Shown here: positions 1 to 64,000 of the stretch, piece after piece
How positions within the stretch are numbered: position 1 is the first letter of the stretch
Layout: the number at the start of each line of letters is the position of its first letter
Origin: Bacillus pumilus
GTDB lineage: Bacteria > Bacillota > Bacilli > Bacillales > Bacillaceae
Direction of reading: 5' to 3'
DNA length: 64,000 bases
Assembly (NCBI RefSeq): GCF_024498355.1
Contig: NZ_CP101833.1
Span: forward strand, 601,001 to 665,000
The notes under the pieces: generated by a model
The model's input: only the letters and a program-made list of their open reading frames with translations
Database searches by the model: none
What the model was told of the DNA's origin: nothing
Translations under genes and position numbers: made by a program

Positions 1-625
1 GACCTCTCCTAAAACACAATCAGCACTGCTTGAAGCGATGGAAGAGGGCAGTGTCACAGTGGACGGAGAAACGATGCCGCTTGCGGATCCTTTCTTTGTC
101 ATGGCCACGCAAAACCCGGTGGAATATGAAGGAACCTATCCACTGCCAGAAGCGCAAATGGACCGGTTTTTATTCAAGCTGCAGATGGGGTATCCGACCA
201 TGCTGGAGGAGCTAGAAGTGCTCAACTTGCAGGAGAAGCAATCTCCGATCGATACGCTCCAGGCTGTGATGGCGAAGGAGCATATCCATGCTTTGCAGCA
301 AGCCGTTCAGAAAGTGCATGTGGATGCATCTATTAAAGAATATATTGTCGAAATCGCCCAAGCGACGCGTCATCACCCATCTGTTTATTTAGGCGTTAGT
401 CCAAGGGGATCGATTGCACTCATGAAAGCGGCTCAGGCGTATGCGCTTTTGAATCAGCGGGATTATGTGATTCCAGATGATGTACAGTATTTAGCGCCTT
501 ATACATGGCCGCATCGAATGATTTTGACGTCAGAAGCGACGTATGAAGGGAAGAAGGCTGAGACACTGCTGCGACAGCTGCTTGAGCAAATTGGCGTACC
601 AGTTCAAAAGTCGATGACTCAATGA
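1..625 (+). CDS. yeaC: MoxR-family AAA+ ATPase, 3' part (YeaC)
   Basis: C-terminal part of a MoxR AAA+ ATPase; the reading frame is open from base 2 and the start and Walker A lie upstream of the window. The first visible residues ([15 protein letters not shown]) are the conserved segment just after Walker B. Sensor 1 (FFVMATQNP) and the sensor 2 region (VSPRGSIAL) follow. MoxR proteins act as chaperone-like ATPases and usually sit beside DUF58 and transglutaminase genes, which is exactly the case here. The stop overlaps the next start (ATGA at 622), so the genes are translationally coupled. The name follows gene order in B. subtilis. Confidence 0.93.
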
Positions 626-1812
626 AGTCACAAGACCGTTTAGCTGTTTCATTATGGTTACGGGTGATCATGCTCATCATCCTCACTGTGGCAGCCTTTT
701 GTTATGCCATGTTTCAGGGCGGCTTTGTGAGCTGGTTCCTTTTTTATGCATTTTTACCATATACTTTGTATGCTTTGCTGTTTGCGGTCGTTCCGCTTCG
801 CGCGACAGCCAAAAGGACATTGCGGCACACCCGGTTGAAGGCTGGGGATGTGCTTTCGGTTGACCTTGAAATCAAGCGGACGAATCCATTTCCATACGTT
901 TACGTTATTATCGAGGATGATCCGCCATACACTTTTCACTTGCAGGAACAGATTGAAATGAAGCAAATGCTGTTTCCATGGTTTCGGAAAACGTGGCGAT
1001 TTTCTTATCAATTGAATGATATCGTGCGGGGGGAGCACCATTTGACAGCAGTCAGAATCAAAACGGGTGATATGTTTGGTTTTGTTGAAAAAGAAGTGAT
1101 CCTTCCGTTAGAGAAAAAGCTCCTTATCTATCCAAAAATGCTAGATCTTCCGGTGGAGTCTGCTGATTCAGTGAATGAAAATGGAGGCAAAGCCGTTCAC
1201 TCTTGGTTAAATGAACCGACCAATGTGACAACAGGCGTGCGGGAATACCAGCAAGGAGACCGTTTTGCTTGGGTGGATTGGAAGACGACGGCCAGAAGAG
1301 GTCAGTTGATGACGAAGGAGTTTGAACAGAATCAGACAAAGGATCTTGTGGTGTTTGCCGATTTTACAGATGAAGCCGTTTTTGAAACCGTCGTGTCTAT
1401 TGCAGCCTCTGTTCTCCAAACGGCTGTGAAAAAAGGGGTGCCGGCAGGTCTCGTTCCTTTTGGAGATCAACATGCATTTCGAGTGGACCAGGGAGAACTT
1501 CATTTGCAGGACATGCTTTATTATTTAACAAGAGTGCAGCATCAGCCTTCTCGCGCACTAGAATATAAACCGTTAACAGCTAGTGAGTACCAGTACACCG
1601 GAAAATATGTCATTACGGGTCAGCTGCATGAGGAGCTTGCTGCAAGTCTCTTTGGAAATCGAAATAGAAAGAACATCACTGTTCTTTTAGTGAAGAGAGC
1701 CGTGGATCGATTCACGACAAAAGAGAAACAGCTTGTAGACCGGCTTAAGGCATCTGGAATACGCACGACCGTTTTATTTGAAGACCGGCTGCACGAAAGA
1801 ACTGTGAGGTGA
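622..1812 (+). CDS. yeaD: DUF58 domain protein (YeaD)
   Basis: 396-residue protein with two hydrophobic helices near the N terminus (about residues 10-55) and a C-terminal cytoplasmic DUF58 region. The family signature is visible around residues 195-235 ([20 protein letters not shown]). DUF58 proteins have a von Willebrand A-like fold and work with a MoxR ATPase; the substrate is unknown. It overlaps the MoxR gene by four bases and is followed nine bases later by the transglutaminase gene, so the three form one operon. Confidence 0.92.
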
Positions 1813-1821
1813 CAAACATTT

Positions 1822-4014
1822 ATGCTGCATACTCATCAGCGGCAAAGCCGTTTTGAGTTGTTCATCTATTATGCTGTAGCATTTCTGCTGCTTTGGGAGT
1901 GGCTTCGACCGCTTCAAGATTTTACAGAGACGAGTCATACGTCTTATTTCATCATTTTTATAGGGCTTACATGTTTGTTTACATTCTTTCGTTTGAAGTG
2001 GTATGTGACGTTTCCTATTTGTACGGGCTTGATTTTGCTCGCCTTATATTTGATCTTTTATCAAGCAGAGCCAAGCTATCCGGCTGCATTATTTGCTGAT
2101 ATTAAAGATAATATCACCTTCATGAGCACAGGCATGTGGAGTAACATGTATCCCTCCTTCCGCACATTATTGTTTTATATTTTGCTATGGCTGCTTGTCT
2201 ACTTGCTTCATTATTGGGTGGTCTATCAGCAGCGTATCTTTTTCTTTTTACTCATGACGATTGTATATGTCACGATTCTGGATACGTTTACGCCATATGA
2301 TGCTGCCTTTGCGATCGTTCGCATTATGGTGTTTGGTTTTTGTTTGCTTGGGTTGCTGTATTTCGATCGACTGCGTTCGGCTGAAGGCATTCGGGTGTCA
2401 CAGAAGGCGCGTCTAAAGTGGTTTTTGCCCATGCTGGCGCTTGTTCTTCTATCAGCGACACTCGGCGCTTCTTTGCCAAAGGCTGATCCGAAATGGCCTG
2501 ATCCTGTCCCGTTTTTTAAGGCGGTGACGAATCAAGATGGTTCTGCCGGGCAGAATAAGGTGGGATATAGTGCAGATGATTCGTCGCTTGGCGGACCGTT
2601 TAGTGAGGACCGCACACCGATCTTTAAATGGAGCGGGAAGGAGCCGTCTTACTTTCGTGTCGAAACAAAAAGCATCTACACCGGCAAGGGCTGGGAGGAT
2701 GCGTCAAATGATACGAAGCCTACTCGGCTAAAGAATGATGATGTTCCGAATCGGTGGTTTACCGAGCGTGTGAAAACAGAGGTTCATGAAACGAGAGTCG
2801 ATATGGAATCGGATTATCGATTTAATCACGCCGTCTATCCAATTGGCACGATCACACTGATGCCAATGGAAAACATCCCGCTGCAAATGATGGGCAAGAC
2901 GGAAAAAATTGTACCGTCTATTCAAAACCCGCCCAAAAATTTAGGGAACTATCAAGTCAGCTTCTTATCACCTACATTTATCCTTGAGGACTTACAGCGG
3001 ATCAAAGTGCCGACTAAGAAGCAGGTGAATCAACAGGTCGGCCGTGAATACTTGCAGCTCCCTTCCTCATTGCCAGATCGTGTGAAAACATTGGCAAACA
3101 GCTTAACGGAAACAAAGGAGAATATGTATGACAAGGCAAAAGCGATTGAGGATTACTTAGGATCTGCGAAGTTTTCATATGAAACGCAAAATGTCGCCGT
3201 GCCTGGACGGAATGAAGATTATGTGGATCAATTTTTATTTGATACGATGATTGGCTACTGTGATAATTTTTCAACCTCTATGATTGTGATGCTTCGTTCG
3301 ATCGGTATTCCGGCGAGATGGGTAAAAGGGTATACGTCTGGTCAGTTATATGAAACACAGATGGATGGAAACAATGTGTATGAAGTGACCAATAACAATG
3401 CGCATTCATGGGTAGAGGTCTATTTTCCAAACCGGGGCTGGGTGACCTTTGAACCGACAAAAGGGTTTACAAACCCAGAGACATTTACAAATGAAACCGC
3501 TGCTAGCGATCAAACGGATGATCAAAAGGAAGAAGAAGATCAGCCTAGTTCTGATGCAAGCGAAGATCAGCAGCCGCAGCAGGAGAAGGAGCAGCCGGCA
3601 GAGCCAAAGGAACAAACAGCTCAAACAAAGCCAAGTATGGTGCATGTTGGTTCGATCTTGGGGTATGCGGGAGGTGCTGTCGTCCTTCTTGGGTTCATCA
3701 GCTGGGTGCTTTATCGATTCAGGGCAAGATGGGTGCCATTCTTTATTGTACGGAAGGTGAAACGTCTGCCAGATGAGGAGGCATTCTTCTATGCGTACGC
3801 TGCCCTATTAAAGCAGCTGAAGCGCAGAAGGATCGAGAAGAAGCCAGGCATGACGTTAAGAGAATTCGCTTCTGCGATGGATAGCAAGGATGGAGATCGT
3901 CACATGTCAGAGCTGACACAGCTTTATGAGCGGGCGCTCTATCGACGAGAAGATGCATCAGCGCTTTGGCGGCAATCCGCAAAGTTATGGGAAAATTTAA
4001 TAAACAGGAGATAG
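1822..4014 (+). CDS. yebA: Membrane transglutaminase-like protein (YebA, TgpA type)
   Basis: 730-residue membrane protein. The N-terminal 220 residues contain several transmembrane helices (TgpA N-terminal type). An extracellular transglutaminase core follows, with the catalytic Cys in MIGYCDNFS (about residue 480) and the His in NNNAHSWVEVYFP (about residue 527), then GWVTFEPT carrying the third catalytic position. A Glu/Gln/Pro-rich linker (about residues 560-605), one more membrane helix and a cytoplasmic tail end the protein. A GAGGTG site precedes the ATG. It is the last gene of the yeaC-yeaD-yebA operon; the natural substrate is unknown. Confidence 0.92.
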   Translation: MLHTHQRQSRFELFIYYAVAFLLLWEWLRPLQDFTETSHTSYFIIFIGLTCLFTFFRLKWYVTFPICTGLILLALYLIFYQAEPSYPAALFADIKDNITFMSTGMWSNMYPSFRTLLFYILLWLLVYLLHYWVVYQQRIFFFLLMTIVYVTILDTFTPYDAAFAIVRIMVFGFCLLGLLYFDRLRSAEGIRVSQKARLKWFLPMLALVLLSATLGASLPKADPKWPDPVPFFKAVTNQDGSAGQNKVGYSADDSSLGGPFSEDRTPIFKWSGKEPSYFRVETKSIYTGKGWEDASNDTKPTRLKNDDVPNRWFTERVKTEVHETRVDMESDYRFNHAVYPIGTITLMPMENIPLQMMGKTEKIVPSIQNPPKNLGNYQVSFLSPTFILEDLQRIKVPTKKQVNQQVGREYLQLPSSLPDRVKTLANSLTETKENMYDKAKAIEDYLGSAKFSYETQNVAVPGRNEDYVDQFLFDTMIGYCDNFSTSMIVMLRSIGIPARWVKGYTSGQLYETQMDGNNVYEVTNNNAHSWVEVYFPNRGWVTFEPTKGFTNPETFTNETAASDQTDDQKEEEDQPSSDASEDQQPQQEKEQPAEPKEQTAQTKPSMVHVGSILGYAGGAVVLLGFISWVLYRFRARWVPFFIVRKVKRLPDEEAFFYAYAALLKQLKRRRIEKKPGMTLREFASAMDSKDGDRHMSELTQLYERALYRREDASALWRQSAKLWENLINRR

Positions 4015-4016
4015 TC

Positions 4017-4045
4017 TTGACCGCGTACCTTCCTGTTGTTAGAAT
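4017..4045 (+). promoter_or_regulatory. Sigma-A promoter of guaA
   Basis: TTGACC (4017-4022), a 17-base spacer and TAGAAT (4040-4045) lie directly after the yebA stop codon. This gives guaA its own start, near 4052, and an untranslated leader of about 150 bases. Confidence 0.7.
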
Positions 4046-4051
4046 AGGTGA

Positions 4052-4200
4052 ATATTAAAACCTTCTAAAATACATGAAATTGAAGCGTTCGGATGTGAGT
4101 CTGGGCGCTTCAAAAGCGTGATTTCACACTGAGAGCAGGTTTTCTCCTCTCATTTTTTCTGTGCGTTTATAAAAACTATATTGGACATAGAGGTGACACC
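4052..4200 (+). promoter_or_regulatory. guaA 5' leader with alternative hairpins
   Basis: The leader contains GAAGCG (4082-4087) that can pair with CGCTTC (4106-4111). The same CGCTT (4106-4110) can instead pair with AAGCG (4114-4118). TGTGA (4094-4098) can pair with TCACA (4124-4128). GAGAG (4131-4135) and CTCTC (4147-4151) followed by six T's (4153-4158) resemble a weak intrinsic terminator. The mutually exclusive pairings suggest attenuation. I do not recognise a known riboswitch class here, and no purine aptamer core is visible. Confidence 0.4.
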
Positions 4201-5742
4201 ATGACAAATTTAGTAAATGAAATGATTTTGGTTCTCGATTTCGGCAGTCAGTACAATCAGCTGATCACACGCCGTATTCGTGAATTTGGTGTGTACAGTG
4301 AGCTTCATCCGCACACTTTAACTGCTGAAGAAATTAAAGAAATGGCGCCTAAAGGAATCATCCTTTCTGGCGGACCGAACAGTGTGTATGATGAAGGATC
4401 TTTCCGCTGTGATGAAAAGATTTTTGATCTAGGCATTCCGGTTCTAGGCATTTGCTACGGCATGCAGCTCATGACTCACTATTTAGGCGGGAAAGTAGAA
4501 GCGGCCAGCCAACGTGAATATGGGAAAGCAGATATCCACATTAACGGAACACCTGCTTTATTCAAAGACCTTCCGAATGACCAAGTCGTTTGGATGAGCC
4601 ATGGTGACCTTGTCGTTGAAGTGCCAGAAGGCTTTACAGTGGATGCAACAAGTGCACATTGTCCAAACTCAGCGATGAGCTTTGCTGAGAAGAACTTCTA
4701 TGGCGTACAGTTCCATCCAGAGGTTCGTCACTCTGAGTACGGCAACGACCTATTGAAAAACTTTGTCTTCGGCGTGTGTGATTGTGATGGCAAATGGTCA
4801 ATGGAGAACTTCATTGAAATCGAAATGCAAAAAATCCGTGAAACAGTGGGCGACAAACAAGTATTGTGCGCACTAAGCGGCGGTGTTGATTCATCTGTTG
4901 TAGCGGTATTGATCCACAAAGCAATCGGTGATCAGCTGACATGTATCTTCGTTGACCACGGTCTTCTTCGTAAAGGCGAAGCAGAAGGGGTTATGAAGAC
5001 ATTTAGCGAAGGTTTCAACATGAACGTGATTAAAGTAGATGCGAAAGATCGTTTCTTAAACAAGCTAAAAGGTGTATCTGATCCTGAGCAAAAACGTAAA
5101 ATCATCGGTAACGAATTCATCTATGTATTCGATGATGAATCGGACAAGCTAAAAGGAATTGACTACTTAGCACAAGGAACACTTTACACAGATATCATTG
5201 AGAGCGGAACAGCAACGGCACAAACAATCAAATCTCACCACAACGTAGGTGGTCTTCCAGAAGACATGCAGTTCGAATTGATTGAGCCTTTGAATACACT
5301 ATTCAAGGATGAAGTCCGAGCCCTAGGTTCAGAGCTTGGCATTCCTGACGACATCGTCTGGAGACAGCCATTCCCAGGTCCAGGACTAGGTATCCGTGTA
5401 TTAGGTGAAATTTCTGAAGAAAAACTAGAAATCGTTCGTGAATCTGATGCCATTCTTCGCGAAGAAATTGCGAACTTCGGCCTAGAGCGCGACATCTGGC
5501 AATACTTCACCGTTCTTCCAGACATCCGCAGTGTAGGTGTGATGGGTGACGCAAGAACATATGACTACACAATCGGCATCCGTGCTGTTACGTCTATTGA
5601 TGGTATGACGAGTGACTGGGCAAGAATCCCTTGGGATGTGCTTGAGAAGATATCAACTCGTATTGTGAATGAAGTGAAGCATATTAACCGTGTGGTGTAT
5701 GATATTACGAGTAAGCCGCCTGCTACAATCGAGTGGGAGTAG
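4201..5742 (+). CDS. guaA: GMP synthase (glutamine-hydrolysing)
   Basis: 513-residue GMP synthase converting XMP, glutamine and ATP to GMP, the last step of guanine nucleotide synthesis. The N-terminal class I glutaminase has the nucleophile in GICYGMQL and the His-Glu pair in GVQFHPEV. The ATP pyrophosphatase domain has the P-loop LSGGVDSSV, and the C-terminal dimerisation domain ends IEWE. Length and sequence match the Bacillus enzyme. Start ATG with GAGGTG upstream. It is monocistronic: its own promoter lies after yebA and a terminator lies about 110 bases downstream. Confidence 0.98.
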
Positions 5743-5854
5743 ACTTCCAAGAATTGAATGATTAAAGGTGATGAGAAAGCAGTCGTATCAAAGGTTTGAA
5801 CAGTTTGTGTGTGGATAGGGTACTATTCATCCGCAGCAATCTTTTTTCAAAATG

Positions 5855-5902
5855 AGACTCTCGTTTATTCACATTATTTGTGAAAAAAGGAGGGTCTTTT
5901 TT
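5855..5902 (+). terminator. Intrinsic terminator of guaA
   Basis: AGACTCTC (5855-5862) pairs with GAGGGTCT (5890-5897, one G-U), with an inner TTCACA/TGTGAA hairpin, followed by T6 ending at 5902. Confidence 0.75.
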
Positions 5903-5961
5903 ATGACTGAAATTACAGAACTACTAGATGATTTTAAAATGAAAAAGATCATCATCATTAG

Positions 5962-5997
5962 GATAAGCCGCGAGTCAAGATCGTGGCTTATCTTTTT
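5962..5997 (+). terminator. Second intrinsic terminator downstream of guaA
   Basis: A 12-base-pair stem (5962-5973 with 5981-5992, one G-U), a seven-base loop and T5. It lies 60 bases after the first terminator, so read-through from guaA is tightly blocked. Confidence 0.85.
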
Positions 5998-6032
5998 GTG
6001 TTTTCCCATGTTCGGAGCAGGTGCATTTAAGT

Positions 6033-6060
6033 ACACTCACCTAACATAGTGCATAGGATA
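6033..6060 (+). promoter_or_regulatory. Candidate sigma-K promoter of the cupin gene
   Basis: CATAGGATA (6052-6060) matches the sigma-K -10 pattern CATANNNTA. AC pairs at 6033-6036 stand 15-17 bases upstream, as in the -35 element. No good sigma-A promoter is visible. If real, the cupin is made in the mother cell late in sporulation. Confidence 0.35.
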
Positions 6061-6090
6061 ATTTGATAAACTGTGAAGGGATTGAGAAAA

Positions 6091-6921
6091 ATGTATTACT
6101 ATCCAAATATGTATCCATATCAATATCCTTATTATGTTCATGTACCAATGAATAACTATGATAGACAGTCTGTTTATTGGAATATTCCTGTTGAGGGACA
6201 TGCAAACAGTTCTTTTCGTTTTTCCAATGATGATGCTGCAAGCATTTTATCAAAAGATTATGGAGCAGAACCGTTTGCCGTTAATATCAATGAGGCTACA
6301 AAGAAAAACAATACGTACCGTACCGCCTTATGGACAGGAACTCATTTGCAAGTTACCTTAATGAGTCTCAATGCTGGCGAAGATATCGGTTTGGAAATGC
6401 ACCCTAACGTTGACCAATTCTTACGTGTTGAACAAGGTCAGGGGATTGTTCAAATGGGCAAAAGGAAAGATAAATTAAATTTTAGAAGAAATATCTATGA
6501 TGATACTGCAATACTGATACCTGCTGGAACATGGCACAATGTAACCAATACAGGTAATGTTCCGCTTAAACTTTATTCAATATATGCTCCTCCTAACCAC
6601 CCGTTTGGTACTATTCATGTAACAAAGGCAGATGCAGTGGCTGCGGAAGAAGGTGACGGTCACGGCAATGAAAATACAGTTATTTTTGGCAGAACTCCAG
6701 ATGAATGGATAAAGCACACGGAATTTTTGGTAAACGAAGGGTTAGAGGATGTTAAAAAAGGAATAAATGCTACACACATTCTCCAAGAATTTATTCTAAT
6801 GGGCGTTCTTGTAGGAAAAGGGTATTCTCCCGAAAGTGCATATGAAACAGTAGAAGAATGGGAACGTACAGGAGAATCCAAACTTCTTCAGAAAAGTAAA
6901 AAATATGTAGGATTAGAGTAA
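6091..6921 (+). CDS. Cupin-domain protein with Tyr/Pro-rich N terminus
   Basis: 276-residue protein. ATG 6091 follows AAGGGA at nine bases; an upstream GTG at 6073 is less likely. The first 20 residues are rich in Tyr, Pro and Met (MYYYPNMYPYQYPYY), typical of Bacillus spore-surface proteins. A single cupin barrel spans about residues 70-180: GLEMHPNVDQFLRVEQGQG supplies the first metal motif and PAGTWHNVTN the second. A helical tail of about 75 residues follows. It may be related to B. subtilis YrkC. The metal-binding His and Glu residues are present; the substrate is unknown. Confidence 0.8.
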   Translation: MYYYPNMYPYQYPYYVHVPMNNYDRQSVYWNIPVEGHANSSFRFSNDDAASILSKDYGAEPFAVNINEATKKNNTYRTALWTGTHLQVTLMSLNAGEDIGLEMHPNVDQFLRVEQGQGIVQMGKRKDKLNFRRNIYDDTAILIPAGTWHNVTNTGNVPLKLYSIYAPPNHPFGTIHVTKADAVAAEEGDGHGNENTVIFGRTPDEWIKHTEFLVNEGLEDVKKGINATHILQEFILMGVLVGKGYSPESAYETVEEWERTGESKLLQKSKKYVGLE

Positions 6922-7001
6922 ATGCATATAGTGAGGAGAAAAAAACTCTTGATAAAAGATTTACTTAACCTTTAGGTTCTACTATTTTTAACAATACAAA
7001 A

Positions 7002-7037
7002 GAGTATGATTCCATAAATATAATCATACTCCTTTTT
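7002..7037 (+). terminator. Intrinsic terminator of the cupin gene
   Basis: GAGTATGATT (7002-7011) pairs perfectly with AATCATACTC (7022-7031), followed by CTTTTT. Confidence 0.8.
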
Positions 7038-7155
7038 CTGTATTTAACACTAATGAAAAAAGGATTACATTGGAAAATTATTCGTGTAAATTGACATCAT
7101 TACACCTTCACCTAAAAGGTTCCTGCGAGACCTCTTTCAAATGCTGCAAGATGAT

Positions 7156-7448
7156 TCAAAGAGGCGTTACGAAGTTGTGAAAAAACTGTTCTCGAAAGAG
7201 ATCAATGTTCAATCCTTTTAAGTGGTAAGGCTGATTTGTTAGATGACCTTTGAAGACGTCATCATGTCTTTTAGAGATTTCCCCCCACATTCTTTCACCC
7301 TCAAGCTCCTCTTGTTCAGTCTCGCCTAAAAAGATTAATTTGACCGTATCTCAGGTCTTTAATATATCGGTTATTTGTTTGCTGGGTCTGTAAAAAGTAT
7401 AAGGAAATGCAGCGTTTTTTCGTGAACGTTGTCTAAACGCCATGACAT
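7156..7448 (-). pseudogene. Broken DUF2314-like gene
   Basis: On the minus strand, ATG 7448 opens MSWRLDNVHEKTLHF. A one-base loss near 7401-7412 shifts the frame, which resumes as PYTFYRPSKQITDILKT. A TGA (7351-7353) then stands where the family has Gly in a GDxVKLIF motif, and the frame continues as DTVKLIFLGETEQ and GERMWGEISK to a TGA at 7156. The GERMW and VKLIF motifs resemble DUF2314/DUF2185 proteins of unknown function, some of which are thought to act in immunity. One frameshift plus one nonsense codon make it inactive. The family call is from memory and moderate. Confidence 0.6.
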
Positions 7449-7701
7449 GTGTAAACCGCCTTTCGGTTGTTTGGTCGTGCTATTCTACATGAAAATATCT
7501 GAAATGATTTGTCTACTTGTCTAACACGATTGATCATATCATGATTGTGAAAACACTGAAAATTTTCAACCAATATAACCATTAGCTTGGATTACCCTTT
7601 GTTTTGTGGATGATTTTTTATCAAATAAAACAATTTAGCACAAATGATCAAAAAAAAGAGGGAGTAAGTTATAAAATATAAAGGTATAGGGGGGAGAAAC
7701 A
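7449..7701. other. AT-rich region upstream of the AraC gene
   Basis: No gene is visible. It contains a perfect 12-base palindrome TGAAAATTTTCA (7557-7568) and an imperfect palindrome around 7530-7545, either of which could be regulator sites. GGGGGGAG precedes the AraC start. Confidence 0.35.
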
Positions 7702-8574
7702 ATGGATTACTATGAGAGAATACAACATTCAATTGAGTTTATTGAGAAGAATCTGCAAAACGATATGAGTATAAATGATATATCCTCGAAATCCTGTTTT
7801 TCAACGTTTCATTTTCAGCGTCTTTTTCAAGCCATTACAGGTTTTTCTGTGCAAGAGTATATCAGGAATAGAAGGCTTACAGAAGCTGCTAGGTTACTGA
7901 AAGAAACAAAACAGAATGTCTTAGATATAGCGGTTACTTTCCAGTATGGTTCTCAAGAAGCGTTTACTCGTGCCTTTGTACATTTTTTTGGTATGACACC
8001 TGGTAGGTATCGAAAAGAGGAGATTGTGTTAAAGCAACAACACAAAATGAACTTTTTGGAGTACCAATATAAGCTAGAAGGTGAATTCAATATGAATAAA
8101 CCCGTTATCACTCAATTAAACAAAGTTTATATGATTGGTTACGAGTATAGAACGAATCTGTATAACGAGAATTATTTCACTGAAATTCCATCGTTTTATA
8201 TTGATTTTGGAAAAAAGGAGTATTATAAACGTATTCCTAAGAAAATAGCACCTCATATGGCTTACGGTGTATCTACTCATTTTCAAGATGATGGCCGTTT
8301 TTCGTTTGTTGTTGAAGAAGAAGTGGAGGAATCCAATATAGAATTAGAAGAAGGATTTGTACAATTGGTCATTCCTGAGGGGAAATATGCAGCATTTAAA
8401 GTGAGTGGAAGCAATGAATTGGTGCAAAACACCAGGAGGTATATCTATGGAAGCTGGCTGCCACATTCAAATTATGAAAGAGCGGATGGACCAGACTTTG
8501 AAATAACAGATGTCTTACATTCGACGTACCCAAATGATATGAAAATGAGAATCTATATTCCAATTGAGGGATAG
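7702..8574 (+). CDS. AraC-family regulator with GyrI-like effector domain
   Basis: 290-residue regulator. Two helix-turn-helix units occupy residues 1-107 (SINDISSKSCFSTFHFQRLF and TPGRYRK closing the second). The C-terminal half (about 130-290) is a GyrI-like ligand-binding domain (VIPEGKYAAFKVSG, GSWLPHSNYERADGPDFE). This N-terminal HTH plus C-terminal GyrI arrangement is that of Rob/BltR-type sensors of amphipathic small molecules. The start is supported by GGGGGAG ten bases upstream. The following acetyltransferase begins 17 bases after the stop, so the two are probably one transcript. Confidence 0.88.
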   Translation: MDYYERIQHSIEFIEKNLQNDMSINDISSKSCFSTFHFQRLFQAITGFSVQEYIRNRRLTEAARLLKETKQNVLDIAVTFQYGSQEAFTRAFVHFFGMTPGRYRKEEIVLKQQHKMNFLEYQYKLEGEFNMNKPVITQLNKVYMIGYEYRTNLYNENYFTEIPSFYIDFGKKEYYKRIPKKIAPHMAYGVSTHFQDDGRFSFVVEEEVEESNIELEEGFVQLVIPEGKYAAFKVSGSNELVQNTRRYIYGSWLPHSNYERADGPDFEITDVLHSTYPNDMKMRIYIPIEG

Positions 8575-8590
8575 CCAAGGGGGTCATGAG

Positions 8591-9163
8591 ATGAGAATGG
8601 AAAGCATTTTTGAGACTTTTCCTGTATTAGCATCAAAGAATCTATTATTTAAAAAAATTGATGAGAGCCACTTACAAGAATTATATGCAATTTACGACAA
8701 TGATAAGGTCTTCCGGTATTGTGGGATCATTCCTAAGCATCATCTCCAAACGGTAAAAAAGATGATCGGTCATTTTGAGCGAGATTATACTAAGAAAAGC
8801 AGAGTGAAGTGGGGAATCTTTCAAAAGGACAAGCCTCATACGCTAGTTGGCATTATTGAAACAATGGACATCAATCAAAAAGTGAATGCGGTGACGATTG
8901 GTTATTTCTTGGCGGAGAATCATTGGGGCAAGGGCATCGCAACAGAAGCTGTCTCTACACTAGTGAAATTTCTGTTTGAAGAGGTTGATATCAACAGAAT
9001 TCAAGCGGAGGTCATGCCGGCAAACGAGATATCAAAAAAAGTTCTTTTGAAAAATGGTTTTATCAAAGAAGGACTGCTTAGACAAGCTGTTTTATGGTCT
9101 GGCAAAGGAGTTATTGATTTAGAAATATATAGCATGCTGAAAAAGGATTACATGAATGAATAA
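8591..9163 (+). CDS. GNAT N-acetyltransferase (RimJ/RimL type)
   Basis: 190-residue GNAT protein. ATG 8591 is chosen because AAGGGGG (8577-8583) stands seven bases upstream; an in-frame ATG at 8564 lies inside the preceding gene. The acetyl-CoA site is seen in YFLAENHWGKGIATEAV, and the NRIQAEVMPANEISKKVL strand is typical of RimJ/RimL-like enzymes that acetylate protein N termini or small molecules. It is co-oriented with the AraC regulator. The substrate is unknown. Confidence 0.88.
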   Translation: MRMESIFETFPVLASKNLLFKKIDESHLQELYAIYDNDKVFRYCGIIPKHHLQTVKKMIGHFERDYTKKSRVKWGIFQKDKPHTLVGIIETMDINQKVNAVTIGYFLAENHWGKGIATEAVSTLVKFLFEEVDINRIQAEVMPANEISKKVLLKNGFIKEGLLRQAVLWSGKGVIDLEIYSMLKKDYMNE

Positions 9164-9178
9164 GCTCGATAACATGAT

Positions 9179-9209
9179 GCTGATATGATGCTTAGGATAT
9201 CAGCTTTTT
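9179..9209 (+). terminator. Intrinsic terminator after the GNAT gene
   Basis: GCTGATAT (9179-9186) pairs with ATATCAGC (9197-9204), followed by T5. Confidence 0.75.
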
Positions 9210-9254
9210 GTTATGATCCCATTTTTGTGTATTTGGGAATCCCTTTTAGAAAAT

Positions 9255-9279
9255 AAAAAAGCGAGGCCTGTGCTCGCTT
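9255..9279 (-). terminator. Intrinsic terminator of the minus-strand gene at 9288
   Basis: Read on the minus strand, AAGCGAG (9279-9273) pairs with CTCGCTT (9265-9259), followed by a T run. Confidence 0.75.
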
Positions 9280-9287
9280 ATTATTGT

Positions 9288-10172
9288 TTATATCATTTCG
9301 TTGGAAAATCGAATTTGCCTATCTTTCAGTTCATCATAAAATGTGAAGTGTTGTAACTTCAATTCTTCACAGATTTTTTTGATGATCCATTTGCCTCGTT
9401 CTTCAATCCTAAGATTTACTTTATGTAGGTACTCACTTAATTCTTGTTCATTTTGAGGTTTTAGTTGATTGTAATTTCCGATCCCTGCAAAATGACCTTT
9501 CCAAAATTCACTCACTGTCCATTCTTCATCATTGTTCACGTAAGGTTGAAGGAAATATCGCTCGACGAACATTTTCCAACAGCCTAATGGTTGAAAGAAT
9601 TCAAATAGTGAATACATCGTAATGTCCCAATAATCTTGAGAAAACAAATAACGACCCGAATTCATCCAATGTGGTAATACAGTGAAATTCCCAATGCAGT
9701 GGGTGAAAGTAGCGAATTTTTTAAACTCCTCTATTCTGTCAGCAATCAAATCGAATTTATTAAAATCATGAGAAATTAATTTTGCATATTGCTTTGTAAG
9801 GGAGTTATCTATTAATATTCCGATCTTTTCAAATTCCTCAACGGAATAAGATGATTTTAAGATACTATGGTTAAAAGTTGTGATAAATGAATTCATGGTT
9901 TCACCACGGATCACTTTATCTGTACTCCATAGTACATCATAAATTGAAGAAGGTTCTTTATCGCAATCAGCTTTACTACCGGTTTTTCTAGTTGAGTTAC
10001 AAACTCCAATTTCTTTAAGTTTACCAATCTTATACTCTAACATGAGCTTAATTGGTGAGGTAGTTTTTATCGATTTTTTGGCATAACTTTGTTTAAAATC
10101 CCATTCCCAAGGCTTTATTTCAAATTCTTCGCACTTTTTAAACCAGTCTTCTATCCACGTGTTATTCGTCAT
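9288..10172 (-). CDS. Uncharacterised 294-residue protein
   Basis: I do not recognise a named family with confidence. The protein is soluble and rich in Phe, Trp and Lys (MTNNTWIEDWFKKCEEF). Its most striking segment, THCIGNFTVLPHWMNSGR at about residues 160-180, resembles the GN-x-TLLP-xxxN loop of GmrSD/DUF1524 nucleases, but no HNH or catalytic His-Asn pattern is clear. AT content is higher than in the flanking core genes, consistent with acquired DNA. GAGGAG precedes the ATG, and a terminator follows the stop. Confidence 0.7.
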   Translation of the reverse strand: MTNNTWIEDWFKKCEEFEIKPWEWDFKQSYAKKSIKTTSPIKLMLEYKIGKLKEIGVCNSTRKTGSKADCDKEPSSIYDVLWSTDKVIRGETMNSFITTFNHSILKSSYSVEEFEKIGILIDNSLTKQYAKLISHDFNKFDLIADRIEEFKKFATFTHCIGNFTVLPHWMNSGRYLFSQDYWDITMYSLFEFFQPLGCWKMFVERYFLQPYVNNDEEWTVSEFWKGHFAGIGNYNQLKPQNEQELSEYLHKVNLRIEERGKWIIKKICEELKLQHFTFYDELKDRQIRFSNEMI

Positions 10173-10198
10173 TTGTTTCTCCTCTGTCCATTAGGGTT

Positions 10199-10759
10199 TT
10201 ATTCGTAATCTCTCTTCAAAATCGAATATATATACACATCATCGAATCCATTTTGACCAAGATCATACTCTCTTAATAAACCTTCTCTTACAAAATTAAA
10301 GCTCTCCAGTAATTGAACAGAGGACGTATTTGCTGGATCGATAATGGCTTCAATTCGATTCAGATTCATCTCCTGAAATCCATATCGTAACACCGCAGCA
10401 ATCGCTTCCTTCATAATGCCTTTTCTCCAATGATCGTGATGTAATTCATAGCCAATTTCCGTACGGCGGTGCTGTTTTTCTAGATTGAGAAAGCCGCAGC
10501 TGCCAATGATGGCTGGGTTTTCTTTTAAAGAAATGCCCCACCGGATGCCTGTTTGTTCTTTGAAGATATTGTCATACCACTTGATTTCTCCTTTTGTGTC
10601 TTCAAGTGATTCATGAGCATTGATTCCCATATAGCGGCACACGGTTTCATTTGATAAGTAGATGTGCATATCCTCAGCATCTGCGATCGTTGCTTGTTTT
10701 AAGATTAGTCTTTCGGTATGTATCGTTGGAAATGATGGTGGAAAGGTGATTTTGTTCAT
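10199..10759 (-). CDS. GNAT N-acetyltransferase (RimJ/RimL type)
   Basis: 186 residues from ATG 10759 (MNKITFPPSFPTIHTERL). GGAGG lies eight bases upstream of this ATG, inside the alternative start at 10774, so the shorter form is preferred. The acetyl-CoA loop is ELHHDHWRKGIMKEAI, followed by NRIEAIIDPANTSSVQLL. It is a second RimJ/RimL-like enzyme, not close to the one at 8591. It sits between the unknown gene and the MFS gene, all on the minus strand. The substrate cannot be read from the sequence. Confidence 0.88.
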   Translation of the reverse strand: MNKITFPPSFPTIHTERLILKQATIADAEDMHIYLSNETVCRYMGINAHESLEDTKGEIKWYDNIFKEQTGIRWGISLKENPAIIGSCGFLNLEKQHRRTEIGYELHHDHWRKGIMKEAIAAVLRYGFQEMNLNRIEAIIDPANTSSVQLLESFNFVREGLLREYDLGQNGFDDVYIYSILKRDYE

Positions 10760-10842
10760 TCGTTTAGCCTCCATGCGATGTGTTTTGTTCTGAACATTCC
10801 TTTAATAAGTTTCTTCCATCATACCAAAAATTGAAATGTGTT

Positions 10843-12027
10843 CTATTGGTTTTCCTGTGTCTTTCGTTGGAGGCGGTGGTGTAAATAGAACGAATAACAA
10901 ATCAACATCAACGCAACAAGGCTCGCTATACCGCCAATCCAGCTCAAATATGTGATCTTTGTATATTGGATGATCACGCCGCCCATTGACGATCCAAGCA
11001 TCATGCCGATATTCATAATCGCTGTATTAAAGCTCAGCACGGTTTCTGATGCTTGGGGTTTAAGAGAGATTAGGTAAAACTGCTTCGCTGGGGTTGTCGT
11101 CCATGTAGCAATGCCCCATATGGCAAGCGTGATTAAGACACCGATAGCGGAGAATTGCGTATAGAATAATGTAAAGAGAGCGAACATCTGGATCATGATG
11201 CTGATCGAGATGGTTCGGTTTGGCCCCCATTGATCAACGGCGAAGCCGCCAAATCGTGAGCCAATAAAAGCAGCTATTCCTAAAATGAGTAAGGCGATAC
11301 TTGTCATTTCAAGAGAAAAGCCGGCGGTCTGTCGTAGTAATGGGGAGATATAAGCGAATACCATCGTGTAGCCTAAGATCCAAAAGGCGGTTGTGGCTAA
11401 GCCGCTGATCACCCTGCGGTCTTGAAGGATGTGTAATTGCTGCTTCAATGGCAGATGTGAATGTCCCTCCATGCGTGGCAGTAATTGATAAAGCAGTAAT
11501 AAAAGACTAGCAGTACCTAGTGCAATGATGAGAAAAATATAGTGCCAATCCACATGCCCCGATAGAAATGTGCCAATAGGGACACCAAGTACAAGTGACA
11601 CTGTAAACCCAGTAATGACCGTTGCCATCGCACTTCCCTTTTTTTCTGGAGGGGCGATCTGTGCTGCATAATTTGTGGCGACCACAATATATAAGCCGCC
11701 ACTCATGGCCATGATGATCCGAGATAGCAGGAGCAGCACAAAGTGATGGCTAAAAAAGGCGACCACATTGCCTAAAATAAACACAAAAATAGCCGATAAC
11801 AGAACCTTTTTTCGGTTCAATTTTGACGTTGCCATGACTAAAAAGAGAGCGCCTACTGCATAAAAGAGAGAGTAAACGGTGATAAGCTGCCCGGCAGCAG
11901 GAATGGAGATGTGTAAATCAGCAGCAATTATATCTAGAATGCCTGACACGACGAATTCTGAAGTGCCTGTGACAAATGAACCGACAGCTAAAAGAATAAT
12001 CAATAGCTGGTGAGATGTGTTTTTCAT
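10843..12027 (-). CDS. MFS efflux transporter (DHA1 family)
   Basis: 394-residue polytopic membrane protein with about 12 hydrophobic helices. It starts MKNTSHQLLIILLAVGSFVTG and carries the loop-2 signature variant SKLNRKKVLL and the antiporter region GFTVSLVLGVPIGTFLSG (motif C) near residues 140-160. This is the drug:H+ antiporter (DHA1) pattern, close to AraJ/YdhL-type proteins. A LysR gene starts about 100 bases away in the opposite direction and is its likely regulator. Substrate unknown. Confidence 0.87.
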   Translation of the reverse strand: MKNTSHQLLIILLAVGSFVTGTSEFVVSGILDIIAADLHISIPAAGQLITVYSLFYAVGALFLVMATSKLNRKKVLLSAIFVFILGNVVAFFSHHFVLLLLSRIIMAMSGGLYIVVATNYAAQIAPPEKKGSAMATVITGFTVSLVLGVPIGTFLSGHVDWHYIFLIIALGTASLLLLLYQLLPRMEGHSHLPLKQQLHILQDRRVISGLATTAFWILGYTMVFAYISPLLRQTAGFSLEMTSIALLILGIAAFIGSRFGGFAVDQWGPNRTISISIMIQMFALFTLFYTQFSAIGVLITLAIWGIATWTTTPAKQFYLISLKPQASETVLSFNTAIMNIGMMLGSSMGGVIIQYTKITYLSWIGGIASLVALMLICYSFYLHHRLQRKTQENQ

Positions 12028-12128
12028 TTTTGAACCCTTCCTTCATTTTGATACGTTGTATTCAGTTTAAATTCCGTGCTAACATAAGTAAAATTGATGT
12101 TTTTCATGAAGGAGATGAGTAAATACTC
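12028..12128. promoter_or_regulatory. Divergent control region for MFS and LysR genes
   Basis: 101 bases separate the two divergent starts. The region is AT-rich and would have to hold both promoters and the LysR operator. GAAGGAGATGAG supplies the ribosome site of the LysR gene. No single operator stands out. Confidence 0.4.
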
Positions 12129-13025
12129 ATGAGCTTTGTTCGTTTTGACATTATTGCGAAAGTGGTTGAGCTAGGAAGTTTTACAGCCACTGCTGAAGCA
12201 TTAAATATGACGCAGTCCGCAGTGAGTCATGCTGTGGCAAGTTTAGAAGCGGAGTGGGGTGTTTCTTTATTCATTCGTGACAGAAAAAAAGGAATTATGC
12301 TGACGGACATTGGTCAAACGCTTCTCCCGCATATAAGAGAAGTGTTAAATAGAGTGGAGAAGATCCAGCAAGAAATTGCGTTAACGAAAAATATTGAAAC
12401 GGGCTTGATTCGTATCGGGACATTTGCCAGTGCATCGGCTTGTTTATTGCCGAAATTGCTTGTGAGCTATCAGAAAAAGCATCCGAAGATTGAATTCAAG
12501 TTTTATGAAGGGACGTATGAAGAAATATTGGAGTGGCTGGATTCTGGCATCATTGATGTTGGATTTGTTGTGAAAGGCAATGCGGATGATGCCTTTGATT
12601 TGCTGCCACTCATCAAAGATGAGATGGTGGTCGCCTATCACTCCAATCATCGATTTCAACAGCAGCCCATTGTAAAAATAACAGATTTAGCGGATGAAGC
12701 GTTTATTATGCCGACCGGTATGTATCAATCGCATGTAGAGGATATTTTTTCAGAGGCTCAAATCAAGCCAGCTACTTTATTTGAGGTGCATGATTGTACG
12801 ACCATTGCCCGTATGGTCGGGGAAGGACTCGGTGTCACGATAGGCCCCGAGCTATTTTTGAAAACGCAGCAGCATGTGCAGATTAGTCAGCTGAATGTGT
12901 CGCATCATCGTGAGGTGGCGCTCGCCTGTCCATCTCTCTCTCATGCTTCTCCTGCGGTGAAAGAGTTTTTCCATGTAGCCGATGCGGTTTTTGCAAAGGA
13001 GAGGAATTCAGAGAAGGGTGTATAA
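12129..13025 (+). CDS. LysR-type transcriptional regulator
   Basis: 298 residues. The N-terminal winged helix-turn-helix (residues 1-60) contains GSFTATAEALNMTQSAVSHA. The C-terminal periplasmic-binding-protein-like effector domain (about 90-290) contains GLIRIGTFASASACLLPKLL. Placed divergently from the MFS exporter, it most likely controls that gene and itself in response to an unknown ligand. A single ATG with GAAGGAG upstream fixes the start. Confidence 0.92.
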   Translation: MSFVRFDIIAKVVELGSFTATAEALNMTQSAVSHAVASLEAEWGVSLFIRDRKKGIMLTDIGQTLLPHIREVLNRVEKIQQEIALTKNIETGLIRIGTFASASACLLPKLLVSYQKKHPKIEFKFYEGTYEEILEWLDSGIIDVGFVVKGNADDAFDLLPLIKDEMVVAYHSNHRFQQQPIVKITDLADEAFIMPTGMYQSHVEDIFSEAQIKPATLFEVHDCTTIARMVGEGLGVTIGPELFLKTQQHVQISQLNVSHHREVALACPSLSHASPAVKEFFHVADAVFAKERNSEKGV

Positions 13026-13057
13026 AGAACTAGATGCGATTTTCCAATTTCGTGTAA

Positions 13058-13101
13058 TAAGACGAATGAAGCGGACATTTCTTTGAAAATTGTTCGCTTT
13101 T
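13058..13101 (+). promoter_or_regulatory. PurBox pair upstream of pbuG
   Basis: TAAGACGAATGAA (13058-13070) and the inverted ATTGTTCGCTTTT (13089-13101) match the PurR operator consensus around CGAAC/GTTCG. The 18-base gap is the same as in the pur operon pair of this window, which supports both assignments. PurR represses when PRPP is low. Confidence 0.6.
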
Positions 13102-13105
13102 CGTA

Positions 13106-13134
13106 TTGTGTTTTAAAAATGAAGTTGGTACAAT
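13106..13134 (+). promoter_or_regulatory. Sigma-A promoter of pbuG
   Basis: TTGTGT (13106-13111), 17 bases, TACAAT (13129-13134), between the PurBoxes and the riboswitch. Confidence 0.6.
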
Positions 13135-13156
13135 AGACACAGAAATCAAATAGATA

Positions 13157-13330
13157 GAAGTCGTATAATCGCGGGGATATGGCCCGCAAGTTTCTACCAA
13201 GCTACCGTAAATGGCTTGACTACGTCAATTCACACTCGTTTGATATAAATCATGCATTGTTCTTGTTTGATGTCACGGTCTGAATTCACAATTGTAGTCA
13301 AGCGTCCCAAACTGTTGGGGCGTTTTTTAT
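13157..13330 (+). promoter_or_regulatory. Guanine riboswitch of pbuG (aptamer and terminator)
   Basis: The purine aptamer core is clear: TATAATC, GGATATGGCCCGCAAG, TTTCTACC, CCGTAAAT and GACTACG (about 13157-13229). The discriminator base, C13220 in GACTA, indicates guanine rather than adenine. GCTTGACTAC (13214-13223) pairs perfectly with GTAGTCAAGC (13295-13304) as antiterminator. The competing terminator is CGTCCCAA (13304-13311) with TTGGGGCG (13316-13323) plus T6. Guanine or hypoxanthine should therefore switch pbuG off. Confidence 0.95.
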
Positions 13331-13386
13331 TTGACTTGTGAATGGGACAGACTAAAGCAAAAGGACATGAAGGGAGTCAGTTGGCT

Positions 13387-14712
13387 TTGAAACAGTTTTT
13401 TCAGTTTGATGAGTTAGGAACGAATTATCGCAGAGAGATCATCGGCGGTTTAACGACATTTTTGTCGATGGCTTACATCTTGTTTGTCAATCCGGTCACA
13501 CTTGCTTTAGTGGCAGTACCGGATTTTCCAGATAAATTACGAATTGACCAGGGGGCTGTCTTTACAGCTACGGCATTAGCCTCTGCCGCAGGGTGTATCC
13601 TGATGGGATTGATCGCCAGGTATCCGATCGCGATTGCACCGGGTATGGGATTGAATGCCTTCTTCGCCTTCTCGGTTGTTCTTGGCATGGGCATCACATG
13701 GGAAGCAGCACTTTCTGGTGTGTTTGTTTCAGGATTGATCTTTGTTGCCCTTTCTTTAACAGGTTTCCGTGAAAAAATCATCAATGCCATTCCGGCTGAG
13801 CTGAAGCTGGCGGTTGGTGCGGGTATTGGTTTGTTCATTACGTTTGTCGGTCTGCAGGGCTCTGGCATTATCGCCAATAATGATAATACACTCGTTTCGA
13901 TTGGAAACATTCATAGTGGTCCTGTTCTGTTGACGGTGTTTGGTATCGTAGTGACCGTTATTTTAATGGTTCTTCGAGTGAATGCAGGTGTCTTCATTGG
14001 GATGCTTGTGACCGCTATTGCAGGGATGCTTGTTGGTCTTGTACCAGTGCCGACGCAAATTGTGGGAAGTATTCCAAGTTTGTCTCCAACCTTTGGGCAA
14101 GCCTTGATTCATTTGCCAGACATTTTCTCGGTTCAAATGCTTGTCGTGATTTTAACGTTCTTATTCGTTGGGTTCTTTGATACAGCGGGTACGCTTGTGG
14201 CTGTTGCAACCCAAGCTGGTTTAATGAAAAATAATGAGCTGCCGCGTGCAGGAAGAGCACTTCTGGCGGATTCTTCTTCTATTGTTGTAGGTTCTGTCCT
14301 TGGAACATCGACGACAACGTCTTATGTTGAATCCAGCTCAGGTGTTGCTGCTGGTGCTCGTTCTGGATTTGCAGCGGTCGTGACAGGTATTTTTTTCTTG
14401 CTTGCGATGTTCTTCTCGCCGCTTTTATCAATCGTTACACCGAATGTGACAGCACCTGCTTTAATCATTGTCGGTGCATTGATGGTAGCTCCGCTAGCGA
14501 AAATTGCCTGGGATCGTTTTGAAATTGCTGTACCAGCCTTCTTAACGATGATTATGATGCCACTCACATACAGCATTGCGACAGGAATTGCGATTGGTTT
14601 CATTTTCTACCCGATTACAATGATCTTTAAAGGAAAAGCAAAAGAAGTGCATCCAATTATGTACGGATTGTTTGTCATCTTTATTCTTTACTTTGCGTTC
14701 TTAAATCATTAA
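13387..14712 (+). CDS. pbuG: Hypoxanthine/guanine permease PbuG
   Basis: Nucleobase:cation symporter of the AzgA-like NCS2 group taking up hypoxanthine and guanine, with about 12 membrane helices. Start TTG 13387 is chosen: AAGGGAG (13371-13377) lies nine bases upstream and the product (LKQFFQFDELGTNYRREIIGG, 441 residues) matches the B. subtilis length of about 440. An ATG at 13342 would add 15 residues encoded next to the riboswitch terminator. NCS2-type motifs include APGMGLNAFFAFSVVLGMG and LGTSTTTSYVESSSG. It is controlled by PurR and a guanine riboswitch. Confidence 0.95.
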   Translation: MKQFFQFDELGTNYRREIIGGLTTFLSMAYILFVNPVTLALVAVPDFPDKLRIDQGAVFTATALASAAGCILMGLIARYPIAIAPGMGLNAFFAFSVVLGMGITWEAALSGVFVSGLIFVALSLTGFREKIINAIPAELKLAVGAGIGLFITFVGLQGSGIIANNDNTLVSIGNIHSGPVLLTVFGIVVTVILMVLRVNAGVFIGMLVTAIAGMLVGLVPVPTQIVGSIPSLSPTFGQALIHLPDIFSVQMLVVILTFLFVGFFDTAGTLVAVATQAGLMKNNELPRAGRALLADSSSIVVGSVLGTSTTTSYVESSSGVAAGARSGFAAVVTGIFFLLAMFFSPLLSIVTPNVTAPALIIVGALMVAPLAKIAWDRFEIAVPAFLTMIMMPLTYSIATGIAIGFIFYPITMIFKGKAKEVHPIMYGLFVIFILYFAFLNH

Positions 14713-14724
14713 TTGTTCGCCTAA

Positions 14725-14755
14725 AACAGCAGCTTATGGAAGCTGCTGTTTTTTT
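14725..14755 (+). terminator. Intrinsic terminator of pbuG
   Basis: AACAGCAGCTT (14725-14735) pairs perfectly with AAGCTGCTGTT (14740-14750), loop ATGG, then T5. Confidence 0.92.
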
Positions 14756-14930
14756 GTTTTGTCTTATTTTCTTGCCATTTTAAAACCTCTGCTGCCTTTT
14801 ATCCGTCTATTCATATGAAAGTCAAGGCGTCTTGACTGAACAGAGAGACTCCGCTACTTTAAGAGGAGTTATCCGAACAGGTCATTCGTATGAGCCTGTA
14901 AGGATTGTGCTGGATAGGAGTTGATATGAG

Positions 14931-15725
14931 ATGTTAGAGAAAGATCAAGAGCAAAGTACATCAGAATTAAAAAATGAAGAGCCATCAATAGATCAAGAAA
15001 CAAGACAATCCCGCCTCAGCAGAAGCGCGGCAAAACGTGGAAGAACTTCAAAGGCAGCAGCGGATGATGAGCGTTCTTTCATTCAGCGTATGCTGCAAGG
15101 CGTAGGCGGCGCGTTTAAGCGCTATGGCTCATATGGACTGGCGATGTTGAAATCACCGAGTCGAGCAATCAATCAAGCGGAAACGCTGCGCATGAAGTAC
15201 GCCTGGATTTCAATTGTGTTATTCAGCGTGTTTTTTGCTTTAGGTAACTATGTTCAATTAAAGGCGTCAAAGACCCGTTTATTAGGCTTTGGTATTCATT
15301 ATTCTTTTGGCGACGCCTTTTTGAGGGTAGCTGTCTTTACACTCATCCTGTTGACATTGATGATGCTCACGGTTTGGGTGCTTGGGAAGTACATGCTGAA
15401 AGGGAACATATCGCTGAAAGAAGTGATCATGAAATTTGGGGCAGCGCTTGTGCCAGTGCTTCTTTTATCCATCCTTTGGCTTGTATTTGCCATGCTGAAT
15501 ATTCCATATGTGACCGTCATGTTATCTGTAATGATGTTTTTTGGTCTCCAGTTAATAGCTGTAGTGCTCTTTCGTTCCATTCAATCGGAGCATGAAGCCG
15601 TACGTGGAGATTTGATGTATGCTGGCTGGGCATTTTTATTGGTTGAGCTGATCATCATTGCACTGCTGTGGAGCATTGTTGGGGAGTATTTGATTCCATC
15701 ACTTGTTCCTGTCCGGTTTGGATAA
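14931..15725 (+). CDS. yebC: Multi-pass membrane protein YebC
   Basis: 264 residues. A charged cytoplasmic N terminus (about 80 residues, rich in Glu, Ser, Arg) is followed by about five membrane helices (for example YAWISIVLFSVFFALGNYV and FGAALVPVLLLSILWLVFAM). It resembles Yip1/zinc-ribbon-linked integral membrane proteins; function unknown. Named from its place between pbuG and yebE and from the matching length of the B. subtilis protein. The 180-base leader holds a perfect small hairpin AGTCAAG-GCGT-CTTGACT (14820-14837) of unknown role. Confidence 0.85.
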   Translation: MLEKDQEQSTSELKNEEPSIDQETRQSRLSRSAAKRGRTSKAAADDERSFIQRMLQGVGGAFKRYGSYGLAMLKSPSRAINQAETLRMKYAWISIVLFSVFFALGNYVQLKASKTRLLGFGIHYSFGDAFLRVAVFTLILLTLMMLTVWVLGKYMLKGNISLKEVIMKFGAALVPVLLLSILWLVFAMLNIPYVTVMLSVMMFFGLQLIAVVLFRSIQSEHEAVRGDLMYAGWAFLLVELIIIALLWSIVGEYLIPSLVPVRFG

Positions 15726-15734
15726 AATATTTGT

Positions 15735-15766
15735 GAAAACCTCCTTTTTTCGAAAAGGAGGTTTTC
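15735..15766 (+). terminator. Intrinsic terminator of yebC
   Basis: GAAAACCTCCTTTT (15735-15748) pairs perfectly with AAAAGGAGGTTTTC (15753-15766), tetraloop TTCG. U tracts on both sides make it potentially bidirectional. Confidence 0.85.
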
Positions 15767-15858
15767 ATGTTGAGAAGAGGAAAAAACGGGTAAACTCTTG
15801 GTAACAAAGGCCACCCTTGTTGTCGAAAGATATATGTGTTTTTATCGCGCAAATTTGA

Positions 15859-15887
15859 TTGTATCAAGGTTTGTTCTCTAGTAGAAT
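15859..15887 (+). promoter_or_regulatory. Candidate sigma-A promoter of yebE-yebG
   Basis: TTGTAT (15859-15864), 17 bases, TAGAAT (15882-15887), about 40 bases before the yebE start. Confidence 0.5.
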
Positions 15888-15929
15888 ATGGGGTGCTTTA
15901 TTTGATTTTTAGTGCAGGGGGTTCAAATC

Positions 15930-16484
15930 GTGCTTCAACAACTTTTATCCAATGCGTTCACCATGGTTTTGATCATTTTAGTCATTAATATTGTCTATGT
16001 CTCTTTCTCCACCATGCGATTGATTTTAACAATGAAAGGCAGACGGTACGCAGCAGCTTTTGCTGGTACGGTTGAGATGCTCATTTATGTGATTGGGTTA
16101 AGCATTGTGCTAGATAACTTAGACCAAGTACAAAATGTTCTTGCGTATGCACTAGGTTATGGGATTGGGATCATTGTCGGGATGAAAATTGAAGAGAAGC
16201 TGGCACTTGGCTACATTACTGTGAACGTGATTACAAAAGAATTGGATCTTGATCTCCCAAGACAACTGAGGGAAAAAGGATATGGTGTCACCACCTGGGC
16301 AGCAGGCGGTCTTGAAGGAGACCGGTCAGCAATGCAAATTTTAACACCGAGAAAATATGAACTGCAATTATATGAAACGATTAAAACGCTTGATTCAAAG
16401 GCGTTTATCATCTCATATGAGCCCAAATCGATTCACGGCGGCTTCTGGGTGAAGGCTGTGAAGAAAAGGAGAATTAAAGAATGA
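15930..16484 (+). CDS. yebE: DUF2179 membrane protein YebE
   Basis: 184 residues from GTG 15930, chosen because CAGGGGG lies eight bases upstream and the length equals the B. subtilis protein; a GTG at 15912 overlaps that site. Three N-terminal membrane helices ([38 protein letters not shown]) precede a cytoplasmic DUF2179 domain ([33 protein letters not shown]). DUF2179 is also found in YitT-type proteins and may sense a ligand. It overlaps yebG by four bases. Confidence 0.9.
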
Positions 16485-16681
16485 CCGCAAAACCAAAGAA
16501 GAAGAAATTCTACGTGGAAGACAACATGACAATCGACCAAGTGTTGGCCCAAATGGCAGAGGAAGGCTATTCGCCTGTCCGTCGAATGGAGGAGCCGATC
16601 TTTCAGGAAAAGAAGGAAAATGGGTCGATTCAGATCATTCCGATTGGGAAAAAAATCGTATTTGAAGGAAAAATAGTCTAA
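16481..16681 (+). CDS. yebG: NETI-motif small protein YebG
   Basis: 66 residues, basic N terminus ([20 protein letters not shown]). The segment [20 protein letters not shown] corresponds to the NETI motif region of this short Bacillus family. Function unknown. It is translated by coupling to yebE (ATGA overlap), and its stop is immediately followed by the first PurBox of the pur operon. Confidence 0.85.
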
Positions 16682-16723
16682 ACACGAACATTAAAACGAC
16701 GACTTCATAGATTGTTCGATAAA
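16680..16723 (+). promoter_or_regulatory. PurBox pair of the pur operon
   Basis: AAACACGAACATT (16680-16692) and inverted ATTGTTCGATAAA (16711-16723) with an 18-base gap; the cores CGAAC and GTTCG are perfect. Bound PurR would lie just upstream of the promoter. The first box overlaps the yebG stop codon. Confidence 0.8.
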
Positions 16724-16727
16724 TCCG

Positions 16728-16756
16728 TTGACATCATGAACATCCGTTGTTAAGAT
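16728..16756 (+). promoter_or_regulatory. Sigma-A promoter of the pur operon
   Basis: Consensus TTGACA (16728-16733), 17 bases, TAAGAT (16751-16756). Confidence 0.9.
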
Positions 16757-16778
16757 AAACATGAAATCAAAACACGAG

Positions 16779-16950
16779 CCTCATATAATCTTGGGAATAT
16801 GGCCCATAAGTTTCTACCCAGTTACCGTAAATGACTGGACTATGCAGGATAGTGAACAAAACTGACATGGCGTTTTAAAAGCGAACAGCGCTTACCATGG
16901 CCCGGTTTGTGTTGCTTCCTAACAATGCAATGCAAATCGGGCCTTTTTGT
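16779..16950 (+). promoter_or_regulatory. Guanine riboswitch of the pur operon (aptamer and terminator)
   Basis: Purine aptamer at 16779-16848 with TATAATC, GGAATATGGCCCATAAG, TTTCTACC, CCGTAAAT and GGACTATG. C16840 in GGACTA indicates guanine. The terminator is a long hairpin: GGCCCG (16899-16904) with CGGGCC (16938-16943), extended by GTTTG/CAAAT and TTGC/GCAA, then T5. CATGG (16866-16870) can pair with CCATG (16895-16899) next to the terminator stem. Confidence 0.95.
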
Positions 16951-17031
16951 TCGGCGTTTGACAAGCTGCTTAGGTTTGGGGAGCGTGTCAAACGATACAA
17001 AATCGAATATCAGCTTAAAGGTGGGGACAAA

Positions 17032-17520
17032 ATGAAGCCGCTTGTAGGTGTCATCATGGGAAGTACATCTGATTGGGAAACAATGAAAAATGCGTGCGAT
17101 ATCTTAGAGGAATTAGACATTCCGTATGAAAAACAGGTTGTATCCGCACATCGGACACCTGATTTGATGTTTGAATATGCGACTGAAGCAAGAGGTAAAG
17201 GACTAAAGGTCATTATTGCCGGTGCTGGAGGCGCAGCACATTTACCGGGGATGGTCGCAGCGAAAACGACACTGCCGGTCATTGGTGTGCCCGTACAATC
17301 AAAAGCACTAAATGGGCTGGATTCGTTATTATCCATCGTTCAAATGCCAGGCGGTGTGCCAGTTGCCACAGTGGCTATTGGCAAAGCCGGTGCAACAAAT
17401 GCAGGCCTGCTAGCCGCACAAATGATCTCAGCATTTGATGAAACGATTGCATCTCGTCTTGAAGAAAGAAGAGAACAAACAAAACAGACTGTACTAGAAA
17501 GCAGTGATCAGCTTGGCTAA
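17032..17520 (+). CDS. purE: N5-CAIR mutase, PurE
   Basis: 162 residues from ATG 17032 with AAGGTGGGG upstream; the longer frame starting at 16897 would translate the riboswitch terminator and is rejected. PurE interconverts N5-carboxyaminoimidazole ribonucleotide and CAIR in IMP synthesis. The signatures [13 protein letters not shown] and [13 protein letters not shown], and [14 protein letters not shown] in the active site, are clear class I PurE features. First gene of the pur operon; the next frame opens 17 bases before its stop. Confidence 0.98.
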
Positions 17521-18655
17521 GCAGACCATTTTTCCGAACGCAACCATCGGTATTATCGGCGGAGGACAGCTTGGCAGATACATGGCCGTCAGCGCAAAGC
17601 AAATGGGGTACCGGGCAGCTGCCTTAGACCCTGTCACTCAATCTCCTTGTGGACAGGTTGCTGATACTGAAATCACAGCCGCATATAGTGACCTTGAAGC
17701 GATTCGACAGCTAGCGGAAATCAGCGATGTGGTGACATATGAGTTTGAAAATATTGATTATGATGCACTTAATCAGCTGAAGGAAGAGGCGTATTTACCG
17801 CAAGGAAGCGAACTTCTTCTGTTAACTCAAAACCGTGAAACTGAGAAAAAAGGAATTGTAGACGCAGGCTGTGAAGTAGCGCCTTATCGCATTGTTCATG
17901 ATAAAAAGGAGCTAGAAAACGCAGCGGATGTGCTTGGATTGCCTGCCGTACTGAAAACATGCAGGGGCGGTTACGATGGAAAAGGACAGTACGTGATCAA
18001 AGAGAAAGAGCAGCTTCATGAAGCTGCTGCACTCCTCACTCACGGAACTTGTATTTTAGAAAGCTGGGTCTCATTTCAAATGGAGCTCTCAGTCATCGTC
18101 GCGCGGTCTGTTCATGGAGAAATTGCGGTATTCCCAGTCGCTGAGAACATTCATAAGCACAATATTTTATTCCAAAGCATTGTGCCTGCAAGGGTAGATG
18201 ACCGCATTGAGGAAAAGGCGAAAGAGCTGGCAACGACACTGGCTGAAAAGCTAGGGTTAGTCGGTACACTTGCTGTAGAACTGTTCCTGACAAACGAAGG
18301 AAAGCTGCTCGTCAATGAACTGGCACCTCGCCCGCATAATTCTGGTCACTATACACTCGATTTATGTGAGACGAGTCAGTTTGAACAGCACGTTCGCGCG
18401 ATATGTGGTTTGCCGCTTGGCGGTACAGCCCTTTTATCAGAGGGCATGATGGTGAACTTATTAGGCGATGAAGTGGACATTCCAAAAGAGCATCCTGAGC
18501 TTTTAAAGGAATCAAAGCTTTATCTATATGGTAAGCATGAAGTGAAAGCCGGCCGCAAAATGGGGCATATAACGTTTATGAAAAAGCTCGATGATGAATG
18601 GATGACAAACATCACAAAGATATGGACTGAAAGAGATGGAGGAAACGGGAAATGA
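17504..18655 (+). CDS. purK: N5-CAIR synthetase, PurK
   Basis: ATP-grasp enzyme that carboxylates AIR with bicarbonate and ATP to N5-CAIR, partner of PurE. The N-terminal [20 protein letters not shown], the ATP-grasp segment [15 protein letters not shown] and [14 protein letters not shown] are diagnostic. The start is uncertain: GTG 17504 overlaps purE by 17 bases, while TTG 17513 would give a product starting as in B. subtilis PurK (MAKQ compared with MSKQ). About 380 residues either way. The stop overlaps the purB start. Confidence 0.96.
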
Positions 18656-19947
18656 TCGAACGTTACGCACGACCAGAAATGTCAGCAATCTGGACAGAGG
18701 AAAACAAATTTAATGCATGGCTTGAAGTAGAAATTCTTGCTTGTGAAGCTTGGGCAGAACTTGGCATCATTCCGAAAGAAGACGTCGTGACAATGCGCAA
18801 GAATGCAAGCTTTGATATTGGACGTATTTTAGAGATTGAACAAGACACGCGCCACGACGTGGTAGCCTTTACGCGTGCTGTATCTGAATCTCTAGGAGAA
18901 GAAAGAAAGTGGGTTCATTACGGGTTAACCTCTACAGACGTAGTGGATACGGCGCTTTCATATCTATTAAAACAGGCGAACGATATCTTGCTCAAGGACA
19001 TTGAGAGATTTGTTGACATACTAAAAGAAAAAGCAAAAGAGCACAAATATACCGTCATGATGGGCCGTACACATGGTGTACACGCTGAACCGACAACATT
19101 TGGTCTGAAGCTTGCTCTTTGGTACGAAGAAATGAAGCGTAACTTAGAACGTTTTAAACAAGCAAAAGCTGGCATCGAATTCGGCAAAATCTCTGGTGCT
19201 GTTGGCACATATGCGAACATCGACCCGTTTGTTGAGCAATATGTATGTGAGAAACTTGGCATCAAAGCTGCACCAATTTCTACCCAAACCTTGCAGCGTG
19301 ATCGCCATGCAGATTACATGGCAACTCTTGCTTTAGTCGCTACAAGCATTGAGAAATTTGCTGTTGAAATTCGTGGTCTTCAAAAGAGTGAAACACGCGA
19401 AGTAGAAGAGTTCTTCGCAAAGGGACAAAAAGGATCATCGGCTATGCCGCATAAACGGAACCCAATCGGCTCTGAAAACATGACGGGGATTGCCCGCGTC
19501 ATCCGTGGTTATATGCTGACAGCTTATGAAAATGTACCGCTTTGGCATGAGCGTGATATTTCTCATTCATCTGCTGAGCGCATCATTTTACCAGATGCAA
19601 CGATTGCACTGAACTATATGCTGAATCGTTTCTCAAACATCGTGAAAAACTTGACGGTCTTCCCTGAGAACATGAAACGTAACATGGACCGCACACTTGG
19701 CTTGATTTACTCACAGCGCGTTCTTCTTGCGTTAATCGATACAGGCATGGCACGTGAAGAAGCGTATGACACCGTTCAGCCAAAGGCAATGGAAGCTTGG
19801 GAAAAGCAAGTGCATTTCCGTTCATTAGTAGAAGCGGAAGAAAAAATCACATCACGCTTAACACCTGAACAAATTGCGGATTGCTTCGATTACAACTATC
19901 ACTTGAAAAATGTCGATATGATTTTCGAACGTCTAGGTCTTGCATAA
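18652..19947 (+). CDS. purB: Adenylosuccinate lyase
   Basis: 431 residues. Cleaves SAICAR to AICAR plus fumarate and adenylosuccinate to AMP plus fumarate. The fumarase/aspartase superfamily signature [11 protein letters not shown] and TSTDVVDTA are present, as is [15 protein letters not shown] with the catalytic His. Four-base overlap with purK. The stop is followed by a strong hairpin that separates it from purC. Confidence 0.98.
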
Positions 19948-19952
19948 GAAAT

Positions 19953-19976
19953 GGGCCGCCTGCTCGGCAGGCGCCC
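19953..19976 (+). other. Intercistronic hairpin between purB and purC
   Basis: GGGC (19953-19956), a bulged C, GCCTGC (19958-19963), loop TCG, GCAGGC (19967-19972), GCCC (19973-19976): ten G-C rich pairs with no following U run. It is therefore not an intrinsic terminator; it may set an mRNA processing or stability boundary inside the operon. Confidence 0.65.
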
Positions 19977-20019
19977 AATCCTGAAAATTGCCAACATTCA
20001 AATTAGGAGGCCAACCTGA

Positions 20020-20742
20020 ATGACTGTGAAACAAGAACTTCTCTACGAAGGCAAAGCGAAAAAAATCTATCAGACCGATGACGAGCATATTTTATATGTC
20101 GAATATAAAGATTCAGCGACAGCATTTAACGGCGAAAAGAAAGCTGAAATTGAAGGCAAAGGCAGACTGAACAACGAAATTTCAAGCTTAATCTTTCAAA
20201 TGCTGCATGAGAAAGGGATCAACAATCACTTTGTAAAACGCCTCTCTGAAACAGAACAGCTCATTCAAAAGGTGCAGATTGTACCACTTGAAGTGGTTGT
20301 ACGAAACGTTGTGGCAGGCAGTATGTCAAAGCGCCTCGGAATTCCAGAGGGAACGCAACTGGACACACCTTTGATCGAGTTTTACTACAAGGATGATGCA
20401 CTCGGTGATCCGCTCATTACAGAAGATCATATTCGCATTTTACATGCAGCGACACCTGAGCAGGTGGAGGAAATGAAACAGATCACAAGACAAGTGAATG
20501 AAGAGTTAAAGCAAATCTTCTCAGATTGCCATGTGAATTTAATTGATTTCAAGCTTGAATTCGGAATAGATCACGAGAATCGTATTTTGCTAGCTGATGA
20601 GATTTCACCTGATACGTGCAGGCTTTGGGACAAAGACACAAACGAAAAGCTTGATAAAGACGTGTTCAGACGAAACCTGGGCGGCTTAACGAATGCATAC
20701 GAAGAAATTTTCAAAAGACTTGGAGGCCATAAACATGTATAA
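20020..20742 (+). CDS. purC: SAICAR synthetase
   Basis: 240 residues. Ligates CAIR and aspartate with ATP to SAICAR. Recognised by [15 protein letters not shown] at the N terminus, [15 protein letters not shown] and [20 protein letters not shown] precedes the ATG. The 73-base gap before it holds a strong hairpin. purS begins inside its last codons. Confidence 0.98.
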
Positions 20743-20989
20743 AGTGAAAATTTTTGTCAGCTTAAAAGAGAGCGTTCTTGATCCACAAGGAAGTGCCGTG
20801 CAGCACGCTTTGCACAGCATGTCTTATCAGGAAGTAAAGGATGTCCGTATCGGGAAATACATGGAGCTTGTCATTGAAAAATCAGATCGTGATTTAGACA
20901 CAGTCGTAAAAGAAATGTGTGAAAAATTACTTGCCAACACGGTGATTGAAGATTACCGCTATGAGGTGGAGGAGGTTGTCGCACAGTGA
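20735..20989 (+). CDS. purS: FGAM synthase subunit PurS
   Basis: 84 residues from ATG 20735 with GGAGG upstream. PurS is the small bridging subunit of the PurLQS complex; it channels ammonia from PurQ to PurL. The [20 protein letters not shown] start and [12 protein letters not shown] are typical. It overlaps purC by eight and purQ by four bases. Confidence 0.96.
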
Positions 20990-21669
20990 AGTTTGCAGTG
21001 ATCGTCTTGCCTGGCTCTAACTGTGATATCGATATGTACCATGCGATTCAAGATGAGTTAGGTGAACAAGTTGAATATGTATGGCACGACGAAACGAGTC
21101 TTGACCGATTTGACGGTGTACTCGTACCAGGCGGTTTCTCTTATGGGGATTACTTAAGATGTGGTGCGATTGCTCGCTTCTCTAACATCATGCCGGCTGT
21201 GAAAAAAGCAGCTGAGGAAGGAAAACCTGTTCTGGGTGTTTGTAACGGGTTCCAAATTCTTCAGGAGCTTGGCATTCTTCCAGGTGCGATGAGACGAAAT
21301 AAAGACCTGAAATTTATCTGTCGTCCAGTTGAACTCATTGTAGAGAACAACGAAACGCAATTTACAAGCGGCTATCAAAAAGGCAAATCCATTACGATTC
21401 CTGTAGCACACGGTGAAGGCAACTTCTACTGTGACGAAGACACTTTAGCGAAGCTCACTGAACGAGGCCAAATCGCTTTCACTTACGGAGACGATATTAA
21501 CGGCAGTGTCAATCGAATTGCAGGTGTAACGAATGAAGAGGGCAATGTACTCGGCATGATGCCGCACCCTGAGCGCGCAGTTGATTCATTACTAGGCAGC
21601 GCAGACGGACTTAAATTGTTTCAATCTATCGTGAAAAATTGGAGGGACACTCATGTCACTACTGCTTGA
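20986..21669 (+). CDS. purQ: FGAM synthase glutaminase subunit PurQ
   Basis: 227 residues from GTG 20986. Class I glutaminase feeding ammonia to PurL. The nucleophile elbow is [13 protein letters not shown], the oxyanion-side motif is [13 protein letters not shown], and the His-Glu pair is in [13 protein letters not shown] overlaps the purS stop (GTGA). Confidence 0.97.
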
Positions 21670-23884
21670 ACCAAGTCACAAGCAAATTAAAGAAGAGAAA
21701 TTGTATCAGCAAATGGGATTGAGTGATGAAGAATTCGCTTTAATCGAATCCATTATTGGCAGGCTGCCAAACTACACAGAAACGGGTATTTTTTCTGTGA
21801 TGTGGTCAGAGCATTGCAGTTATAAAAACTCGAAGCCTGTTTTAAGCAAATTCCCGACAAAAGGAGAGCATGTTCTTCAAGGCCCTGGGGAAGGCGCTGG
21901 AATCGTTGATATTGGAGACAACCAAGCGGTTGTGTTTAAAATCGAATCACATAACCATCCATCTGCGATTGAACCGTATCAAGGAGCGGCAACAGGTGTC
22001 GGCGGGATTATCCGTGATGTATTCTCTATGGGTGCGCGTCCAATTGCTGTATTAAACTCTCTTCGTTTTGGTGAACTGACTTCACCGCGCGTGAAGTACT
22101 TGTTTGAAGAAGTAGTGGCAGGGATCGCAGGCTATGGAAACTGTATCGGTATTCCAACAGTCGGCGGAGAGGTTCATTTTGATCAAAGCTATGAAGGCAA
22201 CCCGCTCGTTAACGCCATGTGCGTTGGGTTAATCAATCATGAGGACATCAAAAAAGGCCAGGCCAAAGGTGTTGGCAATACGGTCATGTACGTTGGTGCC
22301 AAAACGGGACGTGACGGGATTCACGGTGCAACATTTGCCTCTGAAGAATTTTCTGATGGATCAGAAGAAAAACGTTCAGCTGTTCAAGTGGGCGATCCGT
22401 TCATGGAAAAGCTATTGCTTGAAGCGTGCCTTGAAGTCATCAAAAACGATGCGCTCGTTGGTATTCAAGATATGGGAGCGGCTGGCTTAACAAGCTCAAG
22501 TGCGGAAATGGCCAGTAAAGCAGGTTCTGGTATCGAGATGAACCTAGACCTCATTCCGCAGCGTGAAACAGGCATGACGGCATACGAAATGATGCTGTCT
22601 GAATCTCAAGAGAGAATGCTTTTGGTCATTGAAAAAGGCCGCGAACAAGAAATCATTGATATCTTCGAAAAATACGATCTTGAAGCTGTATCAGTCGGTC
22701 ATGTGACAGATGATAAAATGCTTCGTTTACTCCATCAAGGTGAAGTGGTTTGTGAGCTTCCTGTTGATGCACTTGCAGAGGAAGCACCGGTTTATCACAA
22801 GCCGTCAAGTGAGCCTGCTTACTATCGTGAGTTCTTAGAAACAAAAGTCGAAGCACCTGACATCACAGATGCAGCAGATACGTTAAAGCAGCTCCTTCAG
22901 CAGCCAACGATTGCAAGTAAAGAATGGGTTTACGATCAATACGACTACATGGTACGAACAAATACAGTCGTTGCACCGGGCTCTGATGCGGGCGTTTTAA
23001 GAATCCGTGGAACGAAAAAAGCCCTAGCGATGACAACAGATTGTAACGCACGCTATCTCTACCTTGATCCAGAGGTCGGCGGGAAAATCGCAGTCGCAGA
23101 AGCAGCACGTAACATTGTCTGCTCAGGCGCTCGTCCTCTTGCAGTAACAGATAACCTGAACTTCGGTAACCCGGAGAAACCAGAAATTTTTTGGCAAATT
23201 GAAAAGTCTGCTGACGGAATTAGCGAAGCATGCCGTACGCTAAGCACACCGGTGATCGGTGGTAACGTCTCTTTATATAACGAATCAAATGGAACAGCGA
23301 TTTACCCAACACCTGTCATTGGGATGGTTGGTTTGGTTGAAGATACAGCTCATATTACGACTCAATCGTTCCAGCAGGCAGGCGACGTGATTTTCGTCAT
23401 TGGTGAGACGAAGGAAGAATTTGCAGGCAGTGAGCTTCAAAAGATGACAGAAGGCCGTATCTACGGAAAAGCACCTGAAATTGATTTGGATGTCGAGCTC
23501 ACGCGTCAGGAAGCCCTTCTAGCGGCGATTCAAAACGGACTTGTTCAATCGGCGCATGATGTATCTGAAGGCGGACTTGGTGTGGCACTTGCTGAGAGTA
23601 CGTTTGGAACAGACGGCCTTGGTGCTGATATCCAAATCGATTTAAACAGCGAAGCCTCATTATTCAGTGAGACGCAGTCACGTTTTGTTGTGACAGTTAA
23701 GCCAGAGCACCGCGAAGCGTTTGCTGCGGCTGTGAAGGATGCAAAAGAAGTCGGAACGGTCACAAATGATGGTGTATTTACCGTCAAAAATCAAGAAGGA
23801 CAACAATGGATTCATGCAGCAGTCAACGAGCTTGAATGCGCATGGAAAGGAGCGATCCCATGCTTGCTGAAATCAGAGGCTTAA
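21653..23884 (+). CDS. purL: FGAM synthase large subunit PurL
   Basis: 743 residues, the small-type PurL of Gram-positives that needs PurQ and PurS. Converts FGAR, ammonia and ATP to FGAM. Motifs: [15 protein letters not shown] near residue 45, [35 protein letters not shown] and [11 protein letters not shown]. It overlaps purQ by 17 bases, and purF starts inside its 3' end. Confidence 0.98.
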
Positions 23885-25290
23885 ACGAAGAGTGTGGTGT
23901 CTTTGGGGTTTGGGGACACGAAGAAGCCCCTCAAATCACATATTACGGATTGCATAGCCTTCAGCACCGAGGACAGGAAGGTGCGGGAATCATTGCAACA
24001 GATGGTGAAAACCTGACGTCACACAAAGGCCTTGGACTGATTACGGAAGTCTTTCAAAACGGTGAGCTAAAGGATTTAAAGGGAAGAGGAGCGATCGGAC
24101 ACGTTCGGTATGCGACAGCAGGCGGAGGCGGCTTTGAAAATGTGCAGCCCCTCTTCTTTCGCTCGCAAAATAACGGCAGTCTTGCCCTTGCTCATAACGG
24201 GAACTTAGTGAATGCAACGCAATTAAAGCAGCAGCTTGAGAATCAAGGGAGTATTTTCCAGACATCCTCTGATACAGAGGTGCTGGCTCACTTAATTAAG
24301 CGCAGCGGGTATGTTGAATTGAAGGAACAGATCAAAAACGCCCTGTCTATGCTTAAAGGAGCCTATGCTTTCTTAATTATGACGGAAACAGAAATGATTG
24401 TGGCGCTTGATCCGAACGGCTTACGTCCACTTTCACTTGGTATGCTTGGGGACGCTTATGTTGTCGCTTCTGAAACATGTGCATTTGATGTCGTTGGCGC
24501 AACATATTTACGAGATGTGGAGCCTGGCGAAATGCTGATCATTAATGATGAAGGATTAAAATCTGAGCGCTTCTCTATGAACATTAACCGCAGCATGTGC
24601 AGCATGGAATATATTTATTTCTCAAGACCTGACAGCAACATCAATGGCATCAACGTGCATAGTGCGAGAAAGAATCTTGGCAAGAAGCTTGCAGAAGAAG
24701 CCCATGTGGAAGCAGATGTTGTCACAGGGGTACCAGATTCTAGTATTTCTGCAGCGATTGGATATGCCGAAGCAACAGGCATTCCGTATGAGCTTGGTTT
24801 AATTAAAAACCGATATGTCGGCCGGACATTTATTCAGCCGTCTCAAGCATTGCGTGAGCAGGGCGTGCGTATGAAGCTGTCTGCTGTGCGCGGGGTGGTC
24901 GAAGGAAAGCGTGTTGTCATGGTGGATGATTCGATCGTACGTGGAACAACGAGCCGCCGAATTGTTACGATGCTAAGAGAAGCGGGTGCAACGGAAGTGC
25001 ATGTCCGCATTAGTTCACCGCCAATCGCTCATCCGTGTTTTTATGGAATTGATACGTCCACACACGAAGAGCTGATTGCTTCTTCTCATTCAGTTGAAGA
25101 AATTAGACAGGAAATCGGTGCAGACTCCATTGCATTTTTATCTGTAGACGGTTTAATGGACGGGATTGGCAGAACGTATGATGATCCGCAGCGTGGTCAG
25201 TGTTTAGCATGTTTTACTGGAAAATATCCGACTGAAATTTATGAAGATACTGTCCTTCCGCATGTGAAGGAAACAGTCCTGACGAAATAA
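23860..25290 (+). CDS. purF: Amidophosphoribosyltransferase
   Basis: 476 residues from ATG 23860 (AAAGGAG seven bases upstream); an ATG at 23836 would add eight residues and lacks a good site. Catalyses the first committed step, PRPP plus glutamine to phosphoribosylamine. An 11-residue propeptide ([11 protein letters not shown]) precedes the catalytic Cys of the Ntn glutaminase, as in B. subtilis. The PRPP loop [14 protein letters not shown] is present, and the C-terminal [10 protein letters not shown] supplies iron-sulfur cluster ligands. Confidence 0.98.
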
Positions 25291-25300
25291 TCGAATAATG

Positions 25301-25336
25301 GAGCAGCAGTCAAGATGATTTGATATGCTGCTCTTT
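25301..25336 (+). other. Terminator-like hairpin between purF and purM
   Basis: GAGCAGCA (25301-25308) pairs with TGCTGCTC (25326-25333), with inner TCAA/TTGA, followed only by TTTC. Too weak a U tract for efficient termination; it could reduce downstream expression or stabilise the upstream mRNA. Confidence 0.55.
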
Positions 25337-25385
25337 CATTCTGCCGAAAATACATGGAAGAAAGCAGATAAAAGGAGTGAATGGG

Positions 25386-26426
25386 ATGTCAGAAGCATAT
25401 AAAAACGCCGGTGTCGACATCGAAGCAGGATACGAAGCCGTCAAACGAATGAAAACACACGTAGAACGCACAAAACGAGCAGGCGTCATGGGTGCTCTAG
25501 GCGGATTTGGCGGTATGTTTGATCTATCTGAGCTGCCATACAAAAAGCCCGTTCTTGTCTCAGGAACAGATGGTGTCGGAACGAAATTAAAGCTTGCCTT
25601 TTTAATGGATAAACACGATACGATCGGCGTAGATGCCGTGGCGATGTGTGTCAACGATGTGCTTGCACAAGGGGCAGAGCCGCTCTTTTTCTTAGATTAT
25701 TTAGCTGTCGGAAAAGCAGATCCATTGAAAATTGAATCCATTGTCAAAGGGGTGGCTGACGGCTGCGAGCAGTCTGGTTCGGCGCTTGTCGGCGGAGAGA
25801 CAGCAGAAATGCCAGGTCTTTACACAGAAGATGAATATGATATTGCTGGTTTTTCAGTAGGCGTCGTTGAAAAGGATGAAATCGTGACAGGAAACGGTAT
25901 GAAAGAGGGGCATTTGCTCATTGGACTCAGCTCAAGCGGAATTCATAGCAATGGCTACTCTCTCGTTCGCAAAGTATTGCTGGAAGACGCTGGTCTTGAC
26001 CTTCATCAAACGTATGCACCTTTTACAAGACCGCTTGGAGAAGAGCTGCTTGAACCGACGAAAATTTATGTAAAGCCTGTTCTCAAACAAGTGAAAGCCG
26101 GTAAAATTGACGGGATGGCACATGTGACGGGCGGCGGCTTTATTGAGAATTTACCACGTATGCTGCCTGAGGGACTTGGCGTTGAGATTGATAACGGTTC
26201 ATGGCCAGTACCGCCTATTTTCTCCTTTATTCAAGAAAAGGGTCAGTTAAAGTCAGAAGAGATGTTCAACGTGTTTAATATGGGCATTGGCTTTGTCTTA
26301 GCGGTAAAAGAGAATGATTTAGTTGATGTGATCAGCGGGCTTGAACAAGACGGAGAAAAAGCATTTCTCATTGGGCGTGTTCAAAAAGGAGAAGGTGTCA
26401 CATTCGGCGGTGGAAGCCTCTCATGA
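25386..26426 (+). CDS. purM: AIR synthetase (PurM)
   Basis: 346 residues from ATG 25386, after AAAGGAGTG; the longer frame from 25320 would include the intercistronic hairpin. Cyclises FGAM to AIR with ATP. Motifs: [30 protein letters not shown] and [16 protein letters not shown]. The length equals the B. subtilis enzyme. Overlaps purN by four bases. Confidence 0.98.
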
Positions 26427-26992
26427 AGAAATTTGCGATCTTCGCCTCTGGAAGCGGGACGAATTTTCAAGCCATTATGGATACGTTAAAAGAAGAAGAG
26501 TGGCAGGCAGAGGCCGCCATTGTGATTTGTGATAAACCGGGTGCGAAGGTGCTGGAGCGTGCTGAGAAAGAGGGCATCCCCTCCTTTGCTTTTACGCCGA
26601 AGGCTTTTCCAAGCAAAGCCGCTTTTGAACAAACCATTATTGAACAGCTTACGCTTCATGAAGTGGAATGGATTTTCCTCGCTGGGTATATGAGACTGAT
26701 CGGTCCGACATTACTTGAAGCATACAGAGGGAAAATCGTGAATATCCATCCATCTTTACTGCCAGCATTCCCAGGGCTTGATGCCATTGGACAAGCCTAT
26801 CAAGCAGGAGTCAAAGTGGCAGGCATCACCGTCCATTATGTTGACGAAGGCATGGATACGGGCCCGATTATTGACCAAGCAGCGATCCATATAGAACAAG
26901 GCGAAGACCTTGAATCAATTGAAAAAAGAATGCATGAACTAGAACACACACTATATCCAAAAGTGATCAAATCACTTTTAGAATTATCTTAA
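26423..26992 (+). CDS. purN: GAR transformylase, PurN
   Basis: 189 residues. Formyl-THF-dependent formylation of GAR to FGAR. Contains [16 protein letters not shown], the catalytic [12 protein letters not shown], and [13 protein letters not shown] with the conserved Asp. The start codon overlaps the purM stop. Confidence 0.97.
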
Positions 26993-27007
26993 TGAGGTGA
27001 CAAAGGC

Positions 27008-28546
27008 ATGACGATCAAACGCGCATTAATCAGTGTTTCCGATAAAACGAATCTTGTACCTTTTGTGAAAGCATTAACAGAACTGGGTGTTGAAGTCATT
27101 TCAACTGGAGGTACACATAAGCTTCTTCAAGAGAACGGCATTGATGTCATTGGGATTTCTGAAGTGACTGGATTCCCAGAAATCATGGACGGACGACTCA
27201 AAACACTTCATCCAAACATACATGGTGGACTATTGGCGGTGAGAGAAAACGATGAGCACATGGCACAGATTGAAAAGCACGGCATTCAGCCGATTGATCT
27301 TGTGGTCGTGAATCTCTATCCATTCAAAGAGACAATCTCAAAAGACGATGTGACGTATGAAGAAGCGATTGAAAACATTGATATTGGCGGGCCGGGCATG
27401 CTTCGTGCTGCATCTAAAAACCATCAGGACGTGACGGTCATTGTAGACCCTCGTGATTATGATGCAGTCGTTCAGCAAATCAAAGAAGGCGGCGTGTCGC
27501 TAGAGAAAAAACGTGAGCTTGCGGCAAAGGTATTCCGTCATACAGCTGCTTACGATGCCCTCATTGCGGATTATTTAACGAACTATGTTGGCGAAACGGA
27601 GCCAGAACAGTTCACTGTCACGTTTGAGAAAAAACAATCCCTTCGTTATGGAGAAAACCCGCACCAAGCGGCTACTTTCTATGAAAATGCTCTTCCAAGC
27701 AAAGGCTCTTTGGCAACAGCGACACAGTTACATGGAAAAGAACTTTCCTACAACAATATTAAAGATGCAGATGCAGCTCTTCAAATCGTACGTGAATTTA
27801 CGGAGCCAGCGGCTGTTGCTGTGAAGCACATGAACCCATGTGGTGTCGGTACAGGAGAAACCATTGCAGAAGCCTTTGACCGTGCATTCAAAGCAGATGA
27901 AACATCTATTTTTGGCGGCATTGTGGCGCTTAACCGTGAAGTAGACAAACAAACGGCAGAAGTGCTTCATACGATTTTCTTAGAAATTGTCATCGCACCA
28001 TCATTTAGCAAAGAAGCACTTGAGGTGTTAACAGCGAAAAAGAACCTTCGTCTATTAACACTCGATGTCGAAGCTGATCTCGAGAAGAAAGAAAAGCAGC
28101 TAACTAGTGTCCATGGCGGACTGCTCGTTCAGGATATCGACACCTACGGTTTAGAGGAAGCAACGATCTCCATTCCGACAAAAAGAGAACCAACTGAAGA
28201 CGAATGGAAAGATTTAAAGCTTGCATGGAAAGTGGTCAAGCATGTGAAATCAAATGCGATTGTCCTTGCGAAGGATCAAATGACAGCAGGTATCGGTGCT
28301 GGTCAAATGAACCGTGTCGGCTCAGCTAACATTGCGATTGAACAAGCAGGTGAAAAGGCGAAAGGAAGCGCGCTAGGCTCTGATGCTTTCTTCCCAATGG
28401 GCGATACAGTGGAAGCTGCTGCAAAGGCAGGCGTGACAGCGATCATTCAACCGGGCGGATCGATTCGTGATGAAGAATCGATTCAAAAGGCAGATGAATA
28501 CGGCATCGCCATGGTCTTCACTGGCGTTAGACATTTCAAACATTAA
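27008..28546 (+). CDS. purH: Bifunctional AICAR transformylase/IMP cyclohydrolase
   Basis: 512 residues. The N-terminal IMP cyclohydrolase (MGS-like, [13 protein letters not shown]) occupies about residues 1-195. The C-terminal AICAR transformylase contains [23 protein letters not shown] with the catalytic Lys-His, and [13 protein letters not shown]. These are the last two steps to IMP. GAGGTGA precedes the ATG. Confidence 0.98.
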
Positions 28547-29833
<1,287 letters not shown>

Positions 29834-29837
29834 TCAA

Positions 29838-29875
29838 AACACCTTTCTATCTGACGAGATGGAAAGGTGTTTTTT
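29838..29875 (+). terminator. Intrinsic terminator of the pur operon
   Basis: AACACCTTTC (29838-29847) pairs perfectly with GAAAGGTGTT (29862-29871), with inner ATCT/AGAT, followed by a T run. Confidence 0.9.
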
Positions 29876-29952
29876 CTTCTTTTGATGATTAGAAGGGATA
29901 AAGCCCGAATATGGAGAAGTGTTATTGGATAACCCATTTACGAGGAGGCAAC

Positions 29953-30147
29953 ATGGAAATCAAAGCATTTATCATCTTTGCAAACGTCATGCTTATTTTA
30001 TATCTCATAACTATAAATAACATCATGTTGACTGCCATTAAGCAGAGTAAATTGAAAAAAAGCTTTGCCATTAGTTATATGATCCTATCAATTTTTTCTT
30101 GCATTGCTATTTCTTCATTTTTAATTTGGAAGTTTTTCATTAGTTAA
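29953..30147 (+). CDS. Small two-helix membrane protein
   Basis: 64 residues from ATG 29953, preceded by AGGAGG. Two hydrophobic helices (AFIIFANVMLILYLITI and MILSIFSCIAISSFLIWKFF) are separated by a short basic loop (KQSKLKKS). No family recognised. It lies 15 bases before the ablB-like gene and may be co-transcribed with it. The upstream ATG at 29911 lies before the ribosome site and is rejected. Confidence 0.6.
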   Translation: MEIKAFIIFANVMLILYLITINNIMLTAIKQSKLKKSFAISYMILSIFSCIAISSFLIWKFFIS

Positions 30148-30162
30148 GAGAGGAATGAGTGT

Positions 30163-31008
30163 ATGGTGCAATTGAAGAAACTTGCAAACGAGCGTTTTTC
30201 TGCTTTGATCTGTATGGATCGATTTAACGAGCGAATTCGTTTGGATGATTATAGCGGCAGGGTGCAGGATGTGATTCAGTCCGTGCTTCAGGAAGCGGCG
30301 GACTGCAAGGCGTCTAAAGTCATTGTAAAAGTAAGGCGTGAGCATATGCCTCTTTTTTTAGAAAAAGGCTTTCGGCTTGAAGGGGTGTTTTCTCATTATT
30401 TTCTTGGAAGTGATGCATACGGCATGTCGCTCTTTCTGACCGAAGATCGAATGAACAGCCCGTTTTGGCTGAAGGAAGATGAAATCGTTGCGTCTATTCA
30501 AGAAAAGCCGATTAAAAAAGACCAAGGCACATGGCAGGATGAGTATGTGATGAGGAAAGCCGGTCCAGAGGATGTGCACAAGCTGGCAAAGCTCTATGAT
30601 ACCGTCTTTGAAACGTATCCCACGCCAATGAACGAGCCAGATTACATCCAAAAGGTGATGGAGGAAGGGACAGTCTTTTATGCCGTCGAACATGACGGTC
30701 ATATTGTGAGTGCGGCATCCGCCGAAATCAATGCACCGTATGGACATGCGGAATTAACAGATTGTGCAACCCTTCCAACATACAGAAAACTAGGATTCAT
30801 GCATCATTTGATTCTAGCACTCGAAAAAGAGCTTCAATCGATGCATATCTATGTCTTTTATTCTCTTGCACGTGCACTGTCCTATGGGATGAATCAAGTG
30901 TTTTATCAGCTTGGGTATACGTATACCGGGCGTTTCCAAAACAACTGCTATATTTTTGACAAAATTGAAGATATGAATCTATGGGTGAAAACGCCGAATG
31001 AATCATGA
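30163..31008 (+). CDS. ablB: Beta-lysine N6-acetyltransferase (AblB/YodP)
   Basis: 281-residue GNAT-fold protein. The C-terminal half carries the AblB pattern: AELTDCATLPTYRKLG, YSLARALSYGMNQVFYQLGY and FQNNCYIFDKIEDMNLWVK. AblB acetylates beta-lysine made by lysine 2,3-aminomutase; in methanogens and some bacteria the product is an osmolyte. In B. subtilis yodP lies in the kamA-yodPQRST operon. No kamA is present here, and the remaining yod genes sit beyond a PucR gene. Its stop overlaps the convergent PucR stop by a few bases. Confidence 0.85.
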   Translation: MVQLKKLANERFSALICMDRFNERIRLDDYSGRVQDVIQSVLQEAADCKASKVIVKVRREHMPLFLEKGFRLEGVFSHYFLGSDAYGMSLFLTEDRMNSPFWLKEDEIVASIQEKPIKKDQGTWQDEYVMRKAGPEDVHKLAKLYDTVFETYPTPMNEPDYIQKVMEEGTVFYAVEHDGHIVSAASAEINAPYGHAELTDCATLPTYRKLGFMHHLILALEKELQSMHIYVFYSLARALSYGMNQVFYQLGYTYTGRFQNNCYIFDKIEDMNLWVKTPNES

Positions 31009-32661
31009 AATGGTTCTCATCTGATCAAGCAGACCAGATAGGCGGTAAGCCATGATGCTTAGCTGCAGCTTCATCCGATCATCAGTGGATTTGAGGCGGC
31101 AGCCTGTTCTCGTTTCAATTTGTTTCAGCCGGTAGCTTAATGTATGCCGGTGAATAAACAATTCCCCCGCAGATTTTTGAATATTTTCATTGTGTGCCAA
31201 ATACACTTCGAGTGTATGGATCAGATCAGCCCCTTGTTTTTTCGTATAAAGCAAAGGGCTTAACAGCTCCACGTAAAAGTCATGCAAATTCATTCCGGCT
31301 TCGTTCATTTCAAGGAGCATACCATATAAGCCGAGCATCTGATAATGAATGATGCTCTCGTCTGTTTTTAAAAGAGGAAGAAGTTTTGCTGCATACTGGG
31401 CTTCCTTTGCACTTTTTGCAAAGAGAATGATCTGATCATAGGCTCTGCCAATGCCAATCACAATCGGATGAAGCGGGAAAAAATAAGACCAAGTGCTCCG
31501 GCACTCCTCTGATGCGCTATACCACTCCGTTTCTTGAAACGCTTTCTTTCCCGCTGGTGTCAGCACAAAAACGGAATCAAGCCTTGCCTTTAGTAAGAAA
31601 GGAATATGTCTGCGTTCAAATATCGATGTGAGTAATTGAGATAGGCGCTGCACCATCTGGTGATCGAGCTGTGTGTGCTGATGCTGAAATTGAAAGTAGA
31701 TGACCACTTGTTCATCGCTCATATCATATTGAAGCTTTCTTGCTTGTTCGACCACATAGCTTTCTTCTGTGTATTGCTGCTGCAACATATCATCTAACAA
31801 ATGTCCCTGCATTTGGTTTTCTGTATCTTGAATGGCCTTTTGTTTCAGCCATTCAATGGCATACACCGCCCCGGCATGCTCGATCGCGATCGCATCGAGA
31901 TGATGCCACGCCTCCTTTTTCTTTAAAGACACAATAAACCCGAAAATATCGCCCATCGCAATCACCGGGCATGCAGCGAGGACAAACGCACCACACGTGT
32001 CATAGACGAGCCGCCCTTTCTCCTCTGCCTGCTTGAGAAGAGGAGTGGTCTCAATTGGTTCACGATCTGTCAAAAAGCCAAAAGCAGGAGAATACGTCAC
32101 TTCATCCTTTACAAGATGAGCAGCCTTTTGATGCAAAAAGACATCGAGCACGACGATGTTCGCCGTAGTGAGATGTGCCAGCTCATCCGTAATTTGCGTC
32201 ACATTCTTATTGCTCACATTTAAATGGGTCAGTCTTTGATGAATCGCTGAAGAATATTTGAGTTGATGGAGCTGACTGCTGACGATTTGCTCTAGGACGG
32301 CTTTTGTAATGTCTGAGAAATTGACATGTGAAGGAATCTCAATGAGCGGAATGCCGCTGCTTTTGGCCGCTTGAATCAGTGATGCTGGGATCTCCGTTAA
32401 GTACACGCCTTTATAAATCGCAATGGCTGATAGACGCTGAGATTGAATCAATTTTTCAAGCCGTATGCGTCTTTCCTTATTTTCTGCAAGCCCAAATCCG
32501 GTTGTGACGAGTAGTTCCCCTTCTGAAACCCTAGAAGTGTCCTCGATAATTTCCACAATGGTCACCCACTGAATGAGGCGGTCCAGTCCATTTTCTCCAG
32601 CAAGCAGTTTTGTTTCCTTCATAATATCGAGCGAGAGTGCGTCTTTGACGAGAATCGCCAT
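31003..32661 (-). CDS. PucR-family transcriptional regulator
   Basis: 552 residues. N-terminal PucR ligand domain (about 5-130: VKDALSLDIMKETKLLAGEN, VSEGELLVTTGFGLAENKE), a GAF/GGDEF-like middle part, and a C-terminal HTH_30 (about 480-545: NIQKSAGELFIHRHTLSYRL). Family members regulate purine, proline or amino acid catabolism. It is divergent from the yodT-S-R-Q genes, and a perfect palindrome lies between them, so it probably controls that operon. AAAGGAGGTC precedes the ATG. Confidence 0.92.
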   Translation of the reverse strand: MAILVKDALSLDIMKETKLLAGENGLDRLIQWVTIVEIIEDTSRVSEGELLVTTGFGLAENKERRIRLEKLIQSQRLSAIAIYKGVYLTEIPASLIQAAKSSGIPLIEIPSHVNFSDITKAVLEQIVSSQLHQLKYSSAIHQRLTHLNVSNKNVTQITDELAHLTTANIVVLDVFLHQKAAHLVKDEVTYSPAFGFLTDREPIETTPLLKQAEEKGRLVYDTCGAFVLAACPVIAMGDIFGFIVSLKKKEAWHHLDAIAIEHAGAVYAIEWLKQKAIQDTENQMQGHLLDDMLQQQYTEESYVVEQARKLQYDMSDEQVVIYFQFQHQHTQLDHQMVQRLSQLLTSIFERRHIPFLLKARLDSVFVLTPAGKKAFQETEWYSASEECRSTWSYFFPLHPIVIGIGRAYDQIILFAKSAKEAQYAAKLLPLLKTDESIIHYQMLGLYGMLLEMNEAGMNLHDFYVELLSPLLYTKKQGADLIHTLEVYLAHNENIQKSAGELFIHRHTLSYRLKQIETRTGCRLKSTDDRMKLQLSIMAYRLSGLLDQMRTIS

Positions 32662-32686
32662 AGACTCATGACCTCCTTTTGAACAC

Positions 32687-32707
32687 TTTTATACACGATG
32701 TATAAAA
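32687..32707. promoter_or_regulatory. Perfect palindrome between PucR gene and yodT (candidate operator)
   Basis: TTTTATACA (32687-32695), CGA, TGTATAAAA (32699-32707): nine-base arms, with further ACAC/GTGT pairing outside. It stands 26 bases from the PucR start and 146 from yodT. A related GTATAC occurs at 32780-32785. It overlaps possible -10 elements of the regulator gene. PucR as the binder is inferred from position only. Confidence 0.55.
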
Positions 32708-32852
32708 AATGTGTGTGAAATTCGGGCATGTGGCGAATGGAGGATGACTGCCCTCTTGATTAAGCTAATCTTATAACAAGTATACAAAATTTTCTTGCGA
32801 TTCATGTGAAAAGAAAGATGCAGCTGCTGACGAGAGAGGGAGGAATGGCAAA

Positions 32853-34217
32853 GTGGAGACCCGGAATTACTTAATCAAACCGATGTTAAATCAGGATTAT
32901 CCTGTGGCTGTGAAAGGAGAGGGGATTTATTTATATGATCGAGAAGGAAATAAATATGTAGATGGATCATCGGGTGCGGTTACGGCGAGTATTGGACATG
33001 GCATACAAGACATCATTGATGCCATGACAGAGCAAGCGAAAAAAGTGAGCTTTACGTACAGGTCACAATTCACAAATGAACCAGCGGAAGAACTTGCCTA
33101 TGAATTGAGTACCCTTTGCCCAGGCAATCTGAACTGGTCTTTTTTTGTCGGAAGCGGATCAGAGGCAACTGAGACAGCGATGAAAATCGCGATACAGCAT
33201 TGGCAGGAGCAGGGGAAGACTGAAAAGAATCACATCATATCAAGATGGATGAGTTATCACGGCATCACGCTTGGTGCGCTGTCAATGTCAGGTCATATTG
33301 CAAGAAGAGAGCGCTTTGAACCACTGCTTGAAAAACACCCGGTGCTGTCTCCGCCGTATAGCTACCGGTCATGGCTGCCAAAAGAAGAAAGCAAACAGGT
33401 CGAGTGGTATGTACAGGAATTTAACACCGTCATCCAGCGTATAGGAAAAGAGAGGATTGCAGCCTTTATTGCTGAGCCAATTGTTGGAGCAGCGGGAGCA
33501 GCACTTGTTCCGCCCGACGGATATTTTGAGGCGATGAAGCGGGTCTGTGAGGAAAATGACATTTTAATGATTGCAGATGAAGTCATGACAGGCTTTGGAC
33601 GAACTGGGAAAATGTTTGCCATGGAGCACTGGGGTGTCGTACCAGATATCATGGTTCTTGGGAAAGGAATGAGTGCCGGCTATTCACCAATTGCGGCAAC
33701 CGTATCAGCGGATCATGTGATCGCTCCAATTCTCAGTGGCTCAGGCTCTGTAATGGCCGGTCATACGTTTAGTGCCAATCCGCTTTCAGCAGCCGTCTCA
33801 CTGGCCGTCATTCGATATATGAAAAAACATCAGCTTCATGAACGAGCTGACCTGTCCGGTCGATATTTAATGAATGCCTTAAAAGACTTGCAAACAAACC
33901 ATTGCATCATCGGGGATGTAAGAGGAAAGGGACTGCTTATTGGTATAGAGTTTGTCGCAGATCGATTATCCAAAACGCCATTTCCTGCACATGCTCAGAT
34001 GACCAATCTAGTCGTTGAGACGGCAAAGCAAAATGGATTGCTTGTGTATCCAGCAAGCGCTGGAGAGGACGGAGTGGGAGGCGCAGCTGTCATGATTGCA
34101 CCGCCGCTTTCCATTACGCAGCAGGAGATGGATGAACTCATTCATCTATTCGGGCAGACCATCACGCAGGTCGAACAAGAAGTCATCAATCGAGGGTTTT
34201 TCCCATCTGCGATGTAG
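32853..34217 (+). CDS. yodT: Class III aminotransferase (YodT)
   Basis: 454 residues from GTG 32853 with GGGAGG upstream. PLP-dependent class III aminotransferase; the active-site Lys is in MVLGKGMSAGYSPIAA, and IADEVMTGFGRTGKMFA carries the PLP-binding Asp. It probably transaminates beta-lysine or a derivative, inferred from YodT of the B. subtilis kamA operon. First of four tandem genes (yodT-S-R-Q), in reverse of the B. subtilis order. Upstream lies a palindrome shared with the PucR regulator. Confidence 0.88.
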   Translation: METRNYLIKPMLNQDYPVAVKGEGIYLYDREGNKYVDGSSGAVTASIGHGIQDIIDAMTEQAKKVSFTYRSQFTNEPAEELAYELSTLCPGNLNWSFFVGSGSEATETAMKIAIQHWQEQGKTEKNHIISRWMSYHGITLGALSMSGHIARRERFEPLLEKHPVLSPPYSYRSWLPKEESKQVEWYVQEFNTVIQRIGKERIAAFIAEPIVGAAGAALVPPDGYFEAMKRVCEENDILMIADEVMTGFGRTGKMFAMEHWGVVPDIMVLGKGMSAGYSPIAATVSADHVIAPILSGSGSVMAGHTFSANPLSAAVSLAVIRYMKKHQLHERADLSGRYLMNALKDLQTNHCIIGDVRGKGLLIGIEFVADRLSKTPFPAHAQMTNLVVETAKQNGLLVYPASAGEDGVGGAAVMIAPPLSITQQEMDELIHLFGQTITQVEQEVINRGFFPSAM

Positions 34218-34229
34218 GGAGGAAAAAAT

Positions 34230-34916
34230 ATGAACAAAACAGCGGGCTTTGATGAAGTGATCGCGCGTTTTAAAGACGGCATGACCATCATGTTTGGCGG
34301 GTTTGGGGGCGTGGGTTCACCGCCATCATTGATAGATGTCATTTTAGAAGCCAACATCAAAGATCTGACATTGATTGGAAATGATGCAGGCTTCCCGCAA
34401 ATTGGTGTTGGCCGGCTCATCACAGAAGGGAGAGTCAAGAAAATCATTGCTTCTCATATTGGCTCCAATCCCATTGCCGGGCAGAAAATGCAGGCAGGTA
34501 CATTAGACGTTCTCTTTTACCCGCAGGGCATCCTAGCAGAAAAGATCAGAGCAGGCGGGATGGGGCTAGCGGGCATTGTCACAGATGTCGGCATGGATAG
34601 CCTGAATCTTGGTGAGAAACAATTGGTTCCGCTCAATGGAAAGAACTATATCCTTGAGCCTGCGCTGACAGCGGATATTGCTATTGTGAATGCCCTCAAA
34701 GCAGACGAAGCAGGCAATCTGATATTTGATAAAAGTGCACGGAATACAAACCCGATTGTAGCGATGGCAGGAGACTGGACCATTGCGGAAGTAGAAGAGA
34801 TTGTGCCTGTGGGCAGTCTTCATCCAGAGGAAATCGTGACACCAGGCGTATTTGTAAACCAGATCGTGCAATCAAAAGGAGTGAACTGGACATGGGCATG
34901 GGAGACATCGATTTAA
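34230..34916 (+). CDS. yodS: CoA-transferase subunit A (YodS)
   Basis: 228 residues, family I 3-oxoacid CoA-transferase alpha subunit. The N-terminal MTIMFGGFGGVGSPPSLID loop and the internal NPIAGQKMQAGTLDVLFYPQG are characteristic. Pairs with the following beta subunit to activate a keto acid by CoA transfer. GGGAGG precedes the ATG; 12 bases after yodT. Confidence 0.92.
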   Translation: MNKTAGFDEVIARFKDGMTIMFGGFGGVGSPPSLIDVILEANIKDLTLIGNDAGFPQIGVGRLITEGRVKKIIASHIGSNPIAGQKMQAGTLDVLFYPQGILAEKIRAGGMGLAGIVTDVGMDSLNLGEKQLVPLNGKNYILEPALTADIAIVNALKADEAGNLIFDKSARNTNPIVAMAGDWTIAEVEEIVPVGSLHPEEIVTPGVFVNQIVQSKGVNWTWAWETSI

Positions 34917-35557
34917 GACACCGCATAGCCAAACGTGCGGCGCAGGAAATTGAAGATGGCATGATCGTCAATCTAGGGATCGGTATCCCGACACTTGCAG
35001 CTGAATACATCCCAGCACATTACCGGGTGTGGCTGCATGCAGAAAACGGCATTATGGGGGCAGGCGCCTCACCTGTACAAGGTGAAGAAGATCCAAATTT
35101 GTGCAATGCTGGTGGTTTTCCAATTACGTTAACAAAAGGCGGCTCATACATGGACAGCACGACTGCTTTTGGCATCATTCGAAAAGGTATGCTGGATATG
35201 ACCATTTTAGGTGCACTTGAAGTAAGCAGTCAGGGTGATCTTGCGAATTGGATTGTGCCAGGCAAACGAGTACCTGGAATGGGCGGAGCGATTGAGCTGG
35301 CGCAAAAAGCGAAAAAGGTTGTTGTGGTGATGAGCCACCTTGATAAACATGGACAGTCAAAGGTGAAATCCGCCTGTACGCTGCCATTAACCGCTAAATC
35401 TTGTGTGGATCTGATTATTACGGATATGGCGGTCATTGAGGTCAAGTCGCAGCTGCTCATTTTGCGTGAAGTCATGCCGCCGTTTCAGCCGGAAGATGTC
35501 ATAAGGGCGACAGAGGCCCCATTAATTTTAGCGCCTGATGTCAAATCTGTTGTGTAG
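34892..35557 (+). CDS. yodR: CoA-transferase subunit B (YodR)
   Basis: 221 residues, beta subunit of the family I CoA-transferase. The catalytic Glu is in LHAENGIMGAGAS, and VNLGIGIPTLAAEYIP is the family signature. The ATG lies 25 bases inside yodS, with GGAG nine bases upstream. Together with YodS it likely forms the heterotetramer that transfers CoA from an acyl donor to the product of the aminotransferase. Confidence 0.92.
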   Translation: MGMGDIDLRHRIAKRAAQEIEDGMIVNLGIGIPTLAAEYIPAHYRVWLHAENGIMGAGASPVQGEEDPNLCNAGGFPITLTKGGSYMDSTTAFGIIRKGMLDMTILGALEVSSQGDLANWIVPGKRVPGMGGAIELAQKAKKVVVVMSHLDKHGQSKVKSACTLPLTAKSCVDLIITDMAVIEVKSQLLILREVMPPFQPEDVIRATEAPLILAPDVKSVV

Positions 35558-35571
35558 AAAGGATGACCGAC

Positions 35572-36837
35572 TTGCAGCCAATTACACGTATCAGAAGCTG
35601 GATGAGAGAGCACCAGGATGAAGCCATTACGCTTCTAAAGCAAATGGTGCAATGTGACAGCACCCAAGGAAATGAACAAGAAGTACAGCAAATCGTGGCA
35701 AATAAACTGTCAGCCATAGGCTTTGATGTAGATGTATGGGAAATCGGCGGCGCTGACTTGCTGGAACATCCTTATTTTTATTCTCCGCGGCGTTCTTTTA
35801 AAGGTAGTCCCAATGTCGCTGGACGATTGAAAGGGAAAGGGGACGGCAAATCCATTTTATTAAATGGTCACGTGGATGTTGTCCCAGAAGGAGATACGAA
35901 TCAATGGACATATCCGCCCTACAGCGGGCATATCATAAACGGGAGACTTTATGGACGCGGGGCAACAGATATGAAAGGCGGGAATGTTTCTTTACTCTTC
36001 GCACTTGAGGCGCTGCATGCACTTCAGATTCCGCTGAAAGGAGATGTGGTGTTCCATAGTGTGGTCGAAGAAGAAAGCGGCGGGGCAGGCACACTTGCAG
36101 CGATACTGAGAGGGTATACAGCAGATGCTGCCATCATACCGGAACCAAGTCATATGAAAATCTTTCCGATTCAGCAGGGGTCTAAGTGGTTCAGACTGCA
36201 TATTAAAGGAAGGGCAGCTCATGGCGGAACAAGATATCACGGCGTCTCCTCTATTGAAAAAAGCACCATTGTCCTTTCACATATAGCGGCACTAGAAGAA
36301 GAAAGAAATCGGCGAATCACCGAGCCGCTGTTTCAGCATATCCCCATTCCGGTCCCGATCAACATTGGGAAAATTCAAGGCGGTGATTGGCCGTCCTCTG
36401 TAGCAGATCTTGTCATAATGGAAGGCAGACTTGGCGTAATGCCTGGTGAGACAGTTGAGCAGGCAGAGGAGGAATTAGAAAATTGGATGGCGGGACTCGG
36501 GGAAAAGGATGAATGGTTCCAAGATCATCCTGTAGAGGTCGAATGGTTTGGAGCAAGGTGGCTTCCAGGGTCAATCGATGCGGATCATCCGCTTCTAGGT
36601 CTATTGAAGGAACAATATGAAGAGGTATTAAAGCAGCCGCCAAAGGTTGAAGCCGCCCCATGGGGAACAGATGGCGGATTACTGTCACAGGCGGCGGGTA
36701 TTCCGATCATTGTGTTCGGACCTGGAACAACGGAGCTTGCCCATTACCCGAATGAATCCATCGACATTGAGCATGTGATCGAAGCTGCTGAAATTATCGC
36801 GGGTACGATGGTGAAATGGTGCGAAGTAGCAGAATGA
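35572..36837 (+). CDS. yodQ: M20-family deacetylase/peptidase (YodQ)
   Basis: About 421 residues of the ArgE/DapE metallopeptidase family. Metal ligands are in LLNGHVDVVPEGD, RGATDMKGG and VVEEESGGAGTLAA; the C-terminal His lies near ELAHYPNESI. TTG 35572 is preferred because AAAGG (35558-35562) directly abuts the in-frame ATG at 35563 and leaves it no spacer. It probably removes the acetyl group from an N-acetyl-beta-lysine derivative, inferred from context. Last gene of the yodT operon. Confidence 0.88.
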   Translation: MQPITRIRSWMREHQDEAITLLKQMVQCDSTQGNEQEVQQIVANKLSAIGFDVDVWEIGGADLLEHPYFYSPRRSFKGSPNVAGRLKGKGDGKSILLNGHVDVVPEGDTNQWTYPPYSGHIINGRLYGRGATDMKGGNVSLLFALEALHALQIPLKGDVVFHSVVEEESGGAGTLAAILRGYTADAAIIPEPSHMKIFPIQQGSKWFRLHIKGRAAHGGTRYHGVSSIEKSTIVLSHIAALEEERNRRITEPLFQHIPIPVPINIGKIQGGDWPSSVADLVIMEGRLGVMPGETVEQAEEELENWMAGLGEKDEWFQDHPVEVEWFGARWLPGSIDADHPLLGLLKEQYEEVLKQPPKVEAAPWGTDGGLLSQAAGIPIIVFGPGTTELAHYPNESIDIEHVIEAAEIIAGTMVKWCEVAE

Positions 36838-36853
36838 TGCGAAAAATTGATCA

Positions 36854-36889
36854 CAAAAAAGAAGGCTGTCTCACTCAGCCTTCTCTTTA
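36854..36889 (-). terminator. Intrinsic terminator of the DUF2892 gene
   Basis: On the minus strand AGAAGGCT pairs with AGCCTTCT followed by T5; the 5' arm overlaps the last codons and stop of the gene. On the plus strand it may also slow transcription leaving yodQ. Confidence 0.75.
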
Positions 36890-37092
36890 TGTGTGTCCTG
36901 CTGCTCACACATATATGTCACTGGACAAAAACGAAGAATGCCAGATGCCAGTTTCATACCGCCAAACATGATGCTGAAAAGAAGCATTTTACTCCATGGT
37001 TTTCTAGCATACAAGGACCCAGCCACAGTACATATTGTCATTCCGCAGGCAATTCTAATGAGCGCTTCCATTAAGCCAAGATTAGGTTTCAT
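36871..37092 (-). CDS. DUF2892 small membrane protein
   Basis: 73 residues: N-terminal MKPNLGLMEALIRIACGMTI and a hydrophobic hairpin, ending with RFCPVTYMC. This is the YgaP-type inner membrane domain (DUF2892) as a free-standing protein, often linked to sulfurtransferases, none of which is nearby. AAAGGAG lies 11 bases before the ATG. Transcribed against both neighbours. Confidence 0.8.
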   Translation of the reverse strand: MKPNLGLMEALIRIACGMTICTVAGSLYARKPWSKMLLFSIMFGGMKLASGILRFCPVTYMCEQQDTHKEKAE

Positions 37093-37144
37093 TGAAGGTG
37101 AATCTCCTTTTTTTAAATTATTTTAAGTGTGATTTCAAGAAATT

Positions 37145-37190
37145 GTAACGTTTCATTAATGCGTAACGTGGTTCGTTATGTTACGATAGG
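37145..37190 (+). promoter_or_regulatory. Repeated TAACG/CGTTA half-sites upstream of yerA
   Basis: TAACG at 37146-37150, CGTAAC (37162-37167) and the inverted GTTACG (37180-37185) with CGTTA in between. The cluster lies 30-70 bases before the yerA start and may be an operator. No known regulator is recognised. Confidence 0.35.
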
Positions 37191-37218
37191 GCTAATACAA
37201 ATGAAGGAGAGTATGTGA

Positions 37219-38961
37219 ATGTCCGAACGTACTTTTAATTGGAGAAACAATGACATCCGCACACAAATCGATGTAGTCGACTCAAAAATAGTTCCAACAC
37301 TCCTTTTAACGAATGGACTCGTGCTAAACCCGTTTTTGAAGCAATGGGTGAAGGCAAATATTTGGATACATGATGATCGAATTGTTTATGTCGGAGCAGA
37401 GCTTCCTCAAAATAAATCAGCCAAACGTGTGATTGATTGTGAAGGGAAATACATTGTGCCAGGGTATATTGAGCCTCATGCGCATCCGTTCCATATTTAT
37501 AATCCCCAATCACTTGCAGAATATGTGTCTCAATTTGGCACAACAACAATGGTCAGCGATAACTTATTTCTTCTTTTGCAGAGCAATGAAAAGAAAGCGC
37601 TTTCCACTCTATGTGAATTAAAAAAGCAGCCATTTCAGTATTTTTGGTGGTCCAGATACGATCTTCAGACTGAAGTAAGATATGAAGATGAAATGCTTCC
37701 AATCAACTATCGCAAGGAATGGATTGATCATCCTGACGTCCTTCAAGGCGGCGAATTAACAAGCTGGCCAAGATTGATGGACGGTGATGATCTCATTTTA
37801 TATTGCATGCAAGAAACGAAGAAGCAGAGAAAACGAATTGAAGGGCATTTTCCCGGCGCTTCTGAGAAAACGCTAACAAAAATGAAGCTGTTTGGAGCGG
37901 ACAGTGATCATGAAGCAATGAATGCAGATGATGTGCTAAAGCGCTTGTCTCTTGGCTACTATGTCTCACTGCGGCATTCTTCCATCCGCCCAGATTTAGT
38001 GAACATTTTAAGAGAACTACATGAACGCGATTTTAGGCACTATGACCACTTTTTCTATACAACAGATGGAGCTGCCCCTCACTTTTATGAGGAAGGCATG
38101 ATTAATCGTTTAATTTCAATTGCCCTTGAAGAAGGCGTGCCCACGATTGATGCGTACAATATGGCGACATTTAACATTGCAAAATACTATCAAATGGATG
38201 ACTTATTAGGCGTTGTCGGACCAGGTCGATTGGCTTCTTTGAATATTTTAGATGATCCGATGAACCCAAATCCTGAAACGGTTATTTCTAAAGGGGTTAT
38301 TCTCAAATTAGATGGTGAGAACCAGCATCAATTTCAAGAAACAAAATGGGAAAATGGCGGGCTTGTTCCACTAGACTTAGGCTATGACCTGACGATGAGC
38401 GATTTGCAATTCTCCATGCCTCTTGGTGTCAAAATGAGAAATGCCGTTATCATGGAGCCGTATACAGTGGAGATTGATAACTCCGTGAACCAGCTGTCCT
38501 GTGACCATGATCAAAGCTTCTTTAGCCTGATTGACCGAAAAGGCGAGTGGCGTGTGAATACGATGCTAAAAGGTTTTGCAAATAAAGTGCAGGGCTTTGT
38601 CAGCTCATTTTCGCTCACGGGTGACATTTTAGTGATTGGGAAAAATAAAGAGGACATGATGCTGGCACATAAGAGAATGAAAGAAATCGGCGGGGGGATC
38701 GTCCTCACAGAGAACGGGAAAATTTTGCACGAAATCCCGCTGCAATTATCAGGCTGTGCATCGGCCGAACCGTTTGAGACTGTTCTTCAGCAGATACAAA
38801 CATTACGCGAGCTGCTCATTGAGCGAGGCTATCCATTTGACTGTCCAATTGATACACTTGTCTTTTTCCAAAGTACACATTTGCCGTATATTCGAGTGAC
38901 ACCAAGAGGAATATTTGATGTCATGAAAAAAACTGTACTCTTTCCGTCTATAATGCGTTAA
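37219..38961 (+). CDS. yerA: Adenine deaminase-like amidohydrolase YerA
   Basis: 580 residues, the same length as B. subtilis YerA. Amidohydrolase of the adenine deaminase family; the first metal motif is GYIEPHAHPFHIY, and ATFNIAKYYQMDDLLGVVGPGRLASL and the C-terminal AdeC-type domain (GLVPLDLGYDLTMSDLQF onwards) follow. The substrate is unproven; purine salvage is plausible given the neighbourhood. AAGGAGAG precedes the ATG. Confidence 0.93.
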   Translation: MSERTFNWRNNDIRTQIDVVDSKIVPTLLLTNGLVLNPFLKQWVKANIWIHDDRIVYVGAELPQNKSAKRVIDCEGKYIVPGYIEPHAHPFHIYNPQSLAEYVSQFGTTTMVSDNLFLLLQSNEKKALSTLCELKKQPFQYFWWSRYDLQTEVRYEDEMLPINYRKEWIDHPDVLQGGELTSWPRLMDGDDLILYCMQETKKQRKRIEGHFPGASEKTLTKMKLFGADSDHEAMNADDVLKRLSLGYYVSLRHSSIRPDLVNILRELHERDFRHYDHFFYTTDGAAPHFYEEGMINRLISIALEEGVPTIDAYNMATFNIAKYYQMDDLLGVVGPGRLASLNILDDPMNPNPETVISKGVILKLDGENQHQFQETKWENGGLVPLDLGYDLTMSDLQFSMPLGVKMRNAVIMEPYTVEIDNSVNQLSCDHDQSFFSLIDRKGEWRVNTMLKGFANKVQGFVSSFSLTGDILVIGKNKEDMMLAHKRMKEIGGGIVLTENGKILHEIPLQLSGCASAEPFETVLQQIQTLRELLIERGYPFDCPIDTLVFFQSTHLPYIRVTPRGIFDVMKKTVLFPSIMR

Positions 38962-39513
38962 AATATAACAGAGTGGAGCTGTATCACCTTTGCCACATTT
39001 CTGACAGCTGTTATAGGGCAGAAGTGAGCAATGGGTCTCTTCGCTGCCATGTAAGTGAAAATGAGCTTATGTGCGATGTTGACAAAGCAGAGGGCTTTGA
39101 CATGACGAGTGAAGTGCCCTAATTGTAAAATGAATCTGTCGGTTACGCTGGCCGACCAACATATTTTGAATGATTGAGCAAGGCGGGACGCTTGTTTGTT
39201 GTCTCGCCGTGCTTTCCACACTGTATTTAGGGCAGACCTAATGGAGCAGAAGTGATCTACATATCGGAAGCAAACAAGTTTGTCAGATTGTCGTACAAGG
39301 AAAATGACAAAACTTGTCGAATTTGTTTACGATAAAGAAGCTTCGGCTTACGAAAGAACCTGACGGCGGCATTTTCAGAGTAGAACCAAACCTGTCATGA
39401 TTCGTTCAAAGCTCATTGCTGAGGTTGAAAAAATGAGTCAGGAAAGATACCGCTTTCTCGGAAAAATGTCGTGCGAAGCGGTGTGCCAATAGTAAAGGAG
39501 AAGATGTATAAAG
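38962..39513. other. Structure-rich gap between yerA and yerC
   Basis: 552 bases without a supported gene. B. subtilis has yerB here. Stems on the plus strand: TATAACAG (38964-38971) with CTGTTATA (39008-39015); AGGGC (39091-39095) with GCCCT (39116-39120); GTCGGT (39138-39143) with GCCGAC (39151-39156); GGCGGGAC (39182-39189) with GTCTCGCC (39201-39208); ACAAGTTTGTCA (39274-39285) with TGACAAAACTTGT (39305-39317). Short open stretches at 39304-39360 and 39397-39492 are interrupted. It could be a structured RNA or decayed genes; I cannot decide. Confidence 0.45.
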
Positions 39514-39828
39514 ATGCAAATTGATAAATTAAGGGGCAAAAGCTTAGATCAATTATTCAACTCCATCTTATCCCTTAAAGACCTGGAAGAATGCTATCGA
39601 TTTTTTGATGATTTGTGTACCATCAATGAAATCCAATCTTTATCACAGCGTCTTGAAGTAGCGCGTATGCTTCGCGAGGGAAACACGTATCATAAAATTG
39701 AGACGGAAACAGGTGCGAGCACCGCAACCATTTCACGTGTCAAACGCTGCTTGAACTACGGAAACGATGCCTATACGATGGCACTTGACCGCGTAGCAGA
39801 ACAACAAGCAAAAGACGAAACAAAATAA
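39514..39828 (+). CDS. yerC: TrpR-like DNA-binding protein YerC
   Basis: 104 residues (YerC/YecD, TrpR-like fold). Helix-turn-helix in GNTYHKIETETGASTATISR, preceded by INEIQSLSQRLEVARML. Nearly identical in sequence and length to B. subtilis YerC, whose target genes are unclear. AAGGAG lies 14 bases upstream; an intervening ATG at 39504 is out of frame. Confidence 0.95.
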   Translation: MQIDKLRGKSLDQLFNSILSLKDLEECYRFFDDLCTINEIQSLSQRLEVARMLREGNTYHKIETETGASTATISRVKRCLNYGNDAYTMALDRVAEQQAKDETK

Positions 39829-39839
39829 AGCAGCCTTCA

Positions 39840-39885
39840 CTGTAAACAATCCTTTTTCCGAAATGGATTTGTTTGCAGTTTTTTT
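39840..39885 (+). terminator. Intrinsic terminator of yerC
   Basis: CTGTAAACAATCC (39840-39852) pairs with GGATTTGTTTGCAG (39865-39878), one bulge and one G-U, then T7. Confidence 0.8.
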
Positions 39886-39907
39886 ATCGAAAGCGCTGTG
39901 AAACGAC

Positions 39908-39942
39908 GAACAGGGACTGATGAAGTGGTCTCTGTTCTTTTA
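39908..39942 (+). terminator. Second terminator-like hairpin after yerC
   Basis: GAACAGGGAC (39908-39917) pairs with GTCTCTGTTC (39928-39937, one G-U), then TTTTA. It lies only 22 bases beyond the first. Confidence 0.6.
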
Positions 39943-40044
39943 CTTTAGCTCGCCCATAAACCACCTTTTTCTCACGCATACTCTTTCTCCCCTTTTCCAT
40001 TCACTTCTCTAAGTTCTTTATACGTGATTGATCAGGAATATCAA

Positions 40045-40072
40045 TGAAAAAAGGTGCGTCTCCGCACCTTTT
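40045..40072 (-). terminator. Intrinsic terminator of yerD
   Basis: Minus strand AAAAGGTGCG, loop GAGA, CGCACCTTTTTTC; perfect stem followed by T's. Confidence 0.88.
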
Positions 40073-40076
40073 AAAG

Positions 40077-41657
40077 CTAGACAGACTGCTGTGTGTCTGA
40101 GAACATAGGCACTTCGCTTGTTTGGCCATTCTCTTGTCTAAAGATAATATGTTTTTCATGAAAATGAATGGGCGATTCAATACCAGCAGCTGCGGATAAG
40201 TTAAATAAACCTTCTCTAAGAGACAGGATATAATTGCATACTCGGTATTTCTTTTCTTCAATCGATAACCCCTTTTGCAGCTTTGGATCAGTCGTGGCGA
40301 CTCCTACTGGGCATTTATTCGTGTGACATACTTGCGCGCGAATGCAGCCGACTGAAAACATGAGTCCTCTTGCGATATTTACAAAGTCAGCACCCATTGA
40401 AAGGGCAATCGCAATTTTATCAGGTGAGAGAAGTTTGCCAGAAGCAAACAGCTTGAGCTGATCTCTGACACCATATTCCTTCAATATTTGATGAACCATT
40501 GGGAGTGCGGTGAAAATCGGCAGGCCTGCGGAATCGGCCAATTCATGAAAGGAAGCTCCTGTGCCGCCTTCTCCGCCATCCACTGTAATGAAATCAGGGT
40601 GCTTTCCGCTTTTTTTCATATAGCTGGAAAGCTCTTCAATGTCTTCTTTATGTCCGACAACAAGCTTGATTCCAACGGGCTTTCCGCCTATACTTCGCAG
40701 TTGTTCAATAAAATCAAACATGTCCGGAATGGAATTGAACATCTCAAATCGGTTCGGGCTGTCAATCGATTGGTGAGGCGGTAATTTACGGATATGCGCA
40801 ATTTCTTCTGTGACTTTTTCTCCGTCAATGTGACCGCCGCGTGTTTTCGCTCCTTGTGCCAGCTTGAGTTCAAAGGCTTTGACTTCTTCATGTTCACTTT
40901 TTTTCTTAAATTCTTCGAAGGAAAATGCGCCATCCTCTGTTCTGACTCCAAATAGACCTGGACCAATCTGGCAAATGATATCGGCGCCGCCTTTGAGGTG
41001 ATAAGGGGAAAGTCCGCCTTCACCAGTGTTCATCCACGTGCCGCCGGCCATTTTCAATCCGGAGGATAGCGCCGTAATCGCCCGGTCGCCTAAGGAGCCA
41101 TAGCTCATGGCGGATTGACCAATCAGTCCCTTTACATGGAAAGGTTTCCGACACGTCTTTTCTCCAATGATTTGTACATCCTCTTCATGAAGATAATAAG
41201 GTTTTGCTTCAACTTCTTTGATATGTTCGCTTCTTCGCAGTAAATTATCTTGATCAATCTGATACACTTTTGTTTGAATTTTTTCAGATTGATCAATTCG
41301 TAATTCATTTCGCTGTTTTGGAAACAGAACGTTTCGAATGTAATAACCAGGCTTGTCAAAATCACGTTTTGATCCAAACCCCATCGTCCGGCTGTTGTAC
41401 TTTCCAGACATGACGGCTTGCTCATATTCTCTTCTCGAAAAAGGAAGCTCCTCTCGATCATTGAGAAAGAGATATTGGCGAAGCTCAGGTCCTATTTTTT
41501 CGAAAATGAACCGTAGTTTTCCAATGACCGGATAATTTCGCAGGACAGAATGTTCTTCTTGCTTTTCATCCCTCATCCAAATCCATATCAATAAAATGAT
41601 GGGTACGATCAAACAAATCACTAGCAGTGCGGCTATGACAATTAAAGTAGTTGTCAT
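40077..41657 (-). CDS. yerD: Glutamate synthase-like FMN protein YerD
   Basis: 526 residues from ATG 41657 (AGAGGGATGAC before it), matching the B. subtilis length of about 525; the long frame to 41810 overlaps the opposite gene and is rejected. One N-terminal membrane helix (TLIVIAALLVICLIVPIILL) precedes an FMN-binding GltB central-domain barrel (GEGGLSPYHLKGGADIICQ, VDGGEGGTGASF) and the Cys-rich CHTNKCPVGVATTDP. Similar to archaeal-type glutamate synthase. Its electron partner is unknown. Confidence 0.92.
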   Translation of the reverse strand: MTTTLIVIAALLVICLIVPIILLIWIWMRDEKQEEHSVLRNYPVIGKLRFIFEKIGPELRQYLFLNDREELPFSRREYEQAVMSGKYNSRTMGFGSKRDFDKPGYYIRNVLFPKQRNELRIDQSEKIQTKVYQIDQDNLLRRSEHIKEVEAKPYYLHEEDVQIIGEKTCRKPFHVKGLIGQSAMSYGSLGDRAITALSSGLKMAGGTWMNTGEGGLSPYHLKGGADIICQIGPGLFGVRTEDGAFSFEEFKKKSEHEEVKAFELKLAQGAKTRGGHIDGEKVTEEIAHIRKLPPHQSIDSPNRFEMFNSIPDMFDFIEQLRSIGGKPVGIKLVVGHKEDIEELSSYMKKSGKHPDFITVDGGEGGTGASFHELADSAGLPIFTALPMVHQILKEYGVRDQLKLFASGKLLSPDKIAIALSMGADFVNIARGLMFSVGCIRAQVCHTNKCPVGVATTDPKLQKGLSIEEKKYRVCNYILSLREGLFNLSAAAGIESPIHFHEKHIIFRQENGQTSEVPMFSDTQQSV

Positions 41658-41794
41658 GTCATCCCTCTTTTCTCTTTCATTACTGTTGTTATTCCACTTT
41701 TCCTTCAAAGAGAAACCACATGAACATATTGTGACGTTTAGAAATGAAGAGGCGGGGTAACTTAAAAATAAGCTGACAAGGGGAGGGAACATAT

Positions 41795-42025
41795 ATGAAT
41801 AAGCGTCCAAATACGTATGTACTTGCGGGATTAGGGGTTGGAGGTGCTGTGTTATTAGCGGTTAAAAATAAACAGCATCTGAAAAAATGGGCAAGCATGT
41901 TCCGATCAAATGAAAAGGTTCCTGAAAAAGCCGGCCATCCTGATCCGTTAGATATCCAAGACAACAAGATGGTCGATGAAGGAGCCATGACATCTGTCCA
42001 TTATTTTAATGAAGTGAAACAATAG
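41795..42025 (+). CDS. Small protein with one N-terminal membrane helix
   Basis: 76 residues: basic start MNKRPNTY, one hydrophobic helix (VLAGLGVGGAVLLAV), then a charged tail (KNKQHLKKWASMFRS). It looks like YtxH-type small anchored proteins, but no name can be given. GGGGAGGG supports the ATG. Divergent from yerD with about 135 bases between the starts. Confidence 0.7.
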   Translation: MNKRPNTYVLAGLGVGGAVLLAVKNKQHLKKWASMFRSNEKVPEKAGHPDPLDIQDNKMVDEGAMTSVHYFNEVKQ

Positions 42026-42428
42026 TTTGAAAAAACCGTTTTGACCATTCAAAACGGTTTTTTCTTGTCTTTCTTTTGACGTTATATCGAAGAGGATCGA
42101 CAATGGTAAAACCAATCAGTCCATTGTGATCAGGCGTCGAGAATTGAAATTCAATGCCCGATAAATGATAGGTTGAGAGAACTTCCTGATCCGTAAAACG
42201 TAATGAAAGCTCGTCCTCATAAACGGGTGGGTGCTTCAAAACCTCGGCTTCTTCTGCAAATAACTCCAGCCCAGCCACTCGGCCCTCTTTGTCGATGTCT
42301 GCGTTCACACATTCATTCACGTCTAATTCAATGGTTTCTTTGATTGTCCCGATTCCAGGCGGGATGAGATAGATGTATCCGATGTCGATCGTTTGATCAT
42401 ATGTGATGGTTCTTTTCAAATCATTCAC
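42006..42428 (-). CDS. DUF2283-type protein
   Basis: 140 residues from GTG 42428 with a weak ribosome site. The N-terminal half has the DUF2283 pattern (YDQTIDIGYIYLIPP and DIDKEGRVAGLELFAEEAE). The C-terminal segment (VKRKTRKNRFEWSKRFF) is encoded by a terminator hairpin shared with the opposite gene, and the stop lies 20 bases inside that gene. The real 3' end may have been altered. Function unknown. Confidence 0.65.
   Translation of the reverse strand: MNDLKRTITYDQTIDIGYIYLIPPGIGTIKETIELDVNECVNADIDKEGRVAGLELFAEEAEVLKHPPVYEDELSLRFTDQEVLSTYHLSGIEFQFSTPDHNGLIGFTIVDPLRYNVKRKTRKNRFEWSKRFFQTIVSLH
42030..42066 (+). terminator. Bidirectional terminator inside the convergent overlap
   Basis: AAAAAACCGTTTTGA and TCAAAACGGTTTTTTC flank loop CCAT. 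It ends the plus-strand small gene and, read on the minus strand, falls within the last codons of the DUF2283 gene. Confidence 0.8.
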
Positions 42429-42654
42429 CTGCTTGGTAGATAGTAAAATGTTCCTTTATTGTATAATATCATGTGATGAGACGAAGTAGCTCGCATTTCA
42501 GTTCAGCATCAATATATTTATCTCCCTCAGCTCCTCTTGAAGTGGATCTTTCCATATAGTCTCCATTAGCCTTACCTAGAGTTGAAATCGTCTATTTTCA
42601 AAAGAATGAAACTTTTAGCTGAAGGAGGTTACCCGTTTTTTGCGGTCACTGATT

Positions 42655-42664
42655 TTGTTATAAT
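42655..42664 (+). promoter_or_regulatory. Extended -10 promoter of pcrB-pcrA-ligA-camS
   Basis: TTGTTATAAT: TATAAT (42659-42664) with an upstream TG one base away. No good -35 is seen, as expected for extended -10 promoters. It lies about 38 bases before the pcrB ATG. Confidence 0.55.
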
Positions 42665-42701
42665 ATTTAAATGGAATGAAACGAATGGAGGAACGTTTTT
42701 C

Positions 42702-43394
42702 ATGTATGATGTTACCGAGTGGAAGCATGTCTTTAAACTCGATCCAAATAAAGAGATTTCCGATGAACAGCTAGAAACGATTTGCGAATCTGGTACGGAT
42801 GCCATATTGATTGGCGGCAGTGACAATGTGACAGAGGACAACGTGCTCCAATTGATGTCAAAGGTCCGCCGGTTTCTTGTGCCATGTGTGCTTGAAATAT
42901 CAACACATGAGATGATTGTGCCGGGCTTCGATCTGTATTTCATCCCGGCCGTATTAAACAGCTCTCATCCTGATTGGATTGTTGGGCTTCATAAGGATGC
43001 GATGAAGGAATACGGTGATTTGATGTCAATGGAAGAGATTGTGCCAGAAGGATATGTGATCTTGAACAAAGATTGTAAAGCGGCCAAGCTCACAGAGGCA
43101 AATACAGCGCTGGATATAGATGATGTAAGGGCATATGCAAGAGTGGCAGAGCATTTGATGAAACTGCCCATTTTTTATCTAGAATACAGCGGGACGCTTG
43201 GAGACATAGAGCTTGTCAAAGAAACAAAAGCAGTGCTTCACGAAACGGTTCTTTTTTATGGCGGCGGCATTGAGAACGCAGAGCAGGCAAAAGGCTTTGC
43301 ACAGCATGCAGACGTGGTCGTTGTAGGGAACGTCATTTACGACAATTTCAAAGAAGCGTTAAAGACAGTCGACGCAGTCAAAAAGTCATCATAG
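42702..43394 (+). CDS. pcrB: Heptaprenylglyceryl phosphate synthase PcrB
   Basis: 230 residues from ATG 42702 (GGAGG ten bases upstream); the frame opens earlier at 42582 but the promoter lies within that extension. TIM-barrel enzyme coupling heptaprenyl diphosphate to glycerol-1-phosphate, giving bacterial archaeal-like ether lipids. Motifs: [25 protein letters not shown] and [13 protein letters not shown] with the phosphate-binding glycines. First gene of the conserved pcrB-pcrA-ligA-camS operon. Confidence 0.95.
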
Positions 43395-43451
43395 TCAAAC
43401 GAGACGAAACGGGTTAAAATAGAACATAAGTTCGAATTGGCGGTGAATGGA

Positions 43452-45674
43452 ATGAATGAAATATCGAATCATCTATTAGAAGGGCTGAATGACGCGCAGA
43501 AAGAAGCAGTCAAAGCAACAGACGGTCCGCTATTACTGATGGCAGGAGCAGGAAGTGGTAAAACACGGGTGCTCACACATCGAATTGCATACTTAATGGC
43601 AGAAAAGCATGTCGCTCCGTGGAACATTTTAGCGATTACGTTTACGAATAAAGCAGCACGTGAAATGCGTGAACGTGTCCAAGCCATTTTAGGGCCTGGC
43701 GCAGATGACATTTGGATTTCTACGTTTCACAGCATGTGTGTCCGAATTTTAAGACGCGATATTGACCGCATTGGTGTGAATCGCAACTTCTCCATATTAG
43801 ACACATCTGATCAGCTTTCCGTGATTAAAAACATTTTAAAAGAACGAAATATTGATCCTAAAAAGTTCGACCCACGCAGTATTTTAGGATCAATCAGCAG
43901 TGCAAAAAACGAACTCATTGATGCAGAGGAATACGCAAAAACAGCCGGTGATTTCTATGATCAAGTAGTCAGCGACGTCTATACAGATTATCAAAAACGA
44001 TTACTCAAAAACCAATCACTCGATTTTGATGATTTGATTATGATGACGATCCGTCTGTTTGAACGCATCCCTGAAGTATTAGAGCATTACCAGAGGAAGT
44101 TCCAATACATTCATGTCGATGAGTATCAGGATACAAACAGAGCGCAGTACATGCTTGTGAAGCTGCTCGCTCAGCGTTTTCAAAATATTTGTGTCGTCGG
44201 TGACTCAGACCAGTCCATCTATCGCTGGCGCGGAGCGGATATCACAAACATTCTTTCCTTTGAAAAAGACTATCCGTCCAGTGAAGTGATTCTGCTTGAG
44301 CAAAATTACAGATCGACGAAACGCATTTTGCATGCCGCAAATACGGTCATACAAAACAATGCGAATCGTAAACCAAAAAACCTTTGGACAGAAAATGATG
44401 AAGGAGCAAAGATTGCCTATTACCGTGCAGATAATGAATTCGGCGAGGGACAATTTGTCGCTGGAAAGATTCATCAGCTTCATCAAAGCGGAAAGCGTAA
44501 ATTATCCGATTTTGCGATCCTCTATCGAACCAATGCTCAGTCCCGTGTCATAGAGGAAACATTATTGAAGTCAAACATTCAATACAACATTGTCGGCGGT
44601 ACGAAGTTCTATGACAGAAAAGAGATCAAGGACATTTTGGCGTACTTACGACTTGTGGCAAATCCAGATGACGATATTAGTTTTGCGCGAATTGTCAACG
44701 TACCAAAGCGCGGAATCGGAGCCACATCTGTTGATAAAATTGCGGCATATGCAGAGATGAATGACCTGTCTATGTTTGAAGCGCTTGGTCAGGTAGATTT
44801 CATTGGACTGAGTGCGAGGGCAGCCAATGCTCTTGATGAGTTTAAACAGCTCATTGATCAAATGACGAACATGCAGGAGTATTTATCTGTCACAGAATTA
44901 ACAGAAGAGATCCTCGAGAAAACAGGCTATCGTGAAGCGCTTAAGGTCGAAAAAACGATTGAAGCACAAAGCCGCTTAGAAAATATTGATGAGTTTCTAT
45001 CTGTCACAAAGAATTTTGAAGAACAAAATGAAGACAAATCACTTGTGACCTTCCTGACGGATCTCGCCCTCGTCGCAGACATTGATAAGCTGGATGAAAA
45101 TGAGGAAGAAGATCAGGATGCCGTCATCTTAATGACCCTTCACGCCGCAAAAGGTCTAGAATTCCCTGTTGTTTTCTTAATGGGGATGGAGGAAGGTGTC
45201 TTCCCGCACAGCCGTTCATTGATGGAAGATGCCGAGATGGAAGAAGAACGCCGCCTTGCATACGTAGGCATCACACGGGCTGAAGAAGAGCTTTATTTAT
45301 CAAGTGCTAAAATGAGAACATTATTCGGCCGGACGAACATGAACCTTGAATCAAGATTCATTAGAGAAATACCAGCCGATTTATTGGACAACCTAAATGA
45401 GAAAAAAGAAAAGAAAACACCGTTTGGCCAAACAAGAGAAAGACCGCAAAGACGGGGCCCTGTCTCTCGTCCGCAAACTCAAACCATTCAAAACACAGGT
45501 GCCGGCAGTATTGGCTGGGCTGTGGGCGATAAAGCAGCCCATAAAAAATGGGGCGTTGGAACGGTCGTGAGTGTGAAAGGCAGCGGAGACAGCACAGAGC
45601 TTGATATTGCGTTCCCAAGCCCTACAGGCATTAAGCGGCTCCTCGCAGCATTTGCGCCAATCGAGAAGCAATAA
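43452..45674 (+). CDS. pcrA: ATP-dependent DNA helicase PcrA
   Basis: 740 residues from ATG 43452, which aligns with the B. subtilis start ([13 protein letters not shown]); GTG and TTG further upstream are less likely. UvrD/Rep superfamily 1A 3'-5' helicase, essential for rolling-circle replication and conflict resolution. Walker A is [17 protein letters not shown], Walker B is [13 protein letters not shown], and motif VI is [16 protein letters not shown]. The C-terminal tudor-like RNA polymerase-binding part ends IEKQ. Confidence 0.98.
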
Positions 45675-45700
45675 ACCGATAGGACTTATAAAACGGATGA

Positions 45701-47725
<2,025 letters not shown>

Positions 47726-47740
47726 GAGGAGTGTTTTCTA

Positions 47741-48928
47741 TTGAAAAAGTTGTTATTGCTGCTGACAATGCTCACACTGGTACTGTCAGCGTGTGCACCT
47801 TTTGGGGGAAAGGACGAGGAAGAGGTCACACAAAAAACGGATGAAACGAAGGAAACAGCGATCATCCCCATGTACAATATCTCTGACTCCTATTACAAAA
47901 TGGTGCTGCCGTTTAAACAAGGGGCTGCAAGAGGATTAACAGCAGAGCGTCTCAATACACGCTTGGATATTGATGAATTTGAAATAGGACTCATGCGCCT
48001 GGCAACAGAGTCATTTAATACAAACGACTATCTTTTCCAAGAAGGACAGCATTTAGATGAGGATACCGTTCTCAGCTGGCTCGCGCGCAAAAAAACAGGC
48101 AGTGATCTGAAAAAAGCTGAAAAAGCAGATAAAGACTTTAAGAACCTAGGCTTAAATCCTGCTCTTCCAAACTCAGGTTCAACAAAGTCAAAAAACGAAA
48201 ATAGCCCAATATACTTATCTTCGATGCTAGAGCATAATTACTTAATTCGAAAAGACAAAAATAGCTTACAGCTTGGTGGAGTCGTCATTGGTCTTGCACT
48301 GAACTCTGTCTATTATTATCGTGAAAATATCGGTGATCCCCAGCAAGAGGTGACCATCGATTCATCGAAAAATTCAAAGAAACTCTTGGCAGAGGGCGAA
48401 AAAATCGCTGAGCAAGTGATCAAACGAATTCGTCAAATGGATGGTTTGCAAAAAGTGCCTGTCATGATTGCCCTTTATAAACAAGCGCCAAAATCGTCGA
48501 TTGTACCAGGAAACTTTATCGCCAAAACCGATGTGAAAGCAGGCTCAGCTGATATCGGCAATTGGGATACGATCAAAGAAGAGAATGTATTCTTCCCTTC
48601 AAATAATGCGAAAAGTAACTACAAAGATGATTCAGAGCGATTTGACCGCTTCAAGACAAAGGTTGAAGACTACTTCCCGAATTACACTGGAGTGGTAGGA
48701 AAAGGTTTCTATAAAAACGGAAACCTGCAAAAAATGAAAGTAGAAATTCCAATGCAGTTCTACGGAAAAACGGAAGTCGTGGCTTTCACGCAATATTTAA
48801 CAGGTGAAGTGATGGACTACTATAAGAGCACAAATATAGAAATTAACATCACATCTTCTGATCAACAAGAAGCCCTGATCACGAAAAATGCTGAAGACAA
48901 AGAACCTATCGTCCATATATATGACTAA
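47741..48928 (+). CDS. camS: CamS-family sex pheromone-like lipoprotein (YerH)
   Basis: 395 residues from TTG 47741 with GAGGAG upstream. Signal peptide with lipobox LVLSAC, lipidated Cys at residue 18. CamS family, related to the staphylococcal cAM373 pheromone precursor; the signal peptide can in theory release a hydrophobic peptide. B. subtilis name yerH. The last gene of core synteny before the biosynthetic island. Confidence 0.95.
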
Positions 48929-48929
48929 T

Positions 48930-48955
48930 AAAAAACCGCCTTTTGGCGGTTTTTT
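48930..48955 (+). terminator. Intrinsic terminator of the pcrB-camS operon
   Basis: AAAAAACCGCC (48930-48940), loop TTTT, GGCGGTTTTTT (48945-48955). It marks the left edge of the inserted cluster. Confidence 0.93.
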
Positions 48956-49061
48956 AAATTAGGTAAAATGTATCAAATCATGAAAAAATTGTTATAAAAA
49001 GTAGAAGTGTAGAAAATAATGTATTATTATGATTGGTAATGAAGAGAAAATGGAGATAAAT

Positions 49062-50261
49062 ATGAAAAACAAATCATTTTACTTTTTATTAGGGGGTCAA
49101 ACCCTAGCTAATTTTGGGGATTCACTATATGTCCTCGTTCTTACCATCCTGACGTATCAATTAACAAATTCTACGCTGATTGCTTCAATGGTAGCCGTCT
49201 CGCAGTTTGTTGGACAAGCACTTGGAGCGATACTCATCCCTTTCTTTATGTATCAGCTTAAGCTAAAAAGGCTCATTATCTATTTGCAAATTTGTCAAAT
49301 TACTTTCTTCGGCTGCTTAATTTTCATTTATATTCTACAACTATCAACATTTTCTATTCCTCTTTTTTTTATCATTGTATTTCTACTTTCTTTGATAGAT
49401 GGAGGAACCATTCCTGTTCGAAATTCAATGATTCCACGTTTAGTAGAAAAGCACTTTTTACTAAAAGCCAATAGCTATATCTTAACTTCTGATCAAATTG
49501 TCCTTTTACTAGGCTGGCTTTTAGGAGGACTATTTATTGGCATTCTAGGACCACAATTTTTACTTTTGACGACACTTGTTTTATACAGTTTGTCGCTCAT
49601 ATCCATGCTCTTTATCATCGATACTGGAGCTGCGGCTAAACAAGAGAAACAGTCTGAATCATTTGGTGCAAGGGTCTTTTCAGGCTGGAAGCTCATGTAT
49701 GAGAAGCCGACAATTCGAACATTAACGATTTTAGAAATGCTTTCCATGTGCGGCAGAAGTATTTGGACTGGTGCCATTATCCTTGTCTATGTTACAGAAG
49801 TCTTACACCAGCCTGCCACATGGTGGGGCTTTATTAACGCAAGCTATTTTGGCGGAACCATTCTAGGCGGCCTGCTCGTGCTGCGGTTTGCAAAGCATGT
49901 GGAACAGCGTTTGTTTGATCACATTTTTTACAGCTCGGTGATCGTTGCCGTGTTGACCCTATGCTTAGGGCTGAATCATTCAGCTTGGCTGAGTTTGTTA
50001 TTTGTCTTTTTGTTAGGCCCAGCCTTTCAGCTTCGCAGCATTTCCATTCGCACATATGTACAAGATACACTGAGTCAAATTGAATTGCCTAAAATACTAT
50101 CAGCTCAACATACACTATCAACTTTTATATACGGAATGTCCATCCTCATTATGAGCACCATGACCGATCTCTTTGGGGCAAGAGTCGTCTTTTTTATAAA
50201 CGTTGTCCTGTTTACTGTGTCGGCTTTCCTAGCGTCTAGATTAAAAAATGAACAAATTTAG
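49062..50261 (+). CDS. MFS transporter next to NRPS cluster (candidate exporter)
   Basis: 399 residues from ATG 49062 (GGAG six bases upstream; start MKNKSFYFLLGGQTLANFGD). About 12 helices of the MFS_3 type (macrolide/enterobactin exporter-like). Contains DGGTIPVRNSMIPRLVEK, typical of that family. AT content is higher than in core genes. It is followed 90 bases later by the first NRPS gene in the same direction and likely exports the capped peptide-polyketide or serves self-protection. Confidence 0.85.
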   Translation: MKNKSFYFLLGGQTLANFGDSLYVLVLTILTYQLTNSTLIASMVAVSQFVGQALGAILIPFFMYQLKLKRLIIYLQICQITFFGCLIFIYILQLSTFSIPLFFIIVFLLSLIDGGTIPVRNSMIPRLVEKHFLLKANSYILTSDQIVLLLGWLLGGLFIGILGPQFLLLTTLVLYSLSLISMLFIIDTGAAAKQEKQSESFGARVFSGWKLMYEKPTIRTLTILEMLSMCGRSIWTGAIILVYVTEVLHQPATWWGFINASYFGGTILGGLLVLRFAKHVEQRLFDHIFYSSVIVAVLTLCLGLNHSAWLSLLFVFLLGPAFQLRSISIRTYVQDTLSQIELPKILSAQHTLSTFIYGMSILIMSTMTDLFGARVVFFINVVLFTVSAFLASRLKNEQI

Positions 50262-50278
50262 ACATTTTATCTCAATTA

Positions 50279-50307
50279 TTTACAAAAATACTATTGTATG
50301 ATTTAAT
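50279..50307 (+). promoter_or_regulatory. Candidate promoter of the NRPS cluster
   Basis: TTTACA (50279-50284), 17 bases, TTTAAT (50302-50307), about 45 bases before the first NRPS start. Moderate match to sigma-A; no regulator site recognised. Confidence 0.4.
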
Positions 50308-50352
50308 ATGTTCGTAGAAATGTTAACTATATGAAAAGTAGAGGTGGCGTAA

Positions 50353-53300
50353 TTGACTAGTAGTTTAGTATATTGGCCATTAACACATCCGCAGCGGCGC
50401 GTGATGAACATGGAAACATTTTATCCAAAAACACCGATCAATCATATTGGCGGTATCATTTTTGTCAATGGGCCGTTGCAGCTCGACAAACTGAAGCAGG
50501 CCATTGCATCTTGTATCAAGACGACAGAATCACTTCGTCTCAAGCTAGTAGAGAAAGACGGAGAGATTCTTCAATACGTTGCTTCAAACACAGACAACCA
50601 TATTCCTGCCTATGAGTTTTCCACACATGAACACATGTTAGAATGGGCCGGAAAAGCCTTCAAAACACCATTTCAGTTACTAGAAACCTCTCTCGCCGAA
50701 TTTGCCGTATTGAAAGTCGGCGAACAGCATTCCGGTTATTTCATCAAATGCCATCATACTGTAGCAGATGGATGGTCGATGAAAGTCATCATCGATAAAA
50801 TTAGTCAACTTTACATTGCTCTTACACACAGCTCCTCTATCGAACAAGAAGCAGACAATCATTCTGTTTTTATTGATAAAGAATCGAAATATATGAACTC
50901 CCCAAGATTTAAAAAAGATCAGCAATTTTGGAAAGAAACATTATCTGATGTGTCTGAAAGTGATTTGGTACAGGGAACTGACCAAATCAAAGGCCATCGA
51001 CAAAGCCATTATCTTGATCGACAACTCTCAGAAAGAATCTATGAATTTATAGACACCCATCATTGTTCAATCAACTCTTTATTTACTTTAGGCCTCTTCG
51101 TTTACTTGCATAAAAAATACCAGCAAAAAGATTTTATTATTGGGACGCCAGTTCTCAATCGTTCCGGGCAAAAGGAGAAAGCCACATCCGGTATGACCGT
51201 CAGCACAATGCCTTATCGAATGAAGATCGATCCTCATCTATCTTTGTTAGAAAGTCTGACAGACGTTCAAAAAAACTATAAGGCCTACTTCCTGCATCAG
51301 CGCTATCCATATGACGCACTCGTCAAAGATTTAGAGCTTGCAAAGGCAGGATATGATCAGCTTTTTCAAATCTTTATCAACTCCTACAGCACAAATATGG
51401 TGCAGGAGATGGAAGGGTACGCAGTTGAATACATAGAGCTTTACAATGGCTTCCAGCCATACGGTTTACAAGTTGCTGTGAAAGAATGGGATGAAAAAGG
51501 GCAAATCGAGCTGCAATATGATTACAAAATCTCAGATTACGGCAAGGAAGACATCAATTTTCTTCATGAGAGGATGCTCCTATTTGTCGAGAACATACTC
51601 ACCCAGCCTAAGCAGCACATAAAAGACGTACTTCTTATGACAGAAGAGGAGAAACATCGAGAGCTTTATCAATGGAATGACACAGCCGTCCGATTTCCAC
51701 AGAAACAAAAAATCCATGAATTGATCACAGATATGTCTAAGACTTCCCCTGATCGAATCGCACTTCAGGATGGATCTCATGTAATGACATACGGTGAACT
51801 TGAGAGAAAAACCAATCAAATGGCACATTTCCTCCAAACAAAAGGCTTACAGAGGCATGACTTTGTTGCAGTATGCATGAACCATTCACCAGAACTTATT
51901 GTGCTGCTGCTTGGAATTTTAAAGGCGGGCGGTGCATACGTACCGATTGATCCTGAGTATCCGCAGGAGCGCATTCAGTTTATTTTGGATGATAGTCAGG
52001 CGAAGCTGTTTTTCACAGAACAAGTGTCGTCATACCATTTTGAAGGCGATACGTACAATGTGTATAGCGTGTGGGATGACTTAGATCAGTATGATTCAGC
52101 ACATTCATTCATTGGAGATGCTGGAGATGTCGCATATATGATCTATACGTCCGGCTCTACAGGACAGCCAAAGGGCGTCATGATTGAGCACCGAAGCTTA
52201 GTGAACTATATCTTGTCTGCCAAAACACACTATACAGATTCAGCAGATGATCATTTTGCCTTGTATTCATCCATTGCATTTGATTTAACTGTGACATCCA
52301 TTTATACGCCATTGGTGACTGGAAGTACAGTGGTGATCTATCGTCAAGAGGATCAGTCAGGTTTTTTACTAGAACATATCTTGTTTGATCAAAAAGCAAA
52401 AGTCATCAAACTGACACCAGCTCATATGGCGCTGCTAACAGATGCTGCACTGTCTCAATCAGTAGTGAAACGGATGATTGTTGGCGGGGAGCAATTACCG
52501 GCAGCTTTGGCCAAAAGAATCACAGAGGCAAGTGATGGACGAATTTCGATCTTTAATGAATATGGACCAACTGAAGCAACCGTTGGCTGCATGATTCATC
52601 AATTTCAACAAGACGATGGCGGGACGTCAGTGTCTATTGGTGTGCCGATGCCAAATACGGAGATTTACCTTTTAGATGAAAATCAGCAAGTGGTGTTACC
52701 AGGGACAGTAGGAGAAATGTATATTTCAGGCGAGGGTGTTGGCAGAGGATATTGGCAAAGACCTGATTTGCAGGAATCGCGCTTTCTGCCGAATCCATTT
52801 GTAAGCCATCGCCGCATGTACCGAACAGGTGACATTGCCAAACGAGCAAATGATGGAAAGATTGAATATATTGGCCGGCTTGATCATCAAATCAAGCTGA
52901 GAGGCTACCGGATTGAGCTGGGGGAAATTGAACTTGCGCTTATGGCACTCGATGAAGTTGATAAAGCCGCTGTCATTGATCTAACCGATCAGGCTGGAGA
53001 AAAACAGCTGGCTGCTTATATTGAATTAAAAGAAAAAGAGATGACGACCTTTTTACTAAGAAAAAAATTATCAGAGCAGCTGCCAGCTTATATGGTCCCA
53101 GCGTATATTGTCATACTAGATGAGCTCCCGCTAACTCAAAACGGAAAAATCAATCGAGCAGCACTGCCTGATCCATTGCTGTCTCAAGTGGAAACAGAGG
53201 TTGAATGGTCTAAGGAAAAAGCGGTCATCGAAGAGATCATAATAGATACAGCAAAAGATATCTTAGGGCATGAAAAGATCGACCCAGCTGATCATTTTTA

Positions 53301-54822
53301 TCAGCTTGGCGGTGACTCCATTAAGGCGATTCAATTTATTGCGAAGTTAAAAGACAAGGGACTCTATTTAAAAACAAAAGATATATTTACTTATCCAATT
53401 TTTAGAGAAATGGCACAAGTCGTCCAGCAAGAACCGGCATTACATATCTCACAAGAGCAGGCTGCGGGCGATGTGAAATCGATACCAATTGTCGAATGGT
53501 TCTGGTCCCAGCGGTTAAAAGACGAACATTTCTGGCATCAATCCATCATTGTTCATTCAAAGAAGAAGATGGATGAAAGGATCTTGAACGATGCTTTAAA
53601 AGAGCTGGTCATTCATCATGACGGATTAAGGTTAAAAGTACAAGAGACGACAAACACACTCTATTATGATGAAAGCATGCAGCATATTCCGCTGATGATA
53701 CACGATTTCACGGAGCTGTCAGAAGAGAATGTGCAAGAAGCGTTAAAAGAAGTGGGTTTTCAGTTGAAGCAGAGGACCCATCTTTATCAAGGACCATTAA
53801 TTCAGGCAGCACTTTGTCAAACCACTGCTCAATCACATCTCATTTTTGCCGCACATCATCTTTTAGCTGACGGCATGTCATGGCAAATTCTTGTGGAGGA
53901 CTTGATGAAATTATTGCATGCAGAAAAGGTCACAGCAGAGATGCTTCCGCTCAAAACACATTCATATCAGACGTTTGCGGAGCGGATGAACCAGTATGCA
54001 GCATCAGGTGATGTAAATAAGGAATTCAGCTATTGGCAAAAAGAGGTGCAGGATATTCAGCCTTTGTATCAAGTGGCTGCAAATGAGGGATATGTCAAAG
54101 ATGAAATCAAATTGACCAAGGTATTATCAGTTGAGCTGACGGATCAATTGATCAATCAAGCGAACAAGGCGTATCAAACGCAGCCTCATGAATTGTTAAT
54201 CTCAGCGTTAACGCAAGCCTGTTCTCAGCAAACGAATCAAAAGCAGATTTCTTTAGAATTAGAAGGCCATGGCAGGAATGCTGTGCAGGAAGATATCGAT
54301 GTGTCTAGAACGTTCGGATGGTTTACAACCATGTATCCAGTGAATGTGAATGTTTCTGAGTCTGTTGCAGATCATATTCGGGCTGTCAAAGAAACGATAC
54401 GTGAAGTACCAAATAAAGGTGCAGGCTATGGTCTGTTGTCACTCATCAATAGACAGCTTCCGGACCATTCAGCGCCACAACTACGGTTTAACTATTTAGG
54501 TGAGATCGATCAGGTACTTAAACAATCACCTGATTATGAGATGTCCTATTTTTCTTCAGGTGCTGATTCGTCATTAGATAATCAATTAACAACCGTCATC
54601 GATATGGTCGCAACAATCAAGGGTGGTCAGCTGATTTTCCATCTATCTTTTAGTGAAAAACAGCTGAGTGAAACAGAGATGACGCAGCTTTTGCATGAGG
54701 TAGAGCGGCAAATTGAACGTTTGGTTCAGCATTGTCTAGAGAAGGAAGAGATCGAATTTACACCGTCTGACTTTGAGACAGTGGACATGTCTCTTGAAGA
54801 AATGGATTCGTTATTTACATGA
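50353..54822 (+). CDS. NRPS starter module C-A(Asn)-T-E (amicoumacin-type prodrug loader)
   Basis: 1489 residues from TTG 50353 with GAGGTGG. Domains: condensation (about 1-430, CHHTVADGWSM), adenylation (about 440-960; A3 IYTSGSTGQPKG, A5 NEYGPTEATVG, A7 YRTGDIAKR, A8 KLRGYRIELGE), carrier (GGDSIKAIQF at about 985) and C-terminal epimerisation (about 1045-1470, HHLLADGMSW). Reading the ten specificity positions gives D-L-T-K-I-G-E-V-G-K, close to the known Asn code, so an N-acyl-D-Asn unit is predicted. An N-terminal C domain at a chain start implies fatty acylation. Probably the AmiA equivalent. Its stop overlaps the peptidase start (ATGA). Confidence 0.92.
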   Translation: MTSSLVYWPLTHPQRRVMNMETFYPKTPINHIGGIIFVNGPLQLDKLKQAIASCIKTTESLRLKLVEKDGEILQYVASNTDNHIPAYEFSTHEHMLEWAGKAFKTPFQLLETSLAEFAVLKVGEQHSGYFIKCHHTVADGWSMKVIIDKISQLYIALTHSSSIEQEADNHSVFIDKESKYMNSPRFKKDQQFWKETLSDVSESDLVQGTDQIKGHRQSHYLDRQLSERIYEFIDTHHCSINSLFTLGLFVYLHKKYQQKDFIIGTPVLNRSGQKEKATSGMTVSTMPYRMKIDPHLSLLESLTDVQKNYKAYFLHQRYPYDALVKDLELAKAGYDQLFQIFINSYSTNMVQEMEGYAVEYIELYNGFQPYGLQVAVKEWDEKGQIELQYDYKISDYGKEDINFLHERMLLFVENILTQPKQHIKDVLLMTEEEKHRELYQWNDTAVRFPQKQKIHELITDMSKTSPDRIALQDGSHVMTYGELERKTNQMAHFLQTKGLQRHDFVAVCMNHSPELIVLLLGILKAGGAYVPIDPEYPQERIQFILDDSQAKLFFTEQVSSYHFEGDTYNVYSVWDDLDQYDSAHSFIGDAGDVAYMIYTSGSTGQPKGVMIEHRSLVNYILSAKTHYTDSADDHFALYSSIAFDLTVTSIYTPLVTGSTVVIYRQEDQSGFLLEHILFDQKAKVIKLTPAHMALLTDAALSQSVVKRMIVGGEQLPAALAKRITEASDGRISIFNEYGPTEATVGCMIHQFQQDDGGTSVSIGVPMPNTEIYLLDENQQVVLPGTVGEMYISGEGVGRGYWQRPDLQESRFLPNPFVSHRRMYRTGDIAKRANDGKIEYIGRLDHQIKLRGYRIELGEIELALMALDEVDKAAVIDLTDQAGEKQLAAYIELKEKEMTTFLLRKKLSEQLPAYMVPAYIVILDELPLTQNGKINRAALPDPLLSQVETEVEWSKEKAVIEEIIIDTAKDILGHEKIDPADHFYQLGGDSIKAIQFIAKLKDKGLYLKTKDIFTYPIFREMAQVVQQEPALHISQEQAAGDVKSIPIVEWFWSQRLKDEHFWHQSIIVHSKKKMDERILNDALKELVIHHDGLRLKVQETTNTLYYDESMQHIPLMIHDFTELSEENVQEALKEVGFQLKQRTHLYQGPLIQAALCQTTAQSHLIFAAHHLLADGMSWQILVEDLMKLLHAEKVTAEMLPLKTHSYQTFAERMNQYAASGDVNKEFSYWQKEVQDIQPLYQVAANEGYVKDEIKLTKVLSVELTDQLINQANKAYQTQPHELLISALTQACSQQTNQKQISLELEGHGRNAVQEDIDVSRTFGWFTTMYPVNVNVSESVADHIRAVKETIREVPNKGAGYGLLSLINRQLPDHSAPQLRFNYLGEIDQVLKQSPDYEMSYFSSGADSSLDNQLTTVIDMVATIKGGQLIFHLSFSEKQLSETEMTQLLHEVERQIERLVQHCLEKEEIEFTPSDFETVDMSLEEMDSLFT

Positions 54823-56360
54823 GGAAGAGTCAGCACATTGTCTACATTTCATTTGTCCTGGCAGTGTTATGGATCAGTAGTGTTGCCGGCCAAACAAATG
54901 CACAAGCAGCGATTTCATCTAAGGCCATTGATCAAGTGATTGAAGAACAGATGGAGCATGGGCGCATTCCAGGCATGTCCGTTGTGGTTGTGAAAAAGGA
55001 CCAAGTGGTGTACCAAAAAGGCTTTGGTTATACGGAGCGAAAGAAGAAGGAGCCTGTGACAGACAGCACTTTTTTTGAAATTGGCTCTACATCAAAGGCG
55101 TTTACCGCCCTTGCTATTGTTGACCTAGAGAAACAAGGGAAAATAGATCTGAAAGAACCGGTAAGCAGCTATATTCCAGGTTTTTTTCCAACGTACCATG
55201 GCAAGCCTCAGCGGATCACAGTGGATCAATTGATGCATCACACAAGCGGCATTCCCTTTCAAACCATTGCGCTTATCCAGCCAGATGATGCAAAGGATGC
55301 GTTGAAAAAAACAGTCCATCAGCTGAAATCAATCGAACTTAACCGCAAGCCGGGAAGCTCCTTTGAATATGCCACCATCAACTATGATGTCCTTGGTCTC
55401 ATCATTGAAAATGTAACAAGGCAGCCATATGAGGCATATATGAAAGGGCTGTTTAAAAGACATCATCTTGACCAAACGGAGGCTGGGCCCGAACGAATGA
55501 AGCACGGTGTTGTTTCGGAAGGGTTTAAACTGCAATTCCTTGCTCCGCATGTTTATCACGCACCGGAATATCGAGGCAATACCCCTGCTGGCTATATTGT
55601 GATGAATAGCCAGGAGGTTGGTACTTGGCTGCAATATCAATTGACCGATTCAACGTGGTCTCGTTTTGTGAAAAATCCTGATCACTTGACTGTGAATGTC
55701 CCAGACGAAGGGAAGCATGTCTATTACAATGCCGGCTGGTATATAGAAAAAAAACATGAGCATGTGAAATCGTTATTCCATGCAGGCTCTAACCCAAATT
55801 ATTCATCATTTTTTCTGATCCAGCCAAAAGAAGGCGTTGCGATCGGAGTGTTAGCAAATATGAATAGCAGCTACACCGAACAAACGGCTCGTCTTGTTGC
55901 CAAAGCGATTGTGGGAACAAATGATCAAGAAGAATCATCAATGGATCCATTTCAGCTCATTGATCAATTGAGTCTTGCCGCTACATGTCTTTTTATTTTA
56001 CTGCAAACGGTGTCTATTCTTCGATTTATCAAGTGGAGGAAGCGTGTAAAAAGTGGTGCTGTGGTTCAGCGGAAAATGACACTTGGCGTTTGGCTGAAAG
56101 GTCTCTGCTGGGTATTGCTCTTGATCGGAATATTGATCCTGCCAATGATTCTATCGCAGGCTGCCTTTAATGGGCTGCCTTGGAAAATGATTTTTGTATG
56201 GGGACCTTCCACTCTCATTGAACTAGCGATCTCTTATTATTTGTTTTTTGTTTGGTTTTGTACGATTGGTTTCATCAAAGGATTCATGGTGACATCTACT
56301 GCTGGAAAGAGAGGACAAAAAGATGACCATCAAACAGATTTCGGGCATTCATCCTTATAA
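54819..56360 (+). CDS. Membrane-anchored D-Asn prodrug peptidase (S12, ClbP/XcnG/ZmaM type)
   Basis: 513 residues: signal peptide (1-30, cleavage near NAQA), extracellular S12 beta-lactamase-like domain (about 35-365) and three C-terminal helices (FILLQTVSILRFI, GLCWVLLLIGILILPMIL, ELAISYYLFFVWFC). This is the build of ClbP, XcnG and ZmaM, which cut N-acyl-D-Asn from exported pre-antibiotics. Catalytic S90-K93 (GSTSKAF) and Y184 (SFEYATINYD) lie close to the ClbP positions. The Asn usual in the YxN motif is Thr here. Coupled by ATGA to the D-Asn module. It also acts as self-protection, as the active drug forms only outside the cytoplasm. Confidence 0.9.
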   Translation: MRKSQHIVYISFVLAVLWISSVAGQTNAQAAISSKAIDQVIEEQMEHGRIPGMSVVVVKKDQVVYQKGFGYTERKKKEPVTDSTFFEIGSTSKAFTALAIVDLEKQGKIDLKEPVSSYIPGFFPTYHGKPQRITVDQLMHHTSGIPFQTIALIQPDDAKDALKKTVHQLKSIELNRKPGSSFEYATINYDVLGLIIENVTRQPYEAYMKGLFKRHHLDQTEAGPERMKHGVVSEGFKLQFLAPHVYHAPEYRGNTPAGYIVMNSQEVGTWLQYQLTDSTWSRFVKNPDHLTVNVPDEGKHVYYNAGWYIEKKHEHVKSLFHAGSNPNYSSFFLIQPKEGVAIGVLANMNSSYTEQTARLVAKAIVGTNDQEESSMDPFQLIDQLSLAATCLFILLQTVSILRFIKWRKRVKSGAVVQRKMTLGVWLKGLCWVLLLIGILILPMILSQAAFNGLPWKMIFVWGPSTLIELAISYYLFFVWFCTIGFIKGFMVTSTAGKRGQKDDHQTDFGHSSL

Positions 56361-57303
56361 TGATTTGTTTTATCGCAGTTGCTTCTTCAATTGCTTTTTC
56401 CCGATTGTCAAGCTGCATGATCAAGAAGTCGCTCCATACTTATTAAATGATCAATTCGCATATGGCCTTACAGAAGAAGGTTTTTTGCAGATTGACTGGA
56501 TGTCGACACACGATCCAGAAAAGATTATGAATTTACAAGGCATTCAAGTCGAAAAAATCACGCGTTGTGCCAATCTCATTGAGAAAGTCAAACAAGATGT
56601 GTCGCTGAATCGCCCGGTTATTGTGTGGGTAGATCCTTACGTTCAGCGAGGTAGAAAAGAGTATTTGACGAAACATAGCCGGCATTCGATTTTAATCACG
56701 GGTTTTCATGAAAATCAGCAAATTTTCCATGTATTAGAGAATCGGCATTTAGATAATTTGTCGTATGAGCATCAAGTGTTGCCATATACAGACGTGCAGA
56801 AAGGATATGACACCTTTCATGATTATTTTCAGCCGAATGATCAATTTCATTCCTATGCGGCTTTCCACTTTGATTCGAAAAAGGTCTCGACTGAATTATT
56901 TGCTCAAAAAACAGCTTATTTCCTGAGAAATATGCATGGTCAGCTTGACGCAATAGAAAAAGGAATCACAGCACTCGAAACATTTTATGAGCAGTTTTCG
57001 CAATTGAATGACATCGAGAAGCTCGTGGCATCTTTCAATCAGGTCATCAATACGAAGAAAGTGGAGCTCTATCGGCTGAGTCTGATCAAAGAAGATCTGC
57101 CTGAGTTGATGCGGTGGATGGAACGTATTTTAGCAGAATGGGAGAAAGCGAGGCATCAGGCAGCGAAACTCCTTTTTTCAGGTGACATGTCCAGCAGGTA
57201 CCAAGCCAGCATCAAAGCTTCCTTAGAACAAATTATCCATGATGAAAAAAACTGGCTTGAAGCGTTGGCAATCAAATGCAAAAGGGAGTGTGGCGTGTCG
57301 TGA
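56323..57303 (+). CDS. BtrH_N-like protein in the NRPS cluster
   Basis: 326 residues. The first 170 resemble the BtrH N-terminal domain (papain-like acyltransferase of butirosin synthesis): YRSCFFNCFFPIV places Cys20 near the start and HSRHSILITGFHENQQIF carries the likely His. The C-terminal half is helical (LDAIEKGITALETFYEQFS) with no recognised domain. It starts 38 bases inside the peptidase gene and overlaps the thioesterase. An acyl transfer to or from the ACP is possible, but there is no direct evidence for its role. Confidence 0.7.
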   Translation: MTIKQISGIHPYNDLFYRSCFFNCFFPIVKLHDQEVAPYLLNDQFAYGLTEEGFLQIDWMSTHDPEKIMNLQGIQVEKITRCANLIEKVKQDVSLNRPVIVWVDPYVQRGRKEYLTKHSRHSILITGFHENQQIFHVLENRHLDNLSYEHQVLPYTDVQKGYDTFHDYFQPNDQFHSYAAFHFDSKKVSTELFAQKTAYFLRNMHGQLDAIEKGITALETFYEQFSQLNDIEKLVASFNQVINTKKVELYRLSLIKEDLPELMRWMERILAEWEKARHQAAKLLFSGDMSSRYQASIKASLEQIIHDEKNWLEALAIKCKRECGVS

Positions 57304-58010
57304 AGTTATTTTGCTTACCGTACGCAGGTGGAGCAAGCACCGTATTCAGTACGTGGAAATCTTATATAGACCGGTCGATAGAAATTCGTGCACTTGAACT
57401 CCCTGGACACGGGACAAGAATGACAGAGCCTGTGCTGACCGATTTACAGCAGGTCGCAGATGATCTTTATTTACAGGCGTCCTCTTTCTTAAAAGATGGA
57501 GAGCCCTACGCCATTTTCGGTCATAGTATGGGAGCTGTCCTTGCATACGAATTACAAAAAAGAATGAAAACAAGATTCAACAAAGAGCCTGTCCATGTCT
57601 TTTATTCTGGACGCTTTCCACCACACATTCCAGAAAAAAAAGTCTATCATCAGCTGTCAGATACCAAATTAAAAGAGGCGATTATTGCAATGGGCGGCGT
57701 TCCTGAGGAGCTTGCCGATAACCATGCAGTACTTGATTTCTTTCTGCCGATTTTAAGAGCAGACTTTCAGCTTCTAGAGACCTATCAGTGTGATGAAGTC
57801 GTTCCAGCTGCTTGTCCAATTTCTATTTTTTATGGTACGCGAGATTTGCCTTCTGTGCTGTTCGATTTAGACGATTGGGACCAATATACAAGCGAAGATT
57901 GTGCGTTTTTTGAATTCGATGGAGATCACTTTTTTATTCATTCATTAACAAATGAAGTGGTAGAGAAAATCAATGTCATTTTAAAGCGAATGGGAGTGTT
58001 GGAGAAATGA
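57300..58010 (+). CDS. Type II thioesterase
   Basis: 236 residues from GTG 57300, overlapping the previous stop (GTGA), with AAAGGGAG upstream. Alpha/beta hydrolase of the GrsT/SrfA-D editing type: CLPYAGGASTVFSTWK at the N terminus, nucleophile GHSMGAVLAYEL, and His in FDGDHFFIHS. It clears mis-primed or stalled carrier domains of NRPS/PKS lines. Four-base overlap with the following dehydrogenase. Confidence 0.93.
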   Translation: MKLFCLPYAGGASTVFSTWKSYIDRSIEIRALELPGHGTRMTEPVLTDLQQVADDLYLQASSFLKDGEPYAIFGHSMGAVLAYELQKRMKTRFNKEPVHVFYSGRFPPHIPEKKVYHQLSDTKLKEAIIAMGGVPEELADNHAVLDFFLPILRADFQLLETYQCDEVVPAACPISIFYGTRDLPSVLFDLDDWDQYTSEDCAFFEFDGDHFFIHSLTNEVVEKINVILKRMGVLEK

Positions 58011-58864
58011 ACAAGAAGCACATAGGCGTGATTGGAGCAGGTGTGATGGGGGCTGATATGGCTTTAGACCTTTCAGCAAATGGCTATCAAGTCACACTAG
58101 TTGATATCACAGAAGAAAAACTAAACGAAGCGCTAGAAAAAATCAAGAAGACATACCAATTGGTTCAATTTGTGAGAAAGAAGAAAATTTCGTTGTCTTT
58201 AGAAAACGTATTGTCTCAAATCCAGCTAACGACTTCATTTGAAGGCTTACATGATGCGCATATCGTCATTGAAAATGTGACAGAAGATTGGGAGATGAAA
58301 AAACCAATTTATGAAAAGCTGCGAGATATATGTGCGAAAGAAACCATTTATTTTGTCAACACAAGCTGTATTTCCATCACAAAGGTAGGGGCCCTTATGC
58401 ATTACCCTGAGAAGGTCATTGGGGCGCATTTTATGAACCCTGTTCCTCTTAAAGCGTTAGTTGAAGTGATTAGAGGAAAAGCAACGTCTGATGACACAGT
58501 TGAAACGGCAAAAGGTTTCTTGAAATCCTTTGATAAAACACCTGTAGTGGTACATGATCTCCCAGGATTTGTTTCCAACCGAGTGCTTATGCTGACAATC
58601 AACGAAGCCATTTGGACGGTGCAAGATCAAGTTGCCACACCAGCGGATGTCGATAAAATTTTCCGCGGAGGTTTCGGTCATAAAATGGGTCCACTTGCGA
58701 CAGGTGACTTGATCGGGCTCGATACGATTTTGAATTCTTTGCTTGTTTTATACGAGAGTTACAAAGATCCGAAGTTCCGTCCGTGTCCTCTACTTGTCAA
58801 AATGGTCGACGCAGGCGAGTACGGAAAAAAATCAGGTAAGGGCTTTTTCCAATATGACATGTGA
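58007..58864 (+). CDS. 3-hydroxyacyl-CoA dehydrogenase-like (hydroxymalonyl-ACP pathway)
   Basis: 285 residues with an N-terminal Rossmann motif GVIGAGVMGADMAL, FVNTSCISITKVG, and GAHFMNPVPLKALVEVI; C-terminal helical domain with KSGKGFFQYD. In zwittermicin (ZmaG) and xenocoumacin (XcnB) pathways such an enzyme oxidises the glyceryl-ACP hydroxyl on the way to hydroxymalonyl-ACP. The next three genes complete that set. ATGA overlap with the thioesterase. Confidence 0.9.
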   Translation: MNKKHIGVIGAGVMGADMALDLSANGYQVTLVDITEEKLNEALEKIKKTYQLVQFVRKKKISLSLENVLSQIQLTTSFEGLHDAHIVIENVTEDWEMKKPIYEKLRDICAKETIYFVNTSCISITKVGALMHYPEKVIGAHFMNPVPLKALVEVIRGKATSDDTVETAKGFLKSFDKTPVVVHDLPGFVSNRVLMLTINEAIWTVQDQVATPADVDKIFRGGFGHKMGPLATGDLIGLDTILNSLLVLYESYKDPKFRPCPLLVKMVDAGEYGKKSGKGFFQYDM

Positions 58865-58878
58865 GAGGAGAAAACAAA

Positions 58879-59934
58879 ATGGCTAAGCAAATCAAGTGTG
58901 TTGTCTGGGATTTAGATCATACATTATGGGATGGGATTTTACTTGAATCAGATGAGGTGACGTTAAAGCCATCGATCAAGGAAGTGTTAACGGAGCTAGA
59001 TGAGCGCGGTATCCTTCTTTCTATCGCAAGCCGAAATGATGAAACAGCCGTGAAGGAAAAGCTCTCCGCCTTCGGAATCGATCATTTCTTCCTCTATCCA
59101 GAGATTCATTGGAATGCCAAATCTAGTTCATTAAAGAGAATCAGCGAGCGCTTGAATATTCATAAAGATACCATTCTCTTTATTGATGATCAGCCATTTG
59201 AACGAGAAGAAGTGAAGGCTGTTCATCCGGAGATTACGTGCTGGGATGCGGTGGATTATATGACGTTGCTCACAGATGATCGGCTGCGTCCAGTCTTTAT
59301 CACAGAGGATGCAAGACGACGCAGAAAAATGTACTTAGAAGCGGATAAAAGGCAGCAGGAAGAAGAGAAATATGAAGGGCCGCCTGAGAAATTTTTGGCG
59401 TCTTTACATATGAAATTCGTTATATCGGAAGCAGGAGAACAGGACCTCCAGCGAGCCGAAGAACTAACTGTCCGTACCAATCAATTAAATGCAAGCGGAA
59501 AAACCTACGATTATGCAGAGCTTGATTACTTCCGTCAATCAGATGCTCACTTGCTGCTTGTCTGTGAACTTGAAGACAAATTCGGGTCCTATGGGAAAAT
59601 TGGACTCTCATTAATAGAAGAAATAGGTGACACCTGGCATGTCAAACTGCTGCTCATGTCTTGCCGCGTCATGTCTCGAGGTGTCGGGACCATTTTACTC
59701 ACAACGATTTTGCAAGAAGCGAAAAAGCGAGGAAAGCGGCTTGTGGCCGACTTTAAACAAACAGACCGAAACCGCATGATGTATATCACATACAAGTTTG
59801 CGAATTTCAAAGAAATCGAGAATGGGGAGGATGGCTATATTTTGTTTGAAAACGATTTAAGCTTGATTCAGCCTTTCCCAGAATACGTAGATGTCAAAGT
59901 TGAGATTGACCAAAAAGCCCCAGCCAAACAATAA
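58879..59934 (+). CDS. FkbH-like HAD glyceryl transferase
   Basis: 351 residues from ATG 58879; AGAGGAG lies eight bases upstream, making the GTG at 58861 unlikely. The N-terminal HAD domain has VVWDLDHTLWDG and FIDDQPFEREE; the C-terminal half is GNAT-like (VMSRGVGTILLTTIL). FkbH proteins dephosphorylate 1,3-bisphosphoglycerate and load glycerate onto an ACP. Homologues are ZmaN and XcnC. The partner ACP is the next gene. Confidence 0.93.
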   Translation: MAKQIKCVVWDLDHTLWDGILLESDEVTLKPSIKEVLTELDERGILLSIASRNDETAVKEKLSAFGIDHFFLYPEIHWNAKSSSLKRISERLNIHKDTILFIDDQPFEREEVKAVHPEITCWDAVDYMTLLTDDRLRPVFITEDARRRRKMYLEADKRQQEEEKYEGPPEKFLASLHMKFVISEAGEQDLQRAEELTVRTNQLNASGKTYDYAELDYFRQSDAHLLLVCELEDKFGSYGKIGLSLIEEIGDTWHVKLLLMSCRVMSRGVGTILLTTILQEAKKRGKRLVADFKQTDRNRMMYITYKFANFKEIENGEDGYILFENDLSLIQPFPEYVDVKVEIDQKAPAKQ

Positions 59935-59961
59935 AAAAGCGAAAAGCGAGGAGATTGAATC

Positions 59962-60231
59962 ATGAACCTACACGAACAAGTAAGAGCATATATCGAGCAA
60001 AACCTAGTGGTATTTGATGAAGAAATTGAGTTAGGAAATGATGATCACATTTTTGAACAAGGCTTTGTCAATTCTCTCTTTGCGATGAAACTAGTGAACT
60101 ACATTGAACATGACTTTCACTTCCAGTTAGACAACGAAGACCTCGACATTGCCAATTTTAGTACGGTCAATCGCATTGTCTCCTTAATTGAGAAAAAACA
60201 ACAGGGGGCGGCCCTTCATGAAAACAGCTGA
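59962..60231 (+). CDS. Discrete acyl carrier protein
   Basis: 89 residues. The phosphopantetheine Ser is S38 in IFEQGFVNSLFAMKLV; the usual DSL triad is NSL. The flanking helices fit an ACP (MNLHEQVRAYIEQ, DFHFQLDNEDLDIANF). It probably carries the glyceryl to hydroxymalonyl unit. GCGAGGAG precedes the ATG. The downstream dehydrogenase starts 14 bases before its stop. Confidence 0.9.
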   Translation: MNLHEQVRAYIEQNLVVFDEEIELGNDDHIFEQGFVNSLFAMKLVNYIEHDFHFQLDNEDLDIANFSTVNRIVSLIEKKQQGAALHENS

Positions 60232-61360
60232 ACAAACAATTGATGCCATTGAGGAAATACGACAGTATTGCGATGAACATATCCGTCCGTTTGCCAATGA
60301 ATTCGATGAAACAGAACATTTGCCGGAGTCGCTGATTCGCGATATGGCGAAAAGAGGCTACTTGGCAGCAGGTATCCCATCATCCTATCAAGGACTGGGG
60401 CTTGATCCGATTGCGTATGGACAGTTCACTGAACAAGTAGGGAAAGCTTGCTGTAATGTACGGACATTATTGACAGTGAACTCTCTCGTAGGAGAAGCCA
60501 TTCTTCGTTATGGAACAGAAGACCAAAAACAAGGCTGGCTCGTTGCATTAGCCAAAGGGGAAAAAATCGGTGCCTTTGCTTTGTCAGAGCCGAATATTGG
60601 ATCAGATGCCAATCATGTTGAAACAAGCTATCAAAAGGATGGACAGTCTTATGTCTTGAATGGGAAGAAAAAGTGGATTTCCTTTGGAGCGATTGCGGAT
60701 TTCTTTATTGTGATTGCTAGAGATGGCGAACAAGTCACCGCATTCCTTGTCGAGCGAGATCAGCCAGGTGTAGAGATTGAGAGGATTACAGGAATGATGG
60801 CCAACCGAGCGTCTTATTTAGCAGAAATCACCCTCGATCATGTACAGGTGCATGAAGACTGTGTCTTAGGACCAGTTGGGGGCGGATTTAACCATGTGGT
60901 GTCACTTGCTTTAGATCATGGAAGATACAGTGTTGCTTGGGCAGGGCTTGCCATTGCACAGGAAGCCGTTGATTCTCTCGTCACGTATTCACGTAAAAGA
61001 ACACAATTTAATGAAAAACTTTACAAGCATCAAATGATCAAAGGCATGATCGGAGATGCGGTCACCCAGCTCCATGCAGCGAGAGCCTTATGCCTAAAGG
61101 CCGGAGAAATGAGACAAGCGCAGCATCCTGATGCCATCACAGAGACATCAATCGCAAAATATTTCACATCTAAAATCGCCGTTGATATTACAAATACAAA
61201 TGTCCAAATCCATGGTGGAAGCGGATTTAGCCGGGAAAATTCAGCTTCAAGACTGTATCGTGAAGCGAAGGTGCTTGAAATTATTGAAGGGACTTCACAA
61301 ATTCAGCAGCAGGTCATTGCTAACTATGGTTTACGCCATTATTTCGTGAAGCATTCTTAG
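60218..61360 (+). CDS. Acyl-CoA dehydrogenase-like (hydroxymalonyl-ACP pathway)
   Basis: 380 residues from ATG 60218 with AGGGGG upstream; the TTG at 60188 is too far inside the ACP gene. FAD flavoprotein of the acyl-CoA dehydrogenase family: GAFALSEPNIGSDANHV, GKKKWISFGAIADFF and LEIIEGTSQIQQQVIANYG. With the dehydrogenase at 58007 it would convert glyceryl-ACP to hydroxymalonyl-ACP (ZmaE, XcnE role). Confidence 0.92.
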   Translation: MKTAEQTIDAIEEIRQYCDEHIRPFANEFDETEHLPESLIRDMAKRGYLAAGIPSSYQGLGLDPIAYGQFTEQVGKACCNVRTLLTVNSLVGEAILRYGTEDQKQGWLVALAKGEKIGAFALSEPNIGSDANHVETSYQKDGQSYVLNGKKKWISFGAIADFFIVIARDGEQVTAFLVERDQPGVEIERITGMMANRASYLAEITLDHVQVHEDCVLGPVGGGFNHVVSLALDHGRYSVAWAGLAIAQEAVDSLVTYSRKRTQFNEKLYKHQMIKGMIGDAVTQLHAARALCLKAGEMRQAQHPDAITETSIAKYFTSKIAVDITNTNVQIHGGSGFSRENSASRLYREAKVLEIIEGTSQIQQQVIANYGLRHYFVKHS

Positions 61361-61380
61361 AGAGAAAGGAGATGATCCCA

Positions 61381-64000
61381 TGGCTTTAAAGCCGCAGAAG
61401 CTGGATAAACAGAACATTGAAAATATGTTAGGTATCACTACGATCCAAGAAGGACTGCTGTTTCATCATTTAATGGAACCAAACGGAACGGCTTATTTTG
61501 AACAACTGCTGATCCAGATAGATGGTCCGCTTGATCGAGAAATCTTTGAACAATCTTGGACGAATGTCACCAAACAGCATGAAATGCTTAGAACATTGTT
61601 TAGATGGCAGGAGCTCGCAAGGCCTGTACAAATTGTTCTGAAACAGCATCAGCCTGACATTCGATATCGTGATTTGACTCAAACTGTGCAGCCTCTTCAT
61701 CTGCTGAAAGAGGAAGTGGCGACACAGGAACGAGAAGAACGTTTTGATCTACAGCAAGTCCCATTTCGTCTGACGTTATGTGAGGTAAATGAAGAAGTCA
61801 GCTGGGTTCTCATTAGCTTCCACCACATTTTATTGGATGGATGGAGCCTTGGGATTGTATTAAGTGATTGGATGAGTGCATATGAGCGTTTATCAAATGG
61901 GGACAAACCGCTTCTTGAACAAAGGCCGTCCTACCAATCATTTGTCAAATGGCAGCAGAACATCCTTCAGCAGACAGAAGCACAGGCCTCCTATTGGAAA
62001 AATGTTTTCAACGGCTGGAGTTATGCAGAACTGCTTCCGAAGTCAGGCAGCATACATGAAGCTTCAGCAGCCTTTCACAAATATGAACATCAAGTGGATG
62101 CTTCTATTGCTGAGAGCCTGAGCGAATTCACGAACAAACATGACGTGACATTGGCATCTGTGATGTATACGCTGTGGGGCGTTTTGCTATCTAAGTATGC
62201 CAACCAAGATGATATTGTGTTTGGAACAACAGTATCAGGAAGAAATGCGAATGTCCCTCATATCGAGAAGATGACTGGCCTGTTCATTAACACATTACCG
62301 CTGCGGGTCTCATTCGAACAGGATAGGTCTATTCTTGAACTTATGCAGCAAGTCAATCGTGAGGTAGCTGTGAGAAATGAATATGAACATACGCCGCTAT
62401 CTGATTTAAAGAAGTATGCAGGGATAACAGCAGAGCAATCGTTATTTGATTCAATCGTCGTCATTGAAAACTATCCACTTGATCGAATGCTAACGAAAAG
62501 CGATCATCCTGTTCGTATTCGTGGATTTGAGATGACAGAGCAGACGGAATTCGATCTTACGCTTAGTGTGCAGGCGTTTGATGATCAGCTGCATTTCTCA
62601 TTGGTGTATAACCCCGTCAGTTTTTCAGCTGAACAAATCGAAAAGTGGTGTCAGCATTTTCTCCATCTCCTGTCTGATGCCTGTGCTCATCCGCACAAAT
62701 CTGCGTCTCAATTACAGCTGCTATCAGAAGAAGAGAAACAAAAGCAGCTAGCGGTCTTTCGTCAATATGGCGGGGCAACTTCTTGCAATGAACCGACGGT
62801 GATTGACCTATTTGAAGAGCAAGTGGAACAAACGCCAGCGGCAGCGGCAGTTGAGTTTGGCGATACGACGGTTACATATGAACAACTCAACAAGAGAGTG
62901 AATCAGCTCGCACATTATTTACAAAAGAAAGGGGTCAAACAGGAGCAGCGTGTCGGTATTTTAGCAGAGCATTCCATTGAAATGGTGATAGCATGCTTGG
63001 CCATTTTAAAAGCTGGCGGTGCTTACGTACCAATTGATCCTGAATACCCGCAGGAACGAATAGAATATTTATTAGAAGACAGCGGAGTAGAATGGCTCCT
63101 AACACATCCGATTAACGGGCTTACGTATGCCTATAACGGAGAAAAAATTGATATTACACAGCCGGATCTATACACCGGACCATCAGACAACCTGGCAACA
63201 GCCATCACCTCAGATCAAACAGCCTACTGCATTTATACATCAGGAACGACAGGAAGACCTAAAGGTGTACTCATTCACCATCTTGGCTTAGCCAACTATA
63301 TTGATTGGGCGAAACAAGTATATGTTCGAGGAGAAACAAGGCATTTTGCTTTGTATACTTCACTGTCATTTGACCTGACGGTTACTTCTATTTTCACACC
63401 ACTGATTTCAGGAAATACCATCATGATTTATCACCATGAAAACAGGCAGCTGCTTGTCGAAGACATTATAAAAGATAATCGCGTACATGTGATGAAACTG
63501 ACACCATCTCATTTACAGTTTATTAAGCATCTGTCTTTCCCAGACAGCCAAATGAAATGCTTCATTTTAGGCGGAGAACAACTGGAAGCATCTCTAGCGA
63601 AATCCATACAGCAATCATTCCCGCAGCCAATTGAAATTGTAAATGAATATGGACCGACTGAAACGGTTGTTGGCTGCATGATTCATCGATATGACGCAGA
63701 CCGTGATCAAGACGTGTATGTGCCGATTGGTAAGCCCGCTCAGCATACAGATATTCTTCTTTTTGACAGACATATGAATCTCATGCCGGAAGGGACCGTC
63801 GGTGAATTATACATTGGGGGAAAAGGTGTCGCAAAAGGCTATTTGAATCGCCCAGAACTAACCGAAGAGCGATTTGTCGACCACCCTTTCCAGCCAGGTG
63901 AAAAAATTTATAAAACAGGTGATGCAGCCCGCATCCTGCCTAATGGACTTATTCAGTTTTTAGGACGAAATGATGATCAAGTGAAGCTGAGAGGCTATCG
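61381..64000 (+). CDS. NRPS C-A(Asn) module, 5' part, running off the window
   Basis: The frame is open from ATG 61381 (GAAAGGAGATGATCCC before it) to base 64000, 873 residues so far. The condensation domain (about 5-450) has FHHILLDGWSLG and should take a D-configured donor from the first NRPS. The adenylation domain starts near 465: A3 CIYTSGTTGRPKG, A5 NEYGPTETVVG, A7 YKTGDAARI, A8 VKLRGYR at the edge. The specificity positions again read D-L-T-K-I-G-E-V-G-K, predicting Asn. In amicoumacin this Asn gives the terminal amide side chain. PKS partners are expected downstream. Confidence 0.93.

Follow-up and report, generated by a model that had tools for sequence, protein, structure and literature searches.

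Among the closest described systems to the locus treated here is the amicoumacin (ami) cluster of Bacillus safensis CB729 (PMC12366304, PMC8835302), which has the same gene order as far as the accessible parts of those reports show, with the exporter upstream and AmiO in the opposite orientation. AmiA (1489 aa), AmiB (513), AmiC (326), AmiI (3029), AmiM (2136), AmiN (335) and AmiO (468) are identical in size in the two genomes according to the accessible data (PMC12366304), and the exporter, AmiD, AmiH, AmiJ, AmiK and AmiL fall within 11 aa of one another in that comparison, which covered all but AmiE–G. No essential difference separates the two clusters, and the small length gaps may reflect start-codon choice. 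The B. subtilis-type cluster, described in B. subtilis 1779 and B. inaquosorum KCTC 13429, (PMC4894447), carries the same gene set in the stretches read, lies at the same camS-mgtC-opuE site in the two such genomes surveyed here (G011 and G039), and has ami genes that are 44–83% identical to those of the present genome per matched stretch. More distant are the amicoumacin/xenocoumacin clusters of Xenorhabdus, which possess homologs of amiA, amiB and amiD–M in a rearranged order and, in the accessible part of the report, lack amiC, amiN and amiO (PMC5055758). The zwittermicin protein ZmaK is reported, in the part of the paper at hand, to share <40% identity with AmiI (PMC8835302). Finally, AmiN-like kinases that stand alone in Bacillus genomes (PDB 6sum; AmiN homologs are also mentioned in the accessible text of PMC7235827) share the kinase family, the activity as deposited and the chromosomal site, but they occur without biosynthetic genes, start clear of any amiM overlap and have a leader region of their own.

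Judged by its sequence, the window (the whole 64,000-nucleotide stretch of B. pumilus DNA that was analyzed) holds the left part of an ami cluster of the kind published for B. pumilus, and the pathway is one that is already known. All of the genes named in the sequence-only reading are present, on the + strand and with short overlaps. The first is an MFS exporter at 49029–50261, in which position 49062 is an in-frame ATG that gives 399 aa. It is followed by the NRPS AmiA (50353–54822), with the domain order C-A-PCP and a second condensation-family (E) domain that resembles the solved PCP-E pieces of the gramicidin S and tyrocidine synthases. The A domains of AmiA and AmiI, with motifs aligned by hand, both read DLTKIGEVG, which we take to be an Asn code, and the two Asn-specific modules proposed earlier are thus retained as predictions. 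AmiB (54819–56360) is a PF00144 serine hydrolase and the putative prodrug-cleaving D-Asn peptidase, a role assigned by family and by published work (PMC4894447, in the accessible part); the exporter’s name, AmiP, likewise comes from the accessible text of PMC8835302. AmiC (56323–57303) has a weak C39-peptidase/BtrH-like match, and AmiD (57276–58010) is a type II thioesterase. All four members of the proposed hydroxymalonyl-ACP set were found at 58007–61360: the 3-hydroxyacyl-CoA dehydrogenase AmiE (58007–58864), the FkbH-type, glyceryl-loading AmiF (58861–59934; 282 bits, where the cut-off is 147), the acyl carrier protein AmiG (59962–60231; a weak domain match) and the acyl-CoA dehydrogenase AmiH (60188–61360). 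The NRPS/PKS gene amiI (61380–64000) is cut by the window’s end; the whole gene encodes 3029 aa arranged as C-A-PCP-KS-AT-KR-ACP-C. Chance matches are not an issue, since the main domains reach E-values of 1e-39 or better, with AmiC and the ACP AmiG weak at about 1e-6.

Beyond the window, the same genome continues with AmiJ, AmiK, AmiL, AmiM, AmiN and AmiO up to C1:694762, namely a third NRPS, three PKS proteins, a kinase and a phosphatase. The cluster is complete, comprising the exporter and amiA–amiO in 44.7 kb with the expected domains and order, and the set agrees with the published cluster in gene order and sizes as far as these were compared, which bears out the amicoumacin call. The PKS modules and the kinase/phosphatase resistance pair anticipated past position 64000 are both there, and AmiN matches PDB 6sui (“amicoumacin kinase”) over its full length with 758 bits. 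The anticipated Leu module stood in part: a third NRPS module, AmiJ, is present with A and PCP domains, and Leu could not be read from its nine code positions (DAQDLGAVQ, with motifs aligned by hand), which match no Leu code known to us. That mismatch would suit a relative of amicoumacin, zwittermicin- or xenocoumacin-like, as would the “zwittermicin A” label that antiSMASH gave the same kind of cluster in B. safensis CB729 in the accessible record, but such a product is very improbable, given a gene set, an order and, as far as compared, sizes that are those of a characterized amicoumacin producer, a dedicated AmiN/AmiO pair, and the reported isolation of amicoumacins from CB729 itself (PMC12366304, as far as accessible).

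The C-terminus of AmiI is a full C domain and the N-terminus of AmiJ a half C domain. A frameshift or split gene at this boundary was considered and excluded; the boundary does not reflect an error in this genome, because the published cluster has matching sizes (the same for AmiI, and 889 versus 893 aa for AmiJ). Separately, the C-terminal tail of AmiM consists of C(HN)-FkbH-PCP, and we know of no step in the pathway that calls for such a module. The published size of the Xenorhabdus AmiL-M protein, 3419 aa, would leave no room for this tail, an argument of our own from the size given in PMC5055758.

Drawing largely on published work on the amicoumacin family, AmiA would start an N-acyl-D-Asn prodrug chain, AmiI would attach Asn together with the hydroxymalonyl unit that AmiE–H provide, and AmiJ would add the third residue (Leu in the published work). 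AmiK–M would then assemble the polyketide, whose closure gives the dihydroisocoumarin, and AmiB would take off the N-acyl-D-Asn cap. For self-protection, AmiN would phosphorylate the drug, with AmiO reactivating it.

The left neighbor of the cluster is camS (47741–48928, + strand), found in 44/44 Bacillus genomes and followed by a terminator hairpin and T run at 48936–48955 (+ strand). These 44 genomes, one per species, form the site survey, and within-species polymorphism is hence seen indirectly; in 11 of the 12 genomes with the cluster, reading was confined to its two ends and left out amiJ, the last part of amiI and a large part of amiK. An AmiN-type kinase occurs in 34 of the 44, in every case (34/34) on the camS contig at the camS-mgtC site. 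Twelve of these genomes carry the cluster, twenty have the kinase as the sole gene between camS and mgtC, one has the kinase with an LXG/YezG toxin pair, and one (G036) holds a collapsed relic: the exporter, three amiA/amiB scraps (two of them inverted), the last 195 codons of amiM, amiN and amiO. The other ten have neither cluster nor AmiN-type kinase and, where included, lie farther off in the rpoBC tree; because of them, what the site held before the subtilis and pumilus groups diverged is inferred.

Upstream of the lone kinases sits a decayed end of amiM. This 3′ remnant beat 500/500 shuffles in 20 of 21 cases and 499/500 in the remaining one (G014); in the eight B. subtilis-like genomes it is short and weak, with scores of 36–47 against shuffle maxima of 34–41. 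Because of this remnant, the lone kinases look like stumps of lost clusters, such as a deletion reaching from the exporter to the final amiM codons would leave behind. The gene found in so many cluster-less relatives, combining the same kinase family with an amiM remnant, likewise looks like a leftover of the cluster and not an unrelated resident. The sequence-only reading had taken the cluster for an inserted island. That claim was not supported, since 20 of the 44 genomes carry the same kinase family alone, most with a recognizable amiM remnant upstream; the survey and the remnant together speak against a site that is empty or occupied by unrelated genes in close relatives. The retention of a self-protection gene at the same spot in many cluster-less relatives suggests that the cluster is old at the site and has been lost or swapped, not newly inserted. 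The site is probably ancestral, with two alternative alleles: make-and-resist (the whole cluster) and resist-only (the lone kinase).

A recent island could still be imagined if camS-kinase-mgtC was the resident arrangement and the biosynthetic genes arrived later beside the kinase, and the restriction of the cluster to 12 of 44 genomes, with most of the genus lacking it, would fit. We regard this as decidedly unlikely in view of the amiM remnants beside lone kinases, the collapsing cluster at the same site in G036, and the grouping of pumilus-type cluster kinases with pumilus-group lone kinases instead of with subtilis-type cluster kinases.

Comparison of the two classes within the pumilus group points to exchange as well as loss. 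Between cluster and kinase-only genomes, kinase identity is 64–77%, versus 94–99% for camS and 92–100% for mgtC. The kinase tree shows one change of allele class within the pumilus group, whereas the classes are intermixed in the rpoBC tree, with seven changes over 34 rows from both species groups. AU tests on the kinase data rejected three rpoBC-modeled groupings in the pumilus group (p 7e-6 to 6e-81), groupings that were picked after the rpoBC tree had been seen and have rpoBC support of 89–94. In the kinase tree, the subtilis group fails to come out as a single clade, and the outgroup sits on long branches. In five pairs, DNA similarity between alleles breaks off at the camS stop codon or the terminator behind it and returns at the 3′ end of mgtC; against the kinase-only alleles of G001 (whose kinase shares 99.1% identity with PDB 6sum, another entry deposited under the name amicoumacin kinase) and G030, similarity in the present genome stops at about 48956 and 48962. 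As the kinases diverge while camS and mgtC intermix, two allele classes appear to have been exchanged at one site. At least in the pumilus group, they would have been swapped between species via their shared flanks, presumably by homologous recombination. Simple vertical loss in each species, followed by fast kinase divergence and with no between-species exchange, would account for the long branch of the pumilus-group kinase-only alleles. It is nevertheless unlikely, as these lone kinases form one clade although the rpoBC tree intermingles their species with those that carry the cluster, and rpoBC-like groupings are rejected by the kinase data. Taken as a whole, an amicoumacin cluster at an ancestral two-allele site, with lone kinases as stumps and between-species exchange at least in the pumilus group, is in our judgment highly probable. 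In one limited literature collection, no print report of the allele exchange, the amiM remnant or the AmiM tail was found.

It is conceivable that the retained end of amiM has a function of its own. A 12-base motif, GGNATGTTGATG, persists ahead of 19 of the 21 lone kinases, where the amiM sequence around it has decayed. In the cluster genomes, 511 comparisons over the last 60 codons of amiM gave 8 synonymous differences (0.016), versus a gene mean of 0.205; the next-lowest 60-codon value is 0.071 (amiL). In a control of ten other ami-cluster genes (amiG, amiI, amiJ and amiK being left out), the exporter, amiB and amiL also reached their 60-codon minimum at the 3′ end, alone or in a tie, and with three of ten control genes behaving in this way the low value at the amiM end is partly a general feature. 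Putative leader ORFs beginning MLML or MLMN, or reading MLMI, lie upstream of the kinases. An initial view of the motif as a purely new leader peptide was revised, the same bases being found inside amiM of the cluster genomes. We tentatively propose, at rather less than an even chance and from sequence comparison, that the last codons of amiM may form a cis-regulatory element in which a leader ORF in another frame (MLMI), together with a stem covering the start of the kinase gene, controls the kinase. Such an element would be under selection at synonymous sites in the cluster and would be the sole biosynthetic sequence kept on cluster loss, after which it would serve the lone kinase as an inducible leader. 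The attenuators of the erm/cat type likewise place a short ORF just upstream with complementarity to the start of the resistance gene; here, by comparison, there are a putative ORF and a weakly supported fold. The rival view, that the conserved sequence is a functionless amiM fossil yet to decay, comes close to an even chance. Single-sequence predictions gave the same stem in the MFE and centroid structures of five of eight sequences. The fossil view is favored by the absence of GGNATGTTGATG in G016 and G031, by the weak z-scores of those eight folds (−2.4 to +0.3), by the different stem that several pumilus-group sequences preferred when shorter pieces were folded, and by a search of seven loci in which no Rfam family exceeded threshold. 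Compensatory support is also absent, with no two-sided change among 19 sequences, a count that neither supports nor refutes the stem because the paired 5′ arm is nearly invariant. Against a fossil stand the persistence of the motif amid decay and the few synonymous differences at the end of amiM.

While the cluster itself is known, the addition made here is a two-allele antibiotic locus at one site. Make-and-resist and resist-only alleles share a single chromosomal position in two species groups, accompanied by a relic that lies between the two states and by fossil traces of the final synthase gene, and the arrangement can be tested directly. The locus also points to a possible embedded control element and to an unexplained terminal module on AmiM. 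Such a locus would help to explain amicoumacin resistance in non-producing Bacillus, and it would show a self-resistance gene outliving its pathway.

The genes that follow camS in this 3.74-Mb genome are the amicoumacin (ami) cluster, which is already known. Every gene claimed by the sequence-only reading, which had proposed an amicoumacin-type NRPS/PKS cluster, was found among the gene calls in the window, C1:601001-665000, on the forward strand and with short overlaps, and DNA past position 64000 was fetched under the same numbering. By Pfam and NCBIfam, AmiA comprises C-A-PCP and a second condensation-family domain; AmiI (61380-70469, forward strand), C-A-PCP-KS-AT-KR-ACP-C; AmiJ (70478-73159), half C-A-PCP; AmiK (73152-77657), KS-AT-KR-ACP; AmiL (77658-84911), two KS, one AT, one KR and two ACP domains; and AmiM (84904-91314), KS-AT-ACP-C-FkbH-PCP. 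Next come AmiN (91307-92314), an APH kinase, and, on the reverse strand, AmiO (92356-93762), an alkaline phosphatase, mgtC (93875-94585) and opuE/putP (94737-96218). Then follow gatC at 96629, gatA and gatB; camS, mgtC, opuE and gat are presumptive names. Further NRPS genes lie elsewhere in the same genome, at G000:C1:362623-403700 (13 condensation-domain matches) and G000:C1:3608590-3613071 (two).

Motifs aligned by hand give the nine-position code DLTKIGEVG for both Asn A domains, a code predicted to specify Asn. The hand-aligned AmiJ code, DAQDLGAVQ, has no clear substrate call, and Leu is backed by published feeding work. Over its full length AmiN matches the amicoumacin kinase of PDB 6sui. 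According to PMC12366304, AmiA, B, C, I, M, N and O of Bacillus safensis CB729 are identical in size to those found here (1489, 513, 326, 3029, 2136, 335 and 468 aa), while the exporter and AmiD, H, J, K and L are 1-11 aa apart, in a comparison covering these 13 proteins. PMC8835302 lists ami clusters of B. pumilus, B. subtilis and Paenibacillus types.

The C-FkbH-PCP end of AmiM (residues 1001-2136, L026:11904-15311 in the fetched stretch; FkbH at 280 bits, cut-off 147) is required by no pathway step that we know of, and a domain search found no TE domain on AmiM. Among the matches listed, all 17 AmiM-type proteins carry HNxxxDG as against the catalytic HHxxxDG of condensation domains, this set (2123-2165 aa with KS, AT and condensation domains; from Bacillus, Priestia, Paludifilum and Paenibacillus among others) being defined by size and domains alone and drawn from 120 listed of 1470 proteins found. 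By motif search, the other listed FkbH-bearing proteins with a condensation motif have HN in five cases and HH in 42, and the motif was not found in 11 more. For genome G024, dN/dS is 0.064 in the C domain, 0.069 in KS-AT-ACP and 0.09 in FkbH; the linker and PCP give 0.28, alongside unusually low dS. Glyceryl-ACP is used in tetronate pathways, and by analogy one guess would be that the tail is a glyceryl-PCP serving chain release.

Beyond the known cluster, the analysis adds a two-allele site, a probable stump origin of lone kinases and a constrained amiM end, none of which was found in the literature searched, subscription journals falling mostly outside that search. In the 44 Bacillus genomes surveyed, camS was found in all and the AmiN-type kinase in 34, the other 10 having none; the camS-mgtC site of the 34 was read by tblastn of fetched stretches. 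The cluster occupies it in 12 (10 of pumilus type, two of subtilis type), the 11 other than this genome being read at their two ends (16-20 kb each), with camS and amiN 39-43 kb apart. In 20 the kinase is the sole gene between camS and mgtC. G013 has, besides its lone kinase, 4.9 kb that carries genes for an LXG endonuclease toxin and YezG-like immunity, located between camS and the kinase (L027:11332-13690). G036 is a relic: it retains the exporter, amiN and amiO, the final 195 codons of amiM, and three amiA/amiB scraps, of which two are inverted. Two genomes with the other ami genes present show local changes: in G018 (L060:3800-7669) an in-frame deletion of ~1120 residues shortens AmiL, its coordinates placing one end inside the second KS and the other inside the KR, and in G034 (L077:1898-2585) the exporter matches as three separate pieces.

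Kinase alignment recovered 24 named loci, 22 of them from Bacillus: in 16 of these camS and mgtC flank a lone kinase, and in six amiM lies upstream. The other two, labelled Staphylococcus intermedius and Tumebacillus flagellatus, show 55% and 48% identity. Both states occur in B. safensis (S-11 with the cluster, FO-36b without); B. altitudinis 41KF2b has the kinase alone here, and PMC8835302 names the species among the cluster holders. On the S. intermedius contig (L177:4576-5930) an AmiM-like end (45%) adjoins the AmiN-like kinase (55%), possibly through contamination or as another ami locus.

In the cluster, amiN starts inside the end of amiM, and amiM-end bases are still recognisable upstream of lone kinases, with ~60 bases aligning in G016 and G031 and ~90 in G003. 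This remnant outscored all 500 dinucleotide shuffles in 20 of the 21 lone kinases (G013 included) and 499 in G014; minus its last 21 bases, it outscored all in 20 of 21 and 497 in G033. These are not 21 independent tests, because the kinases are related, and in the eight B. subtilis-like cases scores of 36-47 lie near the highest shuffle scores (34-41). Judged from these bases, the lone kinases look like stumps of lost clusters. An island inserted after the camS terminator, as initially proposed, is not supported, given the same kinase alone at the site in 20 of 44 genomes and the amiM remnant upstream of lone kinases.

The amiM end is itself constrained at the sequence level. Across nine pumilus-type genomes, with this genome as reference, its last 60 codons hold eight synonymous differences in 511 comparisons (0.016; gene mean 0.205); the next-lowest value at 10 other gene ends is 0.071, three of the 10 also being minimal there, and amiN, at 0.166, is not low. 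In the comparison with the two subtilis-type genomes, the final 40 amiM codons rank lowest among 2097 windows (0.18 vs a mean of 0.58). Upstream of 19 of the 21 lone kinases the motif GGNATGTTGATG is kept, its ATG 65-76 bases 5' of the kinase start, opening short ORFs (MLMLELV, MLMLV, MLMNDIC and the like). A longer pattern, picked post hoc from upstream sequences already seen, occurs 59 times across the 44 genomes (twice when reversed), and 31 of these matches, spread over 31 of the 34 kinase genomes, fall immediately before the kinase; in cluster genomes it lies inside amiM, out of frame. Base pairing is possible between the motif and the kinase start, in a stem present in the MFE and centroid structures of five of eight folded sequences, with weak z-scores (-2.4 to +0.3); when folded as shorter pieces, several pumilus-group sequences favour a different stem. 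No compensatory change was seen in the stem among 19 sequences, and an Rfam search of seven loci gave no family at threshold. Motif and stem may form a hidden control element of the kinase; the constraint is shown, the mechanism a guess.

Within the pumilus group (10 cluster genomes and seven kinase-only, G013 included), kinase identity is 93-99% inside the cluster class, 75-97% inside the kinase-only class and 64-77% across them. Across the same classes camS is 94-99%, mgtC 92-100% and opuE 89-99% identical, with no split by class, and the protein trees of these three genes, poorly resolved, likewise lack one. The kinase tree has one class change inside the group; in a quick rpoB-rpoC DNA tree of 40 of the 44 genomes, from which four without the kinase were excluded, the classes are intermixed, with seven changes over the 34 kinase genomes when the relic is scored with the clusters. 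The kinase data reject three groupings modelled on the rpoB-rpoC tree and picked only once that tree was known (p 1.8e-42, 7.5e-6 and 5.9e-81). In five inter-allele pairs, DNA similarity is 91-95% until it breaks off at the camS stop or terminator, and it resumes at 87-97% from the mgtC 3' end. These patterns suggest that cluster and kinase-only allele classes have been exchanged at one site in the pumilus group.
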